DNA from: Vibrio astriarenae
GTDB lineage: Bacteria > Pseudomonadota > Gammaproteobacteria > Enterobacterales > Vibrionaceae
Assembly: GCF_010587385.1 (NCBI RefSeq)
Contig: NZ_CP047475.1
Coordinates: forward strand, 806,001-870,000
Direction: 5' to 3'
DNA: 64,000 nucleotides
Under the pieces are notes generated by a model that did no database searches, was not told the origin of the DNA, and was given only the letters and a program-made list of their open reading frames with translations. Made by a program: the position numbers and the translations under genes. This document shows, one piece after another, positions 1 to 64,000 of the stretch. Each line of letters starts with the position of its first letter. Position 1 is the stretch's first letter.

Positions 1-730
1 CTTCTTTGGTCTCGCCAAGGCCCATCATCAAGCCTGATTTGGTTGGAACATCGGGATGCTGCTCTTTGAACTTCTGTAGCAGTTGCAAAGACCACTTGTA
101 GTTCGCGCCAGGGCGAGCTTTTCGGTAAAGGCGTGGTGCCGTTTCAAGGTTGTGGTTGAAGACATCGGGTGGATTGTCTTTAAGAAGCTCTAGTGCGACA
201 TCCATGCGACCACGGAAGTCAGGAACTAGGGTTTCAATCTTAATATTTGGGCTTAGCGCACGGATTTTACGGTTACAATCAGCAAAGTGCTTTGCACCAC
301 CGTCACGCAGATCATCACGGTCAACAGAAGTCACGACAACATACTTAAGCTTCATATCCGCAATCGTCTTAGCCAGCTTCTGTGGTTCATCAACCTCAGG
401 AGCGACAGGGCGACCATGGGCAACATCACAGAAAGGGCAACGACGTGTACAGATTGCACCTAGAATCATGAAGGTTGCCGTACCGTGGTTGAAACATTCC
501 GCTAAGTTAGGGCAAGAAGCTTCTTCACAAACAGAGTGAAGGTTGTTCTTACGCATTGCTGATTTGATGTCTTGAATACGCTGGCTATCTGCAGGCAGCT
601 TGATTTTCATCCAATCAGGCTTGCGCAGAACTTCTTTTTGCTCTGTTGGCATATTCTTGACTGGAATAAGAGCCATTTTATCTGCGTCACGATATTTGAC
701 GCCTTTTTCCATTTGGATTGGTTTACTCAT
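1..730 (-). CDS. lipA: Lipoyl synthase LipA, 3' end beyond the window
   Basis: Radical-SAM enzyme that inserts two sulfurs into octanoyl groups on lipoyl domains, the last step of lipoate synthesis. About 243 of some 320 codons are present; the C-terminus runs off the window's left edge. The N-terminus starts [15 protein letters not shown]. Both cluster motifs can be read: the auxiliary-cluster cysteines in [12 protein letters not shown] and the radical-SAM CxxxCxxC in CTRRCPFC. The ATG overlaps the end of lipB by 8 nt (723-730), so the two are translationally coupled. No frame break is seen in the part present. Confidence 0.96.
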
Positions 731-1376
731 GTTCTACCGCTTCCGTAATGAACTCGATGTCTTGATAATCAAGTAAAGCAACAAGTTCTTTAATTAAAGG
801 TGACTGGGCTTGTTCTAATTGTGTAATTGGGGTGAGGTCGCTGAGTTGCACCATCTCCATACCCGCGTAGCCACAGGGGTTAATCCGCAAGAATGGAGCA
901 AGATCCATGTTGATGTTGAGTGCGAGGCCGTGGAAAGAGCAGCCACGTCGAATACGCAGACCAAGTGAGCATATCTTGCGGTTTTCGACATAGACACCAG
1001 GGGCATCAGGGCGTGCAGCAGATTCGACATCAAAATGTTTGAGTGTATTGATGACGGTGTTCTCGATATGAGTGACTAGGTCACGAACGCCGATGTTTTT
1101 GCGGCGTAAGTTAATCAATACGTAGGCAACAAGTTGACCAGGACCATGATAGGTCACCTGACCGCCGCGATCACTTTGTACGACAGGTATATCTCCTGTG
1201 TTGAGTAGGTGCTCATCCTTACCTGCCTGACCCTGGGTAAATACAGGGTTATGTTCAACAAGCCATACTTCATCGATCGTGTTTTCATCACGCGTATCGG
1301 TAAAATCATGCATTGCTTGCCATACAGGTTGGTAATCTTGGCGACCTAAGTGTCTGACAATCAGTTTCTTTTCCAT
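723..1376 (-). CDS. lipB: Octanoyltransferase LipB
   Basis: Moves octanoyl from octanoyl-ACP to the lipoyl domains of 2-oxoacid dehydrogenases and the glycine-cleavage H protein; LipA then adds the sulfurs. The protein has 217 residues, a normal length. The family signature [16 protein letters not shown] is near residue 70, and the acyl-thioester cysteine lies in a segment of the type NPCGYAGM near residue 165, preceded by the conserved lysine in RKICSLG. It is the first gene of the lipB-lipA pair and ends inside the start of lipA. Confidence 0.97.
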
Positions 1377-1502
1377 CTAAGTTCCATGATCAAATACAAA
1401 CTTCGCTTGGGATTATAAACAGGAACGCGTGACTAAACTACATTTTGATGACAGGTTTTTAACGTGACAATAGGTACGGTGTTTTTATGTTTATGATAAA
1501 TA

Positions 1503-1538
1503 ACAAAAAAGCAGCCTAAGGCTGCTTTCAAAAAAAAT
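1503..1538 (-). terminator. Intrinsic terminator downstream of ybeD
   Basis: A perfect GCAGCC-TAA-GGCTGC stem-loop at 1511-1525 has A/T tracts on both sides. Read on the minus strand it ends in a run of T, placed directly after ybeD, so it closes the ybeD transcript and separates it from lipB. Confidence 0.85.
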
Positions 1539-1554
1539 TTAAAACTTAAACTTT

Positions 1555-1833
1555 TTACAGAACCATGCGAACAATGTCGATTTCGCCAAGTTCTTTGTAC
1601 AGTGTTTCAACTTGCTCGATAGAGGTCGCAGTAATGTTGATAGACACTGAGTGGTAGTTGCCTTTTGCACTTGGCTTAACCACAGGGCTGTAATCACCAG
1701 GAGCGTGACGTTGGATCACTTCAAGCACTTTCTCTGGCAGTTCAGGCTTAGCGTAACCCATAACCTTGTAGGTAAATGAGCATGGGAACTCAAGCAAGTC
1801 TTTCAATTTTGCATCTGAGTTAATCGTCAGCAT
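1555..1833 (-). CDS. ybeD: YbeD-like DUF493 protein
   Basis: Small DUF493/UPF0250 protein of 92 residues with an ACT-like fold in known members; its biochemical role is not settled. I start at the ATG at 1831-1833 ([11 protein letters not shown]), which has a TTGGAG ribosome-binding site, rather than an in-frame start 17 codons upstream; this also matches the family N-terminus. As in other gammaproteobacteria it lies between dacA and lipB, a conserved link with no proven functional meaning. It has its own terminator. Confidence 0.9.
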
Positions 1834-1909
1834 AATAAACTCCAAATTCTCTGGTACAGGAATGGGCACGAATAGTACTGCCATTCCTGTTTGATCTCAA
1901 GGTTGAGTG

Positions 1910-3088
1910 TTAGAACCAACTGTTCACTAGCATAATGATGTAGTCCCACATGCGGCGGAATACGCTACCTTCACCCACAGACTCAAGTGCAACCACTGAG
2001 TATTGAGCGATGTTTTCACCCTCAAGATCATAGTATAGCGTACCGACCTTCTGGCCTTTTTCGATTGGCGCTTTGAGCTCTTGGTCAAGGACAAAGTTAG
2101 CTGTTAGGTCATCCGAGCTGCCACGAGGGAGCGTGACGTAAGTATCTTCATTGAGTCCTAGGTCGATCGTAGGCTTATCTGCCATCCAGATTTTTTCTGT
2201 TGCAAACACCTCACCCGCATTATTTGGCGCCACAGTTTCAAAGAAGCGGAAGCCATAGCTAAGGAGCTTTTTACTTTCTGCTTTACGGGCATCAGGGTTC
2301 TTTGCTCCCATGACAACCGCAATCAGGCGCATTTCACCTTGCGTCGCTGAGCTTACCAAGTTGTAGCCCGCTTGGCGGGTGTAACCTGTTTTGATGCCAT
2401 CAACGTTCATGTTTTTATCCCACAGCAAGCCATTGCGGTTGTGTTGAGTGATGCCGTTGTAGGTAAAGGATTTGGTTGAGTAGACGCGGTACTCTTCGGG
2501 TACGTCGCGGATCAATGCTTGTCCAAGTAGTGCCAGATCATAAGGCGTGGAATAGAGCTCTGAGTTGTCGAGCCCGTGTACGTTGCCATAGTGAGAGTTG
2601 GTCATACCGATTTGCTGTGCCCAGCCGTTCATGAGATCGACAAATGCACCTTCAGAGCCAGCGATATGCTCCGCAGCAGCCACACAAGCATCGTTACCGG
2701 ATTGAACGATAATACCTTTATTAAGCTCTTCTAACTTAACGGTTTTACCCACTTCGAGAAACATTTTAGATGAGCCAGGGAAATTACGTGCCCAAGCATT
2801 TTTACTGATGGTGACATCATCATCCAGTGAGACATTACCCGCTTTGATCTCTTGACCAATAACATAGCTGGTCATCATTTTGGTCAGGCTTGCTGGTGAT
2901 AGTTGAGTGTGCTCATTGCTGGCAGCGAGCAGCTCGCCAGTATGGTAGTCCATGAGAACATACCCTTTCGCTGCAACCGCTGGCGGATTTGGGACTATGC
3001 TGGCATTGACAGTGGTTGAGACGAGCAGTGATGCCATAGAGGCAATCATAGCCTTACCGAATGACGGCTTGGTAATAAGATTGGTCAT
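1910..3088 (-). CDS. dacA: D-alanyl-D-alanine carboxypeptidase, PBP5 type
   Basis: Trims the terminal D-Ala of peptidoglycan pentapeptides in the periplasm. The protein has 392 residues with an N-terminal signal peptide ending near VNA-S (residue 29). The three penicillin-binding motifs are present: SLTK at residues 67-70, SGN near 130 and KTG near 235. A C-terminal beta domain is followed by an amphipathic tail (MWDYIIMLVNSWF) of the kind that anchors PBP5 to the inner-membrane surface. It follows rlpA in a run of cell-elongation genes on the same strand. Confidence 0.95.
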   Translation of the reverse strand: MTNLITKPSFGKAMIASMASLLVSTTVNASIVPNPPAVAAKGYVLMDYHTGELLAASNEHTQLSPASLTKMMTSYVIGQEIKAGNVSLDDDVTISKNAWARNFPGSSKMFLEVGKTVKLEELNKGIIVQSGNDACVAAAEHIAGSEGAFVDLMNGWAQQIGMTNSHYGNVHGLDNSELYSTPYDLALLGQALIRDVPEEYRVYSTKSFTYNGITQHNRNGLLWDKNMNVDGIKTGYTRQAGYNLVSSATQGEMRLIAVVMGAKNPDARKAESKKLLSYGFRFFETVAPNNAGEVFATEKIWMADKPTIDLGLNEDTYVTLPRGSSDDLTANFVLDQELKAPIEKGQKVGTLYYDLEGENIAQYSVVALESVGEGSVFRRMWDYIIMLVNSWF

Positions 3089-3130
3089 AGTATTCTGATA
3101 ATATTTGCTTGTTGTTTTTATAGGACTACT

Positions 3131-3922
3131 TTACTTGGAATTGTGCTTGCGGATAAAGGCAGAGTGATATCCCGAACCTTTGATTTCCGACAACGTAGCC
3201 TTGGTTTCATCATAATCGGCAAAAGGGCCAAGAAGAATTCGATAAACATTGTTTGCAGGCTGGACAAAGCTATCCACGCCCAAATCATCGCTTAGCTTAG
3301 CGGCCAATGCCTCTGAGCGATCTTGGTGCTGTGAGCTCGCAACTTGAATAATATAGTTGGGGTGTTTGGAGTTGCCCAATTGAGAGGCTGGTTTTTCGAC
3401 GGTTATCACTTCAATCTCAACGTTCGCAACACCCGCTTGAACCACACCGAGTTTATGAGCGGCGGCGTAACTTAGGTCAATGATACGTCCTTCGTGGAAT
3501 GGTCCACGGTCGTTGACTCTCACAATCGTCTGCTTGCCGTTATCGGTGTTAGTCACTTTGACATAACTGGGTAGCGGTAGTGTTTTGTGGGCGGCCGTCA
3601 TAGAGTACATGTCGTAAATCTCACCATTAGATGTGAGATGGCCATGAAACTTCTTGCCGTACCAAGAGGCTTGTCCTTTTTCAGTGAACCCTCTTGCATC
3701 TTTAACGATTGTGTAGTCTTCACCGCGTAGCGTATAGTCTTTGTTGCCCCCTAGGCTATAGGGTTCATAGCGTGGTGTTACGCCTTCAACATGCTCTACA
3801 GAGATAGGCTGTTGTGGTGGTACATCATCCTCAAGATCATAGCGTTCACCCTCTGTTGTGGAACAGCCGAAGAGAAGGCTCGAAGAGAGAGCGAACCAAC
3901 AGAGCTTATGATTGAATTTCAT
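3131..3922 (-). CDS. rlpA: Septal-ring lytic transglycosylase RlpA (lipoprotein)
   Basis: Outer-membrane lipoprotein of 263 residues. The signal peptide ends in the lipobox LFGC (Cys20). A double-psi beta-barrel lies near residues 80-175 with the conserved GQASWYG, a TAAHKTLP segment and RVNDRGPF. A C-terminal SPOR domain (about 185-260, beginning YIIQVASS) binds denuded glycan strands at division sites. In Pseudomonas RlpA cleaves such strands; activity in Vibrio is inferred. The start lies 1 nt beyond the rodA stop, so it is cotranscribed with rodA. Confidence 0.94.
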   Translation of the reverse strand: MKFNHKLCWFALSSSLLFGCSTTEGERYDLEDDVPPQQPISVEHVEGVTPRYEPYSLGGNKDYTLRGEDYTIVKDARGFTEKGQASWYGKKFHGHLTSNGEIYDMYSMTAAHKTLPLPSYVKVTNTDNGKQTIVRVNDRGPFHEGRIIDLSYAAAHKLGVVQAGVANVEIEVITVEKPASQLGNSKHPNYIIQVASSQHQDRSEALAAKLSDDLGVDSFVQPANNVYRILLGPFADYDETKATLSEIKGSGYHSAFIRKHNSK

Positions 3923-3923
3923 A

Positions 3924-5045
3924 CTAAGACGCCTTAGAGAATGCTTTTCGATGAGTGTGAATCGACATTAAGATGCCAAAGCCTGCCATGAGTGTCACCA
4001 TTGAGGTACCGCCATAGCTAATTAGAGGTAGGGGAACGCCCACAACAGGTAGGATTCCGCTCACCATACCAATGTTTACAAAGACATAGACAAAGAAGCT
4101 CAACACGATACTGCCCGCCATCATGCGACCAAACGCGGTTTGAGCATGACTGGCGAGATAAAGCCCGCGACCGATGATGTAAAGATAAAGGGCAAACAAT
4201 GCGAGAATACCCAGCATTCCCCACTCTTCAGCGATCACCGCAAAGATAAAATCAGTGTGGCGCTCGGGTAGGAACTCCAGTTGTGACTGCGTGCCTTGCA
4301 GCCAGCCTTTACCTGATATACCACCCGAGCCGATAGCAATCTTACTCTGGATGATATGGTAGCCAGCCCCCAGAGGATCGGATTCGGGATTAAATAACGT
4401 TCTTACGCGCACCTTCTGGTACTCGCGCATTAGGAAGAACCACAAGATAGGTACGAATGCACCAACGCCGACAATCGCAGCGGTGATGATTTTCCAGCTG
4501 ATCCCCGCTAAGAAAATAACGAAGATACCTGAGGCTGCAATCAAGATAGATGTTCCGAGATCGGGCTGTTTGGCGATCAGTATGGTTGGAACAACCACCA
4601 TGACAAGTGACATGACGAGTGTCTGAAAGGTCGGTGGTAAAGTGCCTTTGCCGATATAACGGGCGATCATCAAAGGGACCGCTAACTTCATCAGCTCAGA
4701 GGGTTGGAAGCGAACAAAACCAAGGTTTAACCAGCGCTGAGCCCCCTTGGATGCTTCACCAAAAAAGAGCACGCCGAGCAGCAGGCCTAAGCCACAGAAG
4801 AACATGATCGGAGCTAATGCCTCGTAGGTACGCGGAGGTATCTGAGCAAGAACAATCATCACGACGATGGAGAGCACCATGCGCATCGCCTGTCTATCCA
4901 TCATGCCAGCATCTTGGCCGCTAGCACTGTACATCACGACAAGACCGAAGGCCATGAGGGCAAGTATGCCCAGTAGCAAAGGTAGGTCGATGTGTAAGCG
5001 CTGAAAGAAGGCGCGGTTTTGACCAGTCGATGGGTCTAGTTTCAT
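3924..5045 (-). CDS. rodA: Rod-shape peptidoglycan glycosyltransferase RodA
   Basis: SEDS-family polytopic membrane protein of 373 residues that polymerises lipid II for sidewall growth together with PBP2. About ten hydrophobic segments are visible. The SEDS motifs [19 protein letters not shown] (about residues 255-275) and the C-terminal [11 protein letters not shown] are present. The ATG overlaps the mrdA stop (ATGA, 5042-5045), so the two partner enzymes are translationally coupled. Confidence 0.97.
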
Positions 5046-6928
5046 TTCACAGCTTCCTCTGCAGGCGACATGAGTACTTTGTCGAAGATTTCACGGACAA
5101 CAGGGCCACCATTACTTGAGCCTCCCCCCGCGTTTTCAAGCACAACGGTGACAATGATTTCAGGGTCATCAAGAGGGGCAAAGCCAGTATACAAGGCGTG
5201 ATCACGCAGGTGCTCTGCGATTTCATCGGCGTCATACTCTTCTTCTTCGGCTAAGCCAAAGACCTGTGCAGTACCAGACTTACCTGCCGTCTTATAATCC
5301 ATATTAGCGAAGGCACGACGAGCCGTGCCTCGATTGCCGTGGTTGACCAAGTACATCCCCTCAAAAGCGATATCCCAATATTTGTTGGGTACGTCAGTAA
5401 TTGGTGGGAAGGTCTCTATCTCTGCCAACTCTTGACGTTCAAAACGCTCACCATTGTCGATGGTCGCTCTCAAAAGGTGAGGGGCAATGACTTCACCACG
5501 GTGAACCAATACAGATGTTGCTTTAGCTATCTGCATCGGTGTTGCTGTCCAATACCCCTGACCGATACCCACCGGGATGGTATCACCTTGATACCAAGGT
5601 GTTTTGTGGCGAGCCATTTTCCATTCACGCGTCGGCATGTTCGCTCGACTCTCTTCGTGAATATCAATGCCAGTAAAATCACCAAAGCCAAACATCTTCA
5701 TCCATTTAGAAATGCGGTCGATGCCCATGTCATAGGCGATTTGATAGTAGAAGGTATCAACAGACTCTTCGATGGATTTCACCACATCTACTTTACCGTG
5801 TCCCCAACGCAGCCAATCACGGAATGGGCGTGTATTGGAGTTAGGAATGCGCCAATAGCCCGGGTCATTACGAGTCGTACGCGTAGTGATAACCTCTTCT
5901 TGCAGAGCGGCTACGGCTAAGAAAGGCTTGATGGTTGATGCTGGTGGATAAATACCCAGTGTAGCGCGGTTCACCAAAGGACGGTTTTTATCGTTCAAGA
6001 GCGCTCGATAAGCTTTACCTGATATACCGTGAACAAAGGCATTAGGATCGTAACTAGGGCTCGATACCATGCCCAATACGCCATTGTCATCTGGGTCCAG
6101 GATGACTGCAGAGCCTCGGCGGCCGTCAAGTAGGTTGAATAGGTAGTTTTGCAGGCGAATATCGAGGTTGAGCACGATATCCTTGCCTGGTGTTGGCGGT
6201 ACGTATTTTAGAGTGCGAATAACACGACCACGGCTGTTCACTTCCACTTCTTGATAGCCGGCAGTGCCGTGCAGCATATCTTCGTAATAGCGCTCAATAC
6301 CCAGTTTACCAATATCACGTGTGGCCTGATAATTTGCCTCTTTCTCTTCACGGATCAAGCGCTCCATATCGCGATCATTGATACGCGACACGTAGCCGAT
6401 GACATGGGTGAGAATTTCGCCATAGGGGTAGTGGCGCTTCAGTGTGGCATTGACGTTGACACCAGGAAACTTATGTTGATGAACCGAGAAGGTGGCAACT
6501 TGTTCTTCGGTAAGCTGTGTGAGTAGTGGTATCGCGTTAAAGCGGCGAGTTCTGCGACGATCTCGTTCAAAGCGCTCGACGCGTTCATCGGTAATAGTAA
6601 GAATGCCACGCAGCCCTTCAATGGTCGCAGACATATCTTTTACTTGCTCAGGGATGATCTCTAAGTTGAAGACCGGGCGGTTTTCAGCCAGCAAAACGCC
6701 ATTTCGATCATAAATCAAACCACGGTTAGGCGCGATTGGCACAACCTTAATGCGGTTATCGTTCGAACGAGTCTTGTAGTCTTGATACTGATTGACTTGA
6801 ATGTGGTAGAGGTTGGCGAGCAACACACACATCGAAGCGATGATAACAATAAACGCAGTGACAGCACGCGCTTTAAATAGGCGTGACTCCTCACGGTAAT
6901 CTCTTATTTTGCTACGCTTACGCAACAT
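5042..6928 (-). CDS. mrdA: Penicillin-binding protein 2 (elongasome transpeptidase)
   Basis: Monofunctional class B PBP of 628 residues that crosslinks new sidewall peptidoglycan with RodA. One N-terminal membrane helix (about residues 22-42) is followed by a pedestal domain and then the transpeptidase domain: the active-site STIK in [10 protein letters not shown], the SVD motif in [10 protein letters not shown], and KSGT in AGKSGTAQ. Length and motif order are normal. It is encoded between rlmH and rodA in the usual elongasome cluster. Confidence 0.97.
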
Positions 6929-6965
6929 CTACACACATCTCAACTAATGAAACCGAGCGTTTCGG

Positions 6966-7436
6966 TTATTCGCGGTGGTAAGGGTGGTTTGCCGTTACAC
7001 TCCATGCGCGATACAGCGCTTCTGCCATAATCACGCGCACCATAGGGTGTGGGAGAGTCAGTGGAGAAAGTGACCAGCTTTGATCTGCCGCCGCTTTACA
7101 AGCTGGCGCTAACCCCTCAGGGCCACCGATCAGAATCGAAACATCACGGCCATCCAGTTTCCAAGCATCCAGCTGACCTGCGAGCTGCTCGGTATCCCAA
7201 CGCTTACCAGGAATATCTAGAGTAACGATACGGTTGCCTTTTGGCACGGCCGCGAGCATCGCTTCGCCCTCTTTTTGCAGAATCCTTGCAATGTCAGCAT
7301 TTTTTCCGCGCTTTCCAGCGGCCACTTCAACCAATTCAAGTGGCATATCATGGGGAAAGCGGCGTTTGTACTCTTGAAAGCCTTCTTCTACCCATTTTGG
7401 CATTTTCGTGCCGACGGCAATAAGTTGTAGCTTCAT
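6966..7436 (-). CDS. rlmH: 23S rRNA pseudouridine-1915 N3-methyltransferase RlmH
   Basis: SPOUT-class methyltransferase of 156 residues that methylates pseudouridine 1915 in helix 69 of 23S rRNA. The SAM-binding knot shows as ILIGGPEGL, and the family's C-terminal HPYHRE ending is intact. The gene starts 4 nt after the rsfS stop, keeping the conserved rsfS-rlmH pair in which both products act on the ribosome. Confidence 0.97.
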
Positions 7437-7440
7437 GAGA

Positions 7441-7758
7441 TTAGTTCCAAAGCTTCTCTAGCTGATAGAGCTCACGATGTTCCTCTTGCATGACATGCAG
7501 CATCGCATCGCCCATATCGAGTACGACCCATTCACCTTCGGTCTCGCCATCGATACCTAATGGTTCCATGCCGAGCTTTTTGATTTCTGTAGCGACATGT
7601 TCTGCGATTGAAGAAACATGACGCTTGGAGGTACCAGTACAGATCACCATAAAATCCGTTACGCTGGATTTACCCGTCACGTCCAACAGAGTGATGTCTT
7701 GTGCTTTCATATCGTCGGCTTTGTCAGCGAGAAAGTCTCGCAATTCTTCACGTAGCAA
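7441..7758 (-). CDS. rsfS: Ribosomal silencing factor RsfS (TTG start)
   Basis: Binds ribosomal protein uL14 and blocks subunit joining when nutrients run out. The conserved core shows as [19 protein letters not shown] and a C-terminal YQLEKLW. I choose a TTG start at 7758 because a GAGGG site lies 7 nt upstream and the resulting 105 residues match the E. coli length as I recall it. An in-frame GTG at 7806 would add 16 residues with no similarity to the family. The gene lies between holA and rlmH in one operon. Confidence 0.9.
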
Positions 7759-7810
7759 GGTGGTACCCTCAATGTACTGTTTAAAAATAGGCGCGGAGTA
7801 TAACACGCTT

Positions 7811-8848
7811 TTAGTGTGCGCGGCGTATCTCTACAGGGAATGTGGCCTGCGGTGAACATAAAGTAAGCCCGAGCTGTTGAATCAGTGGCCATACAGGCTG
7901 CTCATACTGAGTTTTCAGCGTCACTTCCGCGCTAGACAGCAACGACCAACAGTAACGTAGAGATTGGCTATCTAATCTCTGGAGCGCGGCAGAGTAGAGT
8001 GGTCGCTTTGATTGCCAGATGCGATGCTTCTCAAAAACTTGAGCGATAGAGCTAAGCTGCATCTCACCTTGGAGCTGAATGAGCAGTTTTAACTCTTTTT
8101 GAATAGCTCGAGCGATGATGACACCCTCCACACCTTCGGCTTCAAGCTGACGCAGTATTCTCTGGGCTCGATTCGCTTTACCCGCAAGCAGCGCGTCAAT
8201 CCAATGATAGACGGTAAAGTGGTTGTGGCGACTCAGAGACTCTTCGATACGTACCAAACTCAGTTGTCCATCAGGGTACTGAAGCGCTAGCTTCTCAAGG
8301 CTCTGTGTCAGAGCAAGTAGGTTGCCCTCGTGCCATTGAGCGAGCATTTGTAGAGATTCTTGGTCTGGCTTTAAGCCGAGCAGATTACAACGCTGACGCA
8401 CAAACTGCGGCAAGCGCGTAATGTCAGGTGTTAAGCAGTTAACCCAAGTTCCCTGTGAGGAAAGCGCTTTAAACCACTTACTGTTCTCTTGTGCCTTGGT
8501 GAGTTTGCTGCCAACCACAACCAGAAGCGTTTCTGGATTTATATGTGCAGCAAGCTCGACGAGCTCTTTACCCTGTGCGGCATTGACGCCTGATTCACCG
8601 ACTTCAAGTTCAACAATCTGCTGACTCGAAAATAGGCTCATTGCTTGAAAACAATCGAAAATAGCGTTCCAATCGGTTTGATTATCTAAGGTAAAACGAT
8701 GGCGCTCTAAAAAGCCCTGCGCTTGCGCTTGCTGTGCAATCGCTTGACGCGATTCATGAAGCAGCAGTGGCTCGTTACCGAAAACGAGATAGACAGGGCT
8801 TAGCTTTTTGTTCAGCTGTTCTTGAAGGCGGTCAGCAAAAATGCGCAT
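7811..8848 (-). CDS. holA: DNA polymerase III delta subunit
   Basis: Clamp-loader wrench subunit that opens the beta sliding clamp. The protein has 345 residues and starts [22 protein letters not shown], with the conserved [13 protein letters not shown] segment, an AAA-like core and an alpha-helical C-terminal collar domain. The start overlaps the lptE stop (TAATG), the gene arrangement usual for gammaproteobacteria. Confidence 0.96.
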
Positions 8849-9423
8849 TATTGTGCTGGCTCAAGCTTCACTTTGTATTCGGTGCGGTTTTCTTCCCATT
8901 CAAGGGCTTCAAACGCTTCAATATCGGCGCGGATACGGCCCATTTGTCGAATAATCTGTGTGGCCGCGAGTTTACGCATCTCATCTTCGATCATTTCGCG
9001 CTCAACCGACTTCGCCAGTGCAGTCAGTGGGTTATCTAGATAGCTGCGCGTAATGGTCGCCGTGAAGCTGTGGGAGCCGATATCCGGTACTGTCACACGG
9101 TAGTTTGCGTTGTAGGTGAGCTCTTTTTCTGCTGCACGGGCATTTTGATAAAGCGATAGGGTGCGTTCATCAATCGATTCACTCGTGATGTGTAAGTTAG
9201 GGATGTCAGCGCGTGGGTAAACAAGGTCGATATTGTTCAAGCTCAATTCGGTTTCAACCAGGCGAGTGAGGGTGCTGTATTTGTCGTAGCTGGTGAGCGA
9301 CATGTGATGCAGCTCTTCTGGAACCGTTGATTCACCACGAAGCTGGAAGCCACAAGCGCTGATTAAAGAAGCAAGACAAACTACGAGCAGTACTCGCATT
9401 GTAGAAAGGGTTTTAGTGTGCAT
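8848..9423 (-). CDS. lptE: LPS-assembly lipoprotein LptE
   Basis: Outer-membrane lipoprotein that plugs the LptD barrel and helps place lipopolysaccharide in the outer leaflet. The protein has 191 residues with a signal peptide ending in the lipobox ISAC (Cys24), followed by GFQLRGE, the hallmark of the mature N-terminus. An internal ATG eight codons later (9399) has no visible ribosome-binding site, so the upstream start is preferred. It overlaps holA by one base. Confidence 0.94.
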   Translation of the reverse strand: MHTKTLSTMRVLLVVCLASLISACGFQLRGESTVPEELHHMSLTSYDKYSTLTRLVETELSLNNIDLVYPRADIPNLHITSESIDERTLSLYQNARAAEKELTYNANYRVTVPDIGSHSFTATITRSYLDNPLTALAKSVEREMIEDEMRKLAATQIIRQMGRIRADIEAFEALEWEENRTEYKVKLEPAQ

Positions 9424-9494
9424 GAATGTCGCTCTACTACCTTGTTAAGTCATTTACTGAATGGGACTAATTGCGTTAATCCCATTTAGTAAAC

Positions 9495-9520
9495 AATCAG
9501 GGCGATGAATCACCCTGATT
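9495..9520 (-). terminator. Stem-loop after leuS
   Basis: AATCAGGG (9495-9502) pairs with CCCTGATT (9513-9520). A second weaker repeat (ATGGGA...TCCCAT, near 9460-9486) follows. The T-run is poor on the minus strand, so this may be a weak terminator that lets leuS transcripts continue into lptE-holA. Confidence 0.45.
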
Positions 9521-9557
9521 AGAGTTACTTTAGCGTCAATGAGTTCGTAAAAAACTA

Positions 9558-12131
9558 TTAGTTCGCTACGATGTTTAGAAGTTTACCTGGTACATAGATA
9601 ACTTTACGAACCGTTTTGTCTTCTGTGAACTTAGTAACGTTCTCATCGTTTAGACCTAGCTCTTCGATCTCTTCTTTAGAGATGTCTGCAGGTACAGTCA
9701 GTTTCGCACGTAGCTTGCCGTTAACCTGAACGATGATGAGCTTCTCGTCTTCAACCAGCGCTTTTTCATCGTGAGTCGGCCATTGGGCATTATCAACGTC
9801 AGCAACACCTAGCGCAGCACCCATCTCAAATGAAATGTGCGGAGTGATAGGGTAAAGCATCACGACTACGGCTTTTAGCGCTTCATCAAGGATGGCACGG
9901 TCTTGTATAGATTCTTGAGGTGCTTTTGCTAGTTTGTTCATCAGCTCCATGATGGCAGCGATTGCTGTGTTGAACGTTTGACGACGAGCGATATCGTCAG
10001 TCACTTTCGCGATAGTCTTGTGAACGTCGCGACGAAGTGCTTTTTGGTCGCTAGACAGTGCTGATGTATCCACTGCTTCTGCCGCGCCTTTCGCTGCGTG
10101 CTCGTTGACGAGTTTCCAAACACGTTTTAGGAAGCGGTTTGCGCCTTCTACGCCAGACTCTTGCCACTCAAGCGTCATGTCTGCAGGTGATGCAAACATC
10201 ATGAATAGACGAACAGTATCAGCACCGTACTTGTCGACCATCTCTTGAGGGTCAATACCGTTGTTCTTCGACTTAGACATCTTGATCATGCCCGAGTGTG
10301 CTACGTCACGGCCTTCGTTGTCTTTCGCTGAAGTGATGCGACCTTTACCGTCACGCTCTACAGCTACGTCAGTTGGTGCAACCCACTCTTTACCGCCTTT
10401 GTCGTTCTCAAAGTAGAACGCATCCGCTAGTACCATGCCTTGACATAGCAGTTGCTTGAACGGTTCGTCAGACGTTACGTAACCTGCGTCACGTAGCAGT
10501 TTGTGGAAGAAGCGTGAGTACAGTAGGTGCATACAAGCGTGCTCGATACCACCGATGTACTGGTCTACTGGTAGCCAGTAGTTTGCTTTTTCTGGATCTA
10601 GGATGTCGTCAGCTTGTGGTGAACAGTAACGTGCGTAGTACCAAGAAGACTCCATGAACGTATCGAACGTGTCAGTTTCACGTAGCGCAGGCTCGCCGTT
10701 GAACGTTGTCTTCGCCCACTCTTTGTCAGCTTTGATTGGGCTAGTTACGCCGTCCATTACCACGTCTTCTGGAAGAATTACTGGCAGTTGGTCAGCGAGT
10801 ACTGGGTGAACTTCACCATCTTCAGTCGTTACCATTGGGATTGGAGCACCCCAGTAACGTTGACGAGATACACCCCAGTCACGTAGACGGAAGTTTACTG
10901 TCTTAGTTCCTTTACCTTCTGCTTCAAGCTTGGCTGCGATTGCATCGAACGCTGCTTGGAACTCTAGCCCGTCGAACTCACCTGAATCGAACAGTACGCC
11001 TTTTTCAGTGTACGCCTCTTCAGAGATGTTTAGCTCGCTGTCATCAGCTGGCTTGATCACTGGGATGATGTCTAGACCGTACTTAGTAGCGAACTCATAG
11101 TCACGTTGATCGTGTGCAGGTACTGCCATAACAGCGCCTGTGCCGTAGTCCATCAGTACGAAGTTAGCTACGTAAACAGGAACCTCACGACCGTTCAATG
11201 GGTGAATAGCAGTAAGGCCAGTTGCCATACCCTTCTTCTCCATTGTCGCAAGCTCAGCTTCCGCAACTTTGTTGTTCTTACACTCTTCGATGAACGCGGC
11301 AAGCTCAGGGTTGTTCTCAGCGGCTACGGCTGCTAGAGGGTGACCTGCTGCGATACCCACGTAAGTCACACCCATTAGTGTGTCTGGACGTGTTGTGTAA
11401 ACTTCTAGGTCTTGTTGACCCTTCACTTCGAATTTCAGTTCTACACCTTCAGAGCGGCCGATCCAGTTACGCTGCATGGTCTTAACCATTTCAGGCCAAC
11501 CATCTAGGTTATCTAGGTCGTCTAGTAGCTCTTGAGCGTATTCAGTGATCTTGATGAACCACTGTGGGATCTCTTTTTGCTCTACAGGCGTGTCACAACG
11601 CCAGCAGCAACCGTCTTCTACCTGCTCGTTAGCCAGTACCGTTTGGTCGTTTGGACACCAGTTAACGGATGAGGTCTTCTTGTAAACTAGGCCTTTGTTG
11701 TAAAGCTTAGTGAAGAACTCTTGCTCCCAACGGTAGTATTCAGGCGTACAAGTAGCAAACTCACGGTTCCAGTCGTAACCAAAGCCTAGAAGCTTAAGCT
11801 GGTTTTTCATGTACTCGATGTTTTCGTAAGTCCATGGTGCTGGTGCCGTGTTGTTCTTAACAGCAGCGTTTTCTGCAGGTAGACCAAATGCATCCCAACC
11901 GATTGGTTGCATTACGTTTTTACCCTGCAGGCGTTGGAAACGAGAAACAACATCACCGATTGTGTAGTTACGCACGTGGCCCATGTGCAGTCGGCCACTT
12001 GGGTAAGGGAACATGGATAGACAGTAGAATTTTTCTTTGTTTGGGTCTTCACTTACAACAAAGGTCTTGTTGTCATCCCAGTGCTTTTGAACTTTTTGTT
12101 CAATATCTTGAGGATTGTATTGTTCTTGCAT
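9558..12131 (-). CDS. leuS: Leucyl-tRNA synthetase
   Basis: Class I aminoacyl-tRNA synthetase that charges tRNA-Leu. The protein has 857 residues, close to the E. coli length. The HIGH-type motif is HMGH within [14 protein letters not shown] near residue 45, a CP1 editing insertion occupies about residues 220-415, and KMSKS is in IKMSKSKNN near residue 620. Zinc-binding-type cysteine pairs appear near residues 158 and 175. Codons are strongly biased toward a preferred set, as expected for a highly expressed gene. It heads the leuS-lptE-holA group. Confidence 0.98.
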
Positions 12132-12247
12132 CGATGATATCCGGTTATCTTGGAATTTGTGAGTTCGGTTAGAACAGACTTTAATAGATCGTCATAGAAT
12201 ACCTAAAGGTAAGTGGTACAACAACCATTGTGTTGAGGGAGGTTACT

Positions 12248-12718
12248 ATGCCAAAACGTAAAGCAGGTTATGAAGAGGTGGTTGAGAACGCAATTGAGAC
12301 CATCAAACATAGTCCAGAAGAGCTCAATCATGTGTTAGAGCGGTCAGGGGAGTACCTGGACGCAGCCAATGATATGACTAAAGATGAACTCGCGTTGATT
12401 TCGGCTTACGTCAAATCTGATCTCAAAGAATTTGCTGATAATTATGAAGAAAGTAAGGGCAGCCCTTTCTCTCTCATGATTGCTGATTCTATCTGGCAAG
12501 GGTTGTTGGACATTACTGACCGCACCAAAGTCGAGTGGGTAGAACTGTTTGCTGACCTAGAGCATCAGGGCCTATACCAAGCTGGAGATATGATTGGTTT
12601 AGGGGTGTTGATGTGTGAAAACTGCGCTCACAAAGTAACGTACAATCACCCGACGGTGATCAGTCCTTGTCCGAAATGTGGCAAAACGGCGTTTAGTCGT
12701 CAGCCTCTAAAGCCATAA
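12248..12718 (+). CDS. YbeL-like zinc-ribbon protein (DUF1451)
   Basis: Cytoplasmic protein of 156 residues: an acidic helical N-terminal part and a C-terminal zinc ribbon with CENC and CPKC cysteine pairs. Its function is unknown; the family is DUF1451, with E. coli YbeL as a member. I start at the ATG at 12248, which has a GAGGGAGGT site just upstream, rather than six codons earlier. It is divergent from leuS and convergent with lnt, with a shared terminator after it. Confidence 0.9.
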   Translation: MPKRKAGYEEVVENAIETIKHSPEELNHVLERSGEYLDAANDMTKDELALISAYVKSDLKEFADNYEESKGSPFSLMIADSIWQGLLDITDRTKVEWVELFADLEHQGLYQAGDMIGLGVLMCENCAHKVTYNHPTVISPCPKCGKTAFSRQPLKP

Positions 12719-12750
12719 CGATTGAAGCCACAGTCATTTAATGATTGAGT

Positions 12751-12784
12751 TTAAGCCCCTCTTAACAGGAGGGGCTTAACTTTA
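12751..12784. terminator. Bidirectional terminator between the zinc-ribbon gene and lnt
   Basis: A perfect 11-bp stem TTAAGCCCCTC / GAGGGGCTTAA (12751-12761 and 12769-12779) with a 7-nt loop stands between two convergent genes. The T-runs are short, so termination strength is uncertain. Confidence 0.7.
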
Positions 12785-12785
12785 T

Positions 12786-14300
12786 CTATGCAGTTCTCTT
12801 TCTAAGCCAAGCCGCGAGCAATAGCCCCAATACAGACCAAATATAAAGCGGCCATCGTCCTACACCGTGGTATGGTGTCTGGCCATCGGTCGATTCCACC
12901 TCTGCGGTTAAAACAGCGGTCTCAAACTGCGGGATTTGGGCTACGATATTGCCGCGATAGTCGGTAATCGCAGTCACACCGTTGTTGGTTGAGCGGATGA
13001 CGGGTTTACCCAACTCAAGAGCGCGCATGCGAGCAATTTCCATATGCTGTTGCGGGCCAATCGAGTCACCAAACCATGCATCATTAGATAGCGTCAGAAT
13101 AAAGTCGGTATCATCATTCACGTTGTGCCGAATCTGTTCATTGAAGATGATCTCGTAACACAAGGCTGCAGCGAAGTCTTTGCCATTAGCCACGACATTA
13201 GGCTGAACATAAGCCCCACGGCTGAACGAGGACATTGGCAGATTGAAGAAAGGGGCCAGCGGTCGAAAAATATCTTCAAATGGCACAAACTCTCCGAACG
13301 GCAGTAAGTGATGTTTATGGTAGCGATCTTCGGGGTTGTAGCTGTAATCCTGACCCGTCTGACCAACCGCCAGTACGCTATTATAATAAAGCCCTTCATC
13401 ACTGCGGTTGATCACGCCAGTGATCATAGCGCTATCATATTCTTTTACCAACGCATCGAGATTCGCCAGATAGGACGCTATTTCATACTCGAAAGCAGGA
13501 ATAGCCGCTTCCGGCCAGATAATAATGTCTGCATCACGGTGATCTTTAGTGAGATCCGTGTATTTGATGATGGTTGGCCAACGCTCGCTAGGTAGCCATT
13601 TAGAGGCTTGATCAATATTGCCTTGTACCAGGGCAAAGCTGGTTCTCGAATCAGGATTTGGTGTTACCCAGTGGGCTGCATTCAAGCCATAACCAGTAGC
13701 GAAGATGACTGCGGGAGCAAGTGCAAGGCTCCAGCGTTTTGTCAGTAGCGTAAGTGTTGTGAGTGAGGCAATCAGTAGGGTGGCAAAAGTGACTAAGTCG
13801 ACACCACCAAGCGGGGCGAAGTTACCTAGCGGAGAGTCAATCTGGCTGTAGCCCATCCATAACCAAGGAAATCCTGTCATCACCCAGCCACGCAGCCAGT
13901 CGCTGATGAGCCACAAAATAGGCACAGCAAGGGCGTAGCGCGTTAGATTGTTCTTGGGAAAGTATCGGTTAGTAATACCAGCAAAAAGCGCTGGGTATAC
14001 CGCAAGATAGCCAATGAGAAGCGCCATCAAAAACAAGCTGGCAATCTTTGGCATGCCACCAAAGGTATCAATACTGACATGCACCCAGCTAATACCAGTG
14101 GCAAAGCTACCAATTCCCCACAGCCATCCAAGCCAAGCAGCTTGTTTTGCAGAGCGTGATTGAATCAGTATTAGAAACAGTAATATGCTGACAAGGGCTA
14201 ATGGCCAAAGTCCATAAGGGGCAAAGGCGAGAGTAGACAGCGCTCCTGCTGCAATAGCGAGTAGACTGAGGAAAAACTTGTTGTTAAAAACCACGGCCAT
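12786..14300 (-). CDS. lnt: Apolipoprotein N-acyltransferase Lnt
   Basis: Adds the third acyl chain to outer-membrane lipoproteins such as RlpA, LptE and LolB encoded in this window. It has several N-terminal membrane helices, then a nitrilase-like periplasmic domain with the catalytic triad candidates: Glu in IIWPEAAIP, Lys in the [11 protein letters not shown] region, and Cys in [10 protein letters not shown] begin at the ATG at 14300 (MAVVFNNK, 504 residues); in-frame starts up to 14366 would add an unconserved tail crossing a hairpin, and 14324 is a possible alternative. It is last in ybeZ-ybeY-corC-lnt. Confidence 0.93.
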
Positions 14301-14329
14301 AAATCTATCTTTTGATTGTTCCATAAAAT

Positions 14330-14375
14330 ATGGGCAAGCCTGAGTAGACTTGCCCATGATACCCACACTGTGGGT
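14330..14375. repeat. Two adjacent inverted repeats between corC and lnt
   Basis: ATGGGCAAG (14330-14338) pairs with CTTGCCCAT (14349-14357), and the next 15 bp (14361-14375) form the perfect palindrome ACCCACA-C-TGTGGGT. They fill the corC-lnt gap inside the operon. They may act as an mRNA processing or attenuation element, or the palindrome may be a protein-binding site; the sequence alone does not decide. Confidence 0.55.
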
Positions 14376-14399
14376 GATCGTATTTACGCTTGTTGCGCG

Positions 14400-15302
14400 T
14401 TATTCTTGAGTTTCAATCGGTTGCGTTTGAATCTCAGGAATGGTCACCTGAAGTTGCATGATGCGGCGGTTGTCCGCTGCCATGATCTTGAATAGGTAAC
14501 CCTCAATTTCTACCATTTCACCACGAGAGGGCAGGTGACCAAAGGCTGTCATTACTAGACCGCCGATGGTATCCACTTCTTCCGTGCTGAACTGGGTATC
14601 AAATTGTTCGTTGAAGTCGTCAATAGTGGTAAGCGCTTTAATTGAGAAAGTGTGCTTACTTAACTTGCGAATATCCAACTCATCTTCATCATCGAATTCG
14701 TCTTCGATTTCACCAACGATCTCTTCGAGAATATCCTCGATGGTAACGAGACCTGAAACCCCACCAAATTCATCCACGACAATCGCCATATGGTAGCGTT
14801 CTTCACGGAATTCTTTGAGAAGTCTATCGACTCGCTTGCTCTCTGGCACCACTACCGCAGGGCGAATGACTTGTTGAATGTCGAACGGCTCACTATCAGA
14901 GCCTAGGTAGCGCAGCAAATCTTTTGCTAGCAAAATACCCTCAACATGGTCTTTGTCTTCGCTGATCACAGGGTAGCGAGAGTGCTGTGCATCTGTCATC
15001 AAAGTTACAATGTCGTCAAAAGCTTCATTGAGGTCAATGGTGACAATTTGAGAGCGCGGGATCATGATGTCACGAACACGTTGCTCTGATATTTCCATGA
15101 CACCTTCGAGCATATCTCGGGTGTCATGGTCAATAAGGTCGTTTTCCTCGGAGTCACGAATGACATCTACGAGTTCTTGACGGTCTTTAGGCTCACCTTG
15201 GAAAAGCTGCCCGATACGTTCAAATAAAGTCTTGCGACTCGGACCTTCAGATTTTTCTTTCTTACTACTTTCGTTAGAAGAGGGAGGGTTTTCTTCGTTC
15301 AT
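14400..15302 (-). CDS. corC: CorC/YbeX family CBS-domain protein
   Basis: Cytoplasmic protein of 300 residues without membrane segments, with two CBS domains (about residues 65-190, beginning [10 protein letters not shown]) and a C-terminal CorC/HlyC transporter-associated domain. The family was first linked to magnesium/cobalt efflux; work on E. coli YbeX points to ribosome-related roles, which fits its position between ybeY and lnt. Its precise activity is not settled. It lies 61 nt after ybeY on the same strand. Confidence 0.93.
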
Positions 15303-15363
15303 TGTTTCTCAGTTAAGTAACGCTATCAAAGTGTGATAGCACACATATAAGGCATTGAAAAAA

Positions 15364-15831
15364 CTAGCTTTCTTTCTCTGCTATGTAAGGGTCTTCAAAC
15401 CCTAACTTCTGCATAATTTCGGTTTCGAGGGATTCCATCTCATCCGCTTCATCATCCTCGATATGATCATAACCTAGCAGATGCAAGCTACCATGTACAA
15501 CCATATGAGCCCAGTGGGCGTTCAAGGGCTTGTTTTGCTCTTGTGCCTCACGTTCAACTACCTGACGGCAGATGATCAGGTCGCCCAAAAGATCCAACTC
15601 AATCCCCGGTGGTGTTTCGAAAGGAAATGACAATACGTTGGTTGGTTTGTCTTTTCCACGATACTCATGGTTAAGTTGATGGCTCTCTTGCTCGTCAACG
15701 ATGCGTATCGTCACCTCGGCTTGAGGTTGAAACAGAGTAACAGCCGCGTCTAGCCACTGTTGAATCAGTGTTTCACTTGGCAAGTTAGCTTCATCTTCTA
15801 CAGCTAGCTGCAGATCAAGGGCGATGCTCAT
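15364..15831 (-). CDS. ybeY: Endoribonuclease YbeY
   Basis: Metal-dependent endoribonuclease for 16S rRNA 3'-end maturation and quality control of 70S ribosomes. The protein has 155 residues; the zinc-binding motif HxxxHxxxxxH is seen as [15 protein letters not shown] near residues 110-125, preceded by the conserved NVLSFPFE. The start is 13 nt beyond the ybeZ stop, as in the conserved ybeZ-ybeY pair. Confidence 0.97.
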
Positions 15832-15844
15832 TGGCTCGGTTCTC

Positions 15845-16942
15845 TTATTGTTTTGTGACTTCTTCTGCGGCGTTTAGTTCCGCTTTTGCGCTTTCAAGCA
15901 GTTTCGCTTCACGTTCCTCACGGCGACGCTTCTCAAACTCTTTGCGCTCTTTCTGATCTTGCGCTTCCCACTTTTCATAGGCATTAACGATACGCGCAAC
16001 AACCGGGTGGCGAACAACGTCATCCGACTGGAAGAAGTTAAAGCTGATCTCATCGACCTCACTCAACACTTCAATTGCGTGGCGCAGGCCTGATTTGGCA
16101 CCGCGTGGCAAGTCAATCTGGGTGATATCACCGGTGATAACGGCGCGAGAGTTGAAGCCGATACGGGTCAAGAACATCTTCATCTGTTCAACCGTCGTGT
16201 TTTGGCTCTCGTCGAGAATGATGAACGCATCATTCAGTGTACGACCACGCATATAAGCCAATGGCGCAACTTCAATCACGTTACGCTCGATGAGCTTTTC
16301 AACGCGCTCGAAGCCCAGCATTTCAAATAAGGCATCGTAGAGTGGGCGCAAATACGGGTCGACTTTTTGGCTCAAATCACCCGGCAAGAACCCCAGTTTT
16401 TCGCCCGCTTCTACCGCAGGTCGAGTCAATAGAATACGACGAATCTCTTGACGCTCTAGCGCATCAACTGCAGCAGCAACCGCTAGGTAAGTTTTACCGG
16501 TACCTGCAGGACCAATACCAAAGCTAATGTCGTGCGTTACCATGTTGACAAGGTACTGGGCTTGATTCGGTGTACGTGGTTTGATCACGCCTTTTTTGGT
16601 CTTAATAAAGACCTCTTTGCCGTGCTCAATCGTTGCTTCAGTATTTTGCTCTAAAATCCCCGTCTCTTTGATCGCAAGATGAATCTGCTCTGGCTCAATG
16701 TCGGGAATATTACCGCGAACTGGCGCTGTATTGACGTAGAGCGTCTTTAGAATTTCAAGGGCAGCAGCAGACGTGTGCGGTTTTCCTACGATGGTAAAGA
16801 AGTTGCCACGATAGCTGATTTCAACGCCAAGTCGACGCTCTAGGTGTTTGATATTGTCGTCAAAAGGACCACAAAGACTGGCAAGGCGACGGTTATCAGA
16901 CGGTTCTAGGTCGATCTCTAGTGTAACAATTTTATTGCTCAA
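15845..16942 (-). CDS. ybeZ: PhoH-like ATPase YbeZ
   Basis: Cytoplasmic NTPase of 365 residues, a partner of YbeY in rRNA processing. Walker A is GPAGTGKT (about residues 143-150) and Walker B is FIILDES, followed by QNTT. The N-terminus is a KH-like segment and the C-terminus a charged, probably coiled tail rich in Lys, Arg and Glu (about residues 320-365). It heads the ybeZ-ybeY-corC-lnt operon. Confidence 0.95.
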
Positions 16943-17006
16943 ATTAGCCTCTCATGTTGTGCCATATTCATTGTGCTACGAGTGTGCGCTTGGCTCACGA
17001 ATAGCA

Positions 17007-17032
17007 AGAAGCCCGATTGAGACCGGGCTTCT
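17007..17032 (-). terminator. Stem-loop between miaB and ybeZ
   Basis: AGAAGCCCG (17007-17015) pairs with CGGGCTTCT (17024-17032). It lies downstream of miaB on the minus strand, but the following T-run is poor, so read-through into ybeZ is likely. Confidence 0.6.
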
Positions 17033-17116
17033 AATGGCGGTATCCTAACCCTAAGATGGTCACTCAGAGTTGGATTTTCAAGCTCTCAACTAGAGCTTTA
17101 TATGGAGAATGTGCAA

Positions 17117-18541
17117 TTATGGTGTAAATGTCGCTACACCCAGCTCATCTTCACGCTTGGTCTTCGCCATCATTTGAGTTGGTGAGATCACGCTGCGAAG
17201 GTCCATCTCTTTTTCTGTACGAACGATTTCGCCGCGAAGAGAGTTTGCAAATACATCTGTGATTTTTACATCAACAAACTGACCAATAAGGTCTGCGCTA
17301 CCCTCAAAGTTGACAACGCGGTTGTTTTCCGTACGTGCACGAAGCTCCATTAGGTTCTTCTTCGATGGGCCTTCAACCAATACACGCTGTTCAGTATCAA
17401 GCATCTGACGTGAATAACGCATCGCTTGGCTATTTACCACTTGTTGCAGCTCATATAGGCGCTCTTTCTTCTCTTGCTCAGGTGTGTCACACGGGTAATC
17501 TGCCGCTGGCGTACCTGGACGTGGAGAGAAGATGAAGCTGAAACTCATGTCAAAATCGACATCTTTGATTAGCTTCATTGTGTCTTGGAAATCTTTGTCT
17601 GTTTCACCCGGGAAACCAACGATAAAGTCAGAGCTGATGTGGATATCAGGACGCGCTTTACGTAGTTTGCGAATGATTGACTTGTACTCGATCGCTGTGT
17701 GAGGGCGTTTCATTGCCGTCAGGATACGGTCACTACCACTTTGTACCGGCAGATGAAGGAAGCTCACAAGCTCAGGTGTATCTTCATAAACTGCAATGAT
17801 GTCATCACCAAACTCAAGTGGGTGGCTCGTTGTAAAGCGGATACGGTCGATACCATCAATAGAAGCAACAAGGCGAAGCAGCTCTGCAAATGTACAGATG
17901 TCACCATCGTGCATTGGGCCACGGTATGCGTTTACGTTTTGACCCAGAAGGTTAACTTCACGTACACCTTGGTCAGCAAGCTGTGCAATCTCAAATAGCA
18001 CGTCGTCCATCGGACGGCTCACTTCCTCACCACGAGTATATGGTACAACACAGTAAGTACAGTACTTAGAACAGCCTTCCATGATAGAAACGAATGCCGT
18101 CGCACCTTCAGCACGCGGCTCAGGTAGGCGGTCAAACTTCTCTATCTCTGGGAATGAAATATCCATGACTGGCGCATCGTCGTTTTGCGACTGCTTGATC
18201 ATCTCAGGTAGACGGTGAAGTGTTTGTGGGCCGAAGATAACGTCAACAAATGGTGCACGCTCACGGATGTGGTCACCCTCTTGAGTCGCAACACAGCCGC
18301 CCACGCCGATAACCACGCCTTCTTTCTTGTCTTTAAGTGTCTTCCAACGACCAAGCTGGTGGAATACCTTCTCTTGCGCTTTTTCACGGATAGAACAGGT
18401 ATTGAGTAGAAGTACATCTGCCTCTTCTGGATCTTCTGTTAGTTCAAAGCCATTCGCGGCATTTAGAAGGTCAGCCATTTTTGATGAATCGTATTCGTTC
18501 ATCTGGCAGCCCCAGGTCTTAATTAGCAGTTTCTTACTCAT
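17117..18541 (-). CDS. miaB: tRNA-2-methylthio-N6-dimethylallyladenosine synthase MiaB
   Basis: Radical-SAM methylthiotransferase acting on i6A37 of tRNAs. The protein has 474 residues from the ATG at 18541 ([15 protein letters not shown]); an in-frame extension of 13 codons lacks family similarity. The MTTase domain holds three cluster cysteines ([24 protein letters not shown]), then the radical-[11 protein letters not shown] near residue 157, and a C-terminal TRAM domain. Gene length matches E. coli MiaB as I recall it. Confidence 0.97.
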
Positions 18542-18783
18542 CTTTGTTCGCTCGATCGTTAGTTTAAAATAAGGGAGCAAATCGCCCAGCGTATCTCCGC
18601 GCAGCGGTGGAAATCGAGGTGCTGCTGCGGCAAGCGGCGTATTGTACTGCTTTCATCTGCACCGCGCCACTATTGATTCAATCACGGAATAGACCAGCAA
18701 AATGTGCCTTTTATACTTACAATTTATAGGCGAAAACGTACAATCGAAAATAGACGATAAATCAGTTAGATAATGAGTAAATA

Positions 18784-19935
18784 ATGAACAAGTATGATAT
18801 TGCCATTGTGGGCGGTGGCATGGTTGGTGCAGCGTTAGCGGTAGGCTTTGCAAAGCAGGGGCGTAAAGTCGCCGTGATTGAAGGGCACAAGCCGACACCA
18901 TACTCCCCAGACCAATCGATGGATATTCGAGTATCGGCAATATCGGAAGCTTCGGTACGCTTGCTAGAGCAGCTTGGCGCTTGGCAACATACCGTGCAGA
19001 AGCGCGTTTGCCCTTATCGTCGCCTAGAAACGTGGGAACATCCTGAATGCCGTACCCGTTTTAGTGCTCAAGAGATGCAGCTTGATCAGTTAGGCTATAT
19101 TGTCGAAAATCGCCTGATTCAACTGGGTCTATGGCAAGAGTTTGAGCAATACGACAACCTTGACGTGTTGTGCTCTGAGGAATTAGACACCATGACCTTT
19201 GGTGAAGAAGATAATCACCTTCACCTCGTGTCCGGAAAGACGGTTCAAGCGAGTTGGGTGGTAGGCGCGGACGGTGCCAACTCAAAAGTCCGTCGCTTGT
19301 CAGGGATAGGCATAACCGCTTGGGATTATCGTCAACACTGTATGTTGATCAATGTCGAAACAGAACAGGATCAGCAAGACATCACTTGGCAGCAGTTTCT
19401 TCCTTCTGGGCCTCGCTCTTTCTTACCCTTGTGTGGTCAACAAGGCTCACTAGTTTGGTATGACTCACCGAAACGGATCAAACAGTTGATGGCATTGAAT
19501 CACACGCAGCTTGAGCAGGAAATAGTCCGTCATTTCCCTCAAGAGCTCGGTGGAATCACGGTATTGCAAAAAGGCGCTTTCCCCCTCACTCGTCGTCACG
19601 CTCAAACCTACATTAATCAACGCTGTGTACTCGTTGGCGATGCAGCGCACACGATTAATCCACTCGCAGGGCAAGGCGTGAACTTGGGCTTTAAAGATGC
19701 TCAGTGTTTACTCGATGTCACCGCCGAAAAAGCGTTGACCCCTGAAGGGATGAAGCAATATCAGCAACGACGCTATCCAGATAATTTGCTGATGCAAACG
19801 GGTATGGATGTCTTTTACAAGGGCTTTAGTAATCAATTGCCGCCGCTGCAATTCGCCCGCAATGCTCTGCTGAAACTTGCAGAGCATTCGGGGCCAATCA
19901 AACAGCAGGTATTAAAATACGCATTAGGCTTGTGA
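18784..19935 (+). CDS. ubiF: Ubiquinone-pathway FAD hydroxylase UbiF
   Basis: Flavin monooxygenase that hydroxylates the demethoxy-ubiquinone ring (C6) in ubiquinone synthesis. The protein has 383 residues. The FAD-binding GGGMVGAALA lies near residue 10, the second FAD motif is VVGADGANSKVRR, and GDAAHTINPLAGQGVN near residue 285 is typical of the UbiH/UbiF/VisC group. The choice of UbiF over UbiH rests mainly on position next to miaB. Its 3' end overlaps that of the convergent RND pump gene by 12 nt. Confidence 0.9.
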   Translation: MNKYDIAIVGGGMVGAALAVGFAKQGRKVAVIEGHKPTPYSPDQSMDIRVSAISEASVRLLEQLGAWQHTVQKRVCPYRRLETWEHPECRTRFSAQEMQLDQLGYIVENRLIQLGLWQEFEQYDNLDVLCSEELDTMTFGEEDNHLHLVSGKTVQASWVVGADGANSKVRRLSGIGITAWDYRQHCMLINVETEQDQQDITWQQFLPSGPRSFLPLCGQQGSLVWYDSPKRIKQLMALNHTQLEQEIVRHFPQELGGITVLQKGAFPLTRRHAQTYINQRCVLVGDAAHTINPLAGQGVNLGFKDAQCLLDVTAEKALTPEGMKQYQQRRYPDNLLMQTGMDVFYKGFSNQLPPLQFARNALLKLAEHSGPIKQQVLKYALGL

Positions 19936-22900
19936 TGTTAGTGCCTCACTTTGAGTGCTTTTGTGAGAGCGACGACTAAGTGTGAATAGTGCAGGCACCA
20001 CGTAGAACGAGATTAATGTGGTAAGCAGAGTGCCTCCTGCGATAGCCACAGCAAAGGGCGGCCAAAACCCGCCACCCGCGAGAATCAGTGGAAGGAAGCC
20101 GCCAATGGTCGTAATGGTTGTGGAGGTGATGTGGCGGGTGCAGCTCATAACGCCTGCGGTGATGGCTTCTTGATCGCCAGCCATAGATTGGCTGTCGGAT
20201 TTTAGCTCAGCCAGAATGACAATTGCGGCGTTGATGGCTAAGCCTATAACGCCGAGCAAGCCAATGATGACGGTAAAACCGAACGGATAAGAGAACACCC
20301 ACACGGATAATAAGCCGAGCCCTGCCGCCAGCCCTGCGACAAGGAAGATAATGCCGCTGAAGCGAAATGAGTTAAATGACAAGACAATCACGAGCACCAT
20401 TAGGGTGATCACCATTGACAGACTGCTCATTAGATTGGCGACGGATTCATCTCGCTCTGCGGATTCCCCGCCAAACTCTACCTGAAAGCCATTAGGTAGT
20501 TGCTTAATGTAGTCATTAACGTTGGCTTTAAACTCATTCAAAGCGGTTTGTGGCAATACACCTGCGGCAACGAACCCCTCAATAGTATTGACTCGCTGAC
20601 CGTTGCGACGAGTGATGGCACCACGACTCGGGGCGATATCAAATTCAGTCAGTGCCGACAAAGGCAGGAGTAGTGTTTGATTACCGTTGGAGCTGGCTAA
20701 AGGCAGTTGGGCGAGCTGTGAGAGCCTTTCTCTATCCTCTTCTGCGACTTTTACTCTGACAGGAATCGACTCCGTCCCTTCGATAATACTTCCTTGCACT
20801 TGACCAACGAGTGTTGTCTCTAATGTGTTTGCCAGCTGTGAGAGTGTCATACCGCTTAATAACGATGCTTGCTCGTTCACATCCAGCCAAATCTTAGGAA
20901 CCCCCGGCTGAAGAGTACTGCGTGTGTGTGTGACATCTTGGGTTTGCGCCATAATTAGACGAATATCTTCACCAATTTGTTTGAGTCCATCGAGGCTGTG
21001 ACCATAGATGCGGATCTCTAGTGGGGCATTAAATGGAGGACCTTGTTCGAGCTTGCGCACAAGAACTTGTGCGTTTGGTACCACTCGGTCGAGTTTCTTT
21101 TGTAGCTGGGGAACATATTCGTTGGCGTGACTAAAGTGCTCCATCTTGACCATGGCTTGTGCAAAGTAGGGTGCGCCGCGTTGGTTGCTTAACAAGTTGT
21201 AATAAAAAGATGGGAAGTTAGTACCCACCAACCAGTTGACAGATTCTACATGGCTATTTTCACGAATTGCCTGCTCCACTTTGTCGACCGTCTCTTCCGT
21301 TGCATAAATGCTGGCTTGAGGGGGCAGGAATACTTGGACTTCGAACATGTCACGGTCAGAAGGAGGGAAGAACTGCTCGGTCAGCTGTCCGGCAGACCAA
21401 AAACCGAATAGAGGAATAGTGCACACGACCAGCGCCGACTTTATAGGGTTGTGAACAGCAAACCGCACCGTTTTTTCGAACTGGTTTGCTATTTTCGGCA
21501 GTTGTATTCCGTGGTGATACCAATGCTTGGTATTGCTGACTTTCGGTAGAAAGCGAGCGGCAAAGCCAGCGACGAGAGTGTGAGCAATCAGGTACGAACC
21601 AACCAAAGAGAACGACACAGTAATCGCAATCGCCCCTACGAACTCACCGGCGGGGCCAGGCATTAGGAATATCGGCGCGAAAGAGAGAACCGTGGTGAGC
21701 GTCGAGCCCAACAGAGGTATCCATAGGTGCTTGATGGCTTCGAAAGCTGCAGCGATGCGGCGTTGCCCTTTTGCGCGATAGCTCTGAATGGTATCGACCA
21801 TCACGATGGCATTGTCGACCATAATACCGAGGGCGACAATAAGTCCTGTCACCGACATCTGGTTAATCGGGATCCCTGTCGCTTTCATCATGGTCAGCGT
21901 TAACATACCCGTTAATGGCAGTGATAGGGCAACAATCCAAGCAGAGCGTATCCCTAAGGTGATAAGCAATACGGCAAGTATAAGACTAAAGCCAATCACC
22001 AGACTCGTAATCAGCTCAGAGAGACGTGTCTGCGTATAGCCGTCCTGCTCAAAGAGCAAGTCAACAGCTAGGTGACGCGGTAAGTTCGACTCAAAGCGCT
22101 CGATAAGAGCATGTGCTCTTGGTGTCCATCTATCGACACGGACACTCGGTTGCATACGGGCAGCGACAATAACAGCGGGTTTACCATCAACCAGTGCAAT
22201 TTGCGCTGGTGGCGTATTATAGGCTCGCTCTATAGAGGCAACATCTTCTAAATGAACCACGTAACCATGTTCATCCAGCGCTATCGGGACCTGTTTAATA
22301 CGCTCTAATGAATCGAGTGATTTACTCATCTCAAGTGCGAAACGGTTTTGTCCATTCACCAACTCACCTGCCGAGTTTTTTGCGTCTGAACCGCCAATAG
22401 CTTGTGATAGGCTTTGTGTACTCCCCCCAAGGGAAGCAACTGCCCCTCGGTCGATGGAAACTAAAATCTCTTCGGTTACCGTGCCATACTCGTCAACAAA
22501 TTCAGTACCGCTCATGGCTCGAAACTGTTGTGCCAGCTCTTTTGCGTAGCGATTCATTACCAATAAGTTTGGATTTTGTTCTCCTTGCCAAGTAATGGCC
22601 GTAATCAAAGTAAAGGCGTAGGAGTGATCACTGTCTAGTACTGGCTCTGACACCCCTTGCGGCAGCTTCGGACGAACATCACTTAGTTTGTCTCTGACTC
22701 TCGACCACACCGGTTCAGAGTCAGTGATGGTATCGAGTAACTCAATGCTGACCACTGAGATACCCGCACGGGATGTCGAGGTGATGAGCTGAATATCATC
22801 GAGGGTACGCAATTCTGTTTCTATTTTCTCTGTAACCAGCGCCTCCACTCGTTCAGGCGTTGCACCAGGGAAGTGTGTGGTAATCGCCGCATTACGGTTG

Positions 22901-23016
22901 GTGATTAATGGATCTTCTGCGCGAGGCAGAGATTGCAGGGCAGAGAGACCAGAAACGATCAGTAAAGCGGTCACAAGAATCAGTAGTCGAGTGTTGCGAA
23001 GGATCAGTTCAATCAT
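19924..23016 (-). CDS. RND multidrug efflux permease
   Basis: Inner-membrane proton-driven pump of 1030 residues with the usual pair of large periplasmic loops and twelve predicted membrane helices. A duplicated layout is visible. The helix-4 proton-relay segment reads IMVDNAIVMVD, one Asp followed by Asn where AcrB has two Asp. The start at 23016 has AGGAG 7 nt upstream; it lies 10 nt after the adaptor gene, so the two are one operon. No outer-membrane channel gene is adjacent, so a TolC-type partner encoded elsewhere is expected. Substrates cannot be read from sequence. Confidence 0.93.
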   Translation of the reverse strand: MIELILRNTRLLILVTALLIVSGLSALQSLPRAEDPLITNRNAAITTHFPGATPERVEALVTEKIETELRTLDDIQLITSTSRAGISVVSIELLDTITDSEPVWSRVRDKLSDVRPKLPQGVSEPVLDSDHSYAFTLITAITWQGEQNPNLLVMNRYAKELAQQFRAMSGTEFVDEYGTVTEEILVSIDRGAVASLGGSTQSLSQAIGGSDAKNSAGELVNGQNRFALEMSKSLDSLERIKQVPIALDEHGYVVHLEDVASIERAYNTPPAQIALVDGKPAVIVAARMQPSVRVDRWTPRAHALIERFESNLPRHLAVDLLFEQDGYTQTRLSELITSLVIGFSLILAVLLITLGIRSAWIVALSLPLTGMLTLTMMKATGIPINQMSVTGLIVALGIMVDNAIVMVDTIQSYRAKGQRRIAAAFEAIKHLWIPLLGSTLTTVLSFAPIFLMPGPAGEFVGAIAITVSFSLVGSYLIAHTLVAGFAARFLPKVSNTKHWYHHGIQLPKIANQFEKTVRFAVHNPIKSALVVCTIPLFGFWSAGQLTEQFFPPSDRDMFEVQVFLPPQASIYATEETVDKVEQAIRENSHVESVNWLVGTNFPSFYYNLLSNQRGAPYFAQAMVKMEHFSHANEYVPQLQKKLDRVVPNAQVLVRKLEQGPPFNAPLEIRIYGHSLDGLKQIGEDIRLIMAQTQDVTHTRSTLQPGVPKIWLDVNEQASLLSGMTLSQLANTLETTLVGQVQGSIIEGTESIPVRVKVAEEDRERLSQLAQLPLASSNGNQTLLLPLSALTEFDIAPSRGAITRRNGQRVNTIEGFVAAGVLPQTALNEFKANVNDYIKQLPNGFQVEFGGESAERDESVANLMSSLSMVITLMVLVIVLSFNSFRFSGIIFLVAGLAAGLGLLSVWVFSYPFGFTVIIGLLGVIGLAINAAIVILAELKSDSQSMAGDQEAITAGVMSCTRHITSTTITTIGGFLPLILAGGGFWPPFAVAIAGGTLLTTLISFYVVPALFTLSRRSHKSTQSEALTSQA

Positions 23017-23026
23017 TTTGATGCTC

Positions 23027-24151
23027 CTATTGGTCACTCAGAGCAACGGCATTTTGTGCTTGGTTAGTAATGGTTTGTGTTTGTACCGTCTGGCCAGGAA
23101 TAATTCGATGGAGCCCGGATGCGACAATACGGTCGCCGGCGTGCAGCTCTCCATGAACGTAGGCCGCATCGTTGTTAGCAAAAATCAGGTCAACGTGCGC
23201 TCGGTGAACCTTGTCTTCACGGTCAACAACAAACACATTCCAAGTACCGCGCAGTCCGTCTGTAAGAGCAGAGAGTGGCAGCCAATAACCACTCGCTTCT
23301 CGGTGGTCTTCGTATTGCAGATAACCCAATTGACCATCAAGGGGGTTACTTGACTCCGGAAGCGCAAAGCGAAGCTCCACTGTGCGTGATTGAGTATTCA
23401 CTTGTGCACCAGGGTTGAGCAGGTTTGCCGCCACATACTCATCGTTGATGCGAATCAGCCATTGTGTTTGTTGAATAATGTCGGAAACATAGTGAGTTGG
23501 AACGCCGATGCGTACTTCATGTAGCGCATTCGCTAAAAGTGTCAAAGTTGGTGTACCCATAGTGACTACATCACCTTTAGAGACACTACGTTGGCTAATC
23601 ACTCCGGAAAACGGGGCAGTAATTATCGATTTCTCTTGCTGCAGTCTATTCGCTTCCAGGCTTGCCTTTAGTTGCTGTCGATTTGCTAACAGAGCGTTTT
23701 TCTGACTGGTTAAGGAATCAATTTCTACTTCGGCACTAAACCCCTTCTTCTTGAGCGAAAGCTGGCGCTTCAAGTTGCTTTCGATGAGCTTGAGTTGTGC
23801 TGACACTTCGGCTTGCTGCGCTTCAAGTTGGCGCTCTTGAGTGATAAGTAGACGAGTGTCCAAGCTGATGAGTGCTTGCCCCTCTTCAACGGTATCTCCG
23901 ACATCAACAAAAATGCGCTCTATTTGACCGCTAAGTTCAAACCCAAGCCTGGCCTGATCTTTTGCTCGTACAAAGCCGACGTATTCACGTTCGACGATAT
24001 AGTGTTGAGATAGACTGGGCTCAATCACTTCTGCCATAGGTTGGCTGCTTTGAGACTCTGTAATGACTGCCTCTTCACTGCAAGCAGTGACAAGCAGTAC
24101 GGTGCTGATAAGAGCAATGAGGGGGAGGGCGATGCCCTTTTTGCTATCCAT
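23027..24151 (-). CDS. RND efflux periplasmic adaptor (lipoprotein)
   Basis: Membrane-fusion protein of 374 residues that links the RND pump to an outer-membrane channel. It has a signal peptide with the lipobox VTAC (near residue 24), a biotinyl-lipoyl-like half (FVDVGDTVEEGQALISLD), a coiled-coil hairpin (about residues 115-175, rich in Gln, Leu and Glu), then the second lipoyl half (ITAPFSGVISQR) and a beta-barrel. A perfect palindromic operator lies 21 nt upstream of its start, so repression by the divergent TetR protein is likely. Confidence 0.93.
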   Translation of the reverse strand: MDSKKGIALPLIALISTVLLVTACSEEAVITESQSSQPMAEVIEPSLSQHYIVEREYVGFVRAKDQARLGFELSGQIERIFVDVGDTVEEGQALISLDTRLLITQERQLEAQQAEVSAQLKLIESNLKRQLSLKKKGFSAEVEIDSLTSQKNALLANRQQLKASLEANRLQQEKSIITAPFSGVISQRSVSKGDVVTMGTPTLTLLANALHEVRIGVPTHYVSDIIQQTQWLIRINDEYVAANLLNPGAQVNTQSRTVELRFALPESSNPLDGQLGYLQYEDHREASGYWLPLSALTDGLRGTWNVFVVDREDKVHRAHVDLIFANNDAAYVHGELHAGDRIVASGLHRIIPGQTVQTQTITNQAQNAVALSDQ

Positions 24152-24171
24152 GTCGAATTCCTAGGCTTAAA

Positions 24172-24202
24172 TAAATCAAACTAGACTGTCTAGTTTGATT
24201 TA
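24172..24202. promoter_or_regulatory. Palindromic operator upstream of the efflux operon
   Basis: Perfect inverted repeat with 15-bp arms around a single T: the arm at 24172-24186 reads TAAATCAAACTAGAC and its complement is at 24188-24202. It stands just upstream of the adaptor start (24151), as expected for a TetR-family operator. The core half-site AAACTAGAC recurs at 24261. Confidence 0.85.
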
Positions 24203-24260
24203 AGTGCAGATAGGCGTAATAATCAACAAAGCTTGAGTAATAATTTGATAGATGTCTCTA

Positions 24261-24284
24261 AAACTAGACTCTACAGTCCAGTTT
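24261..24284. promoter_or_regulatory. Second operator-like palindrome upstream of the TetR gene
   Basis: AAACTAGACT (24261-24270) and AGTCCAGTTT (24275-24284) form an inverted repeat with one mismatch and share the half-site of the operator at 24172-24202. It ends 19 nt before the regulator's ATG, which suggests autoregulation. Confidence 0.75.
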
Positions 24285-24303
24285 GAAGAGTTTGGGAGTG
24301 TAT

Positions 24304-24912
24304 ATGGTTCTGACACCACGCAGTGCGAAAAAACGAGAGCAGATCTTACAGGCTGCAGGGAAACTGTTTACTGAGGTCGGCTACGCTGTCAGCATGGATC
24401 AGATAGCAGAAGTGGCCAGTGTTTCTAAACAAACGGTTTATGCCCACTTTAAGACTAAAGATGAGTTGTTCGAGACCTGTGTTAAAACCCGCTGTGAATC
24501 TAACCGTCTTCATTTGCACTTAAAAGATGACCCAAGACCGGTTGAGGAGGCGCTCTTAGACTTCGCCATTCACTTCCAGAACATGATGACTTCACCGACT
24601 GTGATGAATACCTATCGAACCGCGGTAAGCCAAGTTGAGAGCCATCCCGATTTGGGGCAGGCGTATTTGAAGGCAGGACCGGAGTCAACGACCCAGATGG
24701 TTGAGGAGTACTTTGAGTATCTGCAGCAGCAAGGCAAATTTGCAAGCGGGAAAAACATGCGTTACGCCGCATTTCAATTTATGTTGATGATCCACGGTCA
24801 GGCGGTTTACTGGAACACGCTTGGTGTAGATATTGAGCAGAGTGAAAGTGAGCAGAGAGAGTACTTACAGAGTGTGGTGGAAGTCACGCTGCAGAGTTAT
24901 CTCGCATCTTAG
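24304..24912 (+). CDS. TetR-family repressor, divergent from the efflux operon
   Basis: DNA-binding regulator of 202 residues. The N-terminal TetR helix-turn-helix is clear (KREQILQAAGKLF, then MDQIAEVASVSKQTVYAHF, residues about 12-55), and the C-terminal ligand-binding half has a hydrophobic helical pattern. I use the ATG at 24304 with GGGAG 6-9 nt upstream; an in-frame TTG at 24283 falls inside the operator. Its position and the two flanking palindromes indicate that it represses the RND pump and itself. Inducer unknown. Confidence 0.93.
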   Translation: MVLTPRSAKKREQILQAAGKLFTEVGYAVSMDQIAEVASVSKQTVYAHFKTKDELFETCVKTRCESNRLHLHLKDDPRPVEEALLDFAIHFQNMMTSPTVMNTYRTAVSQVESHPDLGQAYLKAGPESTTQMVEEYFEYLQQQGKFASGKNMRYAAFQFMLMIHGQAVYWNTLGVDIEQSESEQREYLQSVVEVTLQSYLAS

Positions 24913-24925
24913 TTTAGTCAAAGAT

Positions 24926-24956
24926 ACAAAAAAGCGCAGCCAAATTGGCTGCGCTT
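24926..24956. terminator. Bidirectional terminator between the TetR gene and crr
   Basis: A 10-bp stem AAGCGCAGCC / GGCTGCGCTT (24932-24941 and 24947-24956). On the minus strand it is followed by TTTTTTG, making it a strong terminator for crr; the plus-strand T-run is weaker. Confidence 0.88.
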
Positions 24957-24981
24957 ATTACAACTCGTTAAGTAATGCAGA

Positions 24982-25491
24982 TTACTTAGTTACGCGAAGT
25001 ACTGGAGTTTCACCAACAACAACAGAACCAGATAGCTTGTTCAGCTCTTTGATTTCGTCCATGTTAGAGATAACAACAGGCGTTAGCGTAGATTTTGCTT
25101 TCTCTTCTAGAAGAGCAAGATCGAATTCGATGATAGTGTCACCAGCTTTCACAGTTTGACCTTCTTCAGCGATGCGAGTGAAGCCTTCACCTTTTAGTTC
25201 TACTGTATCGATACCGAAGTGTACGAAAAGCTCGATACCATCGTCAGACTCGATAGAGAATGCGTGGTTAGTTTCGAAGATCTTACCGATAGTACCGTTT
25301 ACTGGAGCAACCATTTTGTTGCCAGCTGGTTTGATAGCGATACCGTCACCAACGATTTTCTCAGCGAAAACAACGTCTGGCACATCTTCGATGTTTACGA
25401 TTTCACCAGCAAGTGGTGCGATGATCTCGATTGCACCAGCGTCAGCGCTGTCGTCAGATACTAGCTTTTTAAGTTTGTCAAACAGACCCAT
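24982..25491 (-). CDS. crr: PTS glucose-specific EIIA component (EIIA-Glc)
   Basis: Soluble phosphocarrier of 169 residues. His-76 region AFSIESDDG and the phosphoacceptor context [13 protein letters not shown] (His near residue 91) are intact. It receives phosphate from HPr, passes it to IIB domains including NagE in this window, and regulates adenylate cyclase and transporters. It is the third gene of ptsH-ptsI-crr, 111 nt after ptsI; an 8-bp stem (ATTAGACG / CGTCTAAT, 25553-25579) sits in that gap. Strong codon bias suggests high expression. Confidence 0.97.
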
Positions 25492-25602
25492 TGTGTCATG
25501 CTCCTAAGGTTTTGTTTTATCCTGTTGATTTATAGTATACCAATCTATAGAAATTAGACGACTTTTTTTGCCGTCTAATAAAATAAATCAGTCTATGGTC
25601 AA

Positions 25603-27327
25603 CTATTTAGTCTTTTCAGCAATGAATTGCTCAACGCACGCCTCAATTTCAGCTGCGGTTGGTAGTGAAAGTGCTTTCTCAGCCATTGCTTTAACTTCAG
25701 CAAAGCTTGCGTTACGAACCACTTTCTTCACTTTAGGGATAGAGATGCCGCTCATTGAGAACTCATCAAGGCCCATGCCCAGTAGAAGTAGAGTTGCACG
25801 CTCGTCGCCTGCTAGCTCACCACACATACCTGTCCATTTGCCTTCAGCGTGAGAAGCATCGATAACTTGCTTAATCACTGTCAGTACTGCCGGTGATAGT
25901 GGGTTGTATAGGTGAGAAATCATCTCGTTACCACGGTCTACCGCAAGAGTGTATTGCGTTAGGTCGTTAGTACCGATAGAGAAGAATGCCACTTCTTTTG
26001 CAAGGTGGTGTGCAATCGCCGCTGCCGCTGGAGTTTCAACCATTACACCGATTTCGATGTTTTCGTCAAAAGCATGACCTTCAGCGCGTAGCTCTGCTTT
26101 ATACTCTTCAATTGCTTTCTTCAGTTCACGGATCTCTTCAACAGAGATGATCATCGGGAACATAATACGCAGTTTGCCGTGTGCAGAAGCACGTAGGATG
26201 CCGCGTAGCTGGTCACGAAGAATTTCGCGACGGTCCAAGCTGATGCGTACCGCACGCCAGCCCAGGAATGGGTTCATTTCTTTCGGCAGATCCATGTACG
26301 GTAGATCTTTGTCGCCACCGATATCCATAGTACGGATGATGACCGCTTCGCCGTGCATTGCTTCAGCAACTTCTTTGTAAGCTTGGTACTGCTCATCTTC
26401 AGTTGGAAGGGCATCACGGTCCATGAATAGGAATTCTGTACGGTACAGACCAACGCCTTCACCGCCATTACGCAGGATGCCGTCACAGTCTTTCACTGTA
26501 CCAATGTTACCGCACACTTCTACACGGTGACCGTCAGTTGTTTCTGCTGGTAGGTCTTTTAGTTTCGCTAGCTCTTCTTTTTCAGCGATGAACGCCGCTT
26601 TAACCGCTTTCGCTTCTTCTAGCTCAGCGTCAGAAGGGTTGATAACAATCTTATTGTTCATTGCATCAAGGATCAGCATATCGCCATTCTTAACTTGAGC
26701 AGTGATGTCATTGGTACCAACGATAGCAGGAAGCTCAAGAGAGCGTGCCATGATTGAAGTGTGAGATGTACGACCACCGATATCACAAGCAAAACCTAGA
26801 ACGTAGTCTAGATTGATTTGAGCTGTTTCAGAGGGTGTTAGGTCGTAAGCGACTAAGATAACTTCTTCGTCGATATCGCTCAGCGATACGATGTTGATGC
26901 CTAGTGCATTTTTAACAAAACGTGTACCGATATCACGGATATCTGTTGCACGTTCTTTTAGGTATTCGTCGTCTAGTGATTCTAGAGCTGAGGCTTGCTC
27001 TTCAATAACGCAGTGAATCGCGTTATCAGCTGACAGTTTGTCGCCTTTGATTAGTGCTAGGATTTCTTCTTCTAGCTCTTCGTCTTCAAGAAGCATGATA
27101 TGACCTTCAAAGATCGCTTCTTTTTCTTCACCAAATGTTTCTAACGCTTTCTGTTTAACAACTTCTAGCTGCGCTGCAGACTTGTTGCGCGCGTCGAAGA
27201 AGCGTTGTACTTCAGCTTCTACTTGGTCATCAGAAATTTTATTTGTGTTTAGAACGATTTCATCTTCTTGAAGTAGTAGTGCTTTACCGATAGCAATACC
27301 AGGAGATGCTAGGATACCTGAAATCAT
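25603..27327 (-). CDS. ptsI: PTS enzyme I
   Basis: Phosphoenolpyruvate-protein phosphotransferase of 574 residues, the entry point of the PTS. The phosphohistidine segment is [15 protein letters not shown] (His near residue 189), and the PEP-binding barrel carries [14 protein letters not shown] and the C-terminal [11 protein letters not shown]. The gene is 136 nt downstream of ptsH, and the gap holds a strong stem-loop at 27417-27448. Confidence 0.98.
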
Positions 27328-27416
27328 AGCCTTACCTTAAACATAGTCGAAGTAAATGGGAGTTTTTAGAGCCAATACTAGAGTTAGTATTAGCGTAACT
27401 TTATCTCTATTTCCAA

Positions 27417-27448
27417 CAAAGCCATTTTGCTTTCACAAAATGGCTTTG
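27417..27448 (-). other. Strong stem-loop between ptsH and ptsI
   Basis: A perfect 13-bp stem, CAAAGCCATTTTG (27417-27429) with CAAAATGGCTTTG (27436-27448), has a 6-nt loop and no T-run on the minus strand. It is therefore more likely an mRNA-stability or processing element (keeping HPr above EI) than a plain terminator. A smaller hairpin AATACTA/TAGTATT follows at about 27373-27390. Confidence 0.7.
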
Positions 27449-27463
27449 AATTTGGAATCTTGA

Positions 27464-27721
27464 TTAGTGTAGTTGGTCCATTAGGGCAACTAGGTGGTCA
27501 ACAGCTTCAGTAGCTTGTGGACCTTCAGCAGAGATAGTTACTACTGTACCTTTTACTAGGCCAAGAGTTTGTAGCTTGAACAGGCTTTTCGCGCTTGCGC
27601 TTTTGCCGTTAGAAGTCACAGTGATGTCAGCGTCGAAAGATTTTGCTTCTTTTACGAACTGTGCAGCTGGACGAGTGTGAAGACCGTTTTCTGCAGTGAT
27701 TTCTACTTGCTTCTCGTACAT
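27464..27721 (-). CDS. ptsH: PTS phosphocarrier HPr
   Basis: Phosphocarrier of 85 residues with the active His-15 in [18 protein letters not shown] and the conserved Ser-46 region [15 protein letters not shown]. It shuttles phosphate from enzyme I to EIIA proteins. It is the first gene of the pts operon, with GGGG 10-13 nt upstream of its ATG. Confidence 0.98.
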
Positions 27722-27977
27722 TTTGAATTACCCCAATTTGATTTATTTTTTAAGTTGCTTGCCAGTTCTAGCTTAACTGCTTAGCCGCTAATGTCTAGAC
27801 CGTGTAACACCAAAAAAGTGTCATAACTTAAACTGGCTGATAGTTTTTACCCTCATCGTCATCCAACAGATCCTTTCTGAGGACGAGATGCGAGTATAAA
27901 TTCTGTTTCTGCTTCTTTTATTTTGAAGCTTAAAATAAAACAGTGCTGATATTACCAAAGGTGAGGCTAGGATCAAT
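27722..27977 (-). promoter_or_regulatory. ptsH upstream region
   Basis: 256 bp between ptsH and the cysK terminator, without a credible gene. The pts promoter must lie here, but I could not place -35/-10 boxes with confidence. One weak inverted motif (ACAC-N7-GTGT, around 27807-27823) is present. A 69-codon open frame running through the cysK terminator is judged spurious. Confidence 0.4.
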
Positions 27978-28004
27978 AAAAAAGCTCCCATCGGGAGCTT
28001 TTTT
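27978..28004 (-). terminator. Terminator after cysK
   Basis: AAAAAAGCTCCC (27978-27989), loop ATC, and GGGAGCTTTTTT (27993-28004): a GC core flanked by A- and T-runs on both sides, so it can work in both directions. It ends the cysK transcript ahead of ptsH. Confidence 0.92.
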
Positions 28005-28030
28005 TCAACGAAAAATTGATTTGACACCAA

Positions 28031-28999
28031 TTACTGTTGGTTTTCCTGGTCAGTAAATAGGCCGGCGAACAGTGGCGAACTTAGGTAACGTTCACCAGAG
28101 CTTGGTAGTATGGTTACGATAGTTTTCCCTTCGAATTCTGGTAGTTCAGCAATTCGGTTTGCTGCAACAACTGCTGCACCTGACGAGATGCCCGCTAGAA
28201 TGCCTTCTTCTTCCATCAGGCGGCGCGCCATTTCGATTGCTTCTTCAGAAGTCACCGTCTCAACGCGGTCAAGCACTTCTAAATCTAGGTTGCCTGGAAT
28301 AAAGCCAGCACCGATACCCTGAATTTTGTGTGGAGCAGGTTGAACTTCTTCGCCTGCTAGTACTTGAGAAATAACTGGAGATTCCGCTGGCTCAACGGCC
28401 ACAGAAGTGATCGCTTTACCTTTTTCACCCTTGATGTAGCGGCTAGTACCCGTGATAGTGCCGCCTGTGCCCACACCTGCAACTAGAACGTCGATCTGAC
28501 CATCTGTTGCATCCCAAATTTCAGGCCCTGTTGTCTTTTCATGGATTTGTGGGTTCGCTGGGTTATCGAATTGCTGTAGAAGTAGGTATTTCTCAGGGTT
28601 CGTTGCGACAATCTCTTCCGCTTTCGCAATCGCACCCTTCATACCTTTAGGTGCTTCAGTGAGAACCAACTTTGCACCGAGGGCTTTGAGCAGCTTGCGA
28701 CGTTCAAGGCTCATTGACTCAGGCATGGTTAGCGTTAGCTTGTAACCGCGGGCTGCAGCAACAAATGCTAGCGCAATACCAGTGTTACCACTGGTTGGCT
28801 CAACCAGTTCAACATCTTTAGTTAGAGTGCCCGCTTTCTCTGCCTCCCAGATCATGTTCGCACCGATACGACACTTTACGCTGAAACTTGGGTTACGCGC
28901 TTCCACTTTGGCTAGAACGTTACCTTTGCTTACCTTGTTAAGGCGAACGAGAGGGGTATTACCAATGGTCAGTGAGTTGTCTTCGTAAATTTTGCTCAT
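28031..28999 (-). CDS. cysK: Cysteine synthase A
   Basis: PLP-dependent O-acetylserine sulfhydrylase of 322 residues. The family's PLP-lysine segment reads [18 protein letters not shown] (Lys near residue 42), the phosphate-binding loop is [11 protein letters not shown], and [17 protein letters not shown] follows. I start at the second ATG (28999, [11 protein letters not shown]), which has AAAGGA at better spacing than the ATG two codons before and matches E. coli. Next to cysZ, the sulfate permease gene. Confidence 0.97.
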
Positions 29000-29154
29000 G
29001 GTCATAATCCTTTAACGGGTAGTGAGACAAAGATCATCTTTGCACTCAATAACTTTATGTCAGTTTGGGGTTTCAAATTACGTATAGAAGAATATGCGCT
29101 AACGAGGAGAGGTAGAAGTATTAAAAAGTTATAAGTTAGTCTGTTTATGAACAG

Positions 29155-29178
29155 AGGCTCCCTTAAAAAAGAGAGCCT
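29155..29178 (-). terminator. Weak stem-loop after cysZ
   Basis: AGGCTC (29155-29160) and GAGCCT (29173-29178) pair, with further pairing toward the A-rich loop. There is no following T-run, so cysZ transcripts may continue into cysK. Confidence 0.4.
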
Positions 29179-29194
29179 TAGACTCACAGGGGCT

Positions 29195-29938
29195 TTAGAT
29201 GTTGGATTTGAACTCGTTGACCCACATCGAGGTTGCGCCGCAGATAGCAATAGGCATGACGAATAGGTTTAAAATTGGAATGGCAGTAAACAGCGAAACC
29301 ACCGCACCAAAAGAGTAGGCTTTTCCTTGGTGCGACTTCAACTCAGCACGCATGGTATTGAATGGCACTTTATGGTTGTCAAATGGGTAGTCGCAATACT
29401 GCACGGCAAGAATCCAAGCTGAAAAGACAAACCATAGTATTGGGCCGAGGGTTTGCCCAAGTGCCGGTATCAATAACAGAATAAACAGGCCAATGGCTTT
29501 CGGTAAAATATAAACCAGCTTGCGCCACTCACGAGCCATGATTCGTGGGACATCTTTTACTACGGCCATAAGGCCATCTTCGTTGATCGCCTCACCGATA
29601 AGATACACTTCGACTTTTTCGGCGAGTAAACCATTGAAAGGTGCTGCGATAAAGTTAGCCAGCGTGCTAAAGAAGTAGGAAAAGGTGCCTATGATAGTGA
29701 TGACTAGCAGTGGCCAGAGTACATAACTCAACCAAGACAAGAACTCAGGCAGTTGTCCAAGCATGGAGTTAATCCAGCCATCAAGGTGTGAGAATAAATA
29801 CCAAAGTGCTCCGCCCACTAAAATGACATTGGCAAGCAACGGTAGCAGAACAAATCGTCGAATGCCGGGAGAAAAAGCCAATTGAAGACCGTGGAAAAAA
29901 TAACCGAACCCAGATCTAGGTTTTGCCCATGTTGTCAT
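29195..29938 (-). CDS. cysZ: Sulfate transporter CysZ
   Basis: Inner-membrane protein of 247 residues supplying sulfate for cysteine synthesis. The conserved opening SGFGYFFHGLQLAFSPGIRRF is followed by several long hydrophobic segments and ends with ICGATSMWVNEFK. I start at the ATG at 29938 (MTTWAKPRSG); upstream in-frame codons add an unconserved tail. It is encoded just before cysK on the same strand, so both belong to assimilatory sulfur metabolism. Confidence 0.92.
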   Translation of the reverse strand: MTTWAKPRSGFGYFFHGLQLAFSPGIRRFVLLPLLANVILVGGALWYLFSHLDGWINSMLGQLPEFLSWLSYVLWPLLVITIIGTFSYFFSTLANFIAAPFNGLLAEKVEVYLIGEAINEDGLMAVVKDVPRIMAREWRKLVYILPKAIGLFILLLIPALGQTLGPILWFVFSAWILAVQYCDYPFDNHKVPFNTMRAELKSHQGKAYSFGAVVSLFTAIPILNLFVMPIAICGATSMWVNEFKSNI

Positions 29939-30245
29939 TGAAAATCTTATCCTTGTAATCGTAATGTTAATCAAAGACTGTGTTTTATGTAACGGTAACA
30001 CACTCAAACCGTCGAGCTAACAAAAAATTCGTGCTTGATTCACGCACAATCACTATTAAAGTGTTCTATTAATTAGAAGAACTTTGATAAAGTAACAGGC
30101 TTACAGACAGTGGAAGTGTCCCAAGAGTCGCTTTAACTCGGAAGTAGAGCCTCTTGGTATGCCTATCTTTGATATCTACATTCTTTGATATCTACATTGA
30201 TAGATGCGTACGTTGTCGGTCTAGAAAACTCATAGAGACGAAAAG
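29939..30245. promoter_or_regulatory. Divergent cysZ / zipA promoter region
   Basis: 307 bp without a gene. It holds a hairpin CCAAGAG (30121-30127) / CTCTTGG (30151-30157) and an exact tandem repeat at 30166-30198. CysB sites are degenerate and I could not identify one by eye. Confidence 0.45.
30166..30198. repeat. 16-bp tandem duplication upstream of zipA
   Basis: TCTTTGATATCTACAT occurs twice head to tail (period 16, 2 full copies plus one base). It ends 47 bp before the zipA ATG, in the presumed promoter or 5' UTR. Confidence 0.9.
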
Positions 30246-31148
30246 ATGCAGGAATTGCGATTTGTATTAATCATCGTCGGCGCACTCGCTATCGCCGCGC
30301 TGTTGGTTCACGGATTATGGACGAGCAAAAAAGAGGGCAAAGCCAAGTTTGGTGACAAACCAATTGGTAAGCTCGATGTGGAGTCTCCTAAAGTTTCAAG
30401 AGAGACGCATCATGCAGACGATGATGATTATGAAGTTGTACGTAAACAGAGTCGTGCGAATGATTTCGTTGCTGACATCGAAACATCTGACATTGACCCT
30501 TTAATTGACTCTGTTTCTGAATCAACCAGAGAAGAAAGTACATTCGCACAACCTGCAGATGATGTTGAGATACCCAGTTTCTCTTCGGTAGACAATGACG
30601 TTCGCGAGCCAAGTTTCGGTGCGCTAGATGATATCGACGTCGATGAGCCGCAAGTTGAGCCGAGCCCTCATTCAAGTGCTCAAGCTGAACCAGTCCCAGT
30701 GGTAGAAGAGCCGCAAGAGCCAGAGCTAGAAGTGATCGTGTTGAACGTACATACCAGCAACGACGAGCAACCCTTTATCGGAACTAAGCTGTTCGATAGT
30801 ATGCAGCAAAATGGATTACTCTACGGTGAGATGGATATCTTCCACCGCCATGCCGATCTATCGGGCACGGGTAAGGTGTTGTTTAGCGTGGCGAATATGA
30901 TGCAGCCCGGTACGCTGCAGCATAATGACCCTGCCGACTTCTCTACCAAAGGTATATCGTTCTTTATGACGCTACCTTGCTTCGGTGATGAAGAGCAAAA
31001 CTTTAAGTTGATGCTGAAAACCGCGCAGCAAATTGCTGATGATCTTGGTGGTGAAGTGCAAGACGATGCACGCAAAATGATGACCCCAACTCGTCTGGAT
31101 CTCTACCGCAAACAGATTCAAGAATTTAAAGCACGTAAGACAGCATAA
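30246..31148 (+). CDS. zipA: Cell-division protein ZipA
   Basis: Anchors FtsZ to the inner membrane. The protein has 300 residues: an N-terminal membrane helix (about 3-24, [20 protein letters not shown]), a long acidic low-complexity linker rich in Asp, Glu, Pro and Ser (about 45-160), and the C-terminal FtsZ-binding domain (from about 165, [11 protein letters not shown]). It is followed by its own terminator and then ligA, the usual zipA-ligA order. Confidence 0.96.
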
Positions 31149-31194
31149 CGCTGACAACGCAAGTTTCTCTTACGCTGCTACATTTAAGCAAGTC

Positions 31195-31220
31195 AAAGGC
31201 TCCTTTATGGGGCCTTTTTT
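31195..31220 (+). terminator. Terminator between zipA and ligA
   Basis: AAAGGCTCC (31195-31203) pairs with GGGGCCTTT (31209-31217, one G-U pair) around TTTAT, followed by T residues to 31220. It stands 23 nt before the ligA ATG. Confidence 0.85.
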
Positions 31221-31231
31221 AACGATTTTGA

Positions 31232-33253
<2,022 letters not shown>

Positions 33254-33274
33254 ATCACGAATCATCACTTTAAT

Positions 33275-33304
33275 AAAAAACCTCACCCTTTGGTGAGGTT
33301 TTTT
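33275..33304 (+). terminator. ligA terminator
   Basis: AAAAAACCTCACC, loop CTTT, GGTGAGGTTTTTT: a near-symmetric stem with a T-run, 22 nt after the ligA stop. Confidence 0.93.
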
Positions 33305-33468
33305 ATTGGGCGGAATTAAGTGGTGAATTGTTGATCGCTTTTGTTTGGTGGCAAGGTAGGTTTTTAAATCAGGAATACAGCCATAGATCGCATAAAAAAC
33401 TATAAAATAAATATAAGTGTTTGTTTTGTTTGATTTTTGCTGGTTTTTGGGTAGTGGTGGATCAAATA

Positions 33469-33484
33469 TGAGATCGCAATCACT
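33469..33484. promoter_or_regulatory. CRP-like site upstream of the porin
   Basis: TGAGA-N6-TCACT differs from the CRP consensus TGTGA-N6-TCACA at two positions. It lies about 230 bp before the porin start in an otherwise gene-free, AT-rich 400-bp region that also has two similar GGATCA-containing motifs (near 33459 and 33505). Tentative. Confidence 0.3.
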
Positions 33485-33638
33485 GTCTTGATTAAAATTT
33501 GGAATGGATCATATTTTTTTAGATAAAAAATAACTTCTGATTGATGTTTTGCGCTGCGAAGTTAGTCTTTAGGTATGGATACGCTAGTGAGTGTATGCAG
33601 GAAGAGTTTCAATAATAAAGAAATTCAGTAAAGGAACT

Positions 33639-33671
33639 GTTTTCCCTTCGGCGGCCAACTTAAGGGAAAAC
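33639..33671 (+). promoter_or_regulatory. Stem-loop in the porin 5' leader
   Basis: A perfect 10-bp stem, GTTTTCCCTT (33639-33648) with AAGGGAAAAC (33662-33671), and a 13-nt GC-rich loop, 40 nt before the porin ATG. There is no T-run, so it is not an evident terminator; a 5'-UTR element or small-RNA target is possible. Confidence 0.65.
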
Positions 33672-33711
33672 GATAAAAAGCAGCTATATCCGTTTTTAGG
33701 AGTTTTTATCC

Positions 33712-35010
33712 ATGGAAAAAATGTTCAAAGTCTCTGCCGTAAGTGCAGCATTAATGGGCGCACTTGCAGCCGCGCCTTCTTTCGCAGCGACAGATTCAGC
33801 CGCAGGCGATCAATATGTTGATGCACTATCTGAGTTCTTAGATGGAGCAACACTGTCACTAGTCGGTATTACTGATACTCGTTATCGAGTTGGTAAGAAC
33901 CGTACTACATCTGATGATGAGTATAACGAAGAGCTAAACTACACCGACTACAATATTGCCCTAAATTTCTCCTCGGGTTATCACAATGATTTTATTGGTG
34001 TTGATTTAGGGGGCTACTTTAGTGGTTCGCTCTACAATGCGGGTGGTTGTTCTGAGATCTCAATGTGTGATGGTTGGGATCAAGACGAGAACCAAAATGG
34101 CGCGTTGAAAGTCACCAAAGCGGCGGTTAAGTTCAAAGGCGATGCGTACCGTGCTGATTTTGGTTTGACTCAAATGGGTGTGGGTACGATTGGTAATGTT
34201 TGGTCATTTGTACCCGGCACGTACAAAGGTGGTAAAGCATTTATAGAGTTAGGTGACTTTACCTTGGGTTACGGTGGTGCAACAGCGCATACGGCTCCTT
34301 GGTGGATGACATCATCTAAAGTGCCGGGTCTTGAAGAGCCAAACGATAGTCAGTTTAACTACCTTCAATCTCTCGGGCTAGCGGGCAAAGTGGGCGATGT
34401 AGGACTGAACCTAGGTATTGGTCATGCGAATCTAGCTCATGAGAGTGATGACAATATCTCGTATAAAGCTCAAGTTGATTTTAACGTTGGTCAAGCTGCA
34501 CTTTCTTACGACCTTTATGGTGTAGATTCTGAAGTGGACTACGAAGGTTTTGGTGCGCACCATGGTCTGTCTCTAAAAATGCCAGTGGGCAGTTGGAACT
34601 GGATGTCACAGCTTCGCTACACTCATACTGAAAATGGCGCAGAATTTACGCCACGAACTGTACGTGCTTACGGCTCGAACAATGGTACGTGGAGCCAGTG
34701 GTGGGATGCACTATCTGACTGGAACCAAGATACTGAGCTAGCGTGGTACAACCGTTTGAGCACAGAATTTGGTAACGGCTGGTTTGGTTATGTTGGTTTA
34801 GGTGTTTCAACGATTGATGAGGGTGTGACTTCGTATGAGGGCGAATACGCTGTCAATGGTACCATCGGTTATACTCTTCCTTCTGGTGCAATGAAAGGTA
34901 CAACGATGCGCTTTCATACAACATACCTAACGCGTGATGAGACGGCGGGTAATGATCAGGAGTGGGTAGATTTCCGCTTCCAAGTTATCGTTCCTCACAA
35001 CTTCTTCTAA
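33712..35010 (+). CDS. Outer-membrane porin, chitoporin-like
   Basis: Beta-barrel outer-membrane protein of 432 residues. It has a signal peptide ending near PSFA-ATD (residue 25), many alternating hydrophobic/aromatic strands and a C-terminal phenylalanine (PHNFF), the outer-membrane sorting signature. One Cys pair lies in an extracellular-type loop (GGCSEISMCDG). V. cholerae has a porin at this place after ligA which, as I recall, was reported as chitin-induced and as a target of the small RNA MicX. Chitin-oligosaccharide uptake is therefore likely but inferred from position. AGGAG precedes the ATG. Confidence 0.8.
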   Translation: MEKMFKVSAVSAALMGALAAAPSFAATDSAAGDQYVDALSEFLDGATLSLVGITDTRYRVGKNRTTSDDEYNEELNYTDYNIALNFSSGYHNDFIGVDLGGYFSGSLYNAGGCSEISMCDGWDQDENQNGALKVTKAAVKFKGDAYRADFGLTQMGVGTIGNVWSFVPGTYKGGKAFIELGDFTLGYGGATAHTAPWWMTSSKVPGLEEPNDSQFNYLQSLGLAGKVGDVGLNLGIGHANLAHESDDNISYKAQVDFNVGQAALSYDLYGVDSEVDYEGFGAHHGLSLKMPVGSWNWMSQLRYTHTENGAEFTPRTVRAYGSNNGTWSQWWDALSDWNQDTELAWYNRLSTEFGNGWFGYVGLGVSTIDEGVTSYEGEYAVNGTIGYTLPSGAMKGTTMRFHTTYLTRDETAGNDQEWVDFRFQVIVPHNFF

Positions 35011-35034
35011 ATTGATAATTTAGATTTATGAGCA

Positions 35035-35069
35035 AACGAGCTGGCTATTGGGCCAGCTCGTTACTGTTT
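35035..35069. terminator. Bidirectional terminator after the porin
   Basis: AACGAGCTGGC (35035-35045) pairs with GCCAGCTCGTT (35052-35062), an 11-bp stem between two convergent genes. T-runs on either side are short. Confidence 0.8.
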
Positions 35070-35255
35070 TCACAGCTCTTTACCTTCCAATATCTTGCAA
35101 TATAGCGCAGGCATTGAAGCAATATCTCCATTCTTAATCTGACATTTTATCTCGGGGCCTAATGCTCGGCCACCAGCAGAACCGTTGTTGTACGCAAATG
35201 CACTAAAACTCAAGCTTGACGCAATAGCCAAGGTAATAATCATAATCTTTTTCAT
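35070..35255 (-). CDS. Small exported protein with two cysteines, unknown function
   Basis: 61 codons. The N-terminus is a textbook signal peptide (MKKIMIITLAIASSLSFSAFA), leaving a mature peptide of about 40 residues with two cysteines (KCQIK ... YCKIL) that could form a disulfide in the periplasm. AAGGTG lies upstream of the ATG. I do not recognise the family. It stands alone, convergent with the porin. Confidence 0.7.
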   Translation of the reverse strand: MKKIMIITLAIASSLSFSAFAYNNGSAGGRALGPEIKCQIKNGDIASMPALYCKILEGKEL

Positions 35256-35461
35256 AACGACACCTTATTGGTCCCGATGACTAGCTAAAGCGCGATGCTG
35301 ACCTCGAGACTCCCTTCTTACTAAAATTGATGAATAGCATCTCGTTGATGCTTAGGAAAGTATGGTTTTTGGTGGGTAAAGATCAAAAGTAATATGTCTT
35401 AATGCTTGGTTTGTAACGATAATTATGACCAGCTACAGTATGTAACCTACTATGTAATAAC

Positions 35462-35488
35462 ACAAAAAAAGCGAGCACAGCTCGCTTT
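35462..35488 (-). terminator. Terminator after the 49-codon exported protein gene
   Basis: AAAGCGAGC, loop ACA, GCTCGCTTT (35468-35488); on the minus strand the stem is followed by a run of seven T. Confidence 0.9.
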
Positions 35489-35504
35489 AGTCGTTCAGAA
35501 ATAC

Positions 35505-35654
35505 TTAACGTTTCTTGTTAGCGCCATCTTGCATACAAACAGAATAAGGAACGCCGCCGTTGCTTGCTCCCATCTTGCAGTCTTTGTGATAGCCGCTGGC
35601 GGCTACCGAGGCTGAGAACGCGATAGTAATGATTGCTGCGATTAGTGCTTTCAT
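35505..35654 (-). CDS. Tiny exported protein with two cysteines, unknown function
   Basis: 49 codons from the ATG at 35654, which has a strong GGGAGGA site; an in-frame start 20 codons earlier is not supported. The signal peptide ends near SVAA-SGY, leaving a mature peptide of about 30 residues with cysteines in KDCKMG and YSVCMQD. It lies 61 nt beyond nfeD and ahead of a strong terminator, so it may be the last gene of qmcA-nfeD. Its layout resembles the other small exported protein at 35070. Confidence 0.7.
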   Translation of the reverse strand: MKALIAAIITIAFSASVAASGYHKDCKMGASNGGVPYSVCMQDGANKKR

Positions 35655-35715
35655 GTGTCCTCCCACTTTCCCGCTGAATCGACATTTATACGCCAGCAAT
35701 GAGAGGACGATCACA

Positions 35716-36171
35716 CTATTTTTCGCGTTCTTTTAAGGTTAGGGTAATGCCATTCATTTCAGTGACTTCAACGACACACCCTTTGCTTAATGCAACGTCA
35801 CTTAGCGCACTCCAAGTGGTATCACCGATACGCACGCGGTTTTTTCCTGGTTGAATATCATCTTCCAGTACGATGATGGTACCGACTAACTGTTTTTCCT
35901 TCTGGTTCAAGTCGCGCTCTAAATCACTGGCTTTATCATTGCTAAGTTGACGACGCCACCAAAGCCAAGCGGTGACCAGAGAAAAGACAGCAAACGCTAC
36001 CCACTGAAGCTGCCAGCTCATAGGGATAAAGGTCATTAGGATACCAATCAGCATGGCGGAGAGACCAATCCACAGGAAATAGCCCGCCGTGCCGAGTAAC
36101 TCAACGGCAAGCAAAGCGAGCCCAAAGGCGAGCCAATGCCAGTGATTCATCTGTTCTAAAAGCACGATCAA
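35716..36171 (-). CDS. ybbJ: NfeD-family membrane protein (YbbJ-like)
   Basis: 151 residues with about three N-terminal membrane helices (residues 12-68) and a C-terminal OB-fold-like soluble domain (from about 95, VGTIIVLEDDIQPGKNRVRIG), the NfeD layout. NfeD proteins pair with SPFH/stomatin proteins to organise membrane domains. It starts 29 nt after qmcA, its usual partner. Confidence 0.92.
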   Translation of the reverse strand: MIVLLEQMNHWHWLAFGLALLAVELLGTAGYFLWIGLSAMLIGILMTFIPMSWQLQWVAFAVFSLVTAWLWWRRQLSNDKASDLERDLNQKEKQLVGTIIVLEDDIQPGKNRVRIGDTTWSALSDVALSKGCVVEVTEMNGITLTLKEREK

Positions 36172-36200
36172 ATCGATTTCCTTAGCTATGTTAGCACCAG

Positions 36201-37124
36201 TTATTTATTATCGTTGTTGGTTTGTTTAAACATCTCGGCAATGCCAGCGACTGAGCCCATCAAGCCAGAAGCCTCTAACGGAAGCATGATGATCTTACCA
36301 TTTTCTGCCTGACCAATACTCTTAATAGCTTCAGTATAGCCTTGGGCAATAAAGTAGTTAACCGCCTGGACATCACCTTTGGCAATCGCCTCTGATACCA
36401 TGTAGGTCGCTTTTGCCTCTGCTTGGGCTGCACGCTCACGTGCTTCGGCTTGCAGGATCGCAGCTTGTTTGTCCCCTTCTGCTTTAAGGATTTCAGATTG
36501 CTTTTGACCTTCCGCTTTGAGGATCTCTGCTTGACGGACTCCCTCCGCTTCAAGGATTTCAGCACGCTTGTTACGCTCTGCTTTCATCTGGGCGTTCATT
36601 GCTGCCGTTAGATCTGCAGGTGGCTGCACATCTTTAATCTCTATACGCGTGACCTTTACGCCCCATGGGTTCGTTGCCTCGTCGACAATCGCCAGCAGTT
36701 TGGTATTGATCATGTCACGCTGACTGAGCATTTCGTCAAGTTCCATAGAGCCAAGAACAGTACGGATATTCGTCAGTGTCAGGTTGCGAATGGCATGTTC
36801 TAAATCATTGACTTCATACGCAGCTTTTGGCGCATCAATCACTTGTACAAAACAGACAGCGTCGATAACAACATTGGCGTTGTCTTTAGAAATCACCTCT
36901 TGAGCGGGGATGTCTAGCACTCGCTCCATCATATTCACCTTCTGGCCAATACGATCGATAAAAGGAATGATGAGGTTGAGACCTGGTTTAAGTGTCTGTG
37001 TGTATCGACCAAAGCGTTCGACCGTCCAGTTATTCCCCTGAGGAACGGTTTTTATACCGGCAGCAATGAAAATGACCGCAACAGCGACAAAGATCCCAAT
37101 AGTGACTAATGAGTCAAATGGCAT
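36201..37124 (-). CDS. qmcA: SPFH/stomatin-family protein QmcA
   Basis: Inner-membrane protein of 307 residues: one N-terminal helix (about 5-25), then the SPFH domain ([20 protein letters not shown] onward) and a coiled-coil tail. The tail holds about four 11-residue repeats of the type [11 protein letters not shown] (about residues 195-238), also visible as related DNA repeats. The ATG at 37124 has a strong AAAAGGAG site; an in-frame TTG six codons upstream lies within it. Paired with nfeD. Confidence 0.94.
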
Positions 37125-37289
37125 GGTGAAGCTCCTTTTCAACTGAAAAACGTTAGTAAAATTAGAAAATTATTTATTCATCTCTTCCAAGATAATAGAA
37201 AAGTGAATGCAAAAAAACACAACAAGTTGAAATGTATGGGGTGACAAGCAAAGAAAATGCGAAGGGAAGGGGGGTTCTTAGAACTAAGA

Positions 37290-37325
37290 CAATAGCCTGC
37301 GTGATACTTTGAAAGCAGGCTATTG
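37290..37325 (-). terminator. Stem-loop after cnoX
   Basis: CAATAGCCTGC (37290-37300) pairs with GCAGGCTATTG (37315-37325) around a 14-nt loop, just after the cnoX stop. The T-run is poor, so function as a terminator is only moderately supported. Confidence 0.6.
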
Positions 37326-37337
37326 ATTTAATTAACT

Positions 37338-38192
37338 TTAGTAAAGGATTGAGTAGAGTTGGCGACGGTATTTTCCAGCGATTGGATTACCTTGTCCCAG
37401 TGCAGAGAGAATATCCATAAAGGTCTTTTTGAGTTCGCCTTCAAGAGCATTGAGGTCTCTTACTAGGAACTGCCAAAGAAGTGCTAGGGCTTCTTCATCA
37501 CGATTTACTTGATGGTACTGTTTAGCAAGGTCACAAGCGAGTTGCACGTTGTCTGGTTGTGTCTCTAGTTGAGTTTCGAGCGACTGTATCTCTGGGCTAT
37601 CCGCTGCTTGTTTGTGCAACTCTAGTTTTGCAACCAAGCCTTTGAAGTAATTGTCTTGATATTCAAGAGGGATATGAGCAAGAAGCGCTTCTGCCAGGTC
37701 AAATTGCTGTGTTTCAAGTAGGCAATCTGCTTTGGCGAGTTTGACATCACCTTTTGCCGCTCTCTCCTCTGAAATAGAATCAAGAAGTGGAAGAGCAGCG
37801 GTATGTTGACCTTGCTCGATTAACTTGAGCGCTTTTTGGATAGTGAGCTCTTCTTTACTTGGTAGATGTTTTGCAAGCATCTGCTCTATAGCTTCAATCG
37901 GTTGTGGGCCCCCTAAGCCATCCACCGGTTGACCGTTAATGAATAGCGCGATAGTCGGTAGTGCTTGAATACCGAACTGTGCGGCAATCGCTTGTTGCTT
38001 TTCGCAATCGACAAGTGCAAGCGTTAATGCGCCATCATAATCTTGAGTTAAGGATTGAACAGCAGGAATAAGATCAATGCTTTCTTGGCTAACTGAAGCG
38101 AAAAAATGGAGTAGAACAGGCGTCTCCATCGACCCTTCGAGGACTTGACGGAAGTTTTGTTCATTCAGTTCAACAATGTACGGAGATTGCAT
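37338..38192 (-). CDS. cnoX: Chaperedoxin CnoX (YbbN-like)
   Basis: 284 residues: an N-terminal thioredoxin fold (about 1-115) and C-terminal TPR-like helices. The CxxC is absent: the active-site position reads FFASVSQESI, without cysteine, so it is not a thiol reductase. A single cysteine in ALVDCEKQ falls exactly at residue 63, the position that in E. coli CnoX, as I recall, makes mixed disulfides with clients and GroEL. A holdase protecting proteins from bleach-type oxidation is inferred. Confidence 0.92.
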   Translation of the reverse strand: MQSPYIVELNEQNFRQVLEGSMETPVLLHFFASVSQESIDLIPAVQSLTQDYDGALTLALVDCEKQQAIAAQFGIQALPTIALFINGQPVDGLGGPQPIEAIEQMLAKHLPSKEELTIQKALKLIEQGQHTAALPLLDSISEERAAKGDVKLAKADCLLETQQFDLAEALLAHIPLEYQDNYFKGLVAKLELHKQAADSPEIQSLETQLETQPDNVQLACDLAKQYHQVNRDEEALALLWQFLVRDLNALEGELKKTFMDILSALGQGNPIAGKYRRQLYSILY

Positions 38193-38280
38193 AGGGGCGT
38201 TCCAAAATAATCATGTATTTTCATTATTTTGGGGAGAAAAGGCGTAATTTCAAGTCAAAGGGTATGAAATTAGAGGATAA

Positions 38281-38310
38281 AAAAACGGTGATTGTTAAAT
38301 CACCGTTTTT
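38281..38310 (-). terminator. Terminator directly after the 21-codon reading frame
   Basis: AAAAACGGTGATT (38281-38293) pairs with AATCACCGTTTTT (38298-38310), a 13-bp stem with a T-run on the minus strand. The stem begins inside the stop codon of the small frame at 38309, about 90 nt before cnoX. Confidence 0.9.
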
Positions 38311-38374
38311 ACCAAAACAACAGTACAGTAAGCGTCACACTCAGCATGAGCAGGTTTAACTGATTTAATGACAT
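38309..38374 (-). CDS. Possible 21-residue hydrophobic peptide
   Basis: ATG-initiated frame of 21 residues (MSLNQLNLLMLSVTLTVLLF followed by W), with GAGAG 8 nt upstream. Eight residues are Leu and almost all from residue 6 on are hydrophobic, so it would be one membrane helix or a leader peptide. It ends on a strong terminator. A TTGACA box lies about 90 nt upstream (38461-38466), though no good -10 was found at standard spacing. I do not recognise it; it could also be an unexpressed frame in a small RNA. Confidence 0.4.
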   Translation of the reverse strand: MSLNQLNLLMLSVTLTVLLFW

Positions 38375-38532
38375 AAATATCACTCTCTCATTCTAAAGAG
38401 CGTATAATTTATCAACGAAATGTGACGCTTTAATTACACTACTGCACTTTTTTGCAATCGTGTCAATTAACAAAAGCAATCTAGTGACGATTGGCCTGTG
38501 GTCTATTTTGTGAATTCAGCGATTAGGCGTGT

Positions 38533-39360
38533 TTATGCGGCTTTACTCAGTACTTTATCGAGTATGGATGTAGGAAGCAGACGTTTAAACACAGCAAAGA
38601 CTTTGGTTGGAGTCGTGACTCGATATCTCGCTTTTGGCCTTTCACTTTTCAGTGCGTGCAACAGAGGGGGAATACAGGCTGATGCAGGCAAGGCAAATGT
38701 ACTTCCAGATTGCTCTTTCTCTAATCGTTGAATTTGCTTTTCATATTGCTGAGCATGGCGGCTGTTGTCAGGGGTTATCCAGCAAAGAAAAGCGGCTAGG
38801 GCGTTAGCTCTAAAGCGAGTTTCAATGGGGCCAGGCTCTATCAGTGAAACGCGAACATTGGTGTCACTAAGCTCAAGACGGAGTGTGTCGGTATAGCCCT
38901 CAAGAGCAAATTTTGAGGCGTTGTATGCGCCGCGATATTTCATCGCCGCAAAGCCTAATACAGAGCTGTTTTGAACAATACGCGCTTGCCCACAATTATG
39001 CATCAGAGGAAGTAGGCGCTGAGTGAGATCATGCCAACCGAATAGGTTGGTATTGAACTGGGCTTTTAGCGCGGCGACAGGGAGATCCTCTAGTGCTCCG
39101 GGCTGGCCGTAAGCGGCATTGTTAAACAGTGCATATAGCTCCCCTTCGGTGAGAGTCGCAATCGCTTCTGCGCAATGAGAGATAGATTCTTGACTGTCTA
39201 AGTCAAGCAACAGGCAGGTGTAACCCTCGCTTTTAATCCGCTCGACGTCTTGTGGTTTTCGACAGGTGGCAATGACACGATAGCCAGCTTGTTTTAGCGG
39301 AGCCAAGCTCGCATAACCGATACCTGAAGAACATCCTGTTACCACAACCCATTGATTCAC
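38533..39360 (-). CDS. Short-chain dehydrogenase/reductase
   Basis: NAD(P)-dependent oxidoreductase of 275 residues. The nucleotide-binding TGCSSGIG lies near residue 8, NNAAYGQPG near 87, the catalytic Ser in the QNSSVLGF segment, and YNASK (Tyr and Lys, near residue 152). The substrate cannot be read from sequence. AGGAGAGGG lies upstream of the ATG. The next gene upstream on the strand, a YfcH-like epimerase, is 44 nt away, so the two may be cotranscribed. Confidence 0.92.
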   Translation of the reverse strand: MNQWVVVTGCSSGIGYASLAPLKQAGYRVIATCRKPQDVERIKSEGYTCLLLDLDSQESISHCAEAIATLTEGELYALFNNAAYGQPGALEDLPVAALKAQFNTNLFGWHDLTQRLLPLMHNCGQARIVQNSSVLGFAAMKYRGAYNASKFALEGYTDTLRLELSDTNVRVSLIEPGPIETRFRANALAAFLCWITPDNSRHAQQYEKQIQRLEKEQSGSTFALPASACIPPLLHALKSERPKARYRVTTPTKVFAVFKRLLPTSILDKVLSKAA

Positions 39361-39404
39361 ATCCCTCTCCTTATTCCATTGCTAAAGCGTGAAAGGATGA
39401 ATTA

Positions 39405-40319
39405 TCAGTGAACGTGTTGCAACAAATTTCGCAGGGCGGGCTCAAGGCGTGAGTAGCTGAACACATAACCAAGTTCGGTGAGCCTTTTAGGTTTTGCTCT
39501 GATGCTATCGAACAGCAGACAGGCGCTTTCTCCCATTGCAAATGAGAGAACCCACCTGGGAGTAAAGAGAAGGTGGGGTCGCTTTAGTGTTTTTGCAAGT
39601 TGTTGGCTAAAGTGCTTGTTCGTGATTGGATGTGGTGAGGAAAGATTAAAAGCACCATGTGCATGGTCAGTTTCAAGGAGGAAAACAATCGCGCGCACCA
39701 TATCAAGCATGTGGATCCAGGGCATGTATTGTTTGCCGCTGCCAATCGGCCCCCCAAGACCTAGCTTGTAAGGTAGTAACATTTTTTTCAGTGCTCCGCC
39801 GTTAGGGGCAAGAACCACTCCGGTTCTTAATAGTACCACTCTTGTATTATCTGAGCGGGCTTTGAGTGCGAGTTCTTCCCACTGCTTACAAACATGATGA
39901 GTGAAATCGTGGCGATTCACCTGCAAACACTCATCGAACGGGTGCTCTTGTTGGTCACCGTAATAACCCACGGCAGATCCACTGATGAATGTGTGTGGTG
40001 GTTCAGTGGATGCGTGAATTAGACTGACAATACGTTCCGTGATATCCCAGCGACTATGGCAAATACGCTCCTTTTGACGGCTGGTCCATCGCTTGTCAGC
40101 AATGGGCTCCCCGGCAAGGTTTATCACCGCGTCAAAGTCGTTGAGATCGTCGAGATGCTCGAGGGACTCGATAAATGAAATCGTCTCAAATTTGAGGTGT
40201 TGCAACGCCTGGCGTGCTTTGCTGGAATCTCTAGTCAGAATCACGACATGATGAGTACACAGTGATTTAAGTAATTCTTGGCCGATGAACCCGGTTCCGC
40301 CCGTCAATAATATTTTCAT
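39405..40319 (-). CDS. YfcH-like TIGR01777 epimerase
   Basis: Extended-SDR protein of 304 residues. The ATG at 40319 (MKILLTGGTGFIGQEL) has AGGAGGT close upstream; in-frame extension to 40430 is not supported. It has the Rossmann GxxGxxG, INLAGEPIADKRW and the family SGSAVGYYG motif. E. coli YfcH and the chloroplast SulA-like proteins belong here; substrate unknown. Confidence 0.92.
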   Translation of the reverse strand: MKILLTGGTGFIGQELLKSLCTHHVVILTRDSSKARQALQHLKFETISFIESLEHLDDLNDFDAVINLAGEPIADKRWTSRQKERICHSRWDITERIVSLIHASTEPPHTFISGSAVGYYGDQQEHPFDECLQVNRHDFTHHVCKQWEELALKARSDNTRVVLLRTGVVLAPNGGALKKMLLPYKLGLGGPIGSGKQYMPWIHMLDMVRAIVFLLETDHAHGAFNLSSPHPITNKHFSQQLAKTLKRPHLLFTPRWVLSFAMGESACLLFDSIRAKPKRLTELGYVFSYSRLEPALRNLLQHVH

Positions 40320-40488
40320 AGCACCTCCTGAAACACCAATTATAGCTGAGGAATCCCACCAAAGATCATCAAGGCTATGTTTCATCAATAAGATGGTTGC
40401 ACTTTGCCCGCGCTCTGCAACCTTGCTCACACTAAGGCTGGTTTAGATTTGCCATAGTTAAAGGGAACGTTGTGTGTCTGTGGGGTAG

Positions 40489-41235
40489 GTGAGAGTGTTT
40501 AATCAGTTAAAACAGATGCTTTTCGCTTGTGGGAACAGCTTTAAAGACCTCTTGCCTATTATCATTGTTGTGGCGTTCTTTCAGCTTGTGGTCTTGCAGC
40601 AACCGTTACCGAATCTTTTTGATATTTCAGTTGGATTAATTTTTGTTGTCGTCGGTTTAACCTTCTTCATCTTTGGATTAGAGCTTGGGCTATTCTCTAT
40701 TGGAGAGTCGATGGCGCAAGCATTTGCGAGAAAAGGATCGGTGATGTGGTTGCTGGTTTTTTCGTTTTGTCTGGGCTTTGGTACGACCATCGCAGAGCCT
40801 GCGTTAACCGCCGTCACAAGTGAAGCCGCTCTGGTCGCTGCTAAGGGTGGAATGATCGCTGACAATACGGAATCAATGCATCGCTATGCTTACAGCCTAA
40901 AAACAACCGTTGCTTTCTCTGTTGGACTGGCGTTGGTGGTGGGTGTGTTGCGCATTCTCAAGGGGTGGGCCATTCAACACATGATCATTGGTGGGTACTT
41001 GCTGGTGGTTCTACTGACCTTTTTTGCACCGCGCGAGATTATTGGTATCGCTTATGACTCGGGAGGTGTGACAACCTCAACCATCACTGTACCTCTTGTG
41101 ACGGCACTGGGCGTTGGCCTGTCTTCTTCGATTAAAGGTCGCAGCCCCATGGTAGATGGTTTTGGATTGATCGCTTTTGCTTCTTTACTTCCAATGATGT
41201 TTGTCATGGTATTTGGCATGGTAGTGAGCCTATGA
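40489..41235 (+). CDS. DUF1538 membrane protein, first of a pair (UmpA-like)
   Basis: Integral membrane protein of 248 residues with about seven hydrophobic segments. Two related motifs sit in the two halves: [11 protein letters not shown] (near residue 100) and [12 protein letters not shown] (near 190), followed by the DUF1538 block [17 protein letters not shown]. The start is GTG at 40489, with a second GTG two codons on. From memory, a DUF1538 pair in Halomonas (UmpAB) was reported as a Na+(Li+,K+)/H+ antiporter needing both subunits. First gene of a four-gene operon. Confidence 0.88.
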
Positions 41236-41248
41236 TGAGAGCCTCAAT

Positions 41249-42040
41249 ATGATCGCCTTATCCAATATTTCAGAGACATTTTTATCGACGCTCAAAGACA
41301 CATTACCGATCGTCACCATTCTCTTTGCGTTTCAGTTTTTCGTTCTCAAAAAGTCTGTGCCAAGGTTGCCACAGGTACTCATCGGCTTTGTGTATGTGTT
41401 AATTGGATTGACTCTATTTCTTATCGGACTGGAAGCAGCGCTCTTTCCTCTTGGTGACATGATGGCTATTCAGCTCACTTCTGTCAGTTTCTTAGAGCAA
41501 TCACGAATAAGCCAATTCGGTGGATTGCAATGGTATGACTACTACTGGGTCTATCTGTTTGCCTTTTGTATCGGGTTCAGCACCACTATCGCTGAACCGT
41601 CTCTGATTGCTGTCGCGATTAAAGCTAATCAGGTCTCAGCGGGTGCGATTCGAATTAATGGCCTTCGAGTTGCGGTTGCGTTGGGTGTGGCTTGCGGTAT
41701 CGCGCTGGGAAGTTATCGAATCGTCGTTGGTGATCCTATTCACTACTACATCATTACTGGTTATTGCGTGGTTGTGGTTCAGACGCGTTTTTCGCCGTCA
41801 ATGATTGTGCCTTTGGCTTATGACTCTGGAGGGGTCACCACATCAACGGTGACGGTGCCGCTGGTGGCAGCGCTGGGGTTAGGATTGGCATCGACAGTGC
41901 CTGGGCGTAGCCCTTTAATCGATGGGTTTGGTCTTATCGCTTTCGCGAGCTTATTTCCGATGATTTCAGTTATGGGGTATGCACAACTGACACAGTGGTT
42001 GGTCAATCGAACTCAGAAAAGGAGTGATCATGAGGTTTAA
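41249..42040 (+). CDS. DUF1538 membrane protein, second of the pair (UmpB-like)
   Basis: Paralogue of the preceding gene, 263 residues, with the same two motifs: GFSTTIAEPSL (near residue 113) and GGVTTSTVTVPL (near 195), then [17 protein letters not shown]. It lies 13 nt after its partner. Its stop overlaps the start of the PII-like gene by 11 nt, which couples transporter and regulator. The two subunits probably form a heteromer; ion specificity is not readable. Confidence 0.88.
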   Translation: MIALSNISETFLSTLKDTLPIVTILFAFQFFVLKKSVPRLPQVLIGFVYVLIGLTLFLIGLEAALFPLGDMMAIQLTSVSFLEQSRISQFGGLQWYDYYWVYLFAFCIGFSTTIAEPSLIAVAIKANQVSAGAIRINGLRVAVALGVACGIALGSYRIVVGDPIHYYIITGYCVVVVQTRFSPSMIVPLAYDSGGVTTSTVTVPLVAALGLGLASTVPGRSPLIDGFGLIAFASLFPMISVMGYAQLTQWLVNRTQKRSDHEV

Positions 42041-42380
42041 ACTGATATTGGCATTTGTTGAGGACAGCAGAACGGAGGCTGTTCTGGATGCGGCAAGAGA
42101 TTCAGGAGCAACAGGGGCAACTGTGATCAACAATGCCCGAGGTGAAGGCTTGAGTAAGAAACGCACCTTTTTTGGTTTGACGTTAGATGCGCAAAATGAT
42201 GTCTTGTTGTTTGTCGTTGAAGAGCATCTTTCGCGCCACATACTAGAAAAAATCGCAGAAGTTGGGGAGTTCGACTCGGAATCAGGGCAGGGGATTGCGG
42301 TCCAAATTGATGTAGAAGATGCCGTTGGAGTCAGTCACCAAGTCGCTTCACTAACAAAAATCGTTGAAGATGAATTATAG
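42030..42380 (+). CDS. PII-like signalling protein (GlnB superfamily)
   Basis: 116 residues from the ATG at 42030, with AAAAGGAG upstream and inside the end of the second DUF1538 gene. The pattern of GlnB-type proteins is visible: FKLILAFVEDSRTEAVLDAA, then GATGATVINNARGEG, a short T-loop-like stretch (SKKRTFFGLTLD) and the second core strand-helix unit ending in IAVQIDVEDAVGV. The T-loop lacks the uridylylated Tyr-51 of GlnB. It probably binds a nucleotide and controls the adjacent transporter; ligand unknown. Confidence 0.82.
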   Translation: MRFKLILAFVEDSRTEAVLDAARDSGATGATVINNARGEGLSKKRTFFGLTLDAQNDVLLFVVEEHLSRHILEKIAEVGEFDSESGQGIAVQIDVEDAVGVSHQVASLTKIVEDEL

Positions 42381-42392
42381 GGAGCATTGAGC

Positions 42393-42800
42393 ATGTTAGA
42401 GGGCAGAAAAATACGCGTGAGTGATGTTATGGCGAATACGTATGTAATGATTGATGGCCTTGCCACCGTGCAAGATGGTATTAACCTGGCGAGAAAACAT
42501 CAGGTTAAAGCCTTGATTGTGCAAAAACGCCACGACGATGATGAATATGGCATTGTATTGATGAACGATATTGCTAAGAAGGTGCTAGCAAGTAATCGCT
42601 CACCGCAGCGTACCAATATCTACGAGATTATGACCAAGCCCGCACTGTCGGTTTCTCCGGGCATGAATGTGAAATATTGTGCGCGCCTTTTTGAGCGGTT
42701 TGGCATCAGTCGCGCACCAGTGATTGAAGGGCAACAAGTGGTCGGAATGGTGAGTTACAACAATATAGTGATCAATGGAATGGCGACTGAGAGTGACTAA
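42393..42800 (+). CDS. CBS-domain-pair protein
   Basis: 135 residues from the ATG at 42393 (GGGAG upstream). It consists of only two CBS domains: VSDVMANTYVMIDG ... GIVLMNDIAKK (about 8-65) and YEIMTKPALSVSPGM ... GISRAPVIEGQQVVGMVS (about 72-130). CBS pairs usually sense AMP, ATP or S-adenosyl ligands. Standing last in the DUF1538-DUF1538-PII operon, it is likely a second regulator of the same transporter. Confidence 0.9.
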   Translation: MLEGRKIRVSDVMANTYVMIDGLATVQDGINLARKHQVKALIVQKRHDDDEYGIVLMNDIAKKVLASNRSPQRTNIYEIMTKPALSVSPGMNVKYCARLFERFGISRAPVIEGQQVVGMVSYNNIVINGMATESD

Positions 42801-42913
42801 GTTGCTCCAGCTTTCCCATTACGTGGTTTGGTCGCGTGCGTTGGTTGAGTCTGAGGGTAAAGGGCGTATACTTCCCACTCTTCTAGCATCTTAGAAAACA
42901 CGGGAAATTACCA

Positions 42914-43462
42914 ATGAAACTCTTTTTTGCTTCAGACTTGCATGGTTCACTTCCAGCAACTGAAAAAGCGATTGAACTGTTCAATGCCTCTGGGGCTGAC
43001 ACCTTCGTTCTACTCGGTGATGTTTTGAACCACGGACCGCGTAACGCAATTCCCGAAGGCTATAACCCGCCAGTGGTCGCAGAAAAGCTGAATACGATTG
43101 CCGATTCAATTATTGCAGTGCGCGGTAACTGCGACAGTGAAGTCGATCAAATGCTGTTGTCTTTTCCAATGATGTCCGATTACGCATGGGTTATGTTACC
43201 TGGCGGTCAGCGTCTGTTTTTGACTCATGGACACCTTTACAATTCAGACAAACGTCCAGCACTGCGCGCGAATGATGTGATTGCACATGGGCATACGCAC
43301 GTACCAATCGCTGAGAAAGACGGTAAACAGTTTATTTTCAACCCAGGCTCGATGACCATTCCACGTAATGGCAATCCGGCTAGCTATGGTCTCTTCGAAG
43401 GCAAGACACTAAAAGTCGTGTCGGTAGAAGGTGAAGTGCTGAGAAGTGTAGAATTAAGTTAG
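42914..43462 (+). CDS. yfcE: Metallophosphodiesterase YfcE
   Basis: 182 residues of the calcineurin-like MJ0936 family. All metal ligands can be read: DLHGS, GDVLNHGPRN, GNCDSE, THGHLY and GHTHVP. The E. coli homologue hydrolyses artificial phosphodiesters; the natural substrate is unknown. It is 113 nt after the CBS gene and may have its own promoter. Confidence 0.95.
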   Translation: MKLFFASDLHGSLPATEKAIELFNASGADTFVLLGDVLNHGPRNAIPEGYNPPVVAEKLNTIADSIIAVRGNCDSEVDQMLLSFPMMSDYAWVMLPGGQRLFLTHGHLYNSDKRPALRANDVIAHGHTHVPIAEKDGKQFIFNPGSMTIPRNGNPASYGLFEGKTLKVVSVEGEVLRSVELS

Positions 43463-43476
43463 TTATTTATTGCCCG

Positions 43477-43510
43477 GCTGATAAGGGGTGCATTTGCATT
43501 CATTATCAGC
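43477..43510. terminator. Stem-loop between yfcE and toxS
   Basis: GCTGATAA (43477-43484) pairs with TTATCAGC (43503-43510), with a nested TGCA pair in the loop, between convergent genes. T-runs are weak. Confidence 0.55.
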
Positions 43511-43623
43511 TTTAAACCTAGTCGAATGACAAACCAAGTTTACAAGGCGCAATACGGTTTGGTATTTCAATCCGTGGTTTAACTTTTCTTGAGAACGTCC
43601 CTGTTCTTATTTAGGCATTCAGA

Positions 43624-44139
43624 TTAATGTGAGAAAAGTACCGTAGAGCCGTGGCTCAAACTCGTTAGTAGTAGAGACTTTTCGTTAACCACATCAATGC
43701 GACGGCTCTGTTGCGCGTTCATTTTGAACACCTGGGTGAGGATATCGAGCTGCTCGTCACTAAAATCTGTCATGTGCGGTGTTGTCATATTCTTAAACTC
43801 GGTTGGCGAGATTAGCAGATAGTTGTCACTGATGTCCCAATAACCGTGCTCAGAAATGTTCATTGTTACGACCGAATCAATGTCGTGACCGTAAAACTTT
43901 ACTTTAGAGACGCGAATGTAGTTGCCGTTCGGTAAGTACTTCACATTAGCGGTCATTTCAGCGCGCTCTAAAGGGCCCCAAGTCAGTTCCTCTAAGTCTT
44001 GAGAGATAAGCGAGACGTTGTGAGACTGCCACTCCTTTGAAGTCAAGATTTGCTCGAGTTTCAGGTCACTTGTCCAGTAGAGCCAGCTACTCACGGCAGC
44101 CGAAATAGCCAGCAGAATGGCTGCATGTTTTTGCTTCAT
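43624..44139 (-). CDS. toxS: ToxS, periplasmic effector of ToxR
   Basis: 171 residues: one N-terminal membrane helix (about 6-24) followed by a periplasmic domain. In V. cholerae ToxS binds and protects the ToxR periplasmic domain and helps sense bile. It starts 13 nt after the toxR stop, as in other vibrios. Lengths and order are normal. Confidence 0.94.
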   Translation of the reverse strand: MKQKHAAILLAISAAVSSWLYWTSDLKLEQILTSKEWQSHNVSLISQDLEELTWGPLERAEMTANVKYLPNGNYIRVSKVKFYGHDIDSVVTMNISEHGYWDISDNYLLISPTEFKNMTTPHMTDFSDEQLDILTQVFKMNAQQSRRIDVVNEKSLLLTSLSHGSTVLFSH

Positions 44140-44152
44140 TCTTGTTAACTCC

Positions 44153-45016
44153 TTACTCGCAAACTTTGGTTAAACTCGTTGGATCGGATACGAGTTGTTG
44201 AGAATAGCTAGACCCCGAGTCATTTTCTGGGTGAATGTAGTTCAGAACTAAGTAGTTATTCTGGCCGCCAGTAGCAATGACTTTGATCGGTGTGCTTGCC
44301 TCTTGAGCAATGCGGTTATTCGTGTAGCGAGAGACACACTGTTCGATAGACGGCAGCCATACCTCTAATTCAGGGTGATTAATTGGCGTCAGCACGACGG
44401 TATCTTCAAAGATACCGAGTTCACGGAAGTGTTGGTCTTCGGGTGCTTTACCGAAAATAGCTAAAAGGGGCAGAATCAAAGCAACGGCCAACATCGCATA
44501 AGTAACCCATGCTGGGTAGCTATTTTCTGTGGTTGTTTCTTGCTGCGCAACGATGTCACTCGACGAGCTAGCAACCTGAGAAATATGGCTCTCTTCTTCG
44601 GAGGCTGACTCAATAGAATTGACAGCAACTTCCGGCTCTTCTTCAACTTCTACTGCTGATGTACCTGCGAGTGTGTTGTATTCTTCAACAGTAGAAATCA
44701 GTTGATAACCGCGCTTTGGCACCGTTTTTACAAACTCTGGATTTTTTGTAGGGTCTTTTAAGAGCTTTCTTAGTGTTGAAATAGCTTGAGTTAGACTAGA
44801 GTCATCGACCTCAAAGCCTTGCTCACGCCAAACATACTCATGCAGTTCAGTACGAGTGACCACTTCATTTGGGCGTTGAGCAAGTAAAAGCAAGATACGG
44901 CTTTCATTGCTACCCAGACGAATGTTCTCTTCTGTAGACTGCTCAAGTAGTGAGTTGTTGTTAGGATCAAACAGAAACTTGTTTGCGAGGACAAACTTGT
45001 TACCTAAATTACTCAT
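44153..45016 (-). CDS. toxR: Membrane transcription regulator ToxR
   Basis: 287 residues. An N-terminal OmpR-type winged helix (about 1-115) includes RLGSNESRIL and EVDDSSLTQAISTLRKLLKD; a variable acidic linker follows, then one membrane helix (about 171-188) and a periplasmic domain with two cysteines (IEQCVSRY and the C-terminal KVCE) that form a disulfide in V. cholerae ToxR. It regulates porins and virulence genes. Divergent from htpG. Confidence 0.97.
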   Translation of the reverse strand: MSNLGNKFVLANKFLFDPNNNSLLEQSTEENIRLGSNESRILLLLAQRPNEVVTRTELHEYVWREQGFEVDDSSLTQAISTLRKLLKDPTKNPEFVKTVPKRGYQLISTVEEYNTLAGTSAVEVEEEPEVAVNSIESASEEESHISQVASSSSDIVAQQETTTENSYPAWVTYAMLAVALILPLLAIFGKAPEDQHFRELGIFEDTVVLTPINHPELEVWLPSIEQCVSRYTNNRIAQEASTPIKVIATGGQNNYLVLNYIHPENDSGSSYSQQLVSDPTSLTKVCE

Positions 45017-45427
45017 AAACGTTTACTACACCTCAATGGACCTAACTTAGGTCGCGAATGGTTGTTTCTTTATTTTATTGAGAAAATTATCAGTGCTCTC
45101 AAATTAAGGTTTGAGTATCTATTGTACAAAATTCGGTGAATAAAATCTCACCGAATTACAATTTAAATTCTAAAAGCTGCTGATTTTGCTCAATAAACAA
45201 AGAGCGCATATTTTGGGAACAGGAAAACATCAAAGCAGGTTTAGCTCGTTTGAGATATTTTCGGAGCATAGGATAAACAAAATAGATAAAAAAAACACGG
45301 CTTTTACAGTTTTTGACCTTGAATTTGCATTGGTCGCCCTTATCTACAAAACATCACTGGCAAGCATGCGTGCATAATAAACTGCGCAGCGTGTCATAAC
45401 GAGACAGTCGAACGTTTTGGAGTAAAC
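45017..45427. promoter_or_regulatory. Divergent toxR / htpG control region
   Basis: 411 bp. On the toxR side are a palindrome GACCTAA-C-TTAGGTC (45039-45053) and a 10-bp hairpin AATTCGGTGA / TCACCGAATT (45130-45139 and 45148-45157) that would lie in a long toxR leader or promoter. On the htpG side is a heat-shock-type promoter. A 63-codon frame at 45186 has no ribosome-binding site and is not called. Confidence 0.6.
45318..45345 (+). promoter_or_regulatory. Candidate sigma-32 promoter of htpG
   Basis: CTTGAAT (45318-45324) and CCCTTATCT (45337-45345), separated by 12 nt, resemble the heat-shock consensus CTTGAAA-N11-16-CCCCATNT. It lies 83 nt before the htpG ATG. In V. cholerae htpG heat-shock transcription opposite toxR is documented. 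Confidence 0.55.
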
Positions 45428-47329
45428 ATGAGCGAAACCGTTTCCAACAATAAAGAAACCCGCGGATTTCAATCTGAGGTTAAACAACTTCTTCACTTAA
45501 TGATCCACTCTTTGTATTCAAACAAGGAGATTTTCCTGCGTGAGCTGATTTCGAATGCGTCAGATGCATCGGACAAGTTGCGCTTTCAAGCTCTATCAAA
45601 TTCAGAGCTGTACCAAGGGGATGCCGATCTTGGCGTCAAGCTGTCTTTTGACCAAGCGTCGAACACTCTAACGATTTCAGACAACGGTATTGGTATGTCG
45701 CGCGAAGATGTCATTGAACATCTTGGTACGATCGCCAAATCAGGCACCGCAGACTTCTTCTCTAAGCTATCTGAAGAACAAAGCAAAGACTCGCAGTTGA
45801 TCGGTCAATTTGGTGTCGGTTTCTACTCAGCATTTATTGTTGCTGATGCCGTGACCGTTCGTACACGCGCGGCAGGCCTTGCAGCCTCAGAAGCAGTGCA
45901 ATGGCACTCTGCGGGTGAAGGTGACTACACCATTGAAGACATCACGAAAGAGACCCGCGGTACAGACATCGTTCTTCACATGCGTGAGGACGGCAAAGAG
46001 TTCCTAGACGAGTGGCGTCTACGCGAGGTGATCAGCAAATACTCTGATCATATCGGTATTCCAGTGTCGATTCAGACTGCGGTTCGTGACGACGAAGGCA
46101 AAGAGACTGGCGAGAAACAGTGGGAGCAGATCAATAAAGCGCAAGCACTATGGACTCGCAACAAGTCAGATATCAGCGAAGAAGAGTATCAAGAGTTCTA
46201 CAAGCACGTATCTCACGACTTTGCTGATCCTCTCGTTTGGAGCCATAACCGTGTAGAAGGTAAAAACGACTACACGAGCTTGCTATACATTCCAGCAAAA
46301 GCGCCGTGGGATATGATGAATCGTGACCATAAATCGGGTTTGAAACTGTATGTTCAGCGCGTGTTCATTATGGATGACGCAGAGCAATTCATGCCTTCAT
46401 ACCTACGTTTTGTGCGTGGTCTGATAGATTCAAATGATCTGCCTCTTAACGTTTCTCGTGAGATTCTGCAAGACAACAAGGTGACCCAATCACTGCGTAA
46501 TGCTTGTACAAAGCGCGTACTGACTATGCTTGAGCGCATGGCGAAGAATGACGAAGAGAAATATCAGTCATTCTGGAAAGAGTTCGGTTTGGTGCTGAAA
46601 GAAGGCCCAGCAGAAGATATGGCCAACAAAGAAAAAGTGGCTTCCCTTCTTCGCTTTGCTTCAACGGAAGTAGAGTCTGCTGATCAAACTGTTGGACTTG
46701 CGTCTTACGTTGAGCGTATGAAAGAAGGTCAGGATAAGATTTACTACCTGACAGCAGATAGCTACGCAGCAGCGAAAAACAGCCCTCACCTAGAGCAATT
46801 TAAAGCGAAAGGTATTGAGGTTGTGCTAATGTTCGATCGTATTGATGAGTGGTTGATGAACTACCTGACAGAATTTGATGGTAAGCAGTTCCAGTCAATC
46901 ACCAAGGCAGGCCTTGATCTGAGTAAGTTTGAAGATGAGTCAGAGAAAGATAAGCAAAAAGAGACAGAAGAAGAGTTTAAGTCTGTCGTTGAGCGTACAA
47001 AAGCGTATTTAGGCGATCGTGTTAAAGAGGTTCGTACCACATTCAAGTTAGCAACAACACCGGCTGTTGTTGTTACTGATGATTTCGAAATGGGCACGCA
47101 AATGGCGAAACTCCTTGAAGCTGCGGGCCAAGCCGCGCCTGAGGTGAAGTACATTTTTGAAATCAATCCAGAACATGAGCTAGTGAAGCGCATGGCGGAT
47201 GAAGCCGATGAGCAGGTATTTGGACGTTGGGTTGAGGTTCTTCTCGGCCAAGCGATGCTTTCGGAGCGCGGCTCGATGGAAGACCCATCGCAGTTTCTAG
47301 GCGCAATTAATACACTGCTAGTGAAATAG
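45428..47329 (+). CDS. htpG: Hsp90-family chaperone HtpG
   Basis: ATP-dependent chaperone of 633 residues: a GHKL ATPase domain ([36 protein letters not shown]), a middle domain ([12 protein letters not shown]) and a C-terminal dimerisation domain. Length is normal. It is followed by a hairpin terminator and then adk, as in E. coli and other vibrios. Confidence 0.98.
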
Positions 47330-47349
47330 TGGCATAAAAACCTTAAAAC

Positions 47350-47388
47350 AGGGCACTGATGTGATTCTAGCATCAGTGCCTTATTCTT
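47350..47388 (+). terminator. htpG terminator
   Basis: GGCACTGATG (47352-47361) and CATCAGTGCC (47371-47380) form a 10-bp stem about 20 nt after the htpG stop, followed by a T-rich stretch (TTATTCTTT). Confidence 0.82.
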
Positions 47389-47439
47389 TGGTCTTATGCA
47401 AAAATGGCAAAAAACTGTGGTAGACTACGCCCAGTTTAA

Positions 47440-48216
<777 letters not shown>

Positions 48217-48239
48217 TTTGAGCAATGTTTGATATAGTG

Positions 48240-48268
48240 AAGCGACCTTAACGGTCGCTTTTTTTTGC
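48240..48268 (+). terminator. adk terminator
   Basis: AAGCGACC, loop TTAAC, GGTCGCTT followed by eight T: a classic intrinsic terminator 24 nt after the adk stop. Confidence 0.94.
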
Positions 48269-48361
48269 TCTTAATTTGGCAATGCGACGTAGTTTAACTC
48301 AGTAGCAACAATGACGCTTGCAGTCATTTGTTTATCGTAAATAATCACAGTAAGCCGAGAT

Positions 48362-49327
48362 ATGGAAAATAAACAACAGGGTGTTTTACTCGTTAATCTA
48401 GGGACTCCGGATGCTGCAACCCCTCAAGCAGTCAAGGCGTTCTTAGCGGAATTTTTGCATGACCATCGCGTTGTGGACATGACGCGGTGGCTGTGGTGTC
48501 CTCTTTTGCACGGCGTTATTCTTCCGGTTCGTTCACCAAAAGTGGCGAAGCTGTACCAGTCCGTTTGGATGGATGAGGGATCACCGCTTATGGTGTACTC
48601 GAAAAGGCAAAAAGAGTGCCTAGAGAGCGCGTTAGGTCTTCCTGTAGAGCTTGGTATGACTTATGGTAATCCAAGCCTTCGCGCAGGTATTGAAGCCCTT
48701 CAGGCCCGTGGCGTCGAAGATATGTTGGTATTGCCTCTATACCCACAGTATTCAGGCACAACGACCGCTGCCGTAAATGACGGATTGCTTAAAGCCTTTA
48801 AAGGACACGCACATCTTCCGCAATATCGCTTTCTGACCGATTATCATGATCACCCATTGTATATCAAAGCACTGGCTGCAAGAGTACGACAGCAGTGGCA
48901 GGCGTCGGGACAGGGCGACTATTTGCTTTGCTCTTATCATGGAATACCAAAGCGTTACGCGGACAATGGTGACATTTATCCTCAGCACTGTGAAACAACC
49001 ACCCAACTATTAGCACAAGAGCTTGAGCTTAACGATGATCAAATAGGGCATACCTATCAGTCACGCTTTGGCCGAGAGGAATGGTTACAACCTTACACTG
49101 ACAAAACATTAGAGAGTCTACCGAGTAAAGGTATAAAGAAGTTGGACGTTATTACGCCAGCGTTTGCGTCAGATTGCTTAGAAACACTGGAGGAGATCTC
49201 TGAAGAGTGTCAAGAAGTGTTCATTCGAGCTGGTGGGGAGGCATTTCACTATATTCCATGTTTGAATGATAGTGATGAACACATTAAGCTATTAGGTGAA
49301 CTTGTACGTGCTCAATTCGTTATGTAG
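48362..49327 (+). CDS. hemH: Ferrochelatase
   Basis: Inserts iron into protoporphyrin IX, the last step of heme synthesis. The protein has 321 residues, starting [19 protein letters not shown]. The conserved [12 protein letters not shown] carries the metal-binding His, and [16 protein letters not shown] the catalytic Glu. The ribosome-binding site is weak. Located between adk and rfaH. Confidence 0.97.
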
Positions 49328-49393
49328 TTTTAAGCAAAACCTTTGAGACGACGTTAGATTTATTATAATTAAAAAGAAAATAGTTGGTAAAAA

Positions 49394-49888
49394 ATGAAGC
49401 GGTGGTACGTACTTTATTGTAAAAGAGGCGAACAGGAGAGAGCGACTTTGCACCTGACTAATCAAAAGGTCGAATGCTACTATCCTAAAGTTAAAGTTGA
49501 AAAGATCATTCGTGGTAAACGGCAAGTGAAGGAAGAGCCGCTGTTTCCCTCATATATGTTCGTACGTTTTGATTTTGAGTTGGGCCCAACCTTTACCACA
49601 GTGCGCTCAACGCGCGGTGTCGTCGACTTTATCCGTCAGGGCGCTTATCCACAAGAGGTACAAGGTGACCTCATATTTGGCTTGAAAGAGTTAGAGTCAC
49701 TGGATGATAAGCCAGAAGAGATTGAGCTACCAGAAGCTGGACAAAAAGTGGTGGTAAAGTCCGGTCAATTTGCTGGTATTGAAGCGATATATCAAGAGCC
49801 GGATGGTGAGCTGCGCTCCATCATGCTAGTGAAGATGCTCAACAAGATGGTGGAAGTTAAAGTCGATAATAGTGACTTAGATTTATAG
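49394..49888 (+). CDS. rfaH: Transcription antiterminator RfaH
   Basis: NusG paralogue of 164 residues: an NGN domain starting WYVLYCKRGEQERA and a C-terminal KOW-containing domain (from about 105, GQKVVVKSGQFAGIEAIYQEPDG). It loads at ops elements to boost transcription of long LPS, capsule or polysaccharide operons. No ops element was recognised in this window; targets lie elsewhere. Confidence 0.95.
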   Translation: MKRWYVLYCKRGEQERATLHLTNQKVECYYPKVKVEKIIRGKRQVKEEPLFPSYMFVRFDFELGPTFTTVRSTRGVVDFIRQGAYPQEVQGDLIFGLKELESLDDKPEEIELPEAGQKVVVKSGQFAGIEAIYQEPDGELRSIMLVKMLNKMVEVKVDNSDLDL

Positions 49889-49918
49889 GCTATCGTCTAC
49901 AGAGTCGAGGCGGATAAT

Positions 49919-49953
49919 AAAAACCCTAAAACTCATCGTTTTAGGGTTTTTTT
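49919..49953. terminator. Bidirectional terminator between rfaH and asnB
   Basis: AAAAACCCTAAAAC (49919-49932) pairs with GTTTTAGGGTTTTT (49938-49951) between convergent genes; A- and T-runs flank both sides. Confidence 0.93.
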
Positions 49954-49967
49954 GTATCTAAAGAGGG

Positions 49968-51641
49968 TTATGCATTTTCGTAAGCGTCGTTGTGGACGGT
50001 TTGCACTGCCCGCCCCGATGGGTCTACGCAGTTCTGGAAGGACTCATCCCACTCAATCGCTTTTGCTGATGAGCAAGCGACAGAAGGTCCACCCGGGACA
50101 CACTCAGCTGCAGAAGGCAGTGGGAATAGTTCCTCAAAGATTTCACGGTAGACATAACCTTCTTTGGTCGTTGGTGTGTTATACGGGAAGCGGAAGGCCG
50201 CTGTTTCCATCTGTTGGTCAGTGACTTTTTCTTCAGCAACGGCTTTTAGCGTATCAATCCAGCTGTAGCCAACGCCATCAGAGAACTGCTCTTTTTGACG
50301 CCAAGCAATAGAGTCTGGCAGGTAGTGCTCGAAACACTCGCGAAGAATGTGTTTCTCCATTTTCCCGTTGCCACACATCTTGTCTTCAGGATTTAGACGC
50401 ATTGCTACGTCTATGAACTCTTTGTCCAAGAATGGAACACGTCCTTCAACGCCCCAAGCGGCCAAAGATTTGTTTGCACGCGCACAGTCGAACATGTTTA
50501 GCGCCAGCAGTTTGCGTACTGTTTCTTCATGGAACTCTTTGGCATTTGGCGCTTTGTGGAAGTAGAGGTAGCCGCCAAAGATCTCATCTGCACCTTCACC
50601 AGAGAGTACCATTTTGATGCCCATCGCTTTGATTTTACGTCCCATCAGGAACATGGGCGTGGAAGCTCGAATCGTGGTGACGTCGTAAGTCTCAATGTGA
50701 TAGATAACATCGCGAATCGCATCCAGACCTTCTTGGATGGTATAGGTCATTTCGTGGTGAACGGTACCAATCTTGTCAGCGACTTCGCGAGCAGCTTTAA
50801 GATCTGGCGCACCTTCCAGACCAACAGCAAAAGAGTGCAGCTGTGGCCACCATGCTTCAGATTGACTGTCATCCTCTATACGCATTGCCGCAAAGCGCTT
50901 CGCGACAGCTGAGGTAATTGAAGAGTCTAGGCCACCAGAGAGCAACACACCATAAGGCACGTCAGTCATTAGTTGGCGTTTAACGGCTGCTTCCAAAGCC
51001 TCAGTTAACTCTTCTTTGCTGGTGGTGTTACCTTGAACTGCTGCGTACTCATTCCAATCACGAATGTAGTAACGTTGTGGTTCAGCATCCGCTGAGCCGT
51101 AGTGACAACCAGGAGGGAACTCGCTGATGGTTTTACACACAGGCGTCAGGGCTTTCATTTCAGACGCTACGTAGTAGTTGCCATGCTCATCATAGCCTTG
51201 ATACAGAGGAATGATGCCAATGTGGTCACGGCCCACTAAGTATTGATCTTTTTCTTCATCATAAAGCACGAAAGCGAAGATACCATTCAGCTCTTCAAGG
51301 AGATCTGCACCAAACTCTTGGTAAAGCGCGAGAATAACTTCACAGTCTGATTCAGTTTGAAAATCGTATTTGCCTTCGTATTTAGCACGAATCTCTTTGT
51401 GGTTGTAGATCTCACCGTTCACCGCTAAGACGAGCTTACCATCTGGGCTGTAAAGAGGTTGTGCGCCGCTGTTTAGGTCAACAATCGCTAGGCGCTCGTG
51501 CGCTAAAATAGCGCGCTCTGAAGAGTAAATACCTGACCAATCAGGACCACGGTGGCGAAGCTTTTTCGACATCTCAAGCGCGATCGGTCTTAACGCCGCA
51601 GCATCACTTTTTATGTCTAAAATGCCAAATACTGAACACAT
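49968..51641 (-). CDS. asnB: Asparagine synthase B (glutamine-hydrolysing)
   Basis: 557 residues. The N-terminal glutaminase has nucleophile Cys2 (MCSVFGI) and the RHRGPDWSG motif; the synthetase domain has the ATP pyrophosphatase loop LLSGGLDSS (near residue 235) and MVLSGEGADEIFGGY. Ammonia from glutamine is passed to an aspartyl-AMP. It is convergent with rfaH. Confidence 0.98.
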   Translation of the reverse strand: MCSVFGILDIKSDAAALRPIALEMSKKLRHRGPDWSGIYSSERAILAHERLAIVDLNSGAQPLYSPDGKLVLAVNGEIYNHKEIRAKYEGKYDFQTESDCEVILALYQEFGADLLEELNGIFAFVLYDEEKDQYLVGRDHIGIIPLYQGYDEHGNYYVASEMKALTPVCKTISEFPPGCHYGSADAEPQRYYIRDWNEYAAVQGNTTSKEELTEALEAAVKRQLMTDVPYGVLLSGGLDSSITSAVAKRFAAMRIEDDSQSEAWWPQLHSFAVGLEGAPDLKAAREVADKIGTVHHEMTYTIQEGLDAIRDVIYHIETYDVTTIRASTPMFLMGRKIKAMGIKMVLSGEGADEIFGGYLYFHKAPNAKEFHEETVRKLLALNMFDCARANKSLAAWGVEGRVPFLDKEFIDVAMRLNPEDKMCGNGKMEKHILRECFEHYLPDSIAWRQKEQFSDGVGYSWIDTLKAVAEEKVTDQQMETAAFRFPYNTPTTKEGYVYREIFEELFPLPSAAECVPGGPSVACSSAKAIEWDESFQNCVDPSGRAVQTVHNDAYENA

Positions 51642-51813
51642 ACAACATCCTTATCTAAATATCTTAATAATCACTTATGTATTCAATTTGCCATTGTGAT
51701 TAAAAAATGCAACCGCTTTAGAGAATAAAAACAACACAGTCGGCTTGTGGTTGAATAATTTTTATAAAAATAACCAATATGATAAATGAAATTTAAAATG
51801 AGTATAAAAAGCA
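51642..51813 (-). promoter_or_regulatory. asnB upstream region
   Basis: AT-rich 170 bp between the antiporter terminator and asnB. The asnB promoter should be here, but no boxes or operators were clear enough to call. Confidence 0.3.
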
Positions 51814-51840
51814 AACAAAAAAGGGGCAAGAAGCCCCTTT
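51814..51840 (-). terminator. Terminator after the antiporter gene
   Basis: AAAGGGGC, loop AAGAA, GCCCCTTT (51820-51840); read on the minus strand it is followed by a T-run. Confidence 0.88.
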
Positions 51841-51882
51841 GAAGTGATTGATCTGATGGTTTGTCAGCTAACTGATTGATTT

Positions 51883-53469
51883 TTATTTAGTGTCAAATTT
51901 AGGGTTGAGCTGCTCGCAAACATGGCGTGCAAATCCGCTACCTGCTTCGTTGTAGATGTTAAATGCAGCATCAACACCCTCAGCAAGCAGACCGTCAATC
52001 TGATCTGGGTAAGCAGCAATGGCAGCAACTTGCCCTTGATAGTTGCGACGTTTCAATTGGAATAGTGCGGTTTGATTACCCTGGTGGTTTGGCATTGCGA
52101 GTAGGACAAGTTTGACGTTGGCAGTATCAAGGATACGCTCCCAAAAATCCGAATCAGTTGCATCACCAGCAATCACATTACGACCTTCTTGACGGTGAGC
52201 TCTTGCCGCATCTTCTCGAACTTCTACACCCATAATGCGGCTGCCGTAGCGCTGATATAGCTCATCATAGGCACCGGAGCCAATGCGGCCCATACCCAAA
52301 ATAATCACTTGTGCATTTCCAGGGTCAATCAGTTGATCGCGGTGGTTGAGCCTTTCAGCAGCGTGCTCTTTTAGCCACCGCCCCAAGCGCTGGTAAATCG
52401 AGTGCGCGTTATTGTTAAGTGGCGCCGCTACGATGAATGATAGAGACACGGCAAGAGCGATGGCGACTAACATGTCACCACTCATCCACCCAAGCTTGTA
52501 GGCGAGTCCGCCGACGATTAAGCCAAATTCACTGAAGTTAAATAGGGTGAGTGACGCGAAAAGGGACGTACGTACCCGAAATTTGAAGTGGTTAATAATA
52601 AGGAAATAAAACAAACCCTTGATCGGAAGTAGCAGCATGAACACGATGGCCAGGCCTAAACCTTGCCAAGTGGGTTCTGCAGAAAGCCCGATATTCAGGA
52701 AGAAACAGATCAGGAACAGCTCTTTTAGATTGAATAATGCCTTAGAGAGTTCCGAAGCTTTATGGTGTCCGGCCAATAGCATCCCTAGAATTAAAGCGCC
52801 TAAGTCGGGCTTCATGCCAACCGCTTCAAACAACCCTGCTCCACACACTAGTGCGAGGAAGATCCCCATTAGGACCAGCATTTCACCGTGCCCAACGACG
52901 TCGAGCAGTTTGAAGAAGAGCGGGCGAAGCAGAGGCAGAGCAAACAGAGCGATGGCATACCACTCGGGAATTTTTCCGGTTGAGACGGTCAGAAACAGAA
53001 CAGCAAAGATATCCTGCATGATCAGGATACCAATAGCGAGACTGCCATAGGTCGCATTCATTTCACCTTTCTCTTCTAACGCTTTAACCGCGAAAACAGT
53101 ACTAGAGAAAGAAAGTGCAAAACCCAGAAGTAGTAGATGTACTACGTCAAGTTGCGCCAAGCTGGGTAAGCCGAGTAGTTTGAGGAATCCTAATGCAACA
53201 GTAAAAAAGAGTGTTGAAAAAAGGTTGTGGGCTGTTGCTCCGGCCCAAATCTCTTTCGTAAGCAAAGAGCGGACATCGAGTTTAAGACCGATGGTAAATA
53301 ACAGGAGAGTGACACCCAAGTCTGCAAGGGTGTCGATGAGAGCGTTTGATTCATAACCGAAGCTATGCAATGTAAAGCCCGCAAGAAGGAAGCCTACCAA
53401 GGGCGGTAGGTGGCATTTTAGGGCGATAACCCCAGCTACAAATGCAGCACTTATTAAAATTATATCCAT
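51883..53469 (-). CDS. CPA2-type cation/proton antiporter with TrkA-N domain
   Basis: 528 residues: about a dozen hydrophobic segments of a CPA2 (Kef-like) transporter (residues 1-375), including PLVGFLLAGFTLHSFG and FALSFSSTVFAVKALEEKGE, then a cytosolic TrkA-N/RCK-type domain with the nucleotide-binding GMGRIG (near residue 400). Probably K+ or Na+ efflux in exchange for H+; ion and ligand unknown. I start at the ATG at 53469; ribosome-binding site weak. Between asnB and nagC. Confidence 0.9.
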   Translation of the reverse strand: MDIILISAAFVAGVIALKCHLPPLVGFLLAGFTLHSFGYESNALIDTLADLGVTLLLFTIGLKLDVRSLLTKEIWAGATAHNLFSTLFFTVALGFLKLLGLPSLAQLDVVHLLLLGFALSFSSTVFAVKALEEKGEMNATYGSLAIGILIMQDIFAVLFLTVSTGKIPEWYAIALFALPLLRPLFFKLLDVVGHGEMLVLMGIFLALVCGAGLFEAVGMKPDLGALILGMLLAGHHKASELSKALFNLKELFLICFFLNIGLSAEPTWQGLGLAIVFMLLLPIKGLFYFLIINHFKFRVRTSLFASLTLFNFSEFGLIVGGLAYKLGWMSGDMLVAIALAVSLSFIVAAPLNNNAHSIYQRLGRWLKEHAAERLNHRDQLIDPGNAQVIILGMGRIGSGAYDELYQRYGSRIMGVEVREDAARAHRQEGRNVIAGDATDSDFWERILDTANVKLVLLAMPNHQGNQTALFQLKRRNYQGQVAAIAAYPDQIDGLLAEGVDAAFNIYNEAGSGFARHVCEQLNPKFDTK

Positions 53470-53487
53470 GTGCAACTACTATATATA

Positions 53488-53515
53488 CAAAAAAGGGCTG
53501 TGAAATCACAGCCCT
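53488..53515 (-). terminator. nagC terminator
   Basis: AGGGCTGTGA, loop AA, TCACAGCCCT (53494-53515), followed on the minus strand by six T; 20 nt after the nagC stop. Confidence 0.93.
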
Positions 53516-53535
53516 AAATTCTAATAATATTTTGA

Positions 53536-54750
53536 TCAGTCTTCGAGCAGTTTCTGCAATAAAACGCCATTTAGCATCGCGCGTTTGATCATCGCGAATG
53601 CACCCATCGTAGGGCGATCACCCAGCTTTGCAGCCACAATAGGTAGGTCTTGATGGAAAGTCGTTAGAGATTGATTCTCGACATTGCGCATAATCGCAGG
53701 GAAAACAATATCTTCACTCTTAGTGATGTCGCCGGCAATCAAGATTTTTTGTGGGTTAAATAGGTTAATAGTAATAGCGATAGCTTTACCAAGCTGATTA
53801 CCTACGCGCACCAAGCTCTGTTTTGCAAGTTCATCACCGAGGTTGGCGTGTTTACAAACATCATCAACAGTAATCGAGTCGAGCGTTGTCAGACTGGACT
53901 CATAGCCTTGTGCAATGAGTTTACGCACGCGCTCGACGATCGCTGGGTTTGCGGCAACGGTTTCTAGACAGCCAAAGTTACCACAATGGCACTGTTCACC
54001 GAGTGGATCGATCTGAATATGGCCAATTTCACCCACGTTGCGGTTGAAGCCAAGAAAAACTTGACCGTTGACGATGATACCAGCACCAGTACCACGATGG
54101 ACACTGACCAAAATCGAGTCTTGGCAGTCTTGACTAGCACCAAAATAGTGTTCGGCCAGAGCCATGCCACGTACGTCATTACCTACAAAACATTGCACCG
54201 AAAAAGCTTCGCGAATGATGGTCGCTAGCTCCAGCTGCTCGATGTCCATGTTTGGCATATACTCGACGACACCCGTTTCAGGGTTGACTAAGCCAGGTAG
54301 CGTGATACCGATGGCGATAAGTTGGTCGATAAGCTTGTCGTTTTCCGCGATAAAGTGGCGGATAAAATTCACTACACCTTCAGTAAGTTCATCTTGCTCG
54401 GTGTAATAGAAATCGTGTTGCGTATCGGCAAGAAGTTGTCCACCCAGGTCATACAGGCTTAAGTGAACGTAGTCTCGACCAATTCTCACAGCAACAGAGT
54501 GGAAAGGAGTGACTTCCGTTTGCAGTGAAATCGCGCGTCGACCACCTGTTGAAGCTTGTTGAGCGACCTCTTTAATAAGGCCACGCTCGATGAGTTGGCG
54601 GGTGATTTTAGTAACACTGGCAGGAGCAAGTTGACTAACGTCAGCCACTTGAATCCGAGAAATCGGTCCTTTTTGATCGATTAAACGGTAAACCGCTGCG
54701 CCGTTTAGTTGTTTTACTAGGTCTACGTTACCAATTTGTCCGCCGTTCAT
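53536..54750 (-). CDS. nagC: N-acetylglucosamine repressor NagC
   Basis: ROK-family regulator of 404 residues: an N-terminal winged helix-turn-helix (about 10-70, PISRIQVADVSQLAPASVTKITRQL), and a ROK sugar-kinase-like domain with the zinc-type motif CHCGNFGCLE. It senses GlcNAc-6-phosphate and represses nagE and nagA, its neighbours. It starts 2 nt after the nagA stop. Confidence 0.95.
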   Translation of the reverse strand: MNGGQIGNVDLVKQLNGAAVYRLIDQKGPISRIQVADVSQLAPASVTKITRQLIERGLIKEVAQQASTGGRRAISLQTEVTPFHSVAVRIGRDYVHLSLYDLGGQLLADTQHDFYYTEQDELTEGVVNFIRHFIAENDKLIDQLIAIGITLPGLVNPETGVVEYMPNMDIEQLELATIIREAFSVQCFVGNDVRGMALAEHYFGASQDCQDSILVSVHRGTGAGIIVNGQVFLGFNRNVGEIGHIQIDPLGEQCHCGNFGCLETVAANPAIVERVRKLIAQGYESSLTTLDSITVDDVCKHANLGDELAKQSLVRVGNQLGKAIAITINLFNPQKILIAGDITKSEDIVFPAIMRNVENQSLTTFHQDLPIVAAKLGDRPTMGAFAMIKRAMLNGVLLQKLLED

Positions 54751-54752
54751 GC

Positions 54753-55889
54753 TTATATTTGCTCGTATTTTCCGTTAACTACATTTGCTTGGATCTTGAA
54801 GTCACGGTCAAATACTGTCAAGTTCGCGATCATACCTTTTTTAATACGACCTAACTTGTTATCAACACCGATCGCGCGGGCAGGGTATAATGTTGCCATG
54901 CGCAATGCTTCATCCAAAGCAATACCTGCGTGCTCAACGGTATTTTGTACTGCCTCAATCATAGTGAGCGCCGAGCCGCCAAGCGTGCCGTTTTCATCAA
55001 CACACTTACCATCACGGTAATATACTTTCTTACCTACAAAAATAAAGTGATCCATCTCAGCGCCTGCTGGAGCTGTGGCGTCTGTCACTAATACAAGCTT
55101 TTCTCCCTTGATTTTGTGAGTAATTCTAATGTTGGCATAATCAACGTGGAAGCCATCAGCAATGATGCCGGCGTAAACATCAGGCGTATCATAGATAGCA
55201 CCCACCACACCAGGTTCTCGGCCTGCCATCGGCGTCATGGCATTAAATAAGTGGGTAGCGAAACTGATGCCAGCCTCAAAACTGCGGCGAGCTTCTGCGT
55301 AGGTGGCATTAGTGTGTCCGATGGAAACGACGATGCCGGCTTTAGTGAGTTTTTCGATATGCTCGAGCTTGTTGCGCTCTGGTGCGAGCGTCACTTTGGT
55401 CACGACGTCTGAATTTTCACAAATGTAGTCAATCATTGAGTCATCGGAAGGGCGAATATAGTCGACGCTGTGGATGCCTTTTTTGATGACATTTAGGTAA
55501 GGGCCTTCGAGATGTAGGCCAAGTGATTGATTTTGGTGCATAGCTTGGTAGTCACGTGCTGCAGCCACTGCTTGACGCATGTTTTCGTCAGAAGAGGTAA
55601 TCAGTGTCGGTAGGTAGCTGGTACATCCAGACTTCAAGTTCGCTTGATGCATAATCTCGAGCGTTTCCGCAGTGATTTCATCATTAAACATGACGCCCCC
55701 ACAACCATTAAGTTGTAGGTCAATAAAGCCTGGGCTTACATTGGCGCCCTCAAGGTTAACAGTGTCGATGCCATTAGGGAGTTCACTTGCTGGGCAGATT
55801 TGAACGATTTGGTCGTTGTCGATGACAATTGCGTGTTCTGCTAACACATCCGAGCCAGTGTAGACTTTACAGTTGGTAAGAGCGTACAT
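54753..55889 (-). CDS. nagA: N-acetylglucosamine-6-phosphate deacetylase NagA
   Basis: 378 residues of the amidohydrolase superfamily. The metal-binding and catalytic residues lie in [29 protein letters not shown] and VLVTDATAP. It converts GlcNAc-6-P, made by NagE, to glucosamine-6-P. AAGGATT precedes the ATG. First gene of nagA-nagC, divergent from nagE. nagB is not in this window. Confidence 0.97.
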
Positions 55890-55993
55890 GATTTAATCCT
55901 TATTCTTATTTAATTATATTGTGATCTCTGGGATACAAGCGTCGCTGCCCTTTTCTAAGGGCTTATCAGACTTCTCTCTCGTCACAAATTATC

Positions 55994-56013
55994 TTATTTC
56001 AGCATGCGAATAA
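55994..56013. promoter_or_regulatory. NagC-like operator near nagA
   Basis: TTATT (55994-55998) and AATAA (56009-56013) flank a 10-nt centre containing GCATGC. This spacing resembles NagC boxes. It lies 105 bp upstream of nagA. Confidence 0.4.
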
Positions 56014-56164
56014 TAAAAGTGCTTATTGGATTCTATCGTATCCGGGTGAATCATCAATCTGATTCTCATGATAGATAGAGCTCTTCCTTTTATATTCAGT
56101 GGTTTAATGCGGAAAATTGTCATTTGTGAAATACAATATAAGCCGAAAAAACTCATTAATTCGT

Positions 56165-56186
56165 ATCATAAAATAAGTTTTATGAT
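56165..56186. promoter_or_regulatory. Perfect palindrome in the nagA-nagE gap
   Basis: ATCATAAAA (56165-56173) and TTTTATGAT (56178-56186) form a perfect 9-bp inverted repeat around TAAG. It is a candidate operator, NagC or other, about 170 bp upstream of nagE. Confidence 0.5.
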
Positions 56187-56221
56187 CTGGCTAGCAAAAA
56201 CCTTGTTTTTGGGTCGGAACT

Positions 56222-56237
56222 GGTGATTATGATCACA
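56222..56237. promoter_or_regulatory. CRP-like site upstream of nagE
   Basis: GGTGA-N6-TCACA, one mismatch from TGTGA-N6-TCACA, 118 bp before the nagE start. cAMP-CRP activation would suit a PTS sugar operon. Confidence 0.5.
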
Positions 56238-56260
56238 ATTGATGACCTTTTAATTTGCGG

Positions 56261-56275
56261 GGCAAAATTATTGCC
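56261..56275. promoter_or_regulatory. GGCAA-AATTA-TTGCC palindrome upstream of nagE
   Basis: A 15-bp inverted repeat 24 bp downstream of the CRP-like site and 80 bp before the nagE start, near where the promoter should be. A repressor site is plausible. Confidence 0.4.
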
Positions 56276-56354
56276 GTACACTAAACAGGACTAAATTGAG
56301 CGGCCAAAATAAGTCGGTCAAACAAATTAAAAATCCTATAGGGGGAACTATAAG

Positions 56355-57926
56355 GTGAACATTCTCGGATATGCGCAGAAGTTGGGTAAGGCTCTTATGC
56401 TACCTATCGCAACGCTCCCAGTAGCGGCACTTCTACTACGTTTAGGTCAAGGTGACCTTCTTGATATTGCATTTATGGCTGAAGCTGGTGGTGCTATTTT
56501 TGGCAACCTACCACTACTTTTCGGTCTGGGTATCGCGATTGGTCTTTCTAAAGACGGTTCGGGCGCCGCAGGTCTTGCTGGTGCCGTTGCTTACTTTGTA
56601 CTGACAGCGACCGCGACAACCATCAATGCAGAAGTGAACATGTCTTTCTTTGGTGGTATTTTCGCAGGTATCATCGCAGGCCACTCATACAACGCTTTCC
56701 ATGCAACACGTCTTCCTGAGTGGTTGGCATTCTTCTCTGGCAAGCGACTTGTTCCGATTATGGCTGGTCTTTTCTCTCTAGTAGCAGGTGCTGTTGCTGG
56801 TGTTGTATGGCCATCAATTCAATCAGGTCTTGATACGCTAGCTCACGCGGTTTCAACCTCTGGTGCTATCGGCCAATTTGTCTACGGTACGCTAAACCGT
56901 GCTCTTATCCCTGTAGGTCTTCACCACGTATTGAACTCTTACTTCTGGTTCGGCATGGGTACATGTCAAGAAGTGCTAGTGACGGGTGCTCAAGCGGCGG
57001 GCCAAGCTCTTCCGGCAATTCAACAACTTTGTGTAGATCCAGCACTAGCTAAATCACTAGTAGCAGGCCAAACTCATACATTCGAATTTGCTAACTCTGT
57101 TACTCCAGAGATCACGGCAACAGTGAAAGAAGTCACAGAAACAGTGAAATCTGGTGACCTACACCGTTACTTCGGTGGCGATAAAGGTGCTGGCGTATTC
57201 ATGAATGGTTTCTTCCCTGTGATGATGTTCGGTCTACCTGGTGCTGCCCTAGCAATGTACCTAGCAGCGCCAGCAGAAAAACGTAGTCAAGTAGGTGGTG
57301 CACTGTTTTCTGTAGGTTTCTGTTCATTCCTAACCGGTATCACAGAGCCACTAGAATTCATGTTCGTGTTCCTAGCTCCAGCACTATACGCGATGCACGC
57401 TGTGTTCACGGGTCTGTCTCTTGTTGTAGCTAACATGTTCGGTACACTGCACGGCTTTGGCTTCTCTGCAGGTCTGATTGACTTCGTACTAAACTGGGGT
57501 CTAGCGACGAAACCAGTGACGCTACTACTTATCGGTCTGGCATTTGGTGCGCTTTACTTCTTCACATTTAGCTTCGCAATCCGCGCTTTCAACCTGAAGT
57601 CTCCAGGTCGTGAAGATGATGACGAAGAAGCTGCAGTATCAGCTGCTGATGCGCCAAAAGGTGATGTTGCTCGCCAATACCTAAAAGCACTGGGCGGCCA
57701 CGAGAACTTAACGTCTATCGATGCTTGTATCACTCGACTACGCCTAACTCTTAAAGACCGCTCTATCGCTGACGAAGCTGTACTTAAGAAGCTGGGTGCG
57801 AAGGGTGTGGTGAAACTAGGTGAAAACAACCTACAAGTTATCCTTGGTCCACAAGCAGAGATCGTTGCTGGCGAAATGAAAGCAATCGGTGCGGGTGAAG
57901 ACCTATCTCAGGTAGCTCTGCCATAA
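56355..57926 (+). CDS. nagE: PTS N-acetylglucosamine transporter NagE (IICB only)
   Basis: 523 residues. The membrane IIC domain covers about 1-380 and carries the conserved LIPVGLHHVLNSYFWF, the phosphorylated cysteine of IIB lies in SIDACITRLRLTL (near residue 457), and the protein stops after IIB. E. coli NagE continues with a fused IIA domain, missing here, so EIIA-Glc (crr) must phosphorylate it. Start is GTG with GGGGGA upstream. Strong codon bias. Confidence 0.96.
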   Translation: MNILGYAQKLGKALMLPIATLPVAALLLRLGQGDLLDIAFMAEAGGAIFGNLPLLFGLGIAIGLSKDGSGAAGLAGAVAYFVLTATATTINAEVNMSFFGGIFAGIIAGHSYNAFHATRLPEWLAFFSGKRLVPIMAGLFSLVAGAVAGVVWPSIQSGLDTLAHAVSTSGAIGQFVYGTLNRALIPVGLHHVLNSYFWFGMGTCQEVLVTGAQAAGQALPAIQQLCVDPALAKSLVAGQTHTFEFANSVTPEITATVKEVTETVKSGDLHRYFGGDKGAGVFMNGFFPVMMFGLPGAALAMYLAAPAEKRSQVGGALFSVGFCSFLTGITEPLEFMFVFLAPALYAMHAVFTGLSLVVANMFGTLHGFGFSAGLIDFVLNWGLATKPVTLLLIGLAFGALYFFTFSFAIRAFNLKSPGREDDDEEAAVSAADAPKGDVARQYLKALGGHENLTSIDACITRLRLTLKDRSIADEAVLKKLGAKGVVKLGENNLQVILGPQAEIVAGEMKAIGAGEDLSQVALP

Positions 57927-57965
57927 TCGGTGCGCTTTTAAGCAAATAACTCGTAATTCAAATCT

Positions 57966-58002
57966 AAGCCTCTTGAAGCCTCTCCCTCAAGAGGCTTTTT
58001 TT
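57966..58002 (+). terminator. nagE terminator
   Basis: AAGCCTCTTGA (57966-57976) pairs with TCAAGAGGCTT (57987-57997), then a T-run. A second copy of AAGCCTCT in the loop can form an alternative, shorter stem. Confidence 0.9.
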
Positions 58003-58114
58003 CGTTTTAATTTATGTCGGTGTATTGTGAAATTCCTCAGAATCGTGGATCATTGGTGTATACGTCTACAATATGTAGGCTCGAGAATTAAATTGAAAGA
58101 TTGAGGTACTCTTG

Positions 58115-59785
58115 ATGAGTGAAACTGAAACTCGCCCGTCGAATTTCATTCGCCAAATCATTGATAAAGATCTGGCTGAAGGAACACACAACCATGTTCA
58201 CACGCGTTTCCCACCGGAGCCAAACGGCTACCTGCACATTGGTCACGCGAAATCGATCTGCTTGAATTTCGGAATTGCTCAGGATTACCAAGGCCAATGT
58301 AACTTACGCTTTGATGACACCAACCCAGAGAAAGAAGACGTTGAATACGTTGAGTCGATTAAAAACGACGTAAGCTGGCTTGGTTTTGATTGGTCTGGTG
58401 AGGTGTGCTACTCATCTAACTACTTCGATAAGCTATACGGATACGCTGTCGAGCTGATTGAAAAAGGCTTAGCATACGTCGACGAGCTGACTCCTGATGA
58501 GATCCGCGAATATCGTGGCACGCTAACCGCCCCTGGTAAGCCAAGCCCGTACCGTGACCGCAGCGTTGAAGAGAACCTCGCACTGTTTGAGAAAATGCGT
58601 GACGGTGGTTTTGAAGAGGGCAAGGCATGTCTGCGTGCTAAGATCGATATGGCATCTTCATTCATGGTGATGCGTGACCCTGTTCTTTATCGTGTGCGTT
58701 TTGCTCACCACCACCAAACGGGTGACAAGTGGTGCATCTACCCAATGTACGACTTCACTCACTGTATCTCTGATGCGTTAGAAGGCATTACACACTCACT
58801 GTGTACACTAGAGTTTCAAGACAACCGTCGTCTATACGACTGGGTGTTAGAGAACATTACCATTGACTGCCAACCACGCCAGTATGAGTTCAGCCGTCTG
58901 AATCTAGAGTACACGGTAATGTCTAAGCGTAAGCTGAACCAGCTTGTGACCGAAAATCTTGTACAAGGTTGGGATGATCCTCGTATGCCAACGATCTCTG
59001 GTCTACGCCGCCGCGGTTTCACTCCTGGCTCAATTCGTGAGTTCTGTAAGCGTATCGGTGTAACCAAGCAAGAGAACATGATTGAGTTTGGCTCGCTAGA
59101 GTCTTGTATTCGTGATGATCTAAATGAGAATGCACCGCGCGCAATGGCAGTGCTCGATCCAGTCAAGATTGTGATCGAGAACTACGAAGAGGGTAAGGTT
59201 GAGAACCTAACGGTAGCAAACCACCCTAACAAGCCTGAAATGGGTGAGCGTGAAGTGCCGTTTACTCGTGAAGTTTGGATTGAACGCGATGACTTCCGTG
59301 AAGAAGCGAACAAAAAGTACAAGCGTCTAGTGCTTGGTAAAGAAGTACGCTTACGTGGTGCTTATGTGATTAAGGCTGAGCGCATTGAGAAAGATGCTGA
59401 GGGTAATATCACGACTATCTTCTGCTCTTACGATGATGAAACGCTTGGTAAGAACCCAGCAGACGGCCGCAAAGTAAAAGGCGTGATCCACTGGGTATCG
59501 GCTGACAAAGCTCTGCCTGCTGAGATTCGTATGTATGATCGTCTATTCACTGTTGCTAACCCAGCCGCAGCGGATAATTTTGCTGAGACGATTAATCCAG
59601 AGTCATTGATTAAGGTACAAGGCTTCGTAGAGCCAAGCCTAGCGCAAGCAAAACCAGAAGCGGGCTTCCAGTTTGAGCGTACTGGCTATTTCTGTGTTGA
59701 CTCAAAAGATTCAACGGCAGAGGCGCTAGTTTTCAACCGTACTGTTGGTCTTCGTGATACTTGGGCCAAGATTGAAGCGAAGTAA
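58115..59785 (+). CDS. glnS: Glutaminyl-tRNA synthetase
   Basis: Class I synthetase of 556 residues. The HIGH motif is YLHIGHAKS near residue 44, the KMSKS equivalent is VMSKRKL near residue 270, and a beta-barrel anticodon-binding half follows. The ATG at 58115 has GAGGT upstream, one codon after an in-frame TTG. Downstream of nagE, as in E. coli. Confidence 0.98.
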
Positions 59786-59883
59786 GGCTTCTTTTCTATT
59801 GCTCTCAAGTTAAGGCTCTCAAAGCTACTTAATCTCGAACACGTGATGCAGTATTAGATCAAAGACCCGATTAATGTGTGAAT

Positions 59884-59915
59884 AATCCGATAGACCCCGT
59901 CTATCGGATTTTTTT
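59884..59915 (+). terminator. glnS terminator
   Basis: AATCCGATAGAC, loop CCC, GTCTATCGGATT and a T-run. It is about 100 nt beyond the glnS stop; the bases between show nothing else. Confidence 0.93.
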
Positions 59916-59937
59916 ATGGGTCAGCAAAATCGAGAGA

Positions 59938-59975
59938 TAAAAAAATGCCAGTCAGCAGAGCTGACTGGCATTTTT
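59938..59975. terminator. Bidirectional terminator after prs
   Basis: AAAAATGCCAGTCAGC, loop AGA and its complement (59941-59975): a 16-bp stem with A/T ends, facing the glnS terminator. Confidence 0.93.
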
Positions 59976-60010
59976 CTAAGAGATGTGTTTTTCGCGTATC
60001 GAACCAGAAA

Positions 60011-60958
60011 TTACTGGTTGAACATCGCAGAAATTGACTCTTCGTTGCTGATGCGACGAATCGCTTCAGCCAGCATGCGTGATAGGCTTAGCGTGGTTAC
60101 TTTACCTGTCGCTGCCATCTCTTTAGACAGAGAGATAGAGTCAGTGATGATCACTTGGTCAAGAACCGAGTTCTTGATGTTAGACGCTGCATTACCAGAG
60201 AAAACAGCGTGAGTTGCGTAAGCGAATACACGCTTAGCACCGCGCTCTTTTAGCGCTTCAGCTGCTTTACATAGTGTGCCACCAGTATCGATCATGTCAT
60301 CAACGATCACACAGTCACGACCTTCTACGTCACCGATAAGGTTCATCACTTCAGAAACGTTAGCGCGTGGACGACGTTTGTCAACGATAGCGATATCGAT
60401 ATCGCCCAGTGCTTTTGCAGTTGCGCGAGCACGAACAACACCACCTAGGTCTGGAGATACCACAACAGGGTTCTCTAGGCCGCGGCTTTGCATGTCTTCT
60501 AGAAGTACTGGAGTACCGAAGATGTTATCTACAGGTACATCGAAGAAGCCTTGAATCTGCTCTGCGTGTAGGTCAATCGTAAGAACGCGGTCAACACCAA
60601 CGTTAGATAGGAAATCCGCAACGACTTTCGCAGTGATTGGCACACGTGCTGAACGTACACGACGATCCTGGCGAGCGTAACCAAAGTAAGGGATAACTGC
60701 TGTAATACGGCCCGCAGAAGCGCGGCGCATTGCATCAATCATTACAACCAGTTCCATCAGGTTGTCGTTAGTTGGAGCACAGGTTGATTGAATGATGAAT
60801 ACATCACTACCACGAACATTTTCGTTGATTTGCACTGCAACTTCGCCGTCAGAAAAACGAGAAACAGTAGCGTCTCCAAGAGAGATGTATAGGCGGTCAG
60901 CAATACGTTGGGCTAGATCAGGTGTTGCGTTACCAGCAAATAGCTTCATATCAGGCAC
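60011..60958 (-). CDS. prs: Ribose-phosphate pyrophosphokinase
   Basis: Makes PRPP for nucleotide, His and Trp synthesis. The protein has 315 residues, starting at GTG ([10 protein letters not shown], as in E. coli) with GAGGT 7 nt upstream; an ATG three codons later is the alternative. Catalytic flexible-loop region YARQDRR and PRPP-binding [11 protein letters not shown] are intact. Near-identical to the E. coli sequence by eye. Follows ispE by 29 nt. Confidence 0.98.
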
Positions 60959-60987
60959 GGTGGAAACCTCAGGGTTGCATGCAGAAT

Positions 60988-61857
60988 TTAAATTGTTTGA
61001 TTTGTCTGAGACTTGAAGGTGGACAATGCCTGTTTCAGAGGCGAAATATTACGCCCTTGAGCAACAAAAGCAGAGACACTATCAGGCAGTTTAGCGAGGA
61101 CATTTTGAGCAGTTTGCTCACTGTCAAACTCAGCAAAAACGCAAGAACCTGTACCCGTCAATCTAGACGGCGCGTATTGTAGCAGCCATGAAAGTTGCTT
61201 ATCAACCTCTGGATACAGCAATCTGACAATTTTTTCGCAATCGTTTTCGTATTGACAGTTCAAGAGCTTGTTTAACGGACGTTTTGGCGTGTTTCGTGTT
61301 AAATCTGGGTGAGTGAAAATTTCTGCGGTAGAAATGCTGACGTTTGGTCTTACAACCAAGTACCACTTTTCTTGTGGTTCAACGGAGACAATTTTTTCAC
61401 CAACGCCCTCTGCAAATGCTGCGTGACCACGAACAAATACCGGTACGTCGGCACCAAGCTTTAACCCTATCTCTGCCAGTTCATCATCAGATAGATTGAC
61501 TGACCAGATCCTATTGAGTGCCACTAACGCCGTAGCAGCGTTCGACGAGCCACCTCCAATACCGCCCCCCATAGGTAACTTCTTGGTGAGCTCGATATGG
61601 GCACCTTTTTGATTGTCAGTATGCGCTCGAAGTGCCATTGCGGCTTTCCAAATTAAATTGTCTTCGACTGCTAGGCCTTCAATTTCGGGGCTGATGGTGA
61701 TGTTCCCACTGTGATTAGGAGTTACGTGTAGCTCATCGCCAAACTCGACAAACTGAAATAGAGTTTGCAGCTCGTGATAGCCATCAGGGCGCTGGTTATT
61801 GATATACAGAAACAGGTTTAGTTTCGCAGGTGACGGCCAGGTAAAAGGGTGTGTCAT
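60988..61857 (-). CDS. ispE: 4-diphosphocytidyl-2-C-methyl-D-erythritol kinase IspE
   Basis: GHMP kinase of the MEP isoprenoid pathway, 289 residues from the ATG at 61857. The opening [13 protein letters not shown] and the ATP loop [17 protein letters not shown] (near residue 95) are clear. The start overlaps the lolB stop (ATGA), and prs follows, giving lolB-ispE-prs. Confidence 0.97.
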
Positions 61858-62477
61858 TGAGAGATAGCCCATTTTGAAATGATGATGTTGAGTTTGGTGT
61901 CGCCATTGGTCAATGTCATACGTGAAGGCAAGGGCAGTGTCTCGCCTGCGTAGTCGACATCGCTATAGCGAGAATAGGTTAGGCGCCAAAATTGTCCGCC
62001 AATCTGTTTATCAAGGCTGGCTAGCGTGTTTTCAGCAGTGAGTTCATAGTGGTCAGCATCAGCAGGTAAGCCGATGAGCCAGCTAGGCAGCGAGTCTGCC
62101 GGAATCGAAAGTCCGGTTAGCTGGGCGATCAGTTGTTGCGCATTGTTACCCGTGTACGTGTCGCCTTCCATGGTCGTCACTTCCGCACCGTCGGGTGTTG
62201 ACGTTACCGATAGTGCGGTTTGGCCAAGGATCGTGCGTAGTGTCAGTCGATTACTCTGCGCATCTTCTCGCCAGTCAAAGTTGAGGGACTGACGCTCTTG
62301 AGGCGAGATATAACCCAGCTTGCCGTTAGCGCGATAGTTGACGATAGATTGCAGTTTTTGTTGATGGCTTTGCCATTCAACACTCGTTGCACTTTCTGGC
62401 AGCGAACTACAGCCGTTAATTAGAACTAACACGAGGCTGATGAATGAAAGTCGGCGAAAAATTGTAATTAGATTCAT
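61854..62477 (-). CDS. lolB: Outer-membrane lipoprotein receptor LolB
   Basis: Accepts lipoproteins from LolA and inserts them in the outer membrane. The protein has 207 residues from the ATG at 62477; signal peptide with lipobox INGC, then the LolB barrel with the conserved [31 protein letters not shown]. In-frame start at 62525 is not supported. Divergent from hemA, the usual arrangement. Confidence 0.95.
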
Positions 62478-62694
62478 AGGCTTGATAAGTCTCTGGCTTG
62501 GTGTTAACCACGCAAGGTGAGTCACATAGAGAATGAACTATAAAACACAACTATATCACTAAAATTGGTTGTCTGATAAACACATAGAGGTGGTTAAGCT
62601 CAGAAAAGCGGGTTACAGCTCTTTTCATCTACAGGGGCATCAAGTAAAATTCGGCTCTTATTTGTTCCTCCCACCAACAGAGAACCTCTATTTC
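62478..62694. promoter_or_regulatory. Divergent lolB / hemA promoter region
   Basis: 217 bp without a credible gene; an in-frame 42-codon extension of hemA here has no family similarity. No promoter boxes were clear enough to call. Confidence 0.4.
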
Positions 62695-63954
62695 ATGACT
62701 TTGCTTGCTCTTGGCATCAACCACAATACTGCTTCAGTAGAGTTGCGTGAAAAAGTCGCCTTTGGTCCAGATAAGCTGTCTCAAGCGCTGTCTGATATCA
62801 AACAGGTAGAAGGTATTGAAGGTGGCGTTATTCTTTCGACGTGTAATCGTACCGAGTTATATTGTGACGTGAGTGCGAAAGACGAGGGAGCATTAGTCGA
62901 TTGGCTGACGGAGTTCCATCAGGTCGAGCCAAGTGAGTTACGATCAAGTCTCTATGTGCATCGAGATACTGAGGCGATCTCTCACTTGATGCGCGTATCG
63001 TGTGGACTCGATTCGTTAGTCCTTGGTGAACCGCAAATTCTGGGTCAGGTTAAGCAGGCGTTTGCTGATGCGAAAAGCCATCAGTCGGTAAACACATCGA
63101 TTGAAAAATTGTTCCAGAAAGGGTTCTCAGTAGCCAAGCGAGTGCGCACTGAAACGGATATTGGTGGCTCAGCGGTTTCGGTAGCCTATGCGGCGTGTAC
63201 ATTAGCAAAACACATTTTTGAATCGCTAGCGAACTCAACCGTTTTGTTGGTGGGTGCTGGTGAAACCATTGAGTTGGTGGCCAAGCATCTATCGAGCAAC
63301 GGCTGTACAAAAATGATCGTGGCAAACCGCACACGTGAACGTGCTTTGAGTCTGGCAAATGAGTTTGGTGCTGAAGTCATTGCACTAAATGAGATACCTG
63401 AGCACTTGGCCAAAGCGGATATTGTGATTAGCTCGACAGCCAGTCCTTTACCTATCATCGGTAAGGGTATGGTGGAGACGTCGCTCAGCGCACGTAAGCA
63501 TCAACCTATACTGCTGATTGATATCGCCGTACCTCGTGATATTGAGGCGCAAGTAGGCGACCTTGATGATGCCTACCTCTACACGGTAGATGATCTACAA
63601 TCGATAGTAGATTCTAATATTGAACAGCGCCGAGCTGAGGCGGTTCAAGCAGAAGCGATAGTCAAACAAGAAAGCACCGTCTTTATGGACTGGCATCGCT
63701 CACTGAAATCAGTGAACGGTATTCGAGAATATCGCGACAATGCACATGAAATTCGTAAGCAGCTACTAGAGAAAGGTATGCAAGCGCTCGCAAGCGGTGC
63801 AGATCCAGAAAAGGTGCTTACAGAGCTAAGTAACAAGCTCACAAACAAGTTGATCCACTCACCGACGCAGGCGATGCAGCAGGCGGCTCAAGAGGGACAA
63901 CATGATAAACTACAAATTATCCGAGAGTCACTTGGACTAGATATGAATAGCTAG
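62695..63954 (+). CDS. hemA: Glutamyl-tRNA reductase
   Basis: First enzyme of C5 tetrapyrrole synthesis, reducing glutamyl-tRNA to glutamate semialdehyde. The protein has 419 residues from the ATG at 62695 ([20 protein letters not shown]). The catalytic cysteine is in [11 protein letters not shown] (near residue 50), the NADPH site in [17 protein letters not shown], and a C-terminal dimerisation helix follows. prfA usually comes next, just past the window. Confidence 0.97.
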
Positions 63955-64000
63955 TCATCGATGCCCCTCAATAATAGCAACCAGATAAGACGACACTTAT

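Follow-up and report, generated by a model that had tools for sequence, protein, structure and literature searches.

Four genes lie in tight succession on the plus strand of the window, the 64,000-nucleotide stretch of the Vibrio astriarenae genome that was analyzed here. The first, at 40489-41235, begins with GTG and encodes an umpA-like DUF1538 membrane protein of 248 aa (PF07556, 224.7 bits). A second GTG at 40495 offers an alternative start that would give 246 aa, and the nearest database entry, P0001, is 246 aa long and 99% identical; the nearest named relatives are from Vibrio, with V. astriarenae entries at 86% identity. After a gap of 13 nt comes the gene for an umpB-like DUF1538 membrane protein (41249-42040, 263 aa; PF07556, 223.2 bits), which overlaps by 11 nt a gene for a PII-superfamily protein (42030-42380, 116 aa; P-II, 41.2 bits). 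A gap of 12 nt precedes the fourth gene, at 42393-42800, whose 135-aa product consists of two CBS domains (PF00571, 56.2 bits over two stretches); a TTG at 42387 is a possible alternative start. The Pfam cut-offs are 22.6 bits for DUF1538, 25 for P-II and 24 for CBS. The reading frames, their spacing and the description of the products as two paralogous membrane proteins, a GlnB-fold protein and a protein of just two CBS domains, all given in an earlier note on this DNA, were thus reproduced. No DUF1538 locus other than the pair at 40489-42040 was found in a search of the whole V. astriarenae genome (4.8 Mb, 2 contigs).

A YfcE-type phosphodiesterase gene lies 113 nt downstream of the CBS gene, and a divergent ORF lies upstream of the umpA-like gene. 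Because these two groups recur in just 21 and 25 of 161 surveyed loci (a set that includes the best 80 of 592 named loci), we place both outside the conserved unit. Further downstream, on the minus strand at 43624-45016, are two genes, one for ToxS (190 bits by Pfam) and the other for a product that bears the Trans_reg_C DNA-binding domain and that we take to resemble ToxR.

The two membrane proteins are 44% identical to each other over 241 columns. Scores of 368.5 bits against NCBIfam UmpA (NF041627) and 349.3 bits against UmpB (NF041628) fall under the equivalog cut-offs of 490 and 500, and we therefore file the pair as UmpAB-like rather than as UmpAB equivalogs. Neither protein matched CPA antiporter domains (Na_H_Exchanger or Mrp-type Pfam families) at E <= 1. 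That a DUF1538 pair can act as a cation/proton antiporter, as the earlier note mentioned, is published for UmpAB of Halomonas zhaodongensis, which allows an E. coli deficient in antiporters to tolerate salt again and forms a heterodimer by co-immunoprecipitation (PMC5484666). The reported K0.5 values at pH 9.0 are 0.26 mM for Na+, 0.46 mM for Li+ and 0.41 mM for K+, with an alkaline optimum (PMC5484666). In an independent model, DUF1538 is listed among the 20 top Pfam features that predict growth pH (PMC13255231). Like the V. astriarenae proteins, the Halomonas proteins are paired (mutual identity 43%, as against 44% here) and have seven predicted helices each (PMC5484666). The V. astriarenae pair differs in not reaching the equivalog cut-offs. 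A further difference is that Halomonas UmpAB was studied apart from PII or CBS genes: the fragment that worked in E. coli has neither among its listed ORFs, and the words PII, P-II and CBS do not occur in the main text of that paper (PMC5484666). Since the fragment as described was active with neither gene, the PII and CBS proteins would modulate the activity rather than make it; by analogy with Halomonas, each is dispensable for transport itself.

Orientation of the two proteins in the membrane was predicted from the charge of their loops, with helix limits taken from the predicted model of a natural fusion, P0241, which is of modest confidence (pLDDT 69.1) and was read as seven helices per half. 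For 131 loci with exactly two DUF1538 ORFs of 180-400 aa (drawn from a set that includes the best 80 of 592 named loci), the net charge of the even loops exceeded that of the odd loops in all 131 first genes, and the reverse held in all 131 second genes. Counting K and R alone gave the same bias in 123 of 131 first genes (7 ties, 1 reverse) and in 131/131 second genes. The expected bias in net charge was also seen within fused proteins: in 117 first and 119 second halves of 119 database proteins, in 10 and 11 halves of the 11 shorter locus proteins, and in 15 and 14 halves of the 16 longer ones. By the positive-inside rule, this opposite bias suggests that the two DUF1538 proteins form antiparallel halves; it also fits an odd number of helices and the direct fusion of the two genes. 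The available text of the UmpAB paper does not describe an opposite orientation (PMC5484666). One database protein, P0242 (759 aa, from a single short contig), carries three DUF1538 domains in tandem.

The PII-like protein belongs to the PII superfamily both by its P-II Pfam score and by a predicted model that is clearly of PII fold, and its profile matched solved PII structures weakly (best 9p1x, E 1.9e-07). Canonical PII proteins use Tyr51 for uridylylation and a set of further residues for ATP and 2-oxoglutarate. Among 30 aligned members of the PII-like group, Tyr51, Lys58, Lys90, Arg101 and Arg103 are retained in none and Gln39 in one, and all 30 are 5 residues shorter between canonical positions 37 and 62; each of the 30 has glycine at the positions corresponding to Gly35, Gly37 and Gly89. 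The protein thus falls outside canonical GlnB/GlnK, and we found no NCBIfam name for its subfamily. V. astriarenae has three P-II genes, and the other two retain all canonical residues compared. Because the residues for uridylylation, ATP and 2-oxoglutarate are missing, classic nitrogen gating, one of the two controls that the earlier note had suggested, is unlikely.

The CBS protein has the two CBS domains of a CBS-pair adenylate sensor. In such pairs the ribose motif is (T/S)xx(N/D). Across 133 members (drawn from a set including the best 80 of 592 named loci), the second repeat has S121 in 102 and D or N at 124 in 108; in the first repeat D59 occurs in 126, yet the residue three positions earlier is L in 97. 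Of the two ribose motifs usual in such proteins, one looks intact. The protein may sense adenylates. Its best sequence match among solved structures, over residues 8-128, is the cyanobacterial CBS-CP12 protein (5nmu, E 8.5e-27), which is reported to bind AMP (PMC9406205). The likeness is in the CBS part alone, where the V. astriarenae protein stops, and the gene context differs.

Occurrence of the genes was surveyed in partly overlapping samples of 80 genomes of the genus, 185 of the class and 150 of the phylum. The PII type was scored by profile A2 (E <= 1e-5) and CBS by profile A3 (E <= 1e-35, genus sample). In the genus, DUF1538, PII and CBS are all present in the same 62 genomes and all absent from the other 18. 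Two frames in this sample, that of DUF1538 in G360:C107 and that of PII in G325:C55, have internal stops within the match; both genomes are 4-5% contaminated, so these are possibly assembly errors. In the class, DUF1538 occurs in 58/185 genomes and the PII type in all 58, 57 of them by profile; in the last, G144, the gene adjoining DUF1538 encodes 384 aa that include three PII-like segments. The profile matched 59 class genomes, including two with no DUF1538 match: G098, where the contig ends 120 nt from the PII gene, which is followed by CBS, and G176, where the PII match is weak (26.3 bits). In the phylum, DUF1538 occurs in 67/150 genomes and the PII type in 77, covering all 67; the remaining ten comprise four strong matches (103-140 bits; G203, G292, G304 and G320) and six weak ones (27-36 bits). 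A search of 14 control genomes, including E. coli, found no DUF1538. This survey argues that the grouping of DUF1538 with PII and CBS is not due to chance.

Gene order was analyzed in 163 clusters from the best 80 of 592 confirmed named loci, 80 genome stretches (covering, with overlap, 52 of the 58 DUF1538 genomes in the class sample and 21 of the 67 in the phylum sample) and the V. astriarenae locus. In this set, with its best 80 of 592 named loci, a PII gene is near DUF1538 in 162/163 clusters, on the same strand and within 2.5 kb in 161; in L162 it lies between two DUF1538 genes, and L164 is the sole cluster of the set with no PII. By the same 2.5-kb rule, CBS accompanies 137/163 (one CBS gene, in L201, counted twice), and in 114/133 cases the PII frame shares 4 nt with the CBS frame. 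The fixed co-occurrence for which the earlier note had proposed a survey thus stood for PII, which is present in every sampled genome with DUF1538, and did not stand for CBS. Other neighbors are far rarer, the commonest groups reaching at most 25 of 161 loci (8 representatives identified).

Outside this set, the four genes are consecutive in three class genomes (G087, G123 and G153), PII adjoins a DUF1538 fragment in G038, and G033 has parts of the cluster at contig ends. In G032, PII and CBS are on a separate contig from DUF1538, behind transposase-like and M48 peptidase genes; in G122, which was counted as adjacent, a transposase gene intervenes and umpB and PII are 1.4 kb apart. In the phylum sample, coordinates compared by eye placed PII directly beside DUF1538 in 64/67 genomes. 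A contig break runs through the cluster in G295, where PII follows a DUF1538 end fragment, and in G261 and G291 PII and CBS are located away from DUF1538. Four more DUF1538 clusters (L272-L275) have no neighboring PII; two of them, L272 and L273, are additional DUF1538 pairs. In L262, at 1277-1926, a PII gene immediately follows a 99-aa DUF1538 remnant.

Four architectures were seen: the split pair followed by PII and CBS; a fused DUF1538 protein of ~500 aa with PII and CBS; a fused protein of ~600 aa with no CBS, accompanied by two PII genes in 13/15 cases; and the split pair with PII but no CBS. The remaining two ~600-aa forms each adjoin one long multi-PII protein, with three PII-like segments in a single chain in L185 (7159-8313) and two in L190 (335-1525); three segments per chain would fit a PII trimer. 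One locus, L201 (4996-9187), has a fused DUF1538, PII, CBS, a second PII and a split DUF1538 pair in series. A tblastn search of a plasmid collection found DUF1538 in 9 records, of which 7 were examined. In five of these, which come from Clostridia, an ORF of 217-305 aa follows a fused DUF1538; two PII segments were detected in this ORF in four records and one in L233. The remaining two are alphaproteobacterial and carry a PII gene alongside a pair of DUF1538 genes, of which the first is short in L236. CBS genes were not detected in any of the 7 plasmid stretches. Because the architectures that lack CBS keep PII, we regard PII as the core partner and CBS as a frequent addition.

Strong copies of the PII type sit with DUF1538 throughout the genus sample, and likewise in the class, except where a cluster is split or lies at a contig edge. 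That the type is exclusive to DUF1538, as the class sample had suggested, was ruled out by solo copies in the phylum sample, which occur both in the four genomes with a strong PII match and no DUF1538 match and, as additional copies, in other genomes. DUF1538 is absent from the stretch fetched around eleven such copies (L252-L257, L259-L260, L265-L266 and L269), whose neighbors include argB (L260, L265), dusB-ntrC (L265) and a glutamate-cysteine ligase gene (L269); the PII type could thus serve other targets too.

Taken together, the cluster probably encodes a two-part membrane ion exchanger, and its partner genes suggest that the exchanger is switchable. We put at about 0.6 the probability that the operon encodes an UmpAB-type monovalent cation/proton antiporter with its own PII-like and, where present, CBS regulators. 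The antiport part is drawn by analogy from one published relative, Halomonas UmpAB, and the regulatory part from linkage, fold and precedent. Two homologous seven-helix proteins, inserted in opposite orientations, would form one pseudo-twofold exchanger that imports H+ as it exports Na+ or K+. The PII-like protein would dock on the cytoplasmic side of the exchanger, in the simplest case as a trimer, and throttle it according to a cytoplasmic ligand different from the ATP/2-oxoglutarate pair of canonical PII. The CBS protein, possibly an AMP-type adenylate sensor, would add control by energy state in many Proteobacteria.

Sequestration of GlnK by AmtB doubles as signalling, and the membrane pair might similarly be a sensor that recruits the PII-like protein, whose true target (an enzyme, a kinase or transcription control) would be elsewhere. 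In keeping with this, some families have solo copies close to argB and dusB-ntrC, known territory of classic PII proteins, but strong solo copies occur in the phylum sample only, and we consider such a role unlikely. To our knowledge, just one DUF1538 member has been assayed. It came from a screen whose authors describe several of the hits, umpAB among them, as non-specific antiporter genes (PMC5484666), so the natural substrate might be another small ion, with the rescue of E. coli from salt a side activity; however, the sub-millimolar apparent affinities and alkaline optimum given for UmpAB (PMC5484666), and the association with pH in an independent data set (PMC13255231), make this quite unlikely. 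Closure of the exchanger by nitrogen state, through a canonical PII protein that reads ATP/2-oxoglutarate and is uridylylated, would agree with the Pfam P-II matches and with named relatives labelled P-II family nitrogen regulator, but is very improbable given the five canonical residues absent from all 30 members, Gln39 kept in one, and the shortened 37-62 stretch.

An antiporter with its own PII-like regulator would resemble SbtA-SbtB and AmtB-GlnK, in which a membrane transporter is paired with a PII-superfamily protein (PMC10710835). It would differ from them in its transporter family, in a PII subfamily that lacks the canonical residues, in the extra CBS protein, and in a transporter reported for Halomonas as a heterodimer rather than a trimer (PMC5484666). 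No report of linkage between DUF1538 and PII or CBS was found in the open-access literature searched, as far as its available text goes. More tentatively, and at slightly less than an even chance, widespread DUF1538 exchangers of two antiparallel seven-helix halves, under the control of a non-canonical PII protein of their own and, in part of the Proteobacteria, of a CBS adenylate sensor, would be the first PII-controlled cation/proton antiporters, and non-trimeric ones. If the antiporter reading is true, PII signalling would extend to ion and pH balance, a function would be found for this PII subfamily, and four small genes would make the gating of an antiporter by metabolites testable.
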